Assembly: GCA_003228125.1 (NCBI GenBank)
Contig: QGNP01000007.1
Coordinates: forward strand, 1-54,782
Source of the DNA: Chloroflexota bacterium
Lineage (GTDB): Bacteria; Chloroflexota; Dehalococcoidia; UBA2979
Reading direction: 5' to 3'
Length of the DNA: 54,782 nt
A model generated the notes under the pieces. It searched no databases. It saw only the letters and a list, made by a program, of their open reading frames with translations, and had not been told where the DNA came from. The position numbers and the translations under genes are program-made. Below, piece after piece: positions 1 through 54,782 of this stretch (position 1 is the stretch's first letter; every line of letters begins with the position of its first letter).

Positions 1-100
1 CGATAGTTCCCTTAAGCCAGGTATCATAGTTGGGACTAGAAATTGCTTCAGATAAAGACTTTAGAGAGTCTTCCCAAAGCTGAGATGCATCAATTTTCAC
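1..100 (-). CDS. dnaA: Chromosomal replication initiator DnaA, N-terminal fragment (truncated by window start)
   Basis: Reverse strand from GTG at 100-98 reads MKIDASQLWEDSLKSLSEAISSPNYDTWLKGTI, matching the DnaA domain I pattern (W..L..L...IS.P.(F/Y)(E/D)TWL). GGAG lies just upstream of the GTG. Not in the supplied ORF track. Confidence 0.85.
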   Translation of the reverse strand, partial: MKIDASQLWEDSLKSLSEAISSPNYDTWLKGTI

Positions 101-400
101 GGTTTCTCCAGATAATTTTTAGGACGGACTATATGTTTAAAGTAAGACATAGTTATCCACAAACTAACAACAACATGTGGATAACTATGTATATTATTAA
201 TGCGTTCTATGCCTTGAGAAAGTAAACAAAGAAAATAATTTGTTTGTTTGAAATCTCCCCACCGAATCAAACTTTATAACTTGTTTGAATTGATTACAAT
301 AACTTTTTGTAAGTAATTTAATTAATTTTTTTTAAAAAGAATTAATTTGATAATCTAACCTATTTTTTTTTTATGTAGTAACCTCAACTATGCAAAAAAG
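101..400. other. oriC: Putative chromosomal replication origin (oriC)
   Basis: Intergenic region upstream of dnaA with TTATCCACA (153-161) and TGTGGATAA (176-184) inside a perfect inverted repeat CATAGTTATCCACA/TGTGGATAACTATG (148-161/176-189), followed by a very A+T-rich stretch (~281-375). Confidence 0.75.
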
Positions 401-406
401 GGAATA

Positions 407-1180
407 ATGACTAAAAAAATTTTCGTAATTGATATTGGTAATTCAACTATATCTATAGGTATTTTTGAAAATAAATCTTTGTATCAATCGATGAGGTTTG
501 CTACAAATAAAGATTTTCTTTCTACTGAGTATCAGTTGATGATCCAGGCAAGTTTTAAACAAAAAAAAATAATGGAAAATGATTTTGAAGGTGCAATATT
601 ATCATCAACGGTTCCATCATTAATTTCTACATTTACACAAGTTGTAGAGAATATATTTAATTTTAAACCATTAATTGTTGGTCCGGGTATCAAAACGGGA
701 TTAAAAATTAAATATGACAACCCTAAGGAAATAGGTCCAGATAGAATTTTACATGCAGTTGCTGGGCTGGATGTTTTTTCTGCTCCTTTAATTATTGTCG
801 ATCTAGGCACTGGCTTAGTTTTTGATATTATCAATAACAAAGGAGAGTATGCAGGAGGCGCCATTGCACCAGGGCTTTCTGTTGCAGCCAATGCTCTGTT
901 TGACAGAGGATCAATGTTAAATACCATTCAAATTGAAAAACCAGAAAATGTTATTGGGACAAATACACAGGCCGCGTTGCGTTCTGGAATTTATTATGGT
1001 TATTTAGAGTTGATAAAAGGCCTTGTAGCAATAATGAAAAAAGAATTAGAAGAAGATGTTAAAGTTATAGGAACAGGCGGAGACATTAATATTTTTATTG
1101 ACGATCAAATTATTTTTGATCATGTTGATATTGATCTTAATTTAAAAGGGTTGGCTTTATTGTATTTTATGAATAAATAA
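407..1180 (+). CDS. coaX: Type III pantothenate kinase
   Basis: ORF with DIGNST, GPDRILHAVAG, DLGTGLVFD and GGAIAPGL motifs. Confidence 0.9.
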   Translation: MTKKIFVIDIGNSTISIGIFENKSLYQSMRFATNKDFLSTEYQLMIQASFKQKKIMENDFEGAILSSTVPSLISTFTQVVENIFNFKPLIVGPGIKTGLKIKYDNPKEIGPDRILHAVAGLDVFSAPLIIVDLGTGLVFDIINNKGEYAGGAIAPGLSVAANALFDRGSMLNTIQIEKPENVIGTNTQAALRSGIYYGYLELIKGLVAIMKKELEEDVKVIGTGGDINIFIDDQIIFDHVDIDLNLKGLALLYFMNK

Positions 1181-1188
1181 GGAATAAA

Positions 1189-2385
1189 ATGAGAGAATCT
1201 TTATTGCACAATAAAACAATCTTGCTCGGGGTAACTGGATCTATTGCTTCATATAAAGCTGTTGATATTGCTAGCCAATTAGTTAAAGAAGGTGCAAATG
1301 TTACAGTGGCCATAACGGAGGCAGCGACTAAATTTATTACTCCTTTTACTTTTAAAACTATTACTGGCAATGTACCTTTTTATGACATGTGGGACATTAA
1401 TGCCCCTTCTAGAGAAATGCATATTGAGTTATCTCATAAAGCAGATCTTATGATAGTTGCCCCAGCTACTGCTTCAACTATTGCTTCTATTGCATATGGG
1501 CTAGCTGATGACAGTGTGGCCCTTTGTGCTTTGGCAAGCAAGGCTCCTCTGTTAATTGCTCCAGCAATGGATCATCAAATGTGGTCTCACTCAACAACTG
1601 AATCAAATGTTAATAAAATGATAGAAAAAAATATTGATATTATTGGTCCAGAATATGGAAGGCTAGCATCGGGAGAGCTTGGCTTAGGTAGGTTAGCGAG
1701 CACTATGAATATTATTGGTGCCGCAAAACATAAATTAGGAAAAATAAGCGGAGATCTTGTTGGTTGTCGTATTATAGTAACTGCTGGAGGAACCAGAGAA
1801 CCTATGGATCCAGTTCGATATTTAGGTAATCGATCGAGCGGAAAGATGGGTTATGCTGTTGCAGAAGCAGCAAGAGACAGAGGAGCTGATGTTGTTTTAA
1901 TTAGTTCTGTAGAAAGAGGCGCTATTAATGGTGTTCAATTAGTTAATGTAGAAACAACTCAAGACATGATGGATGAGGTTCATAAACAAGTTAATTCTGC
2001 CGATGCTATTATTATGGCAGCTGCAGTTAGTGATTTTAAATTTAATAGAGTTCAAAGCACTAAGATAAAAAGCAAACACAAAGACATTAATATTCACTTG
2101 ATGCCTAATCCAGATATTATCGCAAGTGTGGGAGACGGAATAGTGAAGGTTGCTTTTGCTGCAGAGTTAGAAAATATTATTGAACACGCAACAGAAAAAT
2201 TACAAAACAAAAAAGTTGATTTTGTAGTTGCAAATGATGTTGGAAGCAAAGAATCTGGTTTTAATTCTGATAATAATCAAGTAACTATTATACAAAAAAA
2301 TGGCAATATAGATAAATTGCCCCTGTTATCTAAAATAGATGTAGGTCATGAGATACTTGATCGGCTTATTAACTATTTTAAATAA
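1189..2385 (+). CDS. coaBC: Bifunctional phosphopantothenoylcysteine decarboxylase/phosphopantothenate-cysteine ligase
   Basis: LGVTGSIASYKA flavoprotein domain, APAMDHQMW, and TAGGTREPMDPVRYLGNRSSGKMGYA CoaB domain. Confidence 0.93.
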   Translation: MRESLLHNKTILLGVTGSIASYKAVDIASQLVKEGANVTVAITEAATKFITPFTFKTITGNVPFYDMWDINAPSREMHIELSHKADLMIVAPATASTIASIAYGLADDSVALCALASKAPLLIAPAMDHQMWSHSTTESNVNKMIEKNIDIIGPEYGRLASGELGLGRLASTMNIIGAAKHKLGKISGDLVGCRIIVTAGGTREPMDPVRYLGNRSSGKMGYAVAEAARDRGADVVLISSVERGAINGVQLVNVETTQDMMDEVHKQVNSADAIIMAAAVSDFKFNRVQSTKIKSKHKDINIHLMPNPDIIASVGDGIVKVAFAAELENIIEHATEKLQNKKVDFVVANDVGSKESGFNSDNNQVTIIQKNGNIDKLPLLSKIDVGHEILDRLINYFK

Positions 2386-3882
2386 TTAATAAGAAAGCAA
2401 TAAGTGCACTAATGTTCTTACTGGGTTACCAGACATTCCTTTTGACCATTCTCCTTTTGATTGCTTCACGGTCATTACTCCAGCAATGTCCATATGAATC
2501 CAAGGTGTATTACCAATAAATTTTTCAAGAAATTTAGCTGCTGTAATAGATCCAGCTTCTCGTTCACCAACATTTTTTATATCAGCTACATTGGAAACGA
2601 TCATTTTTCCGTAAGCTTCATCTAAAGGAAAGCGCCATATTGGTTCATTTGCTTTAGTACTTGCAGATACTAGTTTTTCAAATAATTTATCATTATTTGA
2701 AAAAACGCCGGTGCGAACAGATCCTAGTGAAACTGTCATTGCTCCAGTTAAGGTGGCTATATCAATAATTGCTGAACTTTTTTCTTTTACTGCATATGAA
2801 AGTGCATCTGCTAGGACAAGTCTGCCTTCAGCATCAGTATTGAGCACTTCAATTGATTGTCCGTCCATAGCGTATACGACGTCACCAGGCTTTGTTGCTT
2901 TGCCCCCAGGCATATTCTCAGTACAAGGAGCAATACCAATAATATTTAATTTGGGCTTTAATTCTCCAATGGCTTGCATGACGCCTAAAACTGTAGCAGC
3001 CCCAGACATGTCACCTTTCATTTCATCCATTCCCGCACTTGGTTTTAGTGAAATACCTCCGGTGTCGAAAGTAATGCCTTTGCCTACAATTGCAACAGGT
3101 TTATTAGTCGCTTCTTTATGTTGATATTTTAATATAATAAATTTTGGCTCTTCGTTGGATCCTGAAGCAACAGAGAGATAAGAGCCCATTTTAAGTTCTT
3201 TTGCAGCATTTTTATTTATAATTTCACATTGCAGACTGTGTTTATCTGCAATATCTAAAGCAATTTCAGCTAGTTTGGATGGAGTCATATAATTTGCTGG
3301 TTCATTAGCAAGGTCTTTAGTTAAGTTTGCAGCTTGTGCAAAAATTAATCCTTGCTTTATCAATTTATCTATAGTTTTTAAGTTAATGTGACTAATGCCA
3401 TGAAAAGTGACATCGTTAATTGTTATAGGCTTGTCTTTTGCGTGTGTTTTATGTTTTGTGAATTGATATTGACTCAATCCAATAGCCTCAGCAATAGCAT
3501 GAATTGCATCATTCTTTTTTTGTGAATTTATGAGTAAGTTGCTAATATCAAAAGCTGCACTTGTTAATTTAAAATTATTTATAGTTCGACATACAGAAGC
3601 AATTTGAGTTCTTAAATTATCTATAGTGATTTTTTTTTCATCACCCAAACCTACTATAAATAATTGCTTTGCATTGAATTCACCTAAGAGGTTTATGGTT
3701 GTTATTTTTCCAATTTCAGTCTTTATGTCGCCAGATTTCAAAAGCGCTGTTAATTTTTTCTTTAATTTGATATCAATAGATTTTAAATCACTGCTAAAAG
3801 TTTTTTGATTATTAAATATTGATATAACGTAAGCATCTGCTTTTTCTTGGATAAGTTTATTTTTTTTATAAATTAAATTCAT
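2386..3882 (-). CDS. pepA: Leucyl aminopeptidase (M17)
   Basis: VGKGITFDTGGISLKPSAGMDEMKGDMSGAA and NTDAEGRLVLADAL. The ORF is open to 3960, but MNLIYKKN at 3882 is the likelier start. Confidence 0.92.
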   Translation of the reverse strand: MNLIYKKNKLIQEKADAYVISIFNNQKTFSSDLKSIDIKLKKKLTALLKSGDIKTEIGKITTINLLGEFNAKQLFIVGLGDEKKITIDNLRTQIASVCRTINNFKLTSAAFDISNLLINSQKKNDAIHAIAEAIGLSQYQFTKHKTHAKDKPITINDVTFHGISHINLKTIDKLIKQGLIFAQAANLTKDLANEPANYMTPSKLAEIALDIADKHSLQCEIINKNAAKELKMGSYLSVASGSNEEPKFIILKYQHKEATNKPVAIVGKGITFDTGGISLKPSAGMDEMKGDMSGAATVLGVMQAIGELKPKLNIIGIAPCTENMPGGKATKPGDVVYAMDGQSIEVLNTDAEGRLVLADALSYAVKEKSSAIIDIATLTGAMTVSLGSVRTGVFSNNDKLFEKLVSASTKANEPIWRFPLDEAYGKMIVSNVADIKNVGEREAGSITAAKFLEKFIGNTPWIHMDIAGVMTVKQSKGEWSKGMSGNPVRTLVHLLLSY

Positions 3883-4001
3883 GTATGACCCCTGTATTGT
3901 TTTTTGTAAGATACGATATTCTATAAATAAATAAAACAACTTTAACATTAATTTTGCCATTGCTTGAAAAATCTTACTATGCTAGCCTCAATTAGTGAAA
4001 G

Positions 4002-4035
4002 TAGAGAACTAATTAAAATAGAGAACTAAGTAAAG
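4002..4035 (+). repeat. 17-bp tandem duplication in the rpsO leader
   Basis: TAGAGAACTAATTAAAA followed by TAGAGAACTAAGTAAAG (2 mismatches). Confidence 0.85.
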
Positions 4036-4046
4036 AAAACAATATA

Positions 4047-4313
4047 ATGGTTGACTTATTAGGTAAAGAAATAAAAATTGATGAATTCAGTAGACATGAA
4101 AAAGACACTGGATCGCCTGAATTTCAGATTGCGTTGTTAACAAAAAGAATACAGATGCTTACTGGGCATTTGAAAAGTCATGCTCATGATTATTCTACAA
4201 GGCGTGGGTTGTTAAAAGTCGTAGGAAAAAGAAGAAAACTATTGAAATATTTGAGTAAAAAAAATGTTTCTAAATATAATGAAATCTTATCTAGCTTGTC
4301 TTTAAGAAGATAA
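4047..4313 (+). CDS. rpsO: 30S ribosomal protein S15
   Basis: 88 aa with [16 protein letters not shown]...[28 protein letters not shown]. Confidence 0.97.
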
Positions 4314-4338
4314 TCAATTCTTTAAGAAGTTAATCAAT
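4299..4338 (+). repeat. 20-bp tandem duplication spanning the rpsO stop codon
   Basis: TCTTTAAGAAGATAATCAAT then TCTTTAAGAAGTTAATCAAT (1 mismatch). Confidence 0.9.
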
Positions 4339-4438
4339 TAACTCAGATCTATTTTATTTTTCTTTGCATAATTTAATTTGTGCATGGGGGAAGCTAGTAT
4401 TTTTTGCTTAGAAACATAATAAATGAAAAGGAACAGAA

Positions 4439-6691
4439 ATGAACGAAACAAAAACATTTGAATTGAAATTAGGACAACGAGTTTTAAAAGTAGAATTAGG
4501 AAAAATTGCTCAACAAGCAAATGGTTCTTGCACTATACAATTACAAGATACGTTGCTTTTAGTTACTGCAGCTGATGGAGATCCAAGACCAGGTACAGAT
4601 TTTTTCCCATTGACAGTTGATTTTGAAGAGAGAATGTATGCAATAGGTAAAATACCAGGGTCCTTTTTTAAACGTGAAGGAAGAGCTGGTAACGATGCTA
4701 TTTTAGCAGCAAGAATGACTGACAGGCCAATTCGTCCAATGTTTCCTAAAGGATATATTAGAGACGTCCACATTGTTTGCACTGTAATGTCGTCAGATAG
4801 AGAAAATCAAGCAGATGTTTTGGGTACGATTGGAGCATCGATTGCTCTAGGTCTTTCAACACTGCCTTTTGAAGGACCGGTTTCTTCAGTCCGTGTTGGA
4901 AAAATCGATGGAGAGTTAATTGCTTTTCCTACATATGCCGAAATTGAAGAATCAGATTTAGAGCTTATTGTTTCTGGAAACAAAGACTCTATTTTAATGA
5001 TTGAAGCTGGGGCAAAAGAAGTTTCTGAAGACGCATTAATAGAAGCTATTAGTTTTGCAGAAGATATTATTGCTGCTCTTAATGATTTTCAAGAGAGTAT
5101 TTTTAAAGAATATAAAATAGAAAAAGACAAATTTGAAATTAAAGAAATTAATAGTGAATTAATTCAAAATATAAAAAATAAAGTTAAGGCTTTGCCCAGC
5201 GACTTGTCAGGTTCGTTGAATCAAGAAGGGTTTAGTGGAGTCAATGCTCTATGTTTATCAATATATAATCAAATTAAAGAAGAGGCAGGATTTGAAGATA
5301 CTGAATTCAATGACACTAAGGCAATAGTTGAGAAAGAACTCAAATTGTTATTTAGAAGCAAGGTGATTAATGAAGGGATAAGAATTGATGGAAGAAAAGT
5401 CGATGAAATCCGTCAGTTGAGTGCAGAGGTAGGTTTTTTACCCAGAGTTCATGGTTCAGGGTTGTTTGATAGAGGTGAAACGCAAGTTTTATCGGTTGTA
5501 ACATTAGGTAATATTGCTGAAAAACAACGGCTAGATAACATTTCACCGGGAGAGCATAAAAGATATATGCATCATTATAATTTTCCTCCTTTTTCTGTCG
5601 GTGAGGCTGGATTTATGAGGGGACCAGGAAGACGTGAAATTGGACATGGCATGTTATCAGAAAAAGCACTATTGCCAGTTTTGCCATCTGAAGAAGATTT
5701 TCCATATGCAATTCGTGTTGTATCTGATGTGTTGTCATCAAATGGGTCCACATCTCAGGCTTCAATATGCGGGTCATCGTTATCATTAATGGATGCTGGA
5801 GTACCTATTACTTCTCCAGTTGCAGGTATAGCGATGGGTCTATTTACTGATTCTGATAGTGATAAATATGAAATTTTAACTGATATAGCAGGCCTTGAAG
5901 ATGCTTTTGGAGACATGGACTTTAAAATAGCTGGATCTAATAAAGGCATTACTGCAATTCAGCTTGATATAAAATTGAAAAAACTTCCTGAGGGTTTTAT
6001 GGTTGATGTTTTTAGTAGAGCTAAAAATGCAAGAGAAAAAATTCTTAGCATTATGGAAGTAGCAATAAATAAGCCTAGGTCTGAAGTTTCTGAATTTGCT
6101 CCATCAATAGAAATTATTACTGTACCCAAAGAAAAGATAGGCGCAGTTATTGGACAAGGAGGAAAAGTTATTAGATCCATTGAAGAAGATTTTGAATGTA
6201 CAGTTAACATTGAAGATGAAGGAGTCATTCATATTTCAGGATTGAAAGAAAATGCATTTAAAGCCAAAGAATTTATTTTAGAACTTGTTACTGATCCAGA
6301 GGTCGGTAATGAATATAAAGGTAAAGTGGTTAGAGTTACAGATTTTGGTGCTTTTGTTAATATTCTTCCAGGAAAAGATGGCTTAGTTCATATTTCAGCG
6401 TTAGATACCGAAAGAGTTGAAAAAGTGACAGATATCACTAATGAGGGTGATGAAATGGATGTAAAGATTGTTGAAGTTGATAATTTAGGAAGAATAAATT
6501 TAACTAGAATTATTAATGGTGTTCCAGTGGAAGTCATAAAAAAGGATAATAAAAAAAATAGTAATTTTAAAAAGAACGATTCTGGGAACGATCGAAACAA
6601 AAATGGTCGTTCTAGAAATTTTAAAAAAACAACTGAAAAGGAAAACAATCAAAAAGAAAATAATGATAAAGGTGGAGAAAGAAGCTGGTAA
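4439..6691 (+). CDS. pnp: Polyribonucleotide nucleotidyltransferase
   Basis: Two RNase PH domains, KH (IGAVIGQGGKVIRSI), S1 (GNEYKGKVVRVTDFGAFVNI), and an Asn/Lys-rich C-terminal tail. Confidence 0.96.
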   Translation: MNETKTFELKLGQRVLKVELGKIAQQANGSCTIQLQDTLLLVTAADGDPRPGTDFFPLTVDFEERMYAIGKIPGSFFKREGRAGNDAILAARMTDRPIRPMFPKGYIRDVHIVCTVMSSDRENQADVLGTIGASIALGLSTLPFEGPVSSVRVGKIDGELIAFPTYAEIEESDLELIVSGNKDSILMIEAGAKEVSEDALIEAISFAEDIIAALNDFQESIFKEYKIEKDKFEIKEINSELIQNIKNKVKALPSDLSGSLNQEGFSGVNALCLSIYNQIKEEAGFEDTEFNDTKAIVEKELKLLFRSKVINEGIRIDGRKVDEIRQLSAEVGFLPRVHGSGLFDRGETQVLSVVTLGNIAEKQRLDNISPGEHKRYMHHYNFPPFSVGEAGFMRGPGRREIGHGMLSEKALLPVLPSEEDFPYAIRVVSDVLSSNGSTSQASICGSSLSLMDAGVPITSPVAGIAMGLFTDSDSDKYEILTDIAGLEDAFGDMDFKIAGSNKGITAIQLDIKLKKLPEGFMVDVFSRAKNAREKILSIMEVAINKPRSEVSEFAPSIEIITVPKEKIGAVIGQGGKVIRSIEEDFECTVNIEDEGVIHISGLKENAFKAKEFILELVTDPEVGNEYKGKVVRVTDFGAFVNILPGKDGLVHISALDTERVEKVTDITNEGDEMDVKIVEVDNLGRINLTRIINGVPVEVIKKDNKKNSNFKKNDSGNDRNKNGRSRNFKKTTEKENNQKENNDKGGERSW

Positions 6692-6741
6692 ACGTATAAG
6701 CTAATATAAAAGATGTTACATATTAGTTTTTGGAGTTTTTT

Positions 6742-7527
6742 TTGAAGAAGGTGATTGTTTCAGGTTTAGGTAAAATGGGTGCTCAATTAATTAAAACTAT
6801 TGAGCAACAAGAAGGCATGAGAGTTGTTGCTATTATAGAGCCCATTCAAGAGATTCCTTTTTATAAAACTAATTTAAAACAATATCCAGTTTTTAAAAAA
6901 GCAGAGAATGCTTTTAAGGATCACCAAGCAGATGTTGTTGTAGATTTTTCAAACTCAGTTTTTACTGCAATGTTGGCACCTTTGGTTTTTAAAGCAAAAA
7001 TGAGATTTGTAGTAGGAACTTCTAATCTATCTCAAAAAACCATTGCATTAATACAAACTGCTAGTAAAAAGCACCAACTTGGTTGCGTGATTGCTCCTAA
7101 TTTTGCTCTAGGTGCCGTGTTAATGATGCATTTTAGTGAGAAAGCAGCAGCCTTTTATGAAGTAGCTGAAATTATTGAAAAACACCATGATGAAAAGATA
7201 GATTCTCCTTCTGGAACCGCAATGGAAACCGCAGAACGAATGATTAAGAATAATCCGAAGCCATTTAAATCAAATGTTTCAAAACATGAAAAAGTAGCTA
7301 ATGCTCGAGGAGGTGAAGTAAATGGGATACGATTACATTCAATAAGATTGCCTGGAGTTATTGCAGGACAACAGGTGATTTTAAGTGGAGAGGAAGAGGA
7401 ACTAACCATTTCTCATAATTCTATTGGACGTAAATCATTTATGCCTGGTATTATTTTAGCAATAAAACATGTGTTCAGTCATGATGATTATGTCTTTGGC
7501 CTTGATAAAATATTGAAAATAAATTAA
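6742..7527 (+). CDS. dapB: 4-hydroxy-tetrahydrodipicolinate reductase
   Basis: VSGLGKMGAQLIK, EIIEKHHDEKIDSPSGTA. TTG at 6742 preceded by GGAG is preferred over the track start at 6730. Confidence 0.9.
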   Translation: MKKVIVSGLGKMGAQLIKTIEQQEGMRVVAIIEPIQEIPFYKTNLKQYPVFKKAENAFKDHQADVVVDFSNSVFTAMLAPLVFKAKMRFVVGTSNLSQKTIALIQTASKKHQLGCVIAPNFALGAVLMMHFSEKAAAFYEVAEIIEKHHDEKIDSPSGTAMETAERMIKNNPKPFKSNVSKHEKVANARGGEVNGIRLHSIRLPGVIAGQQVILSGEEEELTISHNSIGRKSFMPGIILAIKHVFSHDDYVFGLDKILKIN

Positions 7528-7539
7528 AAAATTGGTGAC

Positions 7540-8568
7540 ATGGAAAATATGTATAATTTAGCTATTGTCGGAGCAACGGGTGCAGTAGGAAAAAAATTGC
7601 TGCAAGTATTAAATGAAAGAAATTTTCCAATTCGTAATATTCATTTTTTTGCTTCTTCAAGATCTGAAGGTAAAACTATTAATTTTCAAAATAAAAATAT
7701 TGTAGTGGAAACAATTAAAGAGAGCTCTTTTCAAGATATTGACATTGTTTTTTGTTCGGCGACAAATGAAATTTCTAAAAAAATAGGACCTATGGTTCGT
7801 AATGCAAAAAGCATCTTAATAGATGACAGCAGTGTGTTTAGAATGGATGATGATGTCCCGTTGATTGTTCCAGAAATTAATCCAGAAGATATAGATGGGC
7901 ATACTGGAATAATGTCTATTCCTAATTGCACGACTACTCCATTAGTTATGGTGCTGAATGCTCTTAAAGAATTTGCAAAAATTGTCAAAGTTAATGTTTC
8001 AACATACCAAGCTGTATCAGGTGCAGGTTCTGCAGCTATAAATGAATTAAATAAACAATTGGAAGAAATTGTACAAAATAAGAAACCTACAATTAGTGTT
8101 TTTACACATCAAATAGCTTTGAATGCAATTCCACAAGTTGATATTTTTGAAAAAAATAATTATACAAAAGAAGAGATGAAAATTGTCAATGAAAGTAGAA
8201 AAATATTGCACGAAGACATGTTGCCTATCTCTGCTACATGTGTCAGAATTCCAACAGCAATAGGGCATTGCGAATCAGTTAGTGTTGAATTTGATGAAGA
8301 TATTGACTTAAGTAAAATCATTGATCTATTATCACATCAATCTGGTTTAATCATTTCAGACTTAGATGATATTTTAAAATATCCAACTCCGTTGAACACT
8401 GAAAATGATCACAATGTGTATATTGGCAGAATTAGAGAAGATTTAGCAACCAAAAAAGGATTATTGTTTTGGATAGTTGCAGATAATCTTTTAAAAGGAG
8501 CCGCGACGAATGCTGTTCAAATTGCTGAGACAGTGATATTGAGAAAGAAAATACAGGCTAGGATTTAA
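7540..8568 (+). CDS. asd: Aspartate-semialdehyde dehydrogenase
   Basis: AIVGATGAVGKKLLQVL, IPNCTTTPLVMVL, YQAVSGAGSAAINEL. Confidence 0.93.
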   Translation: MENMYNLAIVGATGAVGKKLLQVLNERNFPIRNIHFFASSRSEGKTINFQNKNIVVETIKESSFQDIDIVFCSATNEISKKIGPMVRNAKSILIDDSSVFRMDDDVPLIVPEINPEDIDGHTGIMSIPNCTTTPLVMVLNALKEFAKIVKVNVSTYQAVSGAGSAAINELNKQLEEIVQNKKPTISVFTHQIALNAIPQVDIFEKNNYTKEEMKIVNESRKILHEDMLPISATCVRIPTAIGHCESVSVEFDEDIDLSKIIDLLSHQSGLIISDLDDILKYPTPLNTENDHNVYIGRIREDLATKKGLLFWIVADNLLKGAATNAVQIAETVILRKKIQARI

Positions 8569-8571
8569 TTA

Positions 8572-9468
8572 ATGAACATTGATAGGCGTATGATAACAGC
8601 AATGGTTACGCCTATGCTGTTATCAGGAGAGGTAGATTTAGGAGCTTGTGCTGAATTAGCAAGAATACTTGTTCAGCAGGGCTCAGAAGGACTTGTGGTA
8701 ACAGGAACCACTGGAGAATCACCAACTCTTTCAAATGAAGAAAAACAATCAATATGGAAATCTGTTAAATCTGCCGTAGGTCCAGAAGTAGCAATAATTG
8801 CCGGAGCTACGAATTATTCTACAAAAGAATCAATTGCAGGTGCAGAAGCAGCTTTATCAGCAGGCGCAGATGCTATTTTACTTACTGTGCCTTATTATAA
8901 TAAGCCAACACAGGCTGGTTTATATGAACATTTTAAAGCCATTGCTTCCGCAGTTCCTTTACCATGTATTCTGTATAATGTTCCTTCAAGAACAAGTTTA
9001 AATATGACAGCTGAAACAACAATACAATTATCTGAGGTGTCTAACATTGTTGGCATTAAAGAAGCTTCTGGAAATTTAGATCAGATTGCTAGAATTATAA
9101 ATAAGACCGAGGATAATTTTAAAGTTTGGTCTGGTAATGACGCTGATACTTTATCAGTAGTAGCCTTAGGTGGATATGGTGTAATTTCTGTCGCATCTCA
9201 TTTTGTTAGCAAGCAAATTAAAGAGATGATTGATTTTTTATTAAAAAGCGACCTTAAATCTGCAAATCATATTAATGGTCAATTAATTACTTTATATGAT
9301 GCTTTATTTCAAGAAAGTAATCCTATCCCGACTAAATGGGCCTTAAATCATCTTGGTTTTCAGGCTGGGAAACCAAGAATGCCTTTAATGGATCCAAGTC
9401 AAAATACTAAAAAAATACTTGTTTCTGAATTGAATAAATTTGATATAAAATTTTATAAAAAAAATTAA
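8572..9468 (+). CDS. dapA: 4-hydroxy-tetrahydrodipicolinate synthase
   Basis: GTTGESPTLSNEEK, YYNKPTQAGLYEHF, LYNVPSRT, GIKEASGNLDQ. Confidence 0.94.
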   Translation: MNIDRRMITAMVTPMLLSGEVDLGACAELARILVQQGSEGLVVTGTTGESPTLSNEEKQSIWKSVKSAVGPEVAIIAGATNYSTKESIAGAEAALSAGADAILLTVPYYNKPTQAGLYEHFKAIASAVPLPCILYNVPSRTSLNMTAETTIQLSEVSNIVGIKEASGNLDQIARIINKTEDNFKVWSGNDADTLSVVALGGYGVISVASHFVSKQIKEMIDFLLKSDLKSANHINGQLITLYDALFQESNPIPTKWALNHLGFQAGKPRMPLMDPSQNTKKILVSELNKFDIKFYKKN

Positions 9469-9493
9469 TTTACTTAGTTGATTTATGTTATCG

Positions 9494-11297
<1,804 letters not shown>

Positions 11298-11467
11298 TTA
11301 TTATTTCCTTATGAAAATTATATTTTTTTATTTACGATTTTTGTTATAAACAAACCTTATTTAATTTACTGGGTTAGATAATTAATTGCAAATTCTGTTT
11401 CAATTTTTTATGATAAAAAAAAATAATTGAAAAAAATATTTTAATCATTAAATCAAAAAAGTCGTTT

Positions 11468-13417
<1,950 letters not shown>

Positions 13418-13513
13418 CTAAAAGATATTTTTAGATATTATAGATACTATAGCATTAGAATTTAAACTGCTCAATCAGATTTATTTATTACATAGCTAGA
13501 AAATTATACATAT

Positions 13514-13969
13514 TTGGAAATGGTTTTTAAGATGGATTCAAGTAATTTTGATTATATTGCAAAAGTAAAAAATGAAATTAATGATATAGCAAAAATGCCA
13601 ATCCTTGGTGTAAAAAGTGAGGTATCCATTCAGAGCAAATATTTACAAGCCCTGCATGGGTTAGAAGGTTATTCCCATATTATTATTATTGGATACCTTC
13701 ATAAAATAAATGAAAAGCCTAGTAAAAAATTGATTACTCACCCTAATGGAGACACTAGCTTGCCTAAACAAGGACTCTTTGCTTTACGTGGGAGACGACC
13801 TAATTTAATTTCCTTCACTGTTTGTAAATTACTTTCTATCAATAATGTTACAATTATTGTTGATAAATTAGATTTACTGAATGAGACACCAATTCTTGAT
13901 GTAAAACCGTATTTGCCCTTTTATGATTCAATTGAGAATGCAACAATGCCTAAGTGGACTTATTCTTAA
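13514..13969 (+). CDS. TsaA/TrmO-like SAM-dependent methyltransferase family protein
   Basis: LHGLEGYSHIIIIGYLHK...FALRGRRPNLISFTVCKLL...LDLLNETPILDVKPYLPFYD. Confidence 0.8.
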   Translation: MEMVFKMDSSNFDYIAKVKNEINDIAKMPILGVKSEVSIQSKYLQALHGLEGYSHIIIIGYLHKINEKPSKKLITHPNGDTSLPKQGLFALRGRRPNLISFTVCKLLSINNVTIIVDKLDLLNETPILDVKPYLPFYDSIENATMPKWTYS

Positions 13970-13997
13970 TTGATTACTAGTAGAAAGATATAATAAT

Positions 13998-15104
13998 ATG
14001 GGATTTAAATGTGGAATTGTTGGCTTGCCTAATGTTGGGAAATCAACCATTTTTAATGCGCTCAGTCAGTCTAATAATGCCTTAGCAGCAAATTATCCAT
14101 TTGCAACAATTGAGCCCAATGTAGGAAGAGTTGCTGTTCCGGACATAAGATTAGATGTATTGTCAAAAATTAATAACTCTGAAAAGACTATTCCTGTTTT
14201 TATGGATTTTGTAGATATTGCTGGACTAGTAAAGGGAGCTTCAAGAGGAGAAGGGTTAGGTAATAAATTTCTTTCTCATATTAGAGAAGTAGATGCAATT
14301 GTACATGTGATTAGGTGCTTTGAAGATACAAACATTACACATGTTTCAGAAAGAATTAATCCAGTTAATGATTTAGAAGTCATACAAACTGAGTTGTTTT
14401 TGTCAGATCTAGATATTCTTTTCAAAAAGCGTGAAAACATGATAAAAAAAAATAAAAGTAAAATGGACAATCATGAAGAAATAATGAACATCATTGATAA
14501 ACTAATTGAATATATAAATAATAATGAAATTTCTAAAATAGAAAATATTTCAGAAGATGAAACTGCATTAGTTAGTGATTTAAACTTATTATGTTTAAAG
14601 CCAGCTTTTTATATATGCAATGTTTCAGAACAAGATGTTGCATTAGGCAATGACTTTACTAGAGAGTTATATATAAAAATACAAGATCAAAATAAAAACA
14701 ACCAAATTATTCTTGTTTCAGCTAATATTGAATCTGAAATTGCAAATCTTGAATCTACTAAAGAACAATTAGAGTTTTTAGAATCATTAGGATTAAAACA
14801 AACAGCTCTAGCAAAAGTTATATCTACTGGGTATAACATGTTAGATCTTATAACTTTTTTTACTACTGGACCAAAAGAAACAAGGGCATGGACTGTTCGG
14901 TCTAATTCGACTGCTCCGCAGGCTGCTGGAAGGATACATACTGATTTTGAAAAAGGTTTTATTAGAGCAGAGACAATTTCCTATGACGATTACATATCTA
15001 CAGGAAGTGAAAATGCTGCAAAAAATGCTGGTAAAATGCGCCAAGAAGGTAAAGATTATATTGTTATAGAAGCTGATATTTTTCATTTTTTATTTAATAA
15101 TTGA
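13998..15104 (+). CDS. ychF: Ribosome-binding GTPase/ATPase YchF
   Basis: GIVGLPNVGKSTIFNAL, NYPFATIEPNVGRVAVPD, C-terminal TGS domain. Confidence 0.96.
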   Translation: MGFKCGIVGLPNVGKSTIFNALSQSNNALAANYPFATIEPNVGRVAVPDIRLDVLSKINNSEKTIPVFMDFVDIAGLVKGASRGEGLGNKFLSHIREVDAIVHVIRCFEDTNITHVSERINPVNDLEVIQTELFLSDLDILFKKRENMIKKNKSKMDNHEEIMNIIDKLIEYINNNEISKIENISEDETALVSDLNLLCLKPAFYICNVSEQDVALGNDFTRELYIKIQDQNKNNQIILVSANIESEIANLESTKEQLEFLESLGLKQTALAKVISTGYNMLDLITFFTTGPKETRAWTVRSNSTAPQAAGRIHTDFEKGFIRAETISYDDYISTGSENAAKNAGKMRQEGKDYIVIEADIFHFLFNN

Positions 15105-15116
15105 GAAGAGCATTTA

Positions 15117-15962
15117 TTGAAAAACTCTATTTTGATTTATCAAAAAATTCAAGAATCATTAAAAAATGGCATTCCAGTGGCATTAATTACGGCTATGAAT
15201 TCTGAACAAAACAATCTAGGTAGGAAATTTTTCATTAATAAAAATAAAGAGGTTGTTGGAGACATTAATAATGATTCACGAGTTAATGATTTATTATTAG
15301 AATATGTAATAAAAAAAATGAATCAGAACGTTTTTTCTGTTATTAGTATCGTTTCTTTAAATTATGATACATATAAAATAACCGAGAGCAATAAAATAAA
15401 TATCTCTGATAATTTTGATAAAAATAATGGATCTGTTCTTTTTATTGAATTTATGTATCCTAAAATGCAACTTATTATTGTGGGCGGAGGTCATGTTGGC
15501 CATGCATTGGCTCAATTAGGAGATGTTGTTGGCTTTGAAATCACTGTTGTAGACGATCGTAAAGATTATGCGAATCTTGAAAGATTTCCTATGGCTATTA
15601 AAATTCTAACTGGAGACATTGAAAGCTCGATAGATTCTCTTGAATTAAATGCACTAAGTTATGTTGTTTTAGTCTCAAGAGGACATAAATTGGATGAAGC
15701 TGCTTTAAGAATGAGCGTGCAGAAAAATCCAGCTTACATTGGTATGATTGGTAGTAAAAGAAGAACTTCAATCGTCATTAATAATCTTGTACAAGAAGGA
15801 GTTAATTTAGAAAAAATCCAAAATATTTATACTCCAATTGGAATAGATCTAGGAGGACAAAGCCCAGCTGAGATTGCTTTGTCAATTCTTTCAGAAATTA
15901 TTATAATAATTCATAAAGGTTCAGGCAAACACTTAAATTCTTTAAAGAAAATCATATTATAA
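15117..15962 (+). CDS. XdhC Rossmann-domain protein
   Basis: LIIVGGGHVGHALAQLGDVVGFEITVVDDRKDYAN, YIGMIGSKRR, PIGIDLGGQSPAEIALSILSEI. Confidence 0.85.
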   Translation: MKNSILIYQKIQESLKNGIPVALITAMNSEQNNLGRKFFINKNKEVVGDINNDSRVNDLLLEYVIKKMNQNVFSVISIVSLNYDTYKITESNKINISDNFDKNNGSVLFIEFMYPKMQLIIVGGGHVGHALAQLGDVVGFEITVVDDRKDYANLERFPMAIKILTGDIESSIDSLELNALSYVVLVSRGHKLDEAALRMSVQKNPAYIGMIGSKRRTSIVINNLVQEGVNLEKIQNIYTPIGIDLGGQSPAEIALSILSEIIIIIHKGSGKHLNSLKKIIL

Positions 15963-16021
15963 AAACAATTCTTTATCATAAAACTGTGCTATTTATTGAT
16001 TAATTCGTGTATGATCGATTT

Positions 16022-16348
16022 ATGCAAATAAATACTGATAATAATTTTATTGATGAAATTCTGATTTGTTTGAAAAAAAATAAATCTGCAGTCATGGCAA
16101 CGGTAGTGAACACTCGTGGTTCTACTCCTCGCAAAGCAGGAGCAAAAATGCTAATTCGCCCTGATGGTTCGTTTACTGGTACTATAGGCGGAGGCTGCGG
16201 AGAGGCAGAAGTTTGGCAAAAAGCGATGGAAGTTTTTAAATCTAATCAATTATCCTATGTATCAGTAGATTTGACCGAACCAGTAGATGGTGAAGACAAA
16301 GTTTGTGGTGGAGTTATGGACGTTATGATAGAGAAACTAGTTCCTTAA
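16022..16348 (+). CDS. XdhC/CoxI N-terminal-domain protein
   Basis: VMATVVNTRGSTPRKAGAKMLIRPDGSFTGTIGGGCGEAEV. The two XdhC halves are separate ORFs. Confidence 0.85.
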   Translation: MQINTDNNFIDEILICLKKNKSAVMATVVNTRGSTPRKAGAKMLIRPDGSFTGTIGGGCGEAEVWQKAMEVFKSNQLSYVSVDLTEPVDGEDKVCGGVMDVMIEKLVP

Positions 16349-16379
16349 TAATAATTAAATTTTATAGAAAGGCAAAAAA

Positions 16380-16586
16380 ATGATTGGTAGTTTAGGTTGG
16401 CAAGAATTGCTAATAGTCCTTGTAATATTGGCGCTTCTTTTTGGAGCCGGAAGAGTATCGAGTCTCGGGGGCGCGCTTGGAAAAGGCATCCGTGAATTTA
16501 GAAAAGAATCTACAGCGAAAGACGATATTGTTATTGCAAATCAGGAAGATGATGATGAAAAGAATAAAGAAGATACTAGCAAATAA
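16380..16586 (+). CDS. tatA: Sec-independent translocase TatA
   Basis: MIGSLGWQELLIVLVILALLFGAGRVSSLGGALGKGIREFRK. Confidence 0.9.
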   Translation: MIGSLGWQELLIVLVILALLFGAGRVSSLGGALGKGIREFRKESTAKDDIVIANQEDDDEKNKEDTSK

Positions 16587-16636
16587 TTTCTAATTTTTTT
16601 ATCAAAAATATAAATATATAATAGCGAGTTGTAATT

Positions 16637-17623
16637 ATGCAAATAATAGACGATCTGCATCAATTCAAGACTTCAATGATTCGTCCACAATTACCTTATG
16701 TGATGTCATATCTTTTTGAAGATCAAAAGGAGGGACTAACTTTATTTGATACTGGTTTTGGTACTGATCAAGCATACAACGAATTAAAAATTTCTTTACA
16801 GAAATTAGGCTATCAAATCAGTGATTTAAGCCGCGTTATTATTTCTCATGCCCATCCAGATCACATAGGTATGGTAGGAAAGATTAGACAAGATAATAGT
16901 GATTTTAAATTGATTATGTCTAAAGATGAATATGAGTGGATCAATTCTCGAAAAGATCGTGATTGGCAGAAAATTGGCAATAATTGGATGGAACAACATG
17001 GCTTGAGTATTGAAGAAATTAATGCTTCCAAAGAAGATTCCATATGGAAAAATATAGAGTGGCCAGACTTAAGTCCTGATTTACTAGTTGTGGATGGAGA
17101 CGAGCTGCTTATTGGAAAATGGTCCTTTCAATTTATTTCTACCCCAGGACATACAAAGGGTCATATTTGCTTATACGAAAAAAATTATAAGTTAATGTTG
17201 ACTGGAGATCATGTCTTGCCACATATATCACCTAATGTATCAGTTGATTTTCAAGGCAAACACTTAAATGCATTGGTTAATTATATAAATTCATTAAAAA
17301 AAATGCTTTCTTTTGATACTGATATTGTTTTACCAGCACATGAGTATGCTTTTACTGATTTACAAGAGAGAGTGAATGAATTACTTTTACATCATAAAAA
17401 TAGATTGTCAGAACATCTTGCTATTTTTAATGATGGATCTTTAACAGCTGCTGAAGTAGCAAAAAAAATAAGTTGGAATACCGGATCGTTCGATGATTTT
17501 AATTTAATGATGAAAAGGTCTGCTATAGGTGAAACAGTTGCACATTTAGAATATCTGGTTACTGATAATGCCTTGGTTAAAATAAATGGAGGACACAAAG
17601 AAGTTAATTGGCAACTTGCATAG
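16637..17623 (+). CDS. MBL-fold metallohydrolase
   Basis: ISHAHPDHIGM, STPGHTKGHICLYE, LTGDHVLP, LPAHEY. Confidence 0.88.
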   Translation: MQIIDDLHQFKTSMIRPQLPYVMSYLFEDQKEGLTLFDTGFGTDQAYNELKISLQKLGYQISDLSRVIISHAHPDHIGMVGKIRQDNSDFKLIMSKDEYEWINSRKDRDWQKIGNNWMEQHGLSIEEINASKEDSIWKNIEWPDLSPDLLVVDGDELLIGKWSFQFISTPGHTKGHICLYEKNYKLMLTGDHVLPHISPNVSVDFQGKHLNALVNYINSLKKMLSFDTDIVLPAHEYAFTDLQERVNELLLHHKNRLSEHLAIFNDGSLTAAEVAKKISWNTGSFDDFNLMMKRSAIGETVAHLEYLVTDNALVKINGGHKEVNWQLA

Positions 17624-17660
17624 ATACTTTGTCCATTCATAGAAAATAGAGAAATATTCA

Positions 17661-19046
17661 TTGAATTTAATAAAATATATAATACTTTCTAAGGCTATTT
17701 TTCTTAAACAGCTATTAAGGTTTTTTGTTTTAGGTGGGGGAACAGCACTGCCTGGTTTATTTGTTGAAAAATTTGTTCCTCATATATTGAATGATATAGC
17801 GAATAATTTTCAAGGTAAAATTATTGTTATTTCAGGTACGAACGGCAAAACTACCGTAACAAATACATTAGTTAATATTGTTTCCTCCAACGGCATTCCA
17901 GTTATTAGTAATAATGCTGGTTCAAATTTACATAGAGGGATAATTAGTGCTTATTTAGACGCATTAAACAATTTTGGTAAGTTTGTAAAGAATGACAGCA
18001 TGATGATCTTAGAAGTTGATGAGGCAATTCTTGCTTCAACCTGTAAAAAACTTAAACCAAGCATAATTATGTTGTTAAATTTATTTCGCGATCAATTAGA
18101 TAGATATGGAGAAATTGATACAATTAGAAAGAATTGGCTTAAAGAATTTTCTTTAAGTTATTATCAAAATACTCATCTAATAGTTAATACCGATGATTAC
18201 TTGCTCTCTGAAATAAGCAAAAGTTTTTCAGGCGAAGTTACTTATTACGGCATAGAAGATAGTTCATTAGAAAATAATAAAGTCGATCACACCATTGAGA
18301 CTTGTTATTGCAATTGTGGGATTAAGATAGATAAATTTGCAAGATATTATGGACATTTAGGTAAGTGGAAATGTATTGTTTGTGACAATCAAAGAACAAA
18401 GCCGCAAATCTATGCTTCAAATATCCAACAAGATAATTTAAATTTAAAATTTGATATTAACGATCGTCAGGACCAAGAATTAAAACTTTTAAACCTTGGA
18501 GTTTTTTCTGTTTACAACTACCTTGCTGCCATCACTGCGTCTTTGTTCTTAAATATCCATTTTAAGCAAATTGCACATGCTTTGTCTCAAGAAAAGCAAA
18601 TTTTTGGAAGGCAAGAGACATTTTTGGTTAAGAATAAAACAATCAAGTTATTTTTAGTTAAAAACCCTATTGGCCTTAATCAAGTTATTCAAACTTTAAA
18701 TACTTTAAAAAAGAAGAAGCTTAATATTTTATTTGCACTCAATAATCAAATTGAAGATGGCATTGATGTATCTTGGATATACGATGCCGATATTGAAATG
18801 ATAGTAAGCGGATTAAAAAATTTAGTTATTTCTGGCGATCGAGCTGATGATCTAGCTTTGAGATTTACTTTAGGTGGAAGAAAAGAATTTATTGTTGAAA
18901 AAAATCTTAAAAATTCCATTGATTTCATCATTGATTTATCCGCGGAGGATTCAGAAATATATCTTTTATTAACTTATTCAGCTATGATGAAATATAGAAA
19001 ATATTTAGTTAAAATTTCTGGAGGAAAGCCTTTTTGGGCTAATTAA
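17661..19046 (+). CDS. murT: Lipid II isoglutaminyl synthase subunit MurT
   Basis: ISGTNGKTTVTNTL, EVDEAILASTCKKLKPSIIMLLNLFRDQLDRYGEIDTIRKNW, CNCG/CIVC zinc ribbon, C-terminal DUF1727-like domain. Confidence 0.88.
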   Translation: MNLIKYIILSKAIFLKQLLRFFVLGGGTALPGLFVEKFVPHILNDIANNFQGKIIVISGTNGKTTVTNTLVNIVSSNGIPVISNNAGSNLHRGIISAYLDALNNFGKFVKNDSMMILEVDEAILASTCKKLKPSIIMLLNLFRDQLDRYGEIDTIRKNWLKEFSLSYYQNTHLIVNTDDYLLSEISKSFSGEVTYYGIEDSSLENNKVDHTIETCYCNCGIKIDKFARYYGHLGKWKCIVCDNQRTKPQIYASNIQQDNLNLKFDINDRQDQELKLLNLGVFSVYNYLAAITASLFLNIHFKQIAHALSQEKQIFGRQETFLVKNKTIKLFLVKNPIGLNQVIQTLNTLKKKKLNILFALNNQIEDGIDVSWIYDADIEMIVSGLKNLVISGDRADDLALRFTLGGRKEFIVEKNLKNSIDFIIDLSAEDSEIYLLLTYSAMMKYRKYLVKISGGKPFWAN

Positions 19047-19052
19047 AATTAA

Positions 19053-19793
19053 ATGTACTCACTTAATATTCTGCATCTGTATCCTGATATTTTAAATTTG
19101 TATGCTGATCGAGGAAATATTTTAGCATTGCAATATTGTGCACAAAAAATTGACGTGTCAATTAATATAAAATATTTATTTATAGGTGATGAATTTCCTG
19201 CAGATATTGATTTGATCCTAATAGGAGGCGGACAAGATCAAGATCAAGAACATGTTAGCCTTGATCTTATAAGACATGGTAGCAAGATTAAAAGTTTAGT
19301 TTTAGAAAATTTACCTGTCTTAGCAGTTTGTGGGGGATATCAATTATTTGGAAAAAGTTATCAATTATCTAAAAAGAAAATTTTAGAAGGCATTGGAATT
19401 TTTGATTGTGTTTCCATTGCCGAGCCTAATTTAAATCATGAAAGGTTTATTGGTGAAATATTAATAAATGCTCAAAATAATTTAGGTAGTATTATTGGCT
19501 TTGAAAATCATTCTGCTCGTACGTATCTTGGTGCACAAGTAGAGCCATTTGGTCATATTGTAAAAGGATTTGGCAACAACGGCGTTGATAGCACAGAAGG
19601 AGCAATATTCCATAATGCGATCGGTACTTATTTGCATGGACCAATTTTACCTAGAAATATAAAATTAACATATTTTTTATTAAATTGTGCGATAAAAAGA
19701 AAATTTGGCTCGTTTGTAGAATTGCCGAGTGAGAATGATGTAATAGTCGACAATGCCTATAATTACGGAGTTAATTATATATTGTCTAAGTAA
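19053..19793 (+). CDS. gatD: Lipid II isoglutaminyl synthase glutaminase subunit GatD
   Basis: LYPDILNLYADRGNILAL, GGGQDQDQ, VCGGYQLFG, GFENHSARTYLG, YLHGPILPRN; adjacent to murT. Confidence 0.9.
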   Translation: MYSLNILHLYPDILNLYADRGNILALQYCAQKIDVSINIKYLFIGDEFPADIDLILIGGGQDQDQEHVSLDLIRHGSKIKSLVLENLPVLAVCGGYQLFGKSYQLSKKKILEGIGIFDCVSIAEPNLNHERFIGEILINAQNNLGSIIGFENHSARTYLGAQVEPFGHIVKGFGNNGVDSTEGAIFHNAIGTYLHGPILPRNIKLTYFLLNCAIKRKFGSFVELPSENDVIVDNAYNYGVNYILSK

Positions 19794-19811
19794 ATATACA
19801 GAGAATCCTTT

Positions 19812-20558
19812 ATGAAAAATTTTTTTTTCCTATTTTGTTTTTTAGGTCTTTTTCTTCAGTCATGTAGTTTTTTTACTCAAAATAATGAAATTATAATTAA
19901 TATTGAAAAAAATATAACTGATGTTAAAGAAAATATAAATCAAAATATTATTAAAGATGATTTAGAAACGAAAAACTCCAATTTGGTTGCAGATTATCCA
20001 AGTAATTTTATGATTCCAATCCAAGGTGCTTGCATAACTAAAAATACAGGTTTATTACCTGGATCTCCAAGGCCATATCGGAATGGAACGCATGAAGGAA
20101 TAGATTTTTATAATAATATTGCATGTGTCAAAATAGCTGCTGGGACAGAGGTTGTTTCTGTTGACGAAGGCATTGTTATTAGAGTAGATTTAGAATATTC
20201 AGCAATGACTCAAGATCTTTTAGATTTATTGAGCAATGAAACATCTTTTCAATTTAATGAAGCACAAAAACTAGATATATATCGTGGCAGACAAATTTGG
20301 ATCGAGCATAAATTAGGAATAATTACAAGATATGCCCATTTGTCTGCTATTGCCAATGATGTTAAGCTTGGAACACAATTAAAAAAAGGTACAGTAATTG
20401 GATATGTAGGAGAATCAGGTACTCCTGAATCTGTTACTGATCCAGGTACAGAAAACCACTTACATTTTGAGATTAGAAAAGGAAGTAAATATTTAGGTGA
20501 AGGCAAACAATTAGATTCGATGTATGAATTGTATTCTAATTTTTTCGCGCCGCAGTAA
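19812..20558 (+). CDS. M23-family peptidase, probable lipoprotein
   Basis: N-terminal signal with LFLQSC lipobox-like site; GTHEGIDFYN, YAHLSAI, GESGTPESVTDPGTENHLHFEIRKG. Confidence 0.82.
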   Translation: MKNFFFLFCFLGLFLQSCSFFTQNNEIIINIEKNITDVKENINQNIIKDDLETKNSNLVADYPSNFMIPIQGACITKNTGLLPGSPRPYRNGTHEGIDFYNNIACVKIAAGTEVVSVDEGIVIRVDLEYSAMTQDLLDLLSNETSFQFNEAQKLDIYRGRQIWIEHKLGIITRYAHLSAIANDVKLGTQLKKGTVIGYVGESGTPESVTDPGTENHLHFEIRKGSKYLGEGKQLDSMYELYSNFFAPQ

Positions 20559-20595
20559 AAAAATTATTTTGCTGCTTGAAATATTAAAATGAATA

Positions 20596-21432
20596 ATGCT
20601 AATTATAAAAATACCATTTGATCCAATTATTATTCAATTAGGTCCAATTATAATATCTTGGCATGGTTTTTTTATGTCAGCTGGAATGATTCTAGCAGTT
20701 TATTTATGTCTTCAAATAAAAGAAAAATTCAACTATAACGAAGATATGGTTTTTAATACTGCCTTAGCAGCAATTCCTTCTGGTATTATTGGCGCAAGGT
20801 TGCTTTTTGTATTTGAATATTGGACATTTTATGCAGCTAATCCAATTAAAATCTTTGCTTTACAAAATGGAGGTATCTCTATTTGGGGCGGCATTATTGG
20901 TGGCATTATTGGTGGTTTTTTATTCGCATTTTTTTCTAAATACCCATTATTAAAAGGGCTTGATTTAGCAGCGTTTGGATTAATTTTTGGTCAAGCAATT
21001 GGAAGAATTGGAGACATGATTAATGGGGAGCATTTTGGCACTTCAACTCAATTGCCTTGGGGTGTTATATATACCAATCAAGGTTCTCCAGCTTTTTTAC
21101 ATTCTTTAGCAAATGGAGCTCACCATCCAGCTACTTCCTATGAGTTTATTGCAGATATGTGGATACTCCTTTTCATGCTTTTGATTTTATTTAGATGTAA
21201 ACGATATTTTAATGGTTCTTTTTTTGTAATCTATATTCTACTTTATTCAGCAATGAGATTTTTTGTCACGAACTTGAGAGTTGATTCAGCTTTTTTTAAT
21301 GACACTGGGCTTAGGATACCCCAGATGGTTAGTTTATCAGCCATGATATTGGTGATTAGTTTAACGTTAATTTTATATTCTTTAAAGAAAAAAAGATTAT
21401 TCCCGAGATTATTTACAAGATTAGAACAATGA
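20596..21432 (+). CDS. lgt: Prolipoprotein diacylglyceryl transferase
   Basis: SWHGFFMSAGM, GIIGARLLFVFEYW, GGISIWGGIIGG, GQAIGRIGDMINGEHFG. Confidence 0.93.
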   Translation: MLIIKIPFDPIIIQLGPIIISWHGFFMSAGMILAVYLCLQIKEKFNYNEDMVFNTALAAIPSGIIGARLLFVFEYWTFYAANPIKIFALQNGGISIWGGIIGGIIGGFLFAFFSKYPLLKGLDLAAFGLIFGQAIGRIGDMINGEHFGTSTQLPWGVIYTNQGSPAFLHSLANGAHHPATSYEFIADMWILLFMLLILFRCKRYFNGSFFVIYILLYSAMRFFVTNLRVDSAFFNDTGLRIPQMVSLSAMILVISLTLILYSLKKKRLFPRLFTRLEQ

Positions 21433-21653
21433 ATATCATTGTATATAGTCGAGAAGGATGCCATCTCTGTGATGAGCTGATCGTGTACATTGAACAACAA
21501 AATAGTAATTATAAACTGTCGATAGTTGATATAAGCACTGATAAAAAATTAGAGAAACAGTATAGTGACTTCATTCCAGTGGTTTATATTAATGGTAGTA
21601 TATTTTTTGCTCCAATAGACTACGCTGCCCTTGCTCAGTTATTCAATCAATAA
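21429..21653 (+). CDS. Glutaredoxin-like protein (DUF836 type)
   Basis: YSREGCHLCDELIVYIEQ...FIPVVYINGSIFF; 4-bp overlap with lgt. Confidence 0.8.
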   Translation: MNIIVYSREGCHLCDELIVYIEQQNSNYKLSIVDISTDKKLEKQYSDFIPVVYINGSIFFAPIDYAALAQLFNQ

Positions 21654-21743
21654 TCAGTATCATAAATTGGTATCTATTGTTGATTGAATAACTTTATTAT
21701 GATATTCTTGATAAAATTAGTCGTAAATATTATAAAGTACATT

Positions 21744-22160
21744 ATGTTAATAAGCATCAAATGTGATTATGCGCTCCGAGCCCTTATGGAATTAGGTGTG
21801 CATAAAAATGAAATTCCAATTCAGAAAAAAGCTATAGCAGATTCTCGAGGTATTCCTGGGCCTTTCTTAGATCATATTCTTTCTGATTTACGTAGATCAG
21901 GACTGATAAAAAGTTTTAGAGGTCCTAAGGGAGGACATTTATTATCAAAAAATCCTGAAGAAATTACTCTTAAAGAGGTAATTCTTAGTATTGAAGGAGG
22001 AATTTCTTCGCTCGAGTCTGATGAAAATTGCTGTCATAAATGGGTATGGCAAGATTTAGATGAATTAATTGTTACAAAGTTAAATTCAATTTTTTTATCT
22101 GACTTAATAGAAAAAGAAACCGTAGAACAACAAACGAGCGTGACAAGTTACTCAATTTAA
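21744..22160 (+). CDS. Rrf2-family transcriptional regulator
   Basis: ISIKCDYALRALMELGVH, SRGIPGPFLDHILSDLRRSGLIKSFRGPKGGHLLSKNPEEITLKEVILSIEGG. Start trimmed to MLISIK. Confidence 0.9.
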   Translation: MLISIKCDYALRALMELGVHKNEIPIQKKAIADSRGIPGPFLDHILSDLRRSGLIKSFRGPKGGHLLSKNPEEITLKEVILSIEGGISSLESDENCCHKWVWQDLDELIVTKLNSIFLSDLIEKETVEQQTSVTSYSI

Positions 22161-22170
22161 GGAGTTTATT

Positions 22171-23088
22171 TTGAATAATAATTTGATTGCTCAAGATGTT
22201 ACTGAGTTAATTGGCAATACCCCTATAGTGAAACTTTCAGATTCATTAACTAACGGTCATTTTGACATCTTTGCTAAGTTTGAAATTTTTAATCCTGGCG
22301 GATCAATAAAAGACAGAATTGCTTTGGCAATGATTAATGAAGCAGAAAAATCTGGAAAATTAAAAAAAGGAGATACTGTTATTGAACCAACAGCAGGCAA
22401 TACAGGCATAGGATTAGCAATGATTTGTGCAGTGAAAGGCTATAAATTAATTTTGACAATGCCTGATGATATGAGTGTTGAACGTAGAAAAATTCTTAAT
22501 AAATTCAATGCAAAGATTATTCTTACTCCTGCTATTGAGGGAATGACGGGAGCAGTATATTTAGCAAAAAAAATTAGTAAAGAGAACGATTATTTTATGC
22601 CGCAACAATTTGAAAATAATGCTAATCCAGATATTCACCAAAATACAACTGGCCCAGAAATCGCGAATAGCCTTACTGTAAATTTTGATGCTTTTGTGTG
22701 TGGCGTAGGAACTGGTGGGACTATTACTGGGGTTGGTAATTTTTTAAAGAAACAAAATACAAATATTAAAATCATTGCTGTAGAACCAGAAAATTCAGCA
22801 GTGTTAAGTGGTTCAAAGCCTGGGCAACATTTAATACAAGGCATTGGTGCTTCATTCCTTCCATCAGTACTCGATACAAAAATATATGATGAAATTATTA
22901 CAGTTAGAGATCAAGAAGCATTGAATATGTCCAATAGGCTAGCGAGTGAAGATGGGTTATTAGTAGGTATTTCTTCAGGAGCTAACGTTTTTGCAGCGAT
23001 TAAATATGCTAAATCTGTAAAGAGACATGTGCAAATAGTGACTATATTATGTGATACTGGTGAACGATATCTATCGATGGGAAATTAA
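22171..23088 (+). CDS. PLP-dependent cysteine synthase family protein
   Basis: LIGNTPIVKL, NPGGSIKDRIAL, EPTAGNTGIGLAM, GTGGTITGVG, GISSGANVFAA. Confidence 0.88.
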   Translation: MNNNLIAQDVTELIGNTPIVKLSDSLTNGHFDIFAKFEIFNPGGSIKDRIALAMINEAEKSGKLKKGDTVIEPTAGNTGIGLAMICAVKGYKLILTMPDDMSVERRKILNKFNAKIILTPAIEGMTGAVYLAKKISKENDYFMPQQFENNANPDIHQNTTGPEIANSLTVNFDAFVCGVGTGGTITGVGNFLKKQNTNIKIIAVEPENSAVLSGSKPGQHLIQGIGASFLPSVLDTKIYDEIITVRDQEALNMSNRLASEDGLLVGISSGANVFAAIKYAKSVKRHVQIVTILCDTGERYLSMGN

Positions 23089-23089
23089 T

Positions 23090-23365
23090 ATGGATGTAAA
23101 CGTATATATACCGACTCCATTTATTAAATTTACAAATGGGCACAGTAATGTGATTGTTAATGAAAAGAATATTCAAGATGCTTTGGAATTTCTTATTAAT
23201 CGACATAAACAATTAAAAGAATTAATATTTGACATAGATGGGCAGATACCTCATCATATTAATATTTATCTTAATAATACTGAAATAAGTAGTTTGAATG
23301 GTACAAAAACATTGTTGAATGATGGTGATCAAATTGCCATCATTCCAGCATTAATAGGAGGTTGA
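23090..23365 (+). CDS. ThiS/MoaD-like sulfur-carrier protein ending in free GG
   Basis: MDVNVYIPTPF...LNDGDQIAIIPALIGG*. Start at ATG 23090, immediately after the upstream stop codon. Confidence 0.85.
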   Translation: MDVNVYIPTPFIKFTNGHSNVIVNEKNIQDALEFLINRHKQLKELIFDIDGQIPHHINIYLNNTEISSLNGTKTLLNDGDQIAIIPALIGG

Positions 23366-24216
23366 TAATGGTTAATAATAATGAGAATAATTCGTCTTCT
23401 TCATTTACGCCTGATGAAGTCATGAGGTATTCCAGGCATATGATCATGGATCAAGTTGGTCCATCTGGCCAGCGATCTATAAAGCAGGCAAGAGTATTGG
23501 TTGTAGGTGCTGGAGGACTAGGTTCACCTGTAGCAACTTATTTAGCATTAGGCGGTGTTGGCAAAATAGGGATAGTTGATTTTGATGTTGTGGATTTATC
23601 TAATTTACAAAGACAGATTCTTCATTCAACAAATGATGTTGGAAAACCTAAAATTGAATCTGCTAAAGAATCTTTACTTGCGTATAATCCTAATATAGAG
23701 GTCGTTACCTTTGAAGAACCTTTAGTAGCTGACAATGCTTTTAAAATTATAAATGATTTTGATATAATAGTTAACGGTGCTGATAATTTTGCCACCAGGT
23801 ATCTTGTGTGCGATGCAGCATATTTAAAAAAGAAAACTGTTATTGACGGTTCAGTTCTTCTTTTTGACGGGCAAGCGACCGTATATAAACCAGGCAGTGG
23901 CTGCTATCGTTGCTTATATCCAGCACCTCCACCCCCAGGGTTAGTTCCATCGTGTGCTGAAGCAGGAGTTTTAGGTGCTATGACTGGCTTAGTAGGCTCA
24001 ATTCAAGCCACAGAAACTTTCAAAGAAATTTTAGGTATCGGTGATAGCTTGATAGGAAGATTGGTTTTGATAGATTCTTTATCAATGGATTTTCGAATTA
24101 TGAAGATAAAACAGGATCCTAATTGTCCTTTATGTGGGGATAATCCAACAATAAATGAATTAATAGACTATGATCAATTTTGTGGGACGGCTCCTTTAAA
24201 AGAGGTGCATTCGTAA
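23362..24216 (+). CDS. MoeB/ThiF-family adenylyltransferase
   Basis: RYSRHMIMDQVGPSGQRSIKQARVLVVGAGGLGSPVATYLALGGVGKIGIVDFDVVDLSNLQRQILH; CYRCLYPAPPPP and CPLCG. Confidence 0.92.
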   Translation: MIMVNNNENNSSSSFTPDEVMRYSRHMIMDQVGPSGQRSIKQARVLVVGAGGLGSPVATYLALGGVGKIGIVDFDVVDLSNLQRQILHSTNDVGKPKIESAKESLLAYNPNIEVVTFEEPLVADNAFKIINDFDIIVNGADNFATRYLVCDAAYLKKKTVIDGSVLLFDGQATVYKPGSGCYRCLYPAPPPPGLVPSCAEAGVLGAMTGLVGSIQATETFKEILGIGDSLIGRLVLIDSLSMDFRIMKIKQDPNCPLCGDNPTINELIDYDQFCGTAPLKEVHS

Positions 24217-24281
24217 TCATAAAAAATTTATTGATTTTGAGAAAAACAGTTAGAGTATACATGCATTATAAGGAGTAAAAA

Positions 24282-24563
24282 TTGACAATAAATGTAAGAA
24301 TGGCTGCAGTAATACAGAAAATAACTAATAATCAAAAAGAATTTGTTTCTGAAGGCAGTAATATAAAAGATTTAATTCAAAATATAGAGAAAGAATTTCC
24401 AGGATTTAAGAATCATATTTTGACAGATTCGAATGAAGTACATCAATTTTTAAATATTTATGTTAATGATGAAGATATTAGATTTCTTTCAAATTTAGAG
24501 ACAGCAATTAAAGACGGAGACGTTATTTCTTTTCTACCGGCTCTTGCTGGTGGTTCTTTTTAG
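24282..24563 (+). CDS. ThiS/MoaD-like sulfur-carrier protein with GG-SF C-terminus
   Basis: INVRMAAVIQKITNNQKEF...IKDGDVISFLPALAGGSF*; AAGGAG RBS. Confidence 0.85.
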   Translation: MTINVRMAAVIQKITNNQKEFVSEGSNIKDLIQNIEKEFPGFKNHILTDSNEVHQFLNIYVNDEDIRFLSNLETAIKDGDVISFLPALAGGSF

Positions 24564-24571
24564 GATGCAAT

Positions 24572-25510
24572 ATGCAGGTAGTTAACAATCTCTTAGATTT
24601 AATAGGAAACACTCCCTTAGTTGAAATTTCTCAATTAACAAAAAAAGAGGGAGTAAGAATTTTTGCTAAAATTGAAGGAACAAATCCAACTGGGTCTATT
24701 AAAGATAGAATTGCTCAATATATGTTAGATAAAGCCGAATCTAACGGTGACATAAAACCTGGTCAAACAATATTAGAACCTACCTCAGGAAATACGGGAA
24801 TTGCATTAGCCCTTCAAGGAAAAATTAGAGGATATCCTGTAAAAGTTGTAATGCCTGCTTCTGTAAGTGAGGAAAGATTTCAGTTATTAAAAACTTATGG
24901 TGCTGAAATTATAGTTTCTCCTGGGCATTTAGGAAGCAATGGTGCAGTTGCTTTGTCAAAAGAAATTAGCAAAGAGCATCCTGAGTGGTTTTATCCCTGC
25001 CAGTATGAAAATGCAGCGAATCCATTAGCGCATTATGAAACAACAGGACCAGAAATCATTGCTCAAATGCCAGACATTACACATTTTGTATCTGGACTAG
25101 GTACTGGTGGAACATTGACTGGAGTTGGTAAATTTTTGAAAGAACAGAATAAAGATATAAAAATTATTGCGGCGGCACCTCATCCAGATGATTTAGTGCA
25201 AGGCTTAAGAAGTCTTGAGGATGGCTATGTACCACCAGTTTTTGATCCTTCAGTTCTTGACGGTCAAATTGTTGTTGATTCTAAAACATCATTTGCAACA
25301 ACGAAAAAATTGATGTCTTTATTTGGTATTTTTTCAGGAATTTCATGCGGTGCTGTAGTTCGAGCTGCCGAGATGCTTGCAGAGAGAATTGATGAAGGAA
25401 ACATAGTGCTTGTTTTAGCAGATGGTGGCTGGAAATACTTATCTACAAATTTGTGGACAAAAGACTATTCAGAAATAGAAGAAGATGTCAAGGATACTTT
25501 GTGGTGGTAA
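24572..25510 (+). CDS. cysM: Cysteine synthase (CysM-like)
   Basis: LIGNTPLVEI, NPTGSIKDRIAQYM, EPTSGNTGIALAL, GLGTGGTLTGVGKFL, GISCGAVV. Confidence 0.88.
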   Translation: MQVVNNLLDLIGNTPLVEISQLTKKEGVRIFAKIEGTNPTGSIKDRIAQYMLDKAESNGDIKPGQTILEPTSGNTGIALALQGKIRGYPVKVVMPASVSEERFQLLKTYGAEIIVSPGHLGSNGAVALSKEISKEHPEWFYPCQYENAANPLAHYETTGPEIIAQMPDITHFVSGLGTGGTLTGVGKFLKEQNKDIKIIAAAPHPDDLVQGLRSLEDGYVPPVFDPSVLDGQIVVDSKTSFATTKKLMSLFGIFSGISCGAVVRAAEMLAERIDEGNIVLVLADGGWKYLSTNLWTKDYSEIEEDVKDTLWW

Positions 25511-25535
25511 AAACTAAATTTCTTAGGACTGAAGT

Positions 25536-25970
25536 ATGCTTTTAAAGATAGAAAAAAAATTTAAAGATTTTATTATTAATCATGCAAAAAAAACTATGCC
25601 AAATGAAGCATGTGGGATAATTCATTCGATTAATGCTGTGCCTACAAGCATTTATGAGGTTACTAATATTGCGCATAGTCCATATAGATATGAAATGGAT
25701 GGAATTGAGCAATTAAATTTAGAAAAGAAGCGAGAAAAAAATGGAGAAGATTTGTTTGCTATTTATCATTCACATGTAGCAACAAAGGCAGAGCCTTCAC
25801 CAACTGATGTGCGGATGGCTTTTTTCCCTCCAGGTAATTTTAAAACAGATCCAATGTTTGATAGCATATACTATATATTAATCTCTCTTGAACATACTGA
25901 AGCTGATGTTAGATTTTTTAAAATTGAAAAGGGACCAATAGTTAAAGAAATAGATGTTTTGTTTAATTGA
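25536..25970 (+). CDS. JAMM/MPN metalloprotease (Mec+-like)
   Basis: PNEACGII...FAIYHSHVATKAEPSPTDVRMAF: E...HSH...S..D JAMM motif. Confidence 0.85.
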   Translation: MLLKIEKKFKDFIINHAKKTMPNEACGIIHSINAVPTSIYEVTNIAHSPYRYEMDGIEQLNLEKKREKNGEDLFAIYHSHVATKAEPSPTDVRMAFFPPGNFKTDPMFDSIYYILISLEHTEADVRFFKIEKGPIVKEIDVLFN

Positions 25971-25989
25971 AATCATAAGTCAGTAGTTT

Positions 25990-26544
25990 ATGAAAGATAA
26001 ATTCATTGATAAAAGCGGATATATAAATACAGTATATTTTTCATTAGGTACAAATGTGGGCGATCGATTGGTCAATTTAAATCAAGCATTTGCAATGATG
26101 AATCAAAATGGAATAGAGATTTTACAAGTTTCTTCAATTTATCAAACTTCACATTGGTCCAATGAAATATCATCTGTTCCTTATCCAGATTATTATAATG
26201 TTAGCTGTAAAGCACGAACAAATTTAGAACCTATTAAATTACTGGAAACAATTAAAAGCATTGAAAAAAAAATAGGTCGTAATTTAGAAAATGCAAAGAA
26301 TTTTCCTAGAGAAATTGACATTGATATATTATTTTATAATTCAATTATAATGAAAGAAATTGACATTGAGATTCCTCATCCTAGGTTTCATTTGAGAGGA
26401 TTTGTATTAGTACCATTGAATGAAATAGCATTTAATTATATTAATCCTAAGGATAAGTTATCTATAAAAAATATTTTAAATAATTTAACAGCGAGAGAAC
26501 TTATGGGAATCAAGATAATGAAAGACATTCAATTAAATTATTAA
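25990..26544 (+). CDS. folK: 2-amino-4-hydroxy-6-hydroxymethyldihydropteridine pyrophosphokinase
   Basis: YFSLGTNVGDRLVNLNQA, IEKKIGR...NFPREIDIDILFYN, IPHPRFHLRGFVLVPLNEIA. Confidence 0.9.
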   Translation: MKDKFIDKSGYINTVYFSLGTNVGDRLVNLNQAFAMMNQNGIEILQVSSIYQTSHWSNEISSVPYPDYYNVSCKARTNLEPIKLLETIKSIEKKIGRNLENAKNFPREIDIDILFYNSIIMKEIDIEIPHPRFHLRGFVLVPLNEIAFNYINPKDKLSIKNILNNLTARELMGIKIMKDIQLNY

Positions 26545-26557
26545 ATTATTAAATTAT
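26534..26557 (+). repeat. Three perfect copies of TAAATTAT
   Basis: Tandem 8-bp unit at 26534, 26542 and 26550, covering the folK stop codon. Confidence 0.9.
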
Positions 26558-26559
26558 TA

Positions 26560-26733
26560 TTAAGTTATGAAATTAGGAATGCCATCTTTAATATAAAATT
26601 TCTTATTACAGGATTTGTTGATGCATAGTAAATTGCCTATTATTATTTCTTCATTATTTTGTTCATCAATAGATAATTTTAATTCACTCTTGCATAGAGG
26701 GCACGCAATAATTTTTGTAATTTTTTCTAACAT
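26560..26733 (-). CDS. Trm112/UPF0434-like small zinc protein
   Basis: Read from the reverse strand, absent from the ORF track: MLEKITKIIACPLCKSELKLSIDEQNNEEIIIGNLLCINKSCNKKFYIKDGIPNFIT (57 aa), with CPLC, C....C and the DGIPN ending typical of the family. Confidence 0.75.
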   Translation of the reverse strand: MLEKITKIIACPLCKSELKLSIDEQNNEEIIIGNLLCINKSCNKKFYIKDGIPNFIT

Positions 26734-26793
26734 AGTAAGTTTTAAGATAAATGTCTATTCTTTAGAAATCTTACATGAGATGAAAGTGAAATA

Positions 26794-27354
26794 ATGAAAT
26801 TGTATGAATTAAATCATTCAAAAATTTTAATAGATAATAATCTTATTATTATAAGACCTGAAAAAAGATCACTATATGTCGCAATGTTACAAGGAATTTT
26901 ATCTGGGATAATTTTTATAATTTTTTATAATTTTGCTAGTTATATGCACTTCTTTATTTTAATTGCAATGTTTTTTGTAGCAATGTTTTTATCTATACTT
27001 TCAATTTTAGGATTGATATATTCAATATGGGGAAGCAAATCAATAATTAATGGGGCAATCAAAAAAATTGTATGGCAACAGGGACTTTTTGGCTTAGGAA
27101 TTGGTACTGAAAAAGCTATAAGTTTTAAAAAAATAAAAAATGTTGAAATTTGCATAGATGTTAATGAACAAAATTATGCGCATAATTTTGTTCTAATTGA
27201 AATTAATGCTATTAGTAATGATGATATTAAAACAAATTTAGTTTCTGAATTTGGGCAAAGGGCATACTTAGATATTTTAAGTATGCAAATTAATGAAATT
27301 GCTGAGGAAATAGTTAATTTAATTGGATGTGAATTAATATTGTCAAAAACTTAA
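26794..27354 (+). CDS. Membrane protein of unknown function
   Basis: 186-aa ORF with two hydrophobic segments near the N-terminus. Confidence 0.6.
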   Translation: MKLYELNHSKILIDNNLIIIRPEKRSLYVAMLQGILSGIIFIIFYNFASYMHFFILIAMFFVAMFLSILSILGLIYSIWGSKSIINGAIKKIVWQQGLFGLGIGTEKAISFKKIKNVEICIDVNEQNYAHNFVLIEINAISNDDIKTNLVSEFGQRAYLDILSMQINEIAEEIVNLIGCELILSKT

Positions 27355-27454
27355 GTGCATTCATTTTCTAAGTGGATTGTTAAAGTAGACTATATTTAGT
27401 AGATTGGTGATGAAGAAAAAACTGTATATTTAATTATAATCTGAAAGATTTCTC

Positions 27455-28879
27455 GTGACTCCTAACTTAAGGGAAAAATGTGGCGTAGTAGGAATTTTTA
27501 TTCCAAATGAAAATGTTTCTCGTCTAACTTTTCTTAGTTTATATGCATTGCAACACCGAGGTCAAGAGTGCGCAGGAATTGCAACTTTTAATAAAAATAA
27601 AATTTCTGTACATGCATCAATGGGGCTGGTTAATCAAGTTTTTAATCAAGGCATCCTTGATCAATTAAAGGGTAATTTTTCTATCGGTCATACTCGATAC
27701 TCAACAACAGGTTCTAGTAGTTCTATTAATGCTCAGCCTTTACTATTTGATTGTGAGCTTGGCTCTATAGCCGTTTCACATAATGGCAATATTGTTAATG
27801 CTGATATTCTTAGATATGATTTAGAAAAACAAGGTGTTCAATTTATAACATCCAGTGACACAGAAGTATTAGCACAGTTAATTTGTGTTGCTCCAGGCAA
27901 GAATTGGCAAGAAAAGATTAAGTATATGATGCAGAAAGTTGAGGGGGCATATTCTCTAGCTGTTTTAGTAAAAGATAAAATTTATGCAGTAAGAGATCCT
28001 TTTGGGATACGACCTTTATCTTTAGGAAAGATTAACGATGGATGGATTTTTGCTTCTGAAACGTGTGCCTTTGATCACCTAGGGGCAGAATATGTTAGAG
28101 ATATTGAAGCAGGTGAAATTTTAGAAATTAGTAATTCAGGTAATTTTTCATTGCAAGCAATTAAAAGTAAACAACAAGCCTTTTGTTTACTTGAATATAT
28201 TTATTTTGCTCGTCCAGATTCAAAATTCAATAACAATCTTATACATCCTGTTCGACAGCAAATGGGTAAATTACTTGCAAGGGAATATCCAGTAGATGCT
28301 GATATGGTCATCGGAGTTCCTGATTCTGCAATTGCGGCAGCGCTTGGTTACTCTCAAGAGTCAAATATTCCTTATGGAGAAGCTTTAATGAAGAATAGAT
28401 ACGTAGGAAGGACATTTATACAGCCAAATCAGTCTCTTCGTGAAAGAAATGTGCAGTTAAAATTTAATCCTATGTCAGAAATAATTAAAGGAAAAAGAAT
28501 TATTCTTGTAGATGATTCAATTGTAAGAGGAACGACTACTCCACGAGTTATTAATATGCTTCGTAGTGCGGGAGCAACTGAAGTTCATATGAGAATTACA
28601 TCTCCTCCTATTGTCAACCCTTGCTTTTATGGAGTAGATATGGCAAACAAGGCTGAATTGATAGCAAATCACAAATCAATTCAGGAAATTGAAAAACATA
28701 TTGGAGCTGATTCATTAGGGTATCTTTCGATTGAAAACACAATTTTAGCTACTAAGACTGAAAAAAATACACTATGTGATGCATGTTTTACTGGAAACTA
28801 TCCTACCAGTGTGCCTTTACAATTTGATAAGATGCAAATGGAGTCTGCAACTTCAGACAGACACGAATTAAATTTTTAA
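27455..28879 (+). CDS. purF: Amidophosphoribosyltransferase
   Basis: EKCGVVGIF nucleophile Cys after a short propeptide, ALQHRGQECAGIAT, VDDSIVRGTTTPR. Confidence 0.95.
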   Translation: MTPNLREKCGVVGIFIPNENVSRLTFLSLYALQHRGQECAGIATFNKNKISVHASMGLVNQVFNQGILDQLKGNFSIGHTRYSTTGSSSSINAQPLLFDCELGSIAVSHNGNIVNADILRYDLEKQGVQFITSSDTEVLAQLICVAPGKNWQEKIKYMMQKVEGAYSLAVLVKDKIYAVRDPFGIRPLSLGKINDGWIFASETCAFDHLGAEYVRDIEAGEILEISNSGNFSLQAIKSKQQAFCLLEYIYFARPDSKFNNNLIHPVRQQMGKLLAREYPVDADMVIGVPDSAIAAALGYSQESNIPYGEALMKNRYVGRTFIQPNQSLRERNVQLKFNPMSEIIKGKRIILVDDSIVRGTTTPRVINMLRSAGATEVHMRITSPPIVNPCFYGVDMANKAELIANHKSIQEIEKHIGADSLGYLSIENTILATKTEKNTLCDACFTGNYPTSVPLQFDKMQMESATSDRHELNF

Positions 28880-28899
28880 TACTTTAAAGGAATCAATGT

Positions 28900-29961
28900 A
28901 TGAGTACTAATGAAAATCAATCTTATGAATCAGCTGGTGTAGATATTCACACTGCTAATGAAACTCTTAAAGCATATGCTGAGCTTGCAAAAAAAACTAT
29001 GAATGAAAATGTATTAGCTGACATTGGTCCATTTGGTTCAGTTTTTAAATTATCTAATTATAAAGAACCTGTACTTGTTTCTTCAACAGATGGAGTGGGT
29101 ACAAAATTACTTTTAGCTAAATCTACAGATCGATTATCTATGATGGGAGAAGATCTAGTTAATCATTGCGTCAATGATGTAATGTGTGCTGGTGCGACTC
29201 CATTATTCTTTTTAGATTATATAGGAGCAGGACCTAATTTATCACAAGAAGATCGCATTGAACTTGTAAAGGGAATGACAAAAGCTTGTTTAGAAAATGA
29301 TGTTGCTTTAGTAGGTGGAGAGACAGCTGATTTGCCTGATTTATATCTCAAGAATGCCTTTGATATAGTTGGGTTTATGTTAGGTGCATCAGAAAAAAAT
29401 AAAATAGTCGATGGTTCAAAAATAAGTGCAGGAGATATTTTGTATGCAATACCTTCCAAAGGATTGCAGACAAATGGCTTCTCTATGATAAGAAAGATAT
29501 GGAATCTTAATGGTGAAATTGAACATGATTCAAAAATTTTATCTCAGAAAATCGATGGATTAGATATGAATTTAGGAGACTCACTAATGCAGCCACACTT
29601 ATCATTTAAGAATGTTATCGATGAATTGATTTATAGAAACCATGACGGTATTTCAGGCATTGCACATATTACTGGAGGGGGCATTGCTTTAAATTTAGAA
29701 AGGATTATTCCCGCACAAGTAAAAGCAGTTGTCGATTTATCAAGATATGAAATACCAGCAATATATAAAATTATTCATGATCAATCTTCATTATCTGATA
29801 AGGAAATGTTTGAAATATTTAACATGGGAATAGGTATGATTTTAGTCATTAATAAAGAATCGTTACCTCTTTTTCGAGGTATAATTGATAATTTTATAGA
29901 AATTGGATTTATTGAAAAAAATATAAATAAGAACGACAAGGTAGAAGTTATTTTGGAGTAA
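28900..29961 (+). CDS. purM: Phosphoribosylformylglycinamidine cyclo-ligase
   Basis: YESAGVDI, STDGVGTKLLLA, GGETADLPD, GISGIAHITGGG. Confidence 0.95.
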   Translation: MSTNENQSYESAGVDIHTANETLKAYAELAKKTMNENVLADIGPFGSVFKLSNYKEPVLVSSTDGVGTKLLLAKSTDRLSMMGEDLVNHCVNDVMCAGATPLFFLDYIGAGPNLSQEDRIELVKGMTKACLENDVALVGGETADLPDLYLKNAFDIVGFMLGASEKNKIVDGSKISAGDILYAIPSKGLQTNGFSMIRKIWNLNGEIEHDSKILSQKIDGLDMNLGDSLMQPHLSFKNVIDELIYRNHDGISGIAHITGGGIALNLERIIPAQVKAVVDLSRYEIPAIYKIIHDQSSLSDKEMFEIFNMGIGMILVINKESLPLFRGIIDNFIEIGFIEKNINKNDKVEVILE

Positions 29962-29967
29962 TGAAAT

Positions 29968-31542
29968 ATGAAGGCTTTAATAGCAGTTTATAATAAAGAT
30001 AATTTAGATTTTTTTGCTCGTAGTTTATATGAATTAGGATGGGAGATTTTAGCTACTGGAGGTACTTTTAAAAAGATTAAAAGCGCTGGTATACCTGTAA
30101 CTTCTGTGGCTGATTTTACGAATCAAGATGAATTATTAGAAGGCAGAGTAAAAACTCTTCATCCTAAAATATATGCTGGTATTTTATATAGAAGAAATAA
30201 TTCTTCTGATATAGCTGAAATGCAAAAAGTAAATTTCGAAGCAATTGATTTAGTCGCTTGTAATTTATATCCATTCTTTGAAACTGTGACTGATAACAAT
30301 AATATATTAATTGAACAAGCAGTAGAACAAATTGATATCGGCGGCCCTACAATGCTAAGAGCATCTGCAAAAAATTTCAATGATGTGCTTTCTGTTTCTA
30401 ATCCAAATTCTTATCAAGAAGTAGTCCAATATTTAAAAAAGTTTAATAATAATATTAGAGATATCCCTTTAAATTTTAAGCAAAAATTGGCAGAAGATAC
30501 TTTTTTACATACAGCAAAATACGATGCATTAATAGCTGAGTATTTTAATGATGGGCTAAATGTCTTTCCTAATGAAAAAGTATTTTCTATATCAAAAATT
30601 AAAGAATTAAGATATGGAGAAAATCCACATCAAGAAGGGGCTTTATATAAATTAAATTCTGTCGATAGTAACACAAGAGCTAACACTGGTCCTATCCAAC
30701 ATCATGGTAAAGACATGTCATATGTCAATGTTTTAGATGCTGATGCTGCTTACAAATTAGTATGTGATTTAAATGAGCCTGCTTTAGCAATTATTAAACA
30801 TACTAATCCATGTTGTTTTGCAAGTTCAGATAAAAGTTTATCATTGTTGTATGACGATGCTCTAGATAACGGCGATGCATTATCAGCTTTCGGAGGCATT
30901 GTAGCTGTAAATCGGCGCATAGATAAAGATTTTGCTGATGCATTAAGGAAAAAAGTAAGTCCAATAAATGGGAATAAAATGTTTTTTGAAATAATTATTT
31001 CTCCAGGAATCGATGATGATGCATTAGAGCACTTAAAGAAAAAATCTAAAGATCTTAGAATAGTAACTATGAATCCATATTTTTTTGAAAATAATCTCAA
31101 TGACTATGTCACTGTTCATGGAGGATTCCTTACTCAGACCGTAGATCATTCAGCAGTAAAATTCGAACATATAACTGGCAAAAATATATCTGTTATAGAA
31201 GAAAATGATATAAATATCGCATGGAAAGTAGTGAAACATATTAAATCAAATGCCATAGCTATTGTTAAAAATGGAATTTTATTAGGAATGGGTGCTGGCC
31301 AGCCAAATAGAGTAGAAAGTACTAAGCTGGCTATTAATGCTGCTGGAGGGCGTGCAGTTGGTGCAGTTTTAGCTTCTGATGCTTTTTTCCCTTTTCCTGA
31401 TTCAATAGAAGTTGCTGGTCAAGCAGGCATTGACATTATTATTCAACCTGGCGGTTCTATAAGAGATAATGATACAATAACCACAGTGAAGAAATTTAAA
31501 ATGACACTCTTTCATACAGGTATCAGGCATTTTCGTCATTAA
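29968..31542 (+). CDS. purH: Bifunctional AICAR formyltransferase/IMP cyclohydrolase
   Basis: ILATGGTFKKI, GRVKTLHPKIYAGIL, IDIGGPTMLRASAKN, LRYGENPHQEGALY, SDAFFPFPDSIE. Confidence 0.95.
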   Translation: MKALIAVYNKDNLDFFARSLYELGWEILATGGTFKKIKSAGIPVTSVADFTNQDELLEGRVKTLHPKIYAGILYRRNNSSDIAEMQKVNFEAIDLVACNLYPFFETVTDNNNILIEQAVEQIDIGGPTMLRASAKNFNDVLSVSNPNSYQEVVQYLKKFNNNIRDIPLNFKQKLAEDTFLHTAKYDALIAEYFNDGLNVFPNEKVFSISKIKELRYGENPHQEGALYKLNSVDSNTRANTGPIQHHGKDMSYVNVLDADAAYKLVCDLNEPALAIIKHTNPCCFASSDKSLSLLYDDALDNGDALSAFGGIVAVNRRIDKDFADALRKKVSPINGNKMFFEIIISPGIDDDALEHLKKKSKDLRIVTMNPYFFENNLNDYVTVHGGFLTQTVDHSAVKFEHITGKNISVIEENDINIAWKVVKHIKSNAIAIVKNGILLGMGAGQPNRVESTKLAINAAGGRAVGAVLASDAFFPFPDSIEVAGQAGIDIIIQPGGSIRDNDTITTVKKFKMTLFHTGIRHFRH

Positions 31543-31579
31543 TAAACTATCCTCAAGATAGAATTTATCGGAATTATTT

Positions 31580-32290
31580 ATGAAAAAAGTAGTTATCGTT
31601 ATTCCTGTATATAATGAAGAAAAAATTATACAAGATTCTTTAAAAGCAATTAATAGTTGGTGTTTAATAAATCATGATTTTCAATGGAAAATAATTGTTG
31701 CAGACAATGGCTCAACAGACAGAACTAGCGAATTAGCTAATTCGCTAGTTACGAAATTGGGTACTGAATTAGAAGTTATTAAAATTTTTTTTAAAGGCAG
31801 AGGCTTTGCATTAAAAGTAAGTTGGTTCAATTATAACGCAGATATCTATGTTTATATGGATGCCGATCTATCAACTGATTTAAATAATTTGTTGGCATTA
31901 ATTAAACCAATTTCGTTAGGAATCTATGATCTAGTAATTGGTTCAAGGAGACACACTGATTCAGAGGTTTCAAGGAGTGTTTTTCGAGAGGTTATATCAA
32001 GAAGCTATATAGCATTATACAAACTTATATTAAATTCAAAAGTTAGTGATCTGCAATGTGGATTTAAAGCAGTAAATAGACAGGTAGTTAAAAATATTTT
32101 ACCTGAAATCATTGATAACCAATGGTTTTTTGATACTGAATTAATTTGGCTTTCAGAAAAAAGAAATTATAAGATATTAGAAATTCCTATAAAATGGAAT
32201 GAAGATATTAATTCTAGTGTAGACATTATTAAAACAATGATGAATTATATTAAAAATTTAATTAGATTAAAAAATTCTTCACATATTTAA
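31580..32290 (+). CDS. Family 2 glycosyltransferase (dolichyl-phosphate-sugar synthase-like)
   Basis: VVIVIPVYNEEKII, VADNGSTDRT, YMDADLSTDLNNL, VIGSRRH, DLQCGFKAVNR. Confidence 0.88.
   Translation: MKKVVIVIPVYNEEKIIQDSLKAINSWCLINHDFQWKIIVADNGSTDRTSELANSLVTKLGTELEVIKIFFKGRGFALKVSWFNYNADIYVYMDADLSTDLNNLLALIKPISLGIYDLVIGSRRHTDSEVSRSVFREVISRSYIALYKLILNSKVSDLQCGFKAVNRQVVKNILPEIIDNQWFFDTELIWLSEKRNYKILEIPIKWNEDINSSVDIIKTMMNYIKNLIRLKNSSHI
31723..31750. repeat. Perfect 28-bp palindrome (14-bp arms, no spacer)
   Basis: AACTAGCGAATTAG|CTAATTCGCTAGTT; the right arm is the exact reverse complement of the left. Lies inside the glycosyltransferase CDS. Confidence 0.95.
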
Positions 32291-32373
32291 AACCTCGGTT
32301 ATAATTATTTTAAAGTTATTGATTATAATCAGTAGTTTTATTAGCATTTGATTGGCATTGAAAAGAGATAAAT

Positions 32374-32478
32374 ATGTTAGGTGAAGTTGGAGAGACTCTT
32401 GAACTATTCGGAGTCCTTGTTACTATTTTTGGTTCGCTAGGAATATTAGTGCTATTGGGTAATTGGTGGAAGATTTAG
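32374..32478 (+). CDS. 34-aa single-TM protein, candidate small subunit of the downstream cytochrome b6-type complex
   Basis: ATG...TAG reads MLGEVGETLELFGVLVTIFGSLGILVLLGNWWKI; one hydrophobic helix; upstream of cytochrome b and same strand. Absent from the ORF track. Confidence 0.55.
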   Translation: MLGEVGETLELFGVLVTIFGSLGILVLLGNWWKI

Positions 32479-32536
32479 TAATAATTTTTTCTAAATTCTA
32501 ATCATGAACTAATGAAAGTAACTCATAGATCAATTA

Positions 32537-32570
32537 TTATATATAACGATGAAAATATCGTTATATATAA
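32537..32570. repeat. Perfect inverted repeat/hairpin (14-bp arms, 6-nt loop)
   Basis: TTATATATAACGAT-GAAAAT-ATCGTTATATATAA, 26 nt upstream of the cytochrome b ATG, no following T-run. Confidence 0.85.
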
Positions 32571-32595
32571 CTTGCTAAATAATTAAGGCAGATGA

Positions 32596-33348
32596 ATGAC
32601 AATTGAAAAACCAGCCAAACCTTCGTTAGAAGAAAGAATTTATAATTATGTAATGAATGGCAGAGTTGTCAAGTCTATTATTCGTTCAGGTTATCCTAAT
32701 ACTCCTAGAAATCAAATGTTAATGGTTGCTACAAATGTTTTTTTACATTTGCATCCAACTAGAATTAATAGAACTCATGTAAAAATTACCCATACATTTT
32801 GCTTAGGAGGCCTTTCTTTTTTTATGTTTTTAGGATTAACAATTACTGGAGTATTGTTAATGTTTTATTATGTTCCATCAGTAGAACGAGCGTATGAAGA
32901 CATGCAAGCTATTCAATCAACTGTTAGATTTGGCTTTTTAATGAGAAATCTACATAGATGGATGGCTCATAGCATGGTTTTGTTAGTTTTTATGCATATG
33001 ATGAGAGTATTTTACACAGGTTCTTATAAGCCACCAAGAGAGTTTAATTGGGTAGTTGGAGTGTTATTATTAGTTCTTACCTTACTTCTGTCGTTTACTG
33101 GATATCTTTTGCCGTGGGACGAATTAGCTTTTTGGGCAATTACAGTCGGTACTCAAATGGTAGGTTCTGCTCCATTGTTTGGTGAAGCTAATAGATTTAT
33201 TTTAATCGGTGGATATGAAGTGGGAGCAAATGCTCTAATTAGATTCTATACTTTGCATGTAATTGGCTTACCTCTTATCACTACTGTGTTTATGGCTGTT
33301 CATTTTTGGAGAATTAGAAGAGATGGCGGACTAGCAAAACCTTTGTAG
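32596..33348 (+). CDS. petB: Cytochrome b6-type subunit of a bc/b6f-like complex
   Basis: Bis-His pairs [15 protein letters not shown] and [16 protein letters not shown] (14 residues between, as in b6), [10 protein letters not shown], and FCLGG aligning with the heme-ci Cys region of b6. Confidence 0.88.
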
Positions 33349-33387
33349 ATATAAAAGTTTCATTGATTTAGTTAAGGTATTTAATTT

Positions 33388-34266
33388 ATGGCTTCAGGTT
33401 CAGAATCATTGCAAAAGCCTATTTCTAAAGCTGTTCAAGGTCGACAAGCAAGGCGTCGAGAAGAAGAATTGTTAGTTTGGCCTGATTTAGTTTTTATTGA
33501 ATTTATATCTGCACTTTTATTTATGTTAACACTGACGATACTTTCTATTTTGATAAATGCTCCATTGCAGGATAGAGCCAACCCTAGTCATACACCAAAT
33601 CCATCAAAAGCTCCATGGTATTTTTTAAATCTACAAGAATTATTGCTTCATATGCATCCTGCAATTGCAGGAGTTCTAGTTCCTACTATTGCTGTTGGAG
33701 CATTAATGGCTATACCTTATTTAGACAATACTAGAGAAGGTGAAGGAAAATGGTGGGCATCACCTAGAGCAAAAATTAATGCTAAAGTTGGCGCATTTGT
33801 AGGTTTTTTTGGTACTTTGCTGTTAATTTTATTTAATGAATCAAAACATGTTTGGTTGTTTGAAAAAGCAACAACTCTTCAATGGCCTTCAGCGTTGAAC
33901 TGGTTAAAAAATACAAGAGCGATACAAACAGAAATTCCTTGGCCTGAATCGATAAGATCGATTTCTATAGGTGAGAAATTATTTAAAACAGAATTATTAG
34001 GATTACCTCCCATTAATTTAGTTTTAGATATACCTAAGCTTTTAGTTGAACAAATTATTCCTATGACAACTATGATTGGCTTGCCTATAATTCTTGCTGT
34101 AGTTGCTGGTAAAATGAATATTGCACAAACAAAAAGAGATTATGCTATATTGATTTTTTCAGCTTTTATGGCAACATGGCTCATGTTAACTATTAGTGGA
34201 ACTGCTTTAAGAGGCGCAGGCATGGAATTAATGTGGCCGTGGAATGTTAAACCGCCAGTTACATAA
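33388..34266 (+). CDS. Cytochrome b C-terminal/subunit IV-like protein
   Basis: TLTILSILINAPLQDRANPSHTPNPSKAPWYFLNLQELLLHMHPAIAGVLVP; the PSKAPWYF(L)xxQE motif is characteristic. Confidence 0.85.
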   Translation: MASGSESLQKPISKAVQGRQARRREEELLVWPDLVFIEFISALLFMLTLTILSILINAPLQDRANPSHTPNPSKAPWYFLNLQELLLHMHPAIAGVLVPTIAVGALMAIPYLDNTREGEGKWWASPRAKINAKVGAFVGFFGTLLLILFNESKHVWLFEKATTLQWPSALNWLKNTRAIQTEIPWPESIRSISIGEKLFKTELLGLPPINLVLDIPKLLVEQIIPMTTMIGLPIILAVVAGKMNIAQTKRDYAILIFSAFMATWLMLTISGTALRGAGMELMWPWNVKPPVT

Positions 34267-34287
34267 TATTATATTGATAGGTAGAAA

Positions 34288-35022
34288 ATGGTTAATGATA
34301 ATAAAGATAAAGAAATAGAAATTCAAGCTAACGATGAGCTGCTTGATAAAGAAATTGGTTCTTCACCAGCAGCAGGTGAAAGCATTGATGCTTGGAAAGA
34401 TGCTTTGTCTTCGCGCAGCACAGCTGTTCCAAAGAATATTATTGTCCCTAGCACGCAAGCGCATAGCGTTAAACCAACTGTTACAAGAAGAACATTTGTT
34501 AAAGGAACGTTTTGGACTGGCTTTGGGGTGACTATTCTTGGTTTTGTCGGTATATTTTTAGATTTTTTCTGGCCTAGAGGAGTTGAAAAATTTGCTGGGC
34601 CTTATCCTGTTGGTAATATTAATGATTTTAAACCAGGAGCTCCTCCAGTTAGATTTAAAGCAGCTCAAACGTGGATAGTAAACTTAGATCCAAATGACAC
34701 CAGTGAAGTGGGTGGAAAAGGAGGATCTGGTTTGTTAGCGCTTTGGCAAAAATGCCCACATCTTGGATGCGCTGTTCCTTGGAGAGGTGGATTTAACTTT
34801 AATGGTGATGATGGTTGGTTTAGGTGCCCGTGTCATGGATCTACATATACGAAAGCTGGTGTAAGAGTTTTTGGTCCTGCTCCTAGATCGATGGATACTT
34901 TCGAACTTTCAGTTGATGCTCAAGGAAATTTGACAGTACATACAGATAAAGTTATCCCAGGAGACGAAGATAATCCTGTTAGAGCAAAAACAATTGACGA
35001 TATCAGTAATTCAGAAGCGTAG
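34288..35022 (+). CDS. Rieske iron-sulfur protein
   Basis: CPHLGC and CPCHGSTY cluster motifs; N-terminal TRRTFVKGTFWTGFGVTILG Tat-like anchor. Confidence 0.9.
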   Translation: MVNDNKDKEIEIQANDELLDKEIGSSPAAGESIDAWKDALSSRSTAVPKNIIVPSTQAHSVKPTVTRRTFVKGTFWTGFGVTILGFVGIFLDFFWPRGVEKFAGPYPVGNINDFKPGAPPVRFKAAQTWIVNLDPNDTSEVGGKGGSGLLALWQKCPHLGCAVPWRGGFNFNGDDGWFRCPCHGSTYTKAGVRVFGPAPRSMDTFELSVDAQGNLTVHTDKVIPGDEDNPVRAKTIDDISNSEA

Positions 35023-35042
35023 TTGATTTTTATGGAGATTAG

Positions 35043-35990
35043 ATGAACACAACTAAACAAATAACGATTATATTAATTTTACTATTATCAGTAATTGGAA
35101 CTTGTTTTGGCTATTCAATGGCAGAATCTTCTCGTCAAAAAAAAGAAGCAGAACATCTTACTGAAAGAAATGCAGAACGAGGTGCTAGGATTTATGTTAA
35201 CAATTGTCGATCTTGTCACGGCCATCAAGGATTTGGTTCTGAAGAAGGAGCCATTGGAGCAAAAATTAACTCTTCTGCTTTTTTAATTTTAGAAGAAGAC
35301 AATGAATATGGCGCTGAAGCAACTTCAAAGTTTGGTTCTGGAGGTACTCCAGGTTATCAAGATATAAGGAACTTTGTAAGGAATACATTGAGATGCGGTC
35401 GTGCAGGAACATATATGCCTGCTTGGTCAGAAGAATATGGTGGAACCCTTTCAGATACTCAAATCGATCAAGTTGTGACACTTATTACAACAGGTAGATG
35501 GGATTTAGTTGCACAAGAAATTATAGAACATGATGAAGAGAATAATACAAATCCAGACGAAGTTATTTTAAAAGATCCATCTGGAATGGCCATTATTAGT
35601 GAAAATTGTGGCCAATATAATGCAGTTCAAGCTTTAAAATACAGAACAAGATCAGACCCTAGATTGAATGTTGTAGATGGCAATGAAAATAAAAATGAAG
35701 AAAATGAAGTTGTTACTTCAGTTGAAATGGGCCCCATGGTAAAAGGATTACCTGTTGAGCAATTTTATGCAGCGGCATGTGCAGTTTGCCACGGCGTAGA
35801 TAGAAAAGGAGTCGAAGCTATTGGGAGCCTCCCTCTTCTTCCAAGCTATTTAACTAAAGAAGATAATTTTTATTTCGAAACGCTTGTTAATGGTCGGGCA
35901 GGAACAGTAATGCCATCATGGAGAGCTCAAGGTTTATCTGATGATGAAATGTGGAATTTAGTAAACTTTATTAAATATACTCAACCTTAA
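35043..35990 (+). CDS. Diheme c-type cytochrome
   Basis: Two heme c motifs CRSCH and CAVCH; N-terminal membrane anchor; last gene of the bc-like cluster. Confidence 0.87.
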   Translation: MNTTKQITIILILLLSVIGTCFGYSMAESSRQKKEAEHLTERNAERGARIYVNNCRSCHGHQGFGSEEGAIGAKINSSAFLILEEDNEYGAEATSKFGSGGTPGYQDIRNFVRNTLRCGRAGTYMPAWSEEYGGTLSDTQIDQVVTLITTGRWDLVAQEIIEHDEENNTNPDEVILKDPSGMAIISENCGQYNAVQALKYRTRSDPRLNVVDGNENKNEENEVVTSVEMGPMVKGLPVEQFYAAACAVCHGVDRKGVEAIGSLPLLPSYLTKEDNFYFETLVNGRAGTVMPSWRAQGLSDDEMWNLVNFIKYTQP

Positions 35991-36078
35991 TTATTGATTT
36001 TAATGAGATTGCTCTTTTTTTTTGTATGTTGATTTATTAAAATGATTATTATGGAAAATGTAATGAAAGGAATAATGA

Positions 36079-36198
36079 ATGTCTGCAGAAACTGGTAAAA
36101 GATATAAATGCTTAGAATGTGAAGCTGAGTTTATAGTTACAAGAGGTTCTGATGATGCATCATTACGATGCGGAGATCATGAGTTAGAACAAATATAA
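36079..36198 (+). CDS. Desulforedoxin-like small metal-binding protein
   Basis: MSAETGKRYKCLECEAEFIVTRGSDDASLRCGDHELEQI (39 aa); GKRYKCxxC N-terminal signature. Absent from the ORF track. Confidence 0.6.
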   Translation: MSAETGKRYKCLECEAEFIVTRGSDDASLRCGDHELEQI

Positions 36199-36212
36199 GA
36201 TAGGAATTAAAT

Positions 36213-36356
36213 ATGGTAGTTCAATTAGGTAAAAGATACAAAGATGAACAAACAGAAGTTGAAGTTTTATGCATTAAACCAGGTGCATGTGATTTAAATA
36301 TAGATGGTCGTCCTATGGAAGAACTTCAACCTAAAGTTCTTCCATCAGCTGATTAA
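36213..36356 (+). CDS. Desulforedoxin-like small protein with altered metal-ligand pattern
   Basis: MVVQLGKRYKDEQTEVEVLCIKPGACDLNIDGRPMEELQPKVLPSAD (47 aa); GKRYK...PMEELQPK..PS.D framework. Absent from the ORF track. Confidence 0.6.
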   Translation: MVVQLGKRYKDEQTEVEVLCIKPGACDLNIDGRPMEELQPKVLPSAD

Positions 36357-36377
36357 TCAAAATAATCAATTTTTATT

Positions 36378-37907
36378 ATGGCTACTCCTACTAAAAATAT
36401 TTTAATCATAGCTAAAGGCGTGCCAGAAACCTTTGAATTAACTTCTAAAAAAAGCCCTGTAGGTACCTTAAGTATTATTGGTATTGCATGTATAAATGAT
36501 ACAATTGCTTTTGTTGGTAAACCTGCTGAAGCAAAAGAATTTTTTCATGATGAATTTTTACTTATAGATAGATCAGATTCTTATGTTTTACCTGGATTTA
36601 TAGACTCTCATTCTCATTCTTTTGCTTCAGCTAAAGTCATGAAATCTTTAGATTTTAGAATAAAATTAAATTCTCCAAATAAAAGCGATTTTCTCAAATT
36701 TCTAAGAAATGAAAATAAGAAAATTAAAAATAAAGGCTTATTAAGAATTACAGGATTTGATGAGCTATTAAATGACAATAATTGGTATCCATCAAGGCAT
36801 GTCTTAGACATAATTGCTCCAGATAATCCATTACAAATTATCCATAGAACTGGTCACGCTTGTATTTTAAATTCAAAAGCCCTAGAGCTTTGCCATATAA
36901 ATGATTTTGTTTATGAACCTAAAGGTGTTTTTTTTAATCGAAATTTAGACACTGGTTCTCTAGATGGTTATATTATTGGAATGAATGATGAAATTGATAA
37001 TTTTTTAATAAATTATTCTAATCCAATAGATAAAAATAATTTGCTTGAATGGTTTCATTCACAAGTTGCAAATGGAATCACTTCAATTGTTCATGCAGAT
37101 TTTAATTCAGAACTTAAAGACTGGCATTATTTATTTAAATTAGTAAAAGAAAATGACAGTATTCCAAATATTATTATGATGGAATCAGTTAAATCAATTG
37201 AAGGGGAACGATTTCCAAAACATGATGTTGGATCGAGAATTAAAAGAGGCCATACTAAAATAATGGTTAAAGAGTTCGAATCAATTATTGAAGACAATTT
37301 AAAAGAATTGAATGAGTTATTTCATAAATGTATTTTAGAAGATAGAAAAGTTGCAATACACATTACAACGCAGAATACATTAAAAATTGTATTGGATTTT
37401 ATTAATACAATTGATCAAAAAATTATTAGAAGAATAGAACACGCGCCTGTTATTGAGCCAGGTATCATTAAAAAAATCGCTTCAGCTGGAGTCTATATTG
37501 TTGCACAGCCTGCAATGATGATAGAAGCAAATAAAAAATATGAAAGAGCTATAAACCAAAATGAATTAAATAATTTTCATCCATGGAAAACAGTCTTAGA
37601 ATTAAATGGATTTTTAGCATTTTCTTCAGATTCTCCAGTAACCCTATCTTCGCCATTGCAATCTATTGCTGCTGCTTCTAATTTGAGACCTAAAAATCTT
37701 AATTATGAGCAAAGAATAAGTATTGTAGATGCTATTAAAGCATGGACAATAAATGGTGCGCTAGCTAATGAAATGAATTACTACGGCTATATAAAAAAAG
37801 GATTTATTGCAGACATTATTATAGTAAAAGGAGAAATTTTATCAAACCCAGAAAAATGTGAAGTGATTGCAAGCGTTATATCAGGAAAGTTAGTTTATTC
37901 TTGTTAG
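36378..37907 (+). CDS. Amidohydrolase (YtcJ-like, Amidohydro_3)
   Basis: LPGFIDSHSHSFA, IHRTGHACILNSKAL, RIEHAPVIEPG, FSSDSPVTL. Confidence 0.85.
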   Translation: MATPTKNILIIAKGVPETFELTSKKSPVGTLSIIGIACINDTIAFVGKPAEAKEFFHDEFLLIDRSDSYVLPGFIDSHSHSFASAKVMKSLDFRIKLNSPNKSDFLKFLRNENKKIKNKGLLRITGFDELLNDNNWYPSRHVLDIIAPDNPLQIIHRTGHACILNSKALELCHINDFVYEPKGVFFNRNLDTGSLDGYIIGMNDEIDNFLINYSNPIDKNNLLEWFHSQVANGITSIVHADFNSELKDWHYLFKLVKENDSIPNIIMMESVKSIEGERFPKHDVGSRIKRGHTKIMVKEFESIIEDNLKELNELFHKCILEDRKVAIHITTQNTLKIVLDFINTIDQKIIRRIEHAPVIEPGIIKKIASAGVYIVAQPAMMIEANKKYERAINQNELNNFHPWKTVLELNGFLAFSSDSPVTLSSPLQSIAAASNLRPKNLNYEQRISIVDAIKAWTINGALANEMNYYGYIKKGFIADIIIVKGEILSNPEKCEVIASVISGKLVYSC

Positions 37908-37991
37908 ATGGTTCTTAAATGTTATCTGGGCTTGATCTATGATGAAAATTCTAATAACCTTAGACACTGTGTTAGAAAGTTGGTGATTTGA

Positions 37992-38201
37992 TTGGTTGAA
38001 ATTAGAGTCAATGATTCTGAGTCTCTTGACTCAGCTTTAAAAAGATTTAATAGAAAAGTTCAATCAGATGGAATTTTAACAGATTCTCGACAAAACGAGT
38101 ATTATGAAAAGCCATCTGAAAAAAGAAAGAAAAAAGAAGCTGCGAGAAAAAGAAAATTACGAAAAGTAAATAGTAAAACTAATTTTGATTTTCGCAAATG
38201 A
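37992..38201 (+). CDS. rpsU: 30S ribosomal protein S21
   Basis: [58 protein letters not shown]. Confidence 0.93.
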
Positions 38202-38215
38202 TATGCAGGTGAAGA

Positions 38216-38659
38216 TTGACTATTCTTGAGAATATTAAAGATAATTTGAAAGCGGCAATGAAATCTGGGGATTCTGTTTCCAGGGATACGTATAGAATGC
38301 TTATTTCCGAGGTTAACAATACTAAAATTAATATTGGTCATGAATTATCAGATGAAGAAATTCTTAAGGTTTTTAAAAAAGAATCAAGAAAAAGGAAAGA
38401 AGCTATTATTGAGTTTGATAAGGCTGGACGCGTTGAGTTAGCTAATAAAGAAAAAGATGAATTAAAAATTATCAATTCTTTTTTACCAAAAGAATTGACC
38501 GATGAGGTTATAAAACAGCATATATTAGAAGTCTTAGATGAAGGTTTTGAAAAAAATATGTCTGAATTTGGTAAAATTATGAAACCTTTAATGAATAAAA
38601 TTGATGGCAATGCAGACGGCAATAGAGTAAGCAGTTTATTAAAAGATTTTTTGTCCTAA
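38216..38659 (+). CDS. GatB/YqeY domain protein
   Basis: DNLKAAMKSGDSVSRDTYRMLISEVNN...INSFLPKELTDEVI; follows rpsU, a common arrangement. Confidence 0.9.
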   Translation: MTILENIKDNLKAAMKSGDSVSRDTYRMLISEVNNTKINIGHELSDEEILKVFKKESRKRKEAIIEFDKAGRVELANKEKDELKIINSFLPKELTDEVIKQHILEVLDEGFEKNMSEFGKIMKPLMNKIDGNADGNRVSSLLKDFLS

Positions 38660-38690
38660 AAGTCTATATTTAATGATTACGGAGTAAATA

Positions 38691-39335
38691 ATGAAAGTGT
38701 TATTTTTAGAAACCATAGAAGGATCTGCATCTATGGGAGAAGTTAAAGATGTTACAAATGGGTATGCTAGAAATTATCTTTTACCAAAAGGCTATGCAGT
38801 CCCTGCAACAGTAAATAATTTAAAAGACGTTGAAGTTTTACAAGCTAAAGAATTAGTAATGCAAAAAGACAAAGATGAATGGGCGAATGCAATTTTTGAT
38901 AAATTAGAAGATGCTGTAATTTTTGAAGTACCTGTAGGTCAACAAGGAAAATTATATGGATCAGTTAATCAAGCTGATATAGCATCAAAAATATCTGTAA
39001 TTGTAGGTAAAGACGTAGATAGAAGGTCTATATTATTGCCAGAAATTATTAGACAAGTTGGTGTTCACGAAGTAAGTATTCGTCTTTCAAAAAATATAAC
39101 TGCACTAGTAAAAGTTGTTGTTGTTGATCAAGAATCTGAGCAAATTGAAGATTTAGTAAAAAGCATGCTTGCAGATTTTGATAAAGATCCCGTTGTTAAT
39201 TCAATGAATGATACCGATGCTATTTTAAATGACGATGTTTTGGTAAATGATGAATTGATTCAAAATAACGAATTGATTCAAAATGAAAATGTGTCAGTTA
39301 AAAATAATGAAGAATTAGAGAGCATAGACAGCTAA
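38691..39335 (+). CDS. rplI: 50S ribosomal protein L9 with acidic C-terminal extension
   Basis: MKVLFLETIEGSASMGEVKDVTNGYARNYLLPKGYAVPAT; about 60 extra acidic/Asn-rich residues at the C-terminus. Confidence 0.92.
   Translation: MKVLFLETIEGSASMGEVKDVTNGYARNYLLPKGYAVPATVNNLKDVEVLQAKELVMQKDKDEWANAIFDKLEDAVIFEVPVGQQGKLYGSVNQADIASKISVIVGKDVDRRSILLPEIIRQVGVHEVSIRLSKNITALVKVVVVDQESEQIEDLVKSMLADFDKDPVVNSMNDTDAILNDDVLVNDELIQNNELIQNENVSVKNNEELESIDS
39252..39287 (+). repeat. 18-bp tandem repeat in the rplI C-terminal extension
   Basis: GAATTGATTCAAAATAAC / GAATTGATTCAAAATGAA, encoding ELIQNN/ELIQNE. Confidence 0.9.
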
Positions 39336-39385
39336 CTAAAATAATGAGTAACACTTTACTTGCATTCTTGATAGAAATTTAATAA

Positions 39386-41584
39386 ATGCCAAATTTTTTT
39401 TCTCGAAAATTTATATATATTTATAGTATATTCCTTGTAATGATTTTTTGTATAATTTTTTTTCCTTGGAATAATAATCAAGATAAAATTGTTATAAATG
39501 AAATTGTTGAAAATACAGTTATTTCTCCAAAAAATGTCCAATATATTTCAATGATTCTGACAAATAATCGTAAGGATTCTGCGGCTTCTGCCATAGAAGA
39601 TATTTATGTATTGAATCCTGACATCAGAGACATCCAAGTTGCTTTATTGGATCAAAGATTGATTGAAATTAATTTAATTAGAATTAATAAAGTAACAGCT
39701 TTGTCTGCAAAGGAATCAGAAATTAATGAACTTACTTTAACTGATTTAAGCATTGATTCTGTAAATCAAATATTAAATATGAAAGATGAACAATGGCAAA
39801 CAATAGCTATGGCAGCAAAAAATAGCTTAACAAGAATACTAACTTCTTCCTTAACGCTACAGGAAACTTTAGTAATAAAAAATAATCTTAATAATTATAT
39901 AGATCCCGCTTTTAGTAATATGGAAAATCAACTTATTAGTCAGTTAATTTTTCTTCTTATTCAACCTAATCTTATCGTTGATCAAGATCGTACAAATCTA
40001 TTAAAAGATCAAGCAAGAGCTATGCAACCATTAGAATCGATTACTGTTAATAAAGGGGATGTAATTTTAAGTAAGGGATCTTTAATTACTTCACAAGATT
40101 ACGAAATGTTAAATCAGATTGGTTTATTGAATCAGAGTTTAGATTTTGTTGCTTCACTTACAATTTTTTCAAAATCTCTTTTACTTACTTTAGTTACTTC
40201 ATTGTTTCTTTATTTCTTAAAACCTAATTCGCTAGCTTCTTTTAAAAAGATATTTCTTTTTTCAATGCTTTTAATTTTGCCAATTCTTTTAATAGAAATA
40301 TTTTATTTAAATTTTTTTAATGATAATTCAATATATTTCTTTTATTTACTTCCAATCATTGCTTTTCCTATGGTTGCTTTAGTCCTAACTGATTTTAGCG
40401 TGGCAATGTTACTTACATCGCTAATTGCTATAGTGATTGCCACAATATCTTTAGATTCCTGGAATACAAGTTTGTTTCTTAATAATAATGTAGAGTTATC
40501 GCAAAGCTGGATGACTTTTTTTGTGAGTTCTTTAACAGCAATCATTATCCTTAGACGAGCAGATCGTCAACAACAATACATTTATGCAGCGGCAGTAAGT
40601 TCATCGGCATCTATTTTGTGCTCTTTTATTTTTTGGATTAATCAGTCAATTTTATCTAGTTTTGATTTTCTTTTGATTGTTATTAGCACTATTAGCGGTA
40701 GTATTTTTTCAGCGATACTAGCTTTAGGGTTAGTAAATATTTTAAGTGTTTTTTTTGGCATAGTAACTAGAGTAAAATTGATGGAATTAGCACAATTGGA
40801 TAACCCATTACTTCGAAAATTACAAGATGAGGCGCCTGGGACATTTCAGCATTCATTATTGGTTGGAACTTTAGTAGAAAGAGCTGCTGATAGAATCAAT
40901 GCAGATTCATTGCTTGCTAGAGTAGGGGCTTATTATCATGATATCGGAAAATTAATTTCTCCATCCTTTTTTGTTGAAAATACAAGTGATAAGAGCCCGC
41001 ATGATTCACTTGATCCTATACAAAGCACAAGAGTGATTCATCAACATGTTACAGCTGGTATTGAGACTGCACGTAAGGCAAATTTACCTGACATTATTAT
41101 TCAATTTATACAACAACATCATGGTACAAGATTGGCAAGTTTTTTCTATCGCATTGCTGCTGAAGAGAATCCATCAATTGATATAGAATTATTTAGATAT
41201 CCTGGTCCTAAGCCACAATCTAAAGAAGTTGCCTTGGTTATGTTGGCTGATAGCGCAGAAGCGGCCGTTAGAGCAAGCAAAGATCATTCAACAGAAGCTA
41301 TTTTGAGTATTGTCAATGAAGTCATTAAGGAAAGATTTGATGAAGATCAATTTGATGAATGTGATTTATCCATAAAACAAATAAGAATTGCTGGTGACTC
41401 TATTGCATCAGCATTGACGGCAGTCGTTCATCCGAGAGTGAACTATCCAGGTCCTTCTAAGCAGGAATTAATTGATAGAGGTATACATCTTGATGAAAAT
41501 TTAGAAAATATTAAAGAGGATCAAAAAGAAGATGGCCCACAATTATCTCTAGGTTCAATTGAAAAAAGTGACGATATTAATTAG
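39386..41584 (+). CDS. 7TM-HD family membrane phosphohydrolase (PgpH-like)
   Basis: Extracytoplasmic 7TMR-HDED-like N-terminus, multiple TM segments, HD domain APGTFQHSLLVGTLVERAA...ARVGAYYHDIGKL. Confidence 0.88.
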   Translation: MPNFFSRKFIYIYSIFLVMIFCIIFFPWNNNQDKIVINEIVENTVISPKNVQYISMILTNNRKDSAASAIEDIYVLNPDIRDIQVALLDQRLIEINLIRINKVTALSAKESEINELTLTDLSIDSVNQILNMKDEQWQTIAMAAKNSLTRILTSSLTLQETLVIKNNLNNYIDPAFSNMENQLISQLIFLLIQPNLIVDQDRTNLLKDQARAMQPLESITVNKGDVILSKGSLITSQDYEMLNQIGLLNQSLDFVASLTIFSKSLLLTLVTSLFLYFLKPNSLASFKKIFLFSMLLILPILLIEIFYLNFFNDNSIYFFYLLPIIAFPMVALVLTDFSVAMLLTSLIAIVIATISLDSWNTSLFLNNNVELSQSWMTFFVSSLTAIIILRRADRQQQYIYAAAVSSSASILCSFIFWINQSILSSFDFLLIVISTISGSIFSAILALGLVNILSVFFGIVTRVKLMELAQLDNPLLRKLQDEAPGTFQHSLLVGTLVERAADRINADSLLARVGAYYHDIGKLISPSFFVENTSDKSPHDSLDPIQSTRVIHQHVTAGIETARKANLPDIIIQFIQQHHGTRLASFFYRIAAEENPSIDIELFRYPGPKPQSKEVALVMLADSAEAAVRASKDHSTEAILSIVNEVIKERFDEDQFDECDLSIKQIRIAGDSIASALTAVVHPRVNYPGPSKQELIDRGIHLDENLENIKEDQKEDGPQLSLGSIEKSDDIN

Positions 41585-41616
41585 CTTGTTACTATAATTA
41601 AATAAATTAGGAAAAC

Positions 41617-42321
41617 ATGAAAGTTGCAATTATAGTATTTCCGGGCACTTGGAGTGATGGCGATTGCATGTATGCAATGCATCAAGTCGGAGCTGATCCA
41701 TATAAAGTTTGGCATACCCAAGAAAAAATCGGGAATCCTGATATGGTGATTATTCCAGGTGGTTTTTCATATGGAGACTATTTAAGATGTGGTGCAATTG
41801 CGCAATTTTCTAATGTGATGAAAGACGTTGTTAATTTTGCTATTTCAGGTGGTATAGTTGTAGGAATTTGTAATGGGTTTCAAATTTTGTGCGAGTCTGA
41901 ATTGTTACCGGGTGTTCTAATAAAAAATGATTCATTGCAATTTAGATGCGAAGATACATTTTTAAAAATAAATGATTCTGCTATTTCTTCTCCTTTTTTG
42001 AATAATATTTCTATAAACAAGCCACTTAAGATACCAATTTCACATGGATCAGGAAATTATTTTGTAGATGATTTAACATTAAAAAAACTAAAAAAAACAA
42101 ATAGAATTGCTTTTCAATATTCCAATAGTGAAGGAATTGTCGAAGATGGTTATAATCCTAATGGTTCAGTTGATAATATTGCAGGTATTTTAAATGAGTC
42201 TGGCAATGTATTAGGAATGATGCCTCATCCTGAAAGAGCATCTGATGTTTTATTATCAGGTACTGATGGTAATTTAATTTGGAATTCTGTTATGAAATCT
42301 ATGATGGTAAAAAATAAATGA
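41617..42321 (+). CDS. purQ: Phosphoribosylformylglycinamidine synthase subunit PurQ
   Basis: IVFPGTWSDGDC, IPGGFSYGDYLRCGAIA, GICNGFQIL, MMPHPER. Confidence 0.95.
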   Translation: MKVAIIVFPGTWSDGDCMYAMHQVGADPYKVWHTQEKIGNPDMVIIPGGFSYGDYLRCGAIAQFSNVMKDVVNFAISGGIVVGICNGFQILCESELLPGVLIKNDSLQFRCEDTFLKINDSAISSPFLNNISINKPLKIPISHGSGNYFVDDLTLKKLKKTNRIAFQYSNSEGIVEDGYNPNGSVDNIAGILNESGNVLGMMPHPERASDVLLSGTDGNLIWNSVMKSMMVKNK

Positions 42322-44516
42322 TTGATAAAAATGAATTAGATAAAATTGCTATGTCTAAAGAAGAATACGATCTGGTATTAGAAAGACTAGGCAGGGAACC
42401 AACTCATGTTGAGCTAGGTATGTTTTCTGCCTTATGGTCTGAGCATTGCGGATATAAACATACAAGGCCTTTATTTAGTTTTTTTCCTACTGAAGCCAAG
42501 CATGTTTTAACTAAAGCAGGTGCAGAAAATGCTGGCGCAATCGATTTAGGAGATGATGATGTAGCAGTGTTTAAGGTCGAATCTCATAATCATCCATCTG
42601 CAGTTGAGCCTTACGAAGGAGCTGCTACTGGTGTAGGTGGAATATTAAGAGATATTTTTGCAATGGGCATGAGGCCAATTGCTCTCTTAGATAGTTTAAG
42701 GTTTGGAAATTTAAAAGATTCCCGTACGCAGTATCTTTTCAATGGTGTAGTTTCTGGTATTAGTGGGTATGGCAATTGCATAGGAGTTCCTACTGTCGGT
42801 GGAGAAATTTTTTTCGACAATTCTTATACTGGCAATCCTTTAGTAAACGTAATGTGCGTGGGAGTTGGCAAGAAAAAAGATCTAGTATCTGCAACAGCAT
42901 CAGGAAAAGGAAATCTATTAATTTTAGTGGGAGCTGATACTGGCAGAGATGGTATTCATGGCGCAACATTTGCTTCTGTAGATCTTAGTGTAGATAGCGT
43001 TAACGATCGACCTGCTGTTCAAGTAGGGAATCCATTTTTAGAAAAGTTATTAATGGAAGCTTGCGTTGAATTGGCTCAAAATCACCAAGATTGGATTATT
43101 GGAATTCAAGATTTAGGAGCGGCAGGCTTAACGTCCAGTATTTTAGAAGCTGCAGAAAGAGGAGGATGTGGAGTTGAAATTAATACTTCTGCAGTGCCTC
43201 AGCGTGAAATTGAAATGAATCCATATGAGATAATGTTGTCCGAATCTCAGGAAAGAATGTTGATTATTACTAAGAAAGAACATCAGAATGATGTCATAAA
43301 TCATTTTAAGCACTGGGAACTTGATGCAACTATAATAGGCAAGGTTATCGATGGCGAAGAAGTAATAGTGAGGCATGAAAATGAGATAGTTGCTAGAACA
43401 AATATTAATTTTATTACTAATGCTCCAACATATAAATTAAATTTTAATAATGACTTAAAAGAGTATGATTATTATAATCCAAATTTAGAAAAAATTAATG
43501 ATATAAAAGATGCCAACCAAGAGTTATTAGAAATGCTGTCTTTGCCCAACATATGTAATAAAAAATCTGTTTTTAGGCAGTATGATCATCAAGTTCTCAA
43601 TAATACTATTATAAAACCAGGGTATGGAGCTGCAGTCATACGAATACCAAACTCCAATAAAGCTTTGGCTATTACGACAGACTGCAATTCAAGAAAAGTT
43701 ACTATGAATCCATATACTGGATCCGAAATTGCTGTTGCAGAGGCTGCTAGAAATCTTGTTGCCGTCGGAGCTAAGCCATTAGCACTTTCAGACTGCTTGA
43801 ATTTTGGCAATCCTGATAAATCAACTGTGGCATTTCAATTATCAAATGCTGTACAAGGAATTTCTTCAGCTGCAACAATCTTAGGTATTCCAGTAGTTTC
43901 TGGGAATGCTTCCTTATATAACGATACTATTACTGGATCTATAGCACCAACTCCTGTTATTGGCATGATAGGTATTATTGAAGGATTGGATGATATTTTA
44001 AATAGAAAAATTGAACAACAACAACATTTATTTATTGTAGGCAGCCAATTGAATCAAAAATTTGATTCACTTGCAGGCAGTGAATATTATTATAATAAAA
44101 CTAAATCAATTGCTGGAAATTTGGAAATTGACTTAGTTTTTGAAAAAAAGTTACAAAATTTTATTCTTGATGCTTTTTCAAAAAAAATGATAAAAAATTC
44201 TCAAGATATTTCTGATGGTGGATTAATGGTTGCGCTTGCAGAAATGTGTATTAATTATTCAATAGGCTTTAGTGGTAATAATATTAGTGATGCCCAAAGG
44301 ATTGATTCTTTATTGTTTGGAGAAACTGAGTCAAGGTTTTTAATCAGTGTGCCTGAAGAAAAGGTCCAGGAAATTATTGAATTTGCTAAAAGTACAAACA
44401 TTCCATATGAGGACGTAGGAACATTTGTAAATGATTCAGAAGACCCTTCAATTAGTTTTGGGCCGATTAATTTAAAACTTTCCAAAATAAAGGAATCTTA
44501 TAATTCCGGTCTATAA
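42318..44516 (+). CDS. purL: Phosphoribosylformylglycinamidine synthase subunit PurL (small form)
   Basis: MFSALWSEHCGYKHTRPL, KVESHNHPSAVEPYEGAATGVGG, IQDLGAAGLTSS. Confidence 0.95.
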   Translation: MIDKNELDKIAMSKEEYDLVLERLGREPTHVELGMFSALWSEHCGYKHTRPLFSFFPTEAKHVLTKAGAENAGAIDLGDDDVAVFKVESHNHPSAVEPYEGAATGVGGILRDIFAMGMRPIALLDSLRFGNLKDSRTQYLFNGVVSGISGYGNCIGVPTVGGEIFFDNSYTGNPLVNVMCVGVGKKKDLVSATASGKGNLLILVGADTGRDGIHGATFASVDLSVDSVNDRPAVQVGNPFLEKLLMEACVELAQNHQDWIIGIQDLGAAGLTSSILEAAERGGCGVEINTSAVPQREIEMNPYEIMLSESQERMLIITKKEHQNDVINHFKHWELDATIIGKVIDGEEVIVRHENEIVARTNINFITNAPTYKLNFNNDLKEYDYYNPNLEKINDIKDANQELLEMLSLPNICNKKSVFRQYDHQVLNNTIIKPGYGAAVIRIPNSNKALAITTDCNSRKVTMNPYTGSEIAVAEAARNLVAVGAKPLALSDCLNFGNPDKSTVAFQLSNAVQGISSAATILGIPVVSGNASLYNDTITGSIAPTPVIGMIGIIEGLDDILNRKIEQQQHLFIVGSQLNQKFDSLAGSEYYYNKTKSIAGNLEIDLVFEKKLQNFILDAFSKKMIKNSQDISDGGLMVALAEMCINYSIGFSGNNISDAQRIDSLLFGETESRFLISVPEEKVQEIIEFAKSTNIPYEDVGTFVNDSEDPSISFGPINLKLSKIKESYNSGL

Positions 44517-44527
44517 AAAATCATTAG

Positions 44528-44545
44528 ACAGAACATACGTTCTGT
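44528..44545. promoter_or_regulatory. LexA-like box (GAAC-N4-GTTC) or short hairpin followed by a T-run
   Basis: ACAGAAC-ATAC-GTTCTGT; core GAACATACGTTC fits the Gram-positive SOS box CGAACRNRYGTTYC in its central 12 nt. T7 at 44553-44559 also allows a weak terminator for purL. Confidence 0.4.
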
Positions 44546-44695
44546 GATACTCTTTTTTTGATGGATAAAATTGTCCATTGTCGATAAGTTTATTATTATA
44601 TGTCGGTACCTTTTTGACAACTTTTTCATTTAAGTGTAAAAAAAACGATATTATTAATCTAACTAATAATAAAAAAAAATACATGTAGGATACTT

Positions 44696-46102
44696 ATGGT
44701 AAATAATATTCAATCTAATAATTCCAATGTTACGTCTTTAAGAGACAAGTTGTTGCCACCTCATGATATTTCTGCTGAACAAGCTATTATTGCTGCATTA
44801 TTTCTTGATGAAGAATCTTACATAAAAATTATTTCAATAATTGAATCTAGTGACTTTTTTGATGAAAAAAATAAATGGATTTTTGAATCGATTATTGCAG
44901 TTGCCACTAGAAATGAAAAGATAACAATTCCAGCAGTTTCACACGAACTTGAAAGACTTGGCAAAATCGATGCTGTTGGAGGCGAAAGAACTTTAGTTGA
45001 TATTTCTAATAAATTTTTTACTGCCATTGGCATTGAAACTCACGCTAGAATAGTTGCAAGAGATTCGGTCTATAGAAAAATCATTCAAGTATCTTCAGAA
45101 ATTGCACAAAGAGCCTATGAAGGTGGTCCCGATGCTAAAGAAGTTTTAACCTATGCCGAAGGACTGCTTTTAAGTATTAAGTCTTCAGATTTTACTGGTG
45201 ATTTTACTGTCATAAAAAGTTTGCTTAACAAATTTTTAGAAGATATGGATTCTGATAGTGAAGGTGAATTATATGATTCAGTAAGAACTGGTTTTATGGA
45301 TTTAGATCAGTTATGTGGTGGTTTTAAAAGAGGAGATTTAATTATATTAGCTGCAAGAACTGGTGTAGGAAAATCAGCTTTGTTATTAAACTTTGCTAGA
45401 AATGCTGGTATCGGACAAGGAGCTACTGTTGCTATATTTTCACTAGAGATGTCAGGTGAACAACTGGCAACCAGATTATTGTCTGCTGAAGCTAATGTCG
45501 GTGCATCTAAGCTTAAATTTGGTTTACATTCTGAAACAGAAGAAGCAAGAATCATGCACTCAATTGGAACATTAGGAGAATCATTAATATTTATTGATGA
45601 TTCTCCTATGCTGGGTGTACCTGAAATAAGAGCAAAATTAAAAAGATTACAGTCTGATCATGGATTAGATTTAGTGATTGTTGACTACTTACAATTACTC
45701 CATGGAACGAAACGTACTGAGAGCAGAACGAGTGAAATTAGTGAGATTACTCGTTCCTTAAAAGAGTTAGCAAGAGAATTGAACGTTCCTGTTATTGCTG
45801 CCGCACAACTTTCAAGAGCCGTAGAGCAAAGAACGCCTCATATTCCAATGCTTTCAGATTTAAGAGAATCTGGAAGTATTGAACAAGATGCAGATTTAGT
45901 ACTATTTATTTATAGGGAAGATGTTTATACAAAATTTAAAGATTGGCAAGAAAAGAATATTGAGAAACCTGATGACCAATTTCCTTCAAATCTTGCCCAA
46001 CTTATTTTAGCTAAGCATCGTAATGGACCGACAGGAAATGTAACAGTAAGATTCAATGCTGAAACAGCAACTTTCCACGATTTGATTTTAAGAGAGCAGT
46101 AA
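44696..46102 (+). CDS. dnaB: Replicative DNA helicase DnaB
   Basis: PPHDISAEQAIIAALFLD, ILAARTGVGKSALLLNFARNA, FSLEMSGEQLATRLL, VIVDYLQLL, LSDLRESGSIEQDADLV. Confidence 0.95.
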   Translation: MVNNIQSNNSNVTSLRDKLLPPHDISAEQAIIAALFLDEESYIKIISIIESSDFFDEKNKWIFESIIAVATRNEKITIPAVSHELERLGKIDAVGGERTLVDISNKFFTAIGIETHARIVARDSVYRKIIQVSSEIAQRAYEGGPDAKEVLTYAEGLLLSIKSSDFTGDFTVIKSLLNKFLEDMDSDSEGELYDSVRTGFMDLDQLCGGFKRGDLIILAARTGVGKSALLLNFARNAGIGQGATVAIFSLEMSGEQLATRLLSAEANVGASKLKFGLHSETEEARIMHSIGTLGESLIFIDDSPMLGVPEIRAKLKRLQSDHGLDLVIVDYLQLLHGTKRTESRTSEISEITRSLKELARELNVPVIAAAQLSRAVEQRTPHIPMLSDLRESGSIEQDADLVLFIYREDVYTKFKDWQEKNIEKPDDQFPSNLAQLILAKHRNGPTGNVTVRFNAETATFHDLILREQ

Positions 46103-46106
46103 TACT

Positions 46107-46454
46107 ATGGATGATAAAAAAAAATTATCAATTACTAAGAAAAATTTTACTAACCTTGTTTCTTTTTACGAAGAAAATATAGGATTTCTCACTAGTTCAA
46201 TTACTGATAGGCTAGCTATTATTGTTGAAATTTATCCCATTGAGTGGATTTTTGAGGCTATTAGTTATGCAAAATCTCATGATATAAGAGCATGGACATT
46301 TATACAAAATTATTTAGAAAATAAATTAGTTAAGTCTAATAAAAATTATCAAAGAAAGGATGAAATGAATGCAGAATCTACAGAATTTTTTTCCACATCA
46401 AGATCAAAGCAAGACCCATATCAATCTGTCGTCAAAAGAACTTGGCGAAGATAA
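46107..46454 (+). CDS. DnaD-domain-like protein (candidate helicase-loading factor)
   Basis: LVSFYEENIGFLTSSITDRLAIIVEIYPIEWIFEAISYAKSHDIRAWTFIQNYLENK resembles the DnaD C-terminal domain (YEE..G.L......L......P.EWI..AI..A.....R.W.YI...L..W). Lies between dnaB and the DnaC-like ORF. Confidence 0.7.
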   Translation: MDDKKKLSITKKNFTNLVSFYEENIGFLTSSITDRLAIIVEIYPIEWIFEAISYAKSHDIRAWTFIQNYLENKLVKSNKNYQRKDEMNAESTEFFSTSRSKQDPYQSVVKRTWRR

Positions 46455-47700
46455 AATTGTAGTTAAATGTAAAAAGTGCAATGATGCTAAGTTTGTTAGA
46501 TTGAATTTACCAGTCGACGATCCTGATTTTGGAAAACCGATTTCATGCGAATGCATTTATGACGAACTCCCTGAACACAAAAGAGAAAAATTACTTATTT
46601 TTTCAAGAATTGACTCTTTAATAATGGTTACTTTTGATTTTATTGAGAAAAATTATAATCATTTTAATAATAATTTTTCTCAGCCTTTAAAAAAAGCGAT
46701 GGATTTTGCACAAGAAAAAAAAGGATGGTTGATTATTCAAGGCCATTCAGGATCTGGCAAAACAAGTTTGTCTGCTGCAATTCTTAATGTTTATCTTGAC
46801 AGTCAAATAGCATCACTTTTTTATTCATCTAATGATTTATTTGAGGAATTTTATTCTTCAATGAATGCAGGCAACCAAAAATATTCAAATTTGGTGGATA
46901 AGTTAAAAAATATCGAGATGTTAGTTATTGATGATTTGAATTTAACTCATGTTTCTCCGTGGGCAATGGAAAAATTTATTCAAATTTTGATTTATCGTTA
47001 TGAAAAAAAATTATCTACTGTCATTAACTATATTAATTTACCTGATGATATTGATGATAGATTATTAACACGATTGAATGATAACAAAAATTGTCAAAAA
47101 ATTTTTATTGATAAAGCAGTAGATAATTTTTTTGCTGTGGGAGGAATGATTAAAAATGTCTTAAAAAATTATAGTTTTGATAATTTTGAATCTAAGGGAC
47201 ATGGATTAATTGGAGAAATTAAAGCTAATTTAGAAGATGCTTTAAACTTATCTAAGAATTGGACTGAAAAACCAGAAGGATGGCTAGTATTAATAGGAAT
47301 GCCAGGCTGTGGTAAAACTCACCTTGCTGCTTCTATATGTAATCAAAGAATGCAATTAGGAGATGAAGTTTGCTTTGCCAGCGTTCCAGATTTACTTGAT
47401 GAATTAAGATCAAGCTATGCTAATAAAGATGATAGAAATTTTGATCAGTTGTTTAAAAAAATTATGAACGTAGAAATTTTAGCTTTAGATGATTTAGGAG
47501 CGCATCAAATTAGCCCATGGGTAGATGAAAAATTGTATCAATTATTCAATTATCGTTATATAAAAAAATTACCTACTATTATTACTAGGAATACTCAGAG
47601 CAGTTCCTTGGATGTCAGAATTAAATCCAGACTTGCTGATTTAAAGCTAGCAACTAATTTTGAAATTTTAGCTCCTGATTACAGAATTGGCTCTATTTAG
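46369..47700 (+). CDS. DnaC/IstB-like helicase loader with N-terminal zinc finger and two tandem AAA+ domains
   Basis: CKKCNDAKFVRLNLPVDDPDFGKPISCEC N-terminus; Walker A GHSGSGKTS and GMPGCGKTH; Walker B MLVIDDLNLTHVSPW and ILALDDLGAHQISPW. SD AAAGGA is 8 nt before the ATG. Confidence 0.82.
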   Translation: MQNLQNFFPHQDQSKTHINLSSKELGEDKIVVKCKKCNDAKFVRLNLPVDDPDFGKPISCECIYDELPEHKREKLLIFSRIDSLIMVTFDFIEKNYNHFNNNFSQPLKKAMDFAQEKKGWLIIQGHSGSGKTSLSAAILNVYLDSQIASLFYSSNDLFEEFYSSMNAGNQKYSNLVDKLKNIEMLVIDDLNLTHVSPWAMEKFIQILIYRYEKKLSTVINYINLPDDIDDRLLTRLNDNKNCQKIFIDKAVDNFFAVGGMIKNVLKNYSFDNFESKGHGLIGEIKANLEDALNLSKNWTEKPEGWLVLIGMPGCGKTHLAASICNQRMQLGDEVCFASVPDLLDELRSSYANKDDRNFDQLFKKIMNVEILALDDLGAHQISPWVDEKLYQLFNYRYIKKLPTIITRNTQSSSLDVRIKSRLADLKLATNFEILAPDYRIGSI

Positions 47701-47717
47701 AATTCTTTTCTCCCAAT

Positions 47718-48131
47718 TTAATGAGCACTTTCTTCAGAAGACTCCTGTTTCCATATGGGTACAGTTTTTTTTATCAAATCCATAATATTAGATGCTAATT
47801 CAAATGCTTCTTTTCTATGTTCAGTGGCAACTGCTATCACTACTGCAGTATCACCAATTTGAAGTTTACCGATTCTATGATGTATGCAAATTGCATGAAC
47901 TTGTTCAACGTTTATTATTTTTTTTAATGCAATGTTTATTATTTTTTTTATTTCTTTTATTGCCATTAATTCATACGCAGAGTATTCAATATTTTTAATT
48001 TTAACTCCATTGTTGTATTCTCTTACTACTCCTTCAAAAAGAACAATTGCTCCACTAGAAATATTTTTTACAAAATCACCAGCATATTTAACATCTAATT
48101 GTTTTTCTATAATTTTAATTTCTAACTTCAT
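47718..48131 (-). CDS. moaE: Molybdopterin synthase catalytic subunit MoaE
   Basis: GAIVLFEGVVREYNNG, IEYSAYELMA, ICIHHRIGKLQIGDTAVVIAVATEHRKEAFE, PIWKQE. Confidence 0.9.
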   Translation of the reverse strand: MKLEIKIIEKQLDVKYAGDFVKNISSGAIVLFEGVVREYNNGVKIKNIEYSAYELMAIKEIKKIINIALKKIINVEQVHAICIHHRIGKLQIGDTAVVIAVATEHRKEAFELASNIMDLIKKTVPIWKQESSEESAH

Positions 48132-48132
48132 A

Positions 48133-48381
48133 TTAACCTCCTGAAACAGGTGGGATCAAAGCGACTTCATCATGATCCACGATCTTTACATTTGAATTTG
48201 CGACATATTCTTGATTTATTGCAAAGGCAATATTATTTAAAATATTTTTTAATTCTGGTATTTTTTGAACTAATATGTTTTGTAGTTCTAATAAAGTCAA
48301 TTCATTTGTATTTTCAAGACATAAGGTAAAATTTTTAGAGTATTGTTTTAAATTGGAAAAAAATAGAATGTTAATTTTCAT
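48133..48381 (-). CDS. moaD: Molybdopterin synthase sulfur carrier MoaD
   Basis: 82 aa ending in VALIPPVSGG*, adjacent to moaE. Confidence 0.87.
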   Translation of the reverse strand: MKINILFFSNLKQYSKNFTLCLENTNELTLLELQNILVQKIPELKNILNNIAFAINQEYVANSNVKIVDHDEVALIPPVSGG

Positions 48382-48510
48382 TTATCAATTTTCTTTAAAT
48401 TAATTAGTAAAGTTTATTTATTCATTATATTCTAAAGTAATTGATACTGCTTATAATATTCTTGAACAATTCAATTGATATATAAAAATGGTTAAGAGTC
48501 AGGAAAAAAG

Positions 48511-49767
48511 ATGGATTTAGTAAATGGACTAAGTGTTGTAGATCCAGAAGTGTTTCAAGCAATTATAGATGAAGAAGATCGTCAAGTAAATATGCTTGAA
48601 ATGATAGCTTCTGAAAATTACACAAGTTCAGCTGTTATCGATGCGGTAGGTAGCGTGTTAACTAATAAATATGCTGAAGGTTATCCAAATGCTAGATATT
48701 ATGGTGGATGTGAACATGTTGATATCGTAGAACAACTAGCCATTGATAGAGCTAAAAAATTGTTTGGCGCAGACCATGCTAATGTTCAACCGCATTCTGG
48801 CTCCCAGGCTAATTTAGCTGCATATTCTGCATTAATGAAGGTTGGTGATAAGGCATTAGGTTTGGCCCTTGATCAGGGAGGTCATTTAACCCATGGTCAT
48901 GCAGTGAATATGACTGGAAAACTGTACAACTTTGCTCACTATGGAGTGAACAGAGATGATGAGTATATCAATTATGAAGAGATGGAGAAAATTGCCCAAG
49001 AACATAGGCCGAAAGTTATTGTTATTGGAACTACTGCATATCCCAGAAATTTAGATTTTGCAAAAGCTAAAAAAATTGCGGATGAAGTCGGTGCCTTTTT
49101 ATTAGCTGATGTTGCCCATATTTCTGGATTAATTGCTGCCAATGTACATCCTAGTCCGGTGGGTATCGCTGATGTTATCACTATGTCCACTCATAAAACA
49201 TTACGTGGACCTAGGGGCGGTATGATTTTATGCAATGAAACAATTGCTAAGAAAATTGACAAAGCTGTTTTTCCTGGTAGTCAAGGTGGTCCTTTAATGC
49301 ATGTTATTGCTGGCAAAGCTGTTGCCTTGAAAGAAGCAATGACTGATAATTTTACAGAGTTACAAAAAAAAACTGTATCAAATGCAAAAACATTGGCAAA
49401 GACTTTAAATGACGGAGGACTTAGACTTGTTTCTGGTGGTACGGATAATCATTTAATTTTGGTAGATGTGACTCCTCTTGGAATTAATGGAAAATCTGCC
49501 GAAGATATTTTATCTAGCGTTGGTATAATTGTAAATAAAAATGCAATTCCTTATGATAGCCTACCTCCATCTATTTCATCAGGCATTAGGATTGGAACAC
49601 CAGCTTTAACTTCGAGGGGTTTTGGAGAAAAAGAAATGGAAACTGTAGGTGGGATTATTGTTGATTTATTTAAATCTGATGCTAATAGCGAATTAAAGAA
49701 AAAGGCAAAAAAAATTATATTGGAGTTATGTACAACTTATCCAGCACCTGGTATTAAAATACGCTAA
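48511..49767 (+). CDS. glyA: Serine hydroxymethyltransferase
   Basis: MIASENYTSSAVIDAVGSVLTNKYAEGYPNARYYGG, TMSTHKTLRGPRGGMIL. Confidence 0.96.
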   Translation: MDLVNGLSVVDPEVFQAIIDEEDRQVNMLEMIASENYTSSAVIDAVGSVLTNKYAEGYPNARYYGGCEHVDIVEQLAIDRAKKLFGADHANVQPHSGSQANLAAYSALMKVGDKALGLALDQGGHLTHGHAVNMTGKLYNFAHYGVNRDDEYINYEEMEKIAQEHRPKVIVIGTTAYPRNLDFAKAKKIADEVGAFLLADVAHISGLIAANVHPSPVGIADVITMSTHKTLRGPRGGMILCNETIAKKIDKAVFPGSQGGPLMHVIAGKAVALKEAMTDNFTELQKKTVSNAKTLAKTLNDGGLRLVSGGTDNHLILVDVTPLGINGKSAEDILSSVGIIVNKNAIPYDSLPPSISSGIRIGTPALTSRGFGEKEMETVGGIIVDLFKSDANSELKKKAKKIILELCTTYPAPGIKIR

Positions 49768-49895
49768 TGATGCAGATGTTTTATTTTTCCCTAGAAATAA
49801 ACATACTGACTAATGTATGATATTTAATGCTGTAATAAGATGGTTATAGTGTTTTATAAATAAATAAAAATAATTATATAGCTTGGAGTATTCAA

Positions 49896-51122
49896 TTGAA
49901 TTGGGAAGATAATGATAATCAGGCTGATTTTAGATTAAAAGTCCAGTCAGTTATTAATAATAAATTACCTGATAGGTATAAAAAAATGTCCAAAGAGTTT
50001 TATAAAGAAACTCCTTATAGGTGGGCTAAAGATAGAAATTCAAAAAAAGATAATGAAATCAACGATGCAAATGATTGGTTTGAAGCTATTTCTGAAAAAG
50101 GATGGGTTGCCCCTCATTGGCCAAAAGAATATGGCGGAGGTGGTTTTAGTCCTATGGAGCAGTACATTTATAATGCTGAAATGGCTAAATCTAATGTTCC
50201 TACTGTAGGAAGCAATGTAGGTATTGGGATGCTAGGACCAGCATTAATTGTACATGGCACTGAGGAACAAAAAAAACGTTACTTACCTCCAATTTTGAAA
50301 GGTGACGTTGTATGGGCGCAAGGTTTTTCTGAACCTGGAGCTGGTTCTGATTTAGCAGCATTGAGCACTCGTGCGACTAGAGACGGAGATGAATTTGTTA
50401 TAAATGGTCAAAAAATTTGGACTTCTCATGCGCATTATGCAGATATGGTATTTATGCTTGTTAGAACAGATCCCGAAGCTCCAAAGCACCGAGGCATTTC
50501 AATGCTCTTAATGGACATAAATACACCAGGTATCACTGTAAATCCTATAATTGATATGGGATGGAGCCATCATTTAAATGAAGATTTTTGGGAAGATGTC
50601 AGAATCCCTGCCGATCAAATAGTTGGTGAAGAAAATCGTGGATGGTATGTTGGCATGACATTACTTGATAATGAGCGTTCTAATATTACAGGTGCTATTA
50701 ATTTACAAAGACAGATAGTTCAAATGATTGATTATTGTTCAACGAATCAATTAAATAATTCTAGAATTAATAGCTATGATAGCATCAGACAAGAAGTAGC
50801 AGAGAGATATATTGAATCTGCCGTGATGATGAATTTTTCATTAAGGATTATTACGATACAAGATGCTGGTCAAGTTCCAAATCACGAAGCATCTGTTGCT
50901 AAAATGTTTGGCTCTGAAGCAGCTCAAAGAACTGCAAGAACTGGTACAAAAGTTTTTGGTCTCTACTCTAACTTATGGGACAATGAAGATAAGCGAAGTC
51001 CGATGGAAACTATGTTTACAAGAGATTATGTTCGTTCTATTCCTGGAACTATTGCAGCTGGTTCTTCAGAAATTCAAAGAAATGTTATTGCAACTCGTGG
51101 CCTTGGTTTGCCAAGAGGATAA
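49896..51122 (+). CDS. Acyl-CoA dehydrogenase family protein
   Basis: GWVAPHWPKEYGGGGFSPMEQYI, WAQGFSEPGAGSDLAAL, GQKIWTSHAHYADM, IAAGSSEIQRNVIATRGLGLPR. Confidence 0.9.
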   Translation: MNWEDNDNQADFRLKVQSVINNKLPDRYKKMSKEFYKETPYRWAKDRNSKKDNEINDANDWFEAISEKGWVAPHWPKEYGGGGFSPMEQYIYNAEMAKSNVPTVGSNVGIGMLGPALIVHGTEEQKKRYLPPILKGDVVWAQGFSEPGAGSDLAALSTRATRDGDEFVINGQKIWTSHAHYADMVFMLVRTDPEAPKHRGISMLLMDINTPGITVNPIIDMGWSHHLNEDFWEDVRIPADQIVGEENRGWYVGMTLLDNERSNITGAINLQRQIVQMIDYCSTNQLNNSRINSYDSIRQEVAERYIESAVMMNFSLRIITIQDAGQVPNHEASVAKMFGSEAAQRTARTGTKVFGLYSNLWDNEDKRSPMETMFTRDYVRSIPGTIAAGSSEIQRNVIATRGLGLPRG

Positions 51123-51150
51123 TTTAAAATAATTAAGTAAAAGGATTGTA

Positions 51151-51492
51151 ATGAAAGAATATGAAATTGTGGTTGTTGTCAGCCCTAGATTATCGCAATC
51201 AGAAGCCAGTAATCTATATAATGAAACTAAAAAAATGGTGTTAGGAGAAACTGGAGAGCTTATCACTGAAATGGATTGGGGAAAAAGAAAACTAGCATAT
51301 GAAATTCAAGATAATTTAGAAGCATTTTATTTTATTCTTAGAGTAAAATTAGATCCAGCTCTTATTCAGTCCATTGAAGCACAATTGAATATCAATGAAA
51401 ATGTTGTAAGATTTTTAATAGTGAATGAATTAATTGGAGAAATTGCTGGTCCTACTAAAGTAAAAGATTCGAGAAATTCGGATGATAGGTAA
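51151..51492 (+). CDS. rpsF: 30S ribosomal protein S6
   Basis: MKEYEIVVVVSP...DWGKRKLAYEIQDNLEAFYFILRVKLDPALI. Confidence 0.93.
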   Translation: MKEYEIVVVVSPRLSQSEASNLYNETKKMVLGETGELITEMDWGKRKLAYEIQDNLEAFYFILRVKLDPALIQSIEAQLNINENVVRFLIVNELIGEIAGPTKVKDSRNSDDR

Positions 51493-51497
51493 ATAAA

Positions 51498-51923
51498 ATG
51501 TTAAATAAATGTATGATTATAGGTAATTTAGGCGCTGATCCAGAAATGAGATATACGGCCAATGGAGCACCAGTGACAACTTTTTCTGTAGCAACATCAA
51601 GGCAATATAAGCGTTCTTCTGATGGCGAAAGAATCGAAGAAACTGAGTGGTTCAATATTGTTACATGGAACCGAACTGCTGAAACATGCAGTCAATATTT
51701 GTCAAAAGGATCAAAGGTCTATGTCGAAGGTAGAATGTCTACTAGATCATGGGATGATCAATCAACCGGCCAAAAGAAATATAAAACTGAGCTAGTTGCA
51801 GATCAAGTAAAATTTTTAAGTCCACAAAATTCGCAACAAAGTTTATCTGATGATAGTAGTGATGTTCAAGAGAATAAAGTTAGTCCACCAAGCGAGATAG
51901 ATCCCGACGATCTACCTTTTTAG
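51498..51923 (+). CDS. ssb: Single-stranded DNA-binding protein
   Basis: LNKCMIIGNLGADPEMRYTANGAPVTTFSVATSR, TEWFNIVTW, YVEGRMSTRSWDD, acidic tip DPDDLPF. Confidence 0.95.
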   Translation: MLNKCMIIGNLGADPEMRYTANGAPVTTFSVATSRQYKRSSDGERIEETEWFNIVTWNRTAETCSQYLSKGSKVYVEGRMSTRSWDDQSTGQKKYKTELVADQVKFLSPQNSQQSLSDDSSDVQENKVSPPSEIDPDDLPF

Positions 51924-51950
51924 TTTTAGTAAATAGAAAAGAGTTTATTT

Positions 51951-52271
51951 ATGAGTGCAGATTCGCGTTCTTTTAATGATGAATCAGATAAAGAAAGTTA
52001 TTTTCAACGTAGGCCTAGAAGAAGGTATTGTGAATTTTGCGTTAAAAATAAAAAAGCTGATCCAAAAATTATTGATTATAAAAATTTAAATATTTTGAGT
52101 AGTTATATCGACGATCGTGGCAAGATTGATGTGAGAAAAAGAACCGGGGCTTGTGCTAAATGTCAAAGAAAAATCGCTACTGCAATTAAACGAGCAAGAC
52201 ATTTAGCGCTTTTGCCATATACAATTGAACATATTCGATTATCAGGATTCAGTTCAAAAAATCATTCCTGA
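51951..52271 (+). CDS. rpsR: 30S ribosomal protein S18 (Cys-containing, zinc-type)
   Basis: RRYCEFCVKNKKADPKIIDYKNLNILSSYIDDRGKIDVRKRTGACAKCQRKIATAIKRARHLALLPY. Confidence 0.95.
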   Translation: MSADSRSFNDESDKESYFQRRPRRRYCEFCVKNKKADPKIIDYKNLNILSSYIDDRGKIDVRKRTGACAKCQRKIATAIKRARHLALLPYTIEHIRLSGFSSKNHS

Positions 52272-52300
52272 TTATTAATTTATAATTTAAGGAAATAGCA

Positions 52301-53344
52301 TTGGCTACATCTAGGCGTATTAGACAGCAAAAAACTGCTTTAAATGAAAACGTTAAAAACAAGAGGGATATTTTTTCTGAAAAAAATTTTGTATATGTCA
52401 CTTATGCATTAATAGCAATTATTGGATTGATATTGGCCATAGGATTCTATATATATTCATTCAAGCCTCCGCGCGAAACTCTTATTTCAATTAATGAGAA
52501 CAGTTATAATGCACAGGATATATCAAGGGAGCTGGGTTTCTATGCTGCTACTCAAGGTTTGAGTAGAACTCCCTTGTCAGAGAGCTTACTACTCATTCCT
52601 CAGCTTTTACAGACTAGATTTATTTATACGCAAACTCAAGAATTAGTCGACGATCCTTCTAATAATGAAGTTAGGTTAAAAGCATCTCAGCTCCTTAAGA
52701 TTAAGCAAGATCAGTATGTAGCTGATCCATCTGTTTTAGACAGTGTTTTATTTGAAATTCTCAAAATTTCTGATATAAGCAGTGAAATAATTTTTGAAAC
52801 AGCAAAATCTTTAATTATACAAGAAAAATTGTATAGTATATTTTCAAAAGAAATTCCAAATTTAACAGAACTTTCTTTTATCAAAGGCATTAGTATTGAA
52901 GGAGAAGCGCTAGCTTCTATTTTTTTTGATGAGTATAAAAATGAGGAAAAATTGGAATCACTTTTAAAGAAATATGAAAATGATATTGATATTCGAGATG
53001 TTGGTTGGCGAATTTCTAATACAGTAGGATTGGATTTACCAATGTCTATGAATAATGAAGATATACTTAAACTGTCTGAACCATTACAAATAGGCAGACA
53101 AAGTATCTTTTATTACATCAGTGAAAAAAAAGATAATTCCCTTGTTACTCCTGATATAAAAAATGTAGCCGTAAAAGTGCGCTTAAGGGAATTTTATAAT
53201 AAAGCATTTGTAGACAATGTGACTTATGTTGAAAATACTCCAGATAGTAATTTAACAAATGAGATTATAGTCAAAGCTGGTAAAATTCGTCTTGCAATTG
53301 TTGCAAGTGGTTTAGAAAGCCCTATTCAAGATTGGAATGACTAA
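52301..53344 (+). CDS. Single-TM protein, possible divergent SurA/PrsA-like foldase
   Basis: N-terminal TM anchor followed by a SurA_N-like helical region (QLLQTRFIYTQTQELVDDPSNNEVRLKASQLLK) and a parvulin-like segment (VGWRISNTVGLDLP...). Confidence 0.5.
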   Translation: MATSRRIRQQKTALNENVKNKRDIFSEKNFVYVTYALIAIIGLILAIGFYIYSFKPPRETLISINENSYNAQDISRELGFYAATQGLSRTPLSESLLLIPQLLQTRFIYTQTQELVDDPSNNEVRLKASQLLKIKQDQYVADPSVLDSVLFEILKISDISSEIIFETAKSLIIQEKLYSIFSKEIPNLTELSFIKGISIEGEALASIFFDEYKNEEKLESLLKKYENDIDIRDVGWRISNTVGLDLPMSMNNEDILKLSEPLQIGRQSIFYYISEKKDNSLVTPDIKNVAVKVRLREFYNKAFVDNVTYVENTPDSNLTNEIIVKAGKIRLAIVASGLESPIQDWND

Positions 53345-54630
53345 TGTTAGATAATATAGGAATATCTTTATTAGGTGCAGGAAACGTAGGCTCTTCAGTT
53401 ATGAATACCTTATTGAAAGATTCTAAACGATTTCAAGTTTTGATTGGTGCTAATTTAAAATTACAAAAAGTATTAGTAAGGGATCTTAATAAATATAGGA
53501 AAATTTTTAAATACAGTTCCTTTACTGATAATTTTTCTGATATTCTTAATGATTCCAAAACACAAATAGTTGTAGAGATGCTTGGAGGAGAAGATCCAGC
53601 ATATATCTATATTGAAGAATTATTAAAATCAGGTAAACATGTAGTAACTGCGAATAAAGATGTCATGGCTAAGTATGGGAGTAAGTTAATAACTCTTGCA
53701 GAGCAGAATAAAGTCTCTATTCGTTACGAAGCATCAGTTGGTGGAGGTATTCCTATAATCGGACCTCTTTCTAGAGATTTGCTTGCAAATGAAATTTATT
53801 CTATTTCTGCAATCATTAATGGCACAACAAATTATATGTTGACTGTAATGAATAAAGAAAAAATTAGTTATGATGAAGCTCTTTTACGAGCACAAAATTT
53901 AGGTTATGCAGAACCTAATCCATATAATGATGTCGAGGGCATTGATGTTTCTTATAAACTAGCTATATTATGCGGATTAGCTTTTCATGCAGATGTTAAT
54001 CCTGCAAATATTTATTGCGAAGGAATTTCTGGGCTAGATTTAAAAGATTTAGAATATGCAAATAATCTTGGCTTTACCATTAAATTGCTCGCAAGAGCTG
54101 AATTGAAAGAAGGTAAGATTGTTTGTATTATTTGTCCGAGTTTAATTTCAAATAATGCACCACTTTCAAAAGTAGACGGGGTATTGAATGCTATTCAATT
54201 AAAGGGTAGCTTAGTTGGAGAAGTAGTTTTTGAAGGTCCTGGCGCAGGCGCTTCACCAACATCTAGTGCAATCCTTGGTGATGTTATTGATATAGCAAAA
54301 AATATTAAATATGAGTTAACAGAGCCTACTAATAATTTACTAAATAAAATCGAGGTTTCTGATATTAGTAGTTTTAATTCTAGGTATTATATTCGATTAA
54401 ATGTTTCTGATGAGTCAGGAGTATTGGCTGCAATTTCTGGTATTATGTCAAAATATTCAATTAGCATAGCATCAGTAATTCAAACTGAAGCAGATTTAAA
54501 GTTAAAAACTGCTCAATTAATACTAACTACCCATGAAGCAAAAAGAGAAAAAATTGATTTAGCTATGGAAGAAATTTCCAAAGAAGGTAAAGTTGTTAAA
54601 ATTTGTAATTTATTGCCAATAGTAGATTAA
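53344..54630 (+). CDS. hom: Homoserine dehydrogenase
   Basis: ISLLGAGNVGSSVMNTL, VVTANKDVMAKYG, YEASVGGGIPIIGPL, IINGTTNYMLT, C-terminal ACT domain. Confidence 0.95.
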   Translation: MLDNIGISLLGAGNVGSSVMNTLLKDSKRFQVLIGANLKLQKVLVRDLNKYRKIFKYSSFTDNFSDILNDSKTQIVVEMLGGEDPAYIYIEELLKSGKHVVTANKDVMAKYGSKLITLAEQNKVSIRYEASVGGGIPIIGPLSRDLLANEIYSISAIINGTTNYMLTVMNKEKISYDEALLRAQNLGYAEPNPYNDVEGIDVSYKLAILCGLAFHADVNPANIYCEGISGLDLKDLEYANNLGFTIKLLARAELKEGKIVCIICPSLISNNAPLSKVDGVLNAIQLKGSLVGEVVFEGPGAGASPTSSAILGDVIDIAKNIKYELTEPTNNLLNKIEVSDISSFNSRYYIRLNVSDESGVLAAISGIMSKYSISIASVIQTEADLKLKTAQLILTTHEAKREKIDLAMEEISKEGKVVKICNLLPIVD

Positions 54631-54649
54631 AATAAACGTAAGAATATGA

Positions 54650-54782
54650 ATGAAAAAAATAATATTAAACCATAAAAAAAACGTTGCAAAAAAAGTTGTC
54701 GGTAGTACAAAAAAAACTATTGTTGCTAAACCATCTGTTGCAAAAAAAGTTGTCGGTAGTACAAAAAAAACTATTGTTGCTA
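54650..54782 (+). CDS. Lys/Val/Thr-rich repeat protein, N-terminal fragment (truncated by window end)
   Basis: ATG at 54650 reads MKKIILNHKKNVAKKVVGSTKKTIVAKPSVAKKVVGSTKKTIVA..., in-frame 18-aa/54-bp repeat running off the window. Confidence 0.7.
   Translation, partial: MKKIILNHKKNVAKKVVGSTKKTIVAKPSVAKKVVGSTKKTIVA
54683..54782 (+). repeat. 54-bp direct repeat (two copies, second truncated)
   Basis: GTTGCAAAAAAAGTTGTCGGTAGTACAAAAAAAACTATTGTTGCTA at 54683-54728 and identically at 54737-54782. Confidence 0.95.

Follow-up and report, generated by a model that had tools for sequence, protein, structure and literature searches.

A tandem AAA+ protein as the probable resident helicase loader of a Dehalococcoidia lineage

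The 443-residue protein encoded behind dnaB in the window (the whole 54,782-nucleotide stretch of contig QGNP01000007.1 analyzed here) is very probably the resident helicase loader of its Dehalococcoidia lineage, and it carries two AAA+ modules in one chain. Its assignment to the DnaC/DnaI type, by domain content and genomic context, is familiar ground; the presence of two AAA+ modules per chain is what sets it apart. How many loader subunits, docking domains, and ATPase sites are needed per DnaB ring is hard to test in homo-oligomers, where a mutation hits every site. In a natural tandem, the halves are unequal and can be mutated separately, which opens the question to direct test. If the mechanism proposed below is true, such proteins offer a natural test of the number and order of the loader ATPase sites needed. 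Annotation as 'ATP-binding protein' or 'DnaC' would mask the fact that the replication machinery has changed across a class.

The initial annotation had placed the protein after dnaB and a DnaD-like ORF, and both the ORF coordinates and the profile matches agree: the three genes are consecutive and all on the plus strand (Table 1). DnaB is the presumed substrate of the loader. The DnaD-like and tandem ORFs share 86 nucleotides, and the ATG of the latter lies immediately 3' of a TGA (46366-46371). Given this overlap and a pLDDT below 50 for residues 1-29 in the AF2 model, the start codon of the 443-residue form is uncertain, and these residues may be disordered or not translated. The reading frame itself is real and not due to chance, since another genome of the same genus encodes a full-length homologue, also of 443 residues, that is 56% identical. 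The host genome (Chloroflexota, class Dehalococcoidia; 1.1 Mb in 22 contigs, 84% complete) encodes one DnaC-like protein, the only other match being weak (4.9e-6) and to a protein of DnaA length.

Table 1. Features of the locus, with positions in the window and the basis of each assignment.
Feature	Positions	Strand	Basis
dnaB, replicative helicase, 468 aa	44696-46102	+	TIGR00665 464 bits (cut-off 385); Pfam DnaB + DnaB_C
DnaD-like protein, 115 aa	46107-46454	+	PF07261 family; PHROG DnaD-like; alignment; AF2
Tandem AAA+ protein, putative helicase loader, 443 aa	46369-47700	+	Profile matches; homologue; AF2
Four-cysteine N-terminal motif C34-x2-C37 ... C60-x-C62, one per chain	46468-46554	+	Conserved Cys
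D1, first AAA+ module, residues 79-258, degenerate sensors	46603-47142	+	N-half HMM; PF01695; residue table
D1 Walker A GHSGSGKT, residues 125-132	46741-46764	+	Lys in 144/145 relatives
D1 Walker B (..VIDD)	46918-46935	+	First Asp 100%, second 97%
D1 Arg finger R235 (DnaC R220 equivalent)	47071-47073	+	Dehalococcoidia clade: R 85% + K 6%
D2, second AAA+ module, residues 259-442, full canonical set	47143-47694	+	C-half HMM; PF01695; residue table
D2 Walker A GMPGCGKT, residues 310-317	47296-47319	+	Lys in 100% of 145
D2 Walker B (..ALDD)	47476-47493	+	Asp 99% and 98%
D2 Arg finger R421 (DnaC R220 equivalent)	47629-47631	+	R in 145/145
D2 sensor II R439 in APDYR (DnaC R237 equivalent)	47683-47685	+	Not in D1

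A profile search of each half had been proposed from the outset. Scanned separately, both exceeded the Pfam cut-off for IstB_IS21 (PF01695; D1 37.6 and D2 62.1 bits, cut-off 24.1), and both matched PHROG 50, 'DnaC-like helicase loader' (6e-29 and 4e-41); identity between D1 and D2 is 29-44%. The Walker A, Walker B, and DxRxxxRL-type motifs that had been read in each half are all present in the sequence. An R-x3-R-L motif occurs as R231/R235 in D1, with R231 the Arg-coupler equivalent, and as R417/R421 in D2; DnaC R216 and R220 were set opposite the first and second Arg by the motif R-x3-R-[LM], where MAFFT had R216 opposite the second. The four cysteines of the N-terminus, which presumably form a zinc-binding, helicase-binding domain, are invariant in A1 and invariant or at least 90% conserved in A2.

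The AF2 model, built with 76 relatives, has a mean pLDDT of 86.8 and predicts two separate, well-folded AAA+ modules after the four-cysteine segment, with a pTM of 0.66 that leaves their mutual arrangement unfixed. The linker is short: 33-40 residues separate the Arg finger of D1 from the first conserved Phe in D2. In a Foldseek search against the PDB, the single-domain matches were DnaC, DnaI, and IstB, with a target TM of up to 0.75 for DnaC/DnaI. The top Foldseek rank of p97 was rejected as evidence of p97-like stacking, since p97 came first merely for having two AAA domains in a chain (TM about 0.4, rmsd 11-18 Å); p97 and NSF have two classic AAA (PF00004) modules in stacked rings, whereas the single domains here match DnaC/DnaI instead.

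Among known loaders, DnaI of Firmicutes (4m4w, 2w58; profile match E 1e-23) shares with the tandem protein a DnaC/I AAA+ module, a DnaD partner, and a Walker B ending in DD, and has a zinc-binding N-terminal domain where the tandem protein has a presumed one; it differs in having one AAA+ module per chain, a non-covalent dimer, and a zinc domain on each monomer. E. coli DnaC (6qel/6qem; profile match 2.5e-24) shares the Walker, Arg-coupler, Arg-finger, sensor II, and ssDNA-contact positions, but has one AAA+ module, no N-terminal zinc motif, a Walker B with DE, six separate subunits, and no DnaD partner. Where DnaC/DnaI loaders have one AAA+ module per chain, 145 distinct proteins collected here have two. 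The loaders fetched from other Chloroflexota (L156-L160) each have a single AAA+ module, resemble the tandem protein in their CxxC...CxC N-terminus and close AAA+ sequences, lie downstream of dnaB in two cases (L158 and L159), and differ in having all sensors and fingers intact. One of them, L159 (1690-3240, plus strand; genome G102, family f53), has a low-complexity N-terminal extension of about 290 residues before the zinc motif.

Of 301 Chloroflexota genomes sampled evenly, with DnaC-like defined as a match at E of at most 1e-30, 183 had a DnaC-like protein, 101 had DciA, 17 had neither, and none had both. DciA, a common loader that presumably does the same job, has an unrelated fold, is no ATPase, and acts independently of ATP; it and the DnaC-like proteins replace each other across Chloroflexota. 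The Fisher value for this association (1e-62) overstates the evidence, because species are not independent and share ancestry; an exclusion without any exception is nevertheless strong. It is the pattern from which Brezellec et al. inferred loader replacement in their 2016 paper, where one domestication of dna[CI] is recorded for Chloroflexi (PMC5109545). In the window's own genome, 84% complete, PF05258 (DciA) gave no match. Since DnaC-like proteins and DciA never occur together in the 301 genomes, the tandem protein is very probably the resident loader. The gene has the marks of a resident, non-mobile one, with a conserved dnaB-dnaD context and the replacement of DciA: dnaB lies just upstream on the same strand in 121 of the 122 tandem loci where it was within reach. 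The 17 genomes without a strong match to either loader may hold a third or divergent loader, or may be incomplete.

An alternative identity, as a transposition ATPase like IstB or some other AAA+ protein that remodels DNA, is extremely improbable. Pfam's top name for it is IstB_IS21, which is to be expected of a model that spans DnaC, DnaI, and IstB alike, and IstB of IS21 (8q3w) belongs to the same AAA+ clade. IstB, however, dimerizes via its N-terminal domain, has a transposase partner and one AAA+ module per chain, and works as a pentamer of dimers (PMC11208146). The NCBIfam model IS21_help_AAA stayed below its cut-off (125.7 against 200), the upstream neighbours, in relatives as well, are dnaB and the DnaD-like ORF rather than a transposase, and the conserved dnaB-dnaD locus and the DciA exclusion likewise argue against this reading. 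The initial view of a DnaC/DnaI-type loader therefore holds on domain family, dnaB-dnaD locus, and DciA exclusion (0/301), and helicase-loading activity, as judged from sequence and context, is highly likely.

A taxonomic survey, also proposed at the start, found the tandem form in Dehalococcoidia and in many Anaerolineae-type genomes. Matches occurred in 54 of 60 related genomes, the named relatives being Dehalococcoidia, Anaerolineae, and other Chloroflexota. In the sample, 41 genomes of the same class had a DnaC-like protein, with a match running through both halves in 39 and a single AAA+ domain in two (G053 and G239). Other genomes, assigned to the Anaerolineae type by similarity, gave two adjacent matches in one ORF, and the 13 that were fetched were confirmed as tandem. 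The tandem form is also carried by complete genomes in a single contig whose size resembles that of Dehalococcoides (1.4-1.5 Mb; family f13). The initial annotation had allowed that the architecture might prove widespread and already characterized; it is widespread (39/41 in Dehalococcoidia and many Anaerolineae-type genomes), but no description of a tandem or double-AAA helicase loader was found in the full text of open-licence PMC papers, nor was the tandem form found in the PDB or, by term search, mentioned in the main text of PMC5109545.

The best 80 loci of a scan of 84,980 species belonged to Chloroflexota, bar a handful of records whose names are different or vague; one such record (L043) is identical in ORF length and domain scores to L114, from a genome listed as the same phylum. 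A phage or plasmid origin was considered and rejected: matches in 467 phage records, 2851 plasmids, and the 80 best IMG/VR loci had one AAA+ module each, and the one viral ORF flagged as double proved to be a fragment hit of 33 residues in a 297-residue ORF. In a FastTree analysis of 299 rows, all 145 D1 modules fell with only 4 D2 modules on one side of a branch (0.94). AU tests on 64 rows did not separate a single in-register duplication, a swapped-order history, and independent duplications in the two clades (p 0.60-0.66). In two genomes from other Dehalococcoidia families, the same dnaB-dnaD locus holds a zinc motif joined directly to a single D2-type AAA+ module (L154, 2773-3690, and L155, 3097-3963, both minus strand), apparently through secondary loss of D1; L155 also lacks sensor II and one Walker B acid.

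The two halves of the tandem proteins are conserved unequally. The 145 distinct proteins, 101 of Dehalococcoidia type and 44 others (Anaerolineae type), were split into halves and aligned. Across all 145 and in both halves, the Walker A Lys is present in 99-100%, the Walker B Asp in 99-100%, and the second acid in 97-98%; the Arg finger (DnaC R220) is kept in 100% of D2 and 85-98% of D1. It had been considered that one half might lack a functional ATP site in most relatives; in fact, Walker A, Walker B, and the Arg finger are intact in both halves of 129/145. The sensors diverge in opposite directions. Sensor II Arg (R237) is missing from D1 in 100/101 Dehalococcoidia-type proteins and present in 87% of their D2, and the other 44 have it in 98% of D1 and 43% of D2. 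Sensor I, variable in both halves, is Asn (N203) in 95% of D1 of these 44, with mostly Ala or Ser in D2. Halves without sensor II usually retain the Arg finger as R or K, namely in 91/100 D1 of Dehalococcoidia type and 25/25 D2 of the other type. The D1 finger is replaced by H, F, or Y in 9/101 Dehalococcoidia-type proteins (L009, L022, L039, L059, L068, L095, L126, L129, and L135).

Since the single-AAA loaders L156-L160 retain all of these residues (5/5), the sensors were lost after fusion, from opposite halves in the two groups. The fused AAA+ pair with built-in asymmetry that the initial annotation had suggested is thus borne out to the extent that the halves look functionally unequal. In E. 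coli DnaC, mutating any of K112, E170, N203, R220, and R237 abolishes ATPase activity (PMC8213410); because DnaC needs all five motif residues, the degenerate half probably binds ATP but hydrolyzes it poorly. Most relatives keep the ssDNA-contact residues, R/[FY]/[TS]/W, in D1 and D2 alike, as though the two modules lined a single pore.

Further losses mark D1 of the window's protein. Ile stands at sensor I, the sensor II Arg is absent, and Tyr and Met occupy the positions of DnaC Lys143 and Phe146, so that the contact tetrad (DnaC K143, F146, S177, Y179) reads Y/M/S/W in D1 and R/Y/S/W in D2. In both genomes of the genus, D1 lacks sensor I, sensor II, and two ssDNA contacts, and D2 has all of these. 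The description of two complete AAA+ modules therefore applies to D2, with its full set, but not to D1, where the sensors and part of the DNA-contact site are gone. D1 in this genus could be at most an ATP-binding, finger-donating partner. It is unlikely, though these losses speak for it, that D1 here is a decaying relic. In that case D2 alone would act like any DnaC with a single domain, and the tandem would have no mechanistic meaning. The long branch of D1 and its loss in L154 and L155 fit such decay, and D1 is dispensable in at least these two, because a D2-type single-AAA loader occupies the same locus; yet both species of the genus, with proteins only 56% identical, retain Walker A, Walker B, the Arg coupler, and the Arg finger in D1.

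A mixed ring, in which three tandem chains sit on each DnaB hexamer with D1 and D2 alternating and D2 as the firing half, is inferred with middling confidence. One N-terminal, presumed zinc-binding domain per chain would dock on DnaB, and the DnaD-like protein and the loader would bring DnaB to the origin. The three chains would form a cracked ring of six AAA+ modules, in which D2 would bind and hydrolyze ATP, and D1 would bind ATP and give its Arg finger to the D2 site, with weak or no hydrolysis of its own, so that roughly half of the interfaces would fire. Once ssDNA bound in the pore, D2 would hydrolyze its ATP and the loaded helicase would be set free. In relatives of the Anaerolineae type, the two halves would exchange these roles. 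In an alternating ring each finger would serve the other half's site, so a cis sensor could be lost while the trans finger was kept, and retention of the finger in halves without sensor II is what would be expected if the degenerate half completes its partner's site. Two observations make three double units plausible: DnaI was seen as three dimers per DnaB hexamer, in a 7.5 Å crystal structure where the partners of a dimer contact DnaB differently (PMC3791466), and the trans Arg finger is retained in the degenerate half. Fusion of the dimer would render the DnaI arrangement permanent. More tentatively, and with somewhat more doubt than for the ring itself, a covalent AAA+ dimer may have replaced the homo-oligomeric ring in two classes, with three chains providing three hydrolyzing sites and three mainly ATP-binding, finger-donating sites, the active half being D2 in the Dehalococcoidia type and D1 in the Anaerolineae type.

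Several findings sit uneasily with the mixed ring. One zinc domain per chain leaves only three docking domains per hexamer; 9/101 proteins of the Dehalococcoidia type have lost the D1 finger, a loss that a ring with strict alternation could not bear; L154 and L155 do without D1; and sensor I varies in both halves. The first two would be accommodated if six tandem chains bound each hexamer, with a D2-D2 ring as in DnaC and D1 as a second tier or hanging regulatory domain: one docking domain per chain would then supply the six contacts known from DnaB6-DnaC6 (PMC4828956), and a sub-lineage without the D1 finger that keeps its D2 finger fits homotypic D2 interfaces. This arrangement is rather doubtful, though a little less so than the relic. 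If D1 stood apart from the D2 sites, its finger should decay together with sensor II, yet 91/100 D1 and 25/25 D2 of the other clade keep it, and the D1-D2 linker is short.

The assignment of the DnaD-like partner draws on its family. On its own the window's ORF gave a weak Pfam match (E 0.0078), and PF07261 (DnaD/DnaB_2 domain) was matched at E<0.01 by 47/47 family members scanned, these being ORFs between dnaB and the loader. Its product also has a DnaD-like PHROG match, and the AF2 core consists of four helices; in a fold search, the DnaD-domain structures 2zc2 and 2i5u ranked first and third (prob 0.95 and 0.75, with E-values that are not significant). By alignment, the protein keeps only the C-terminal DnaD (DDBH2-like) domain and a tail. 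The N-terminal region of relatives has been lost in the window's genus (A3, A4), leaving 115 residues against about 220-260.
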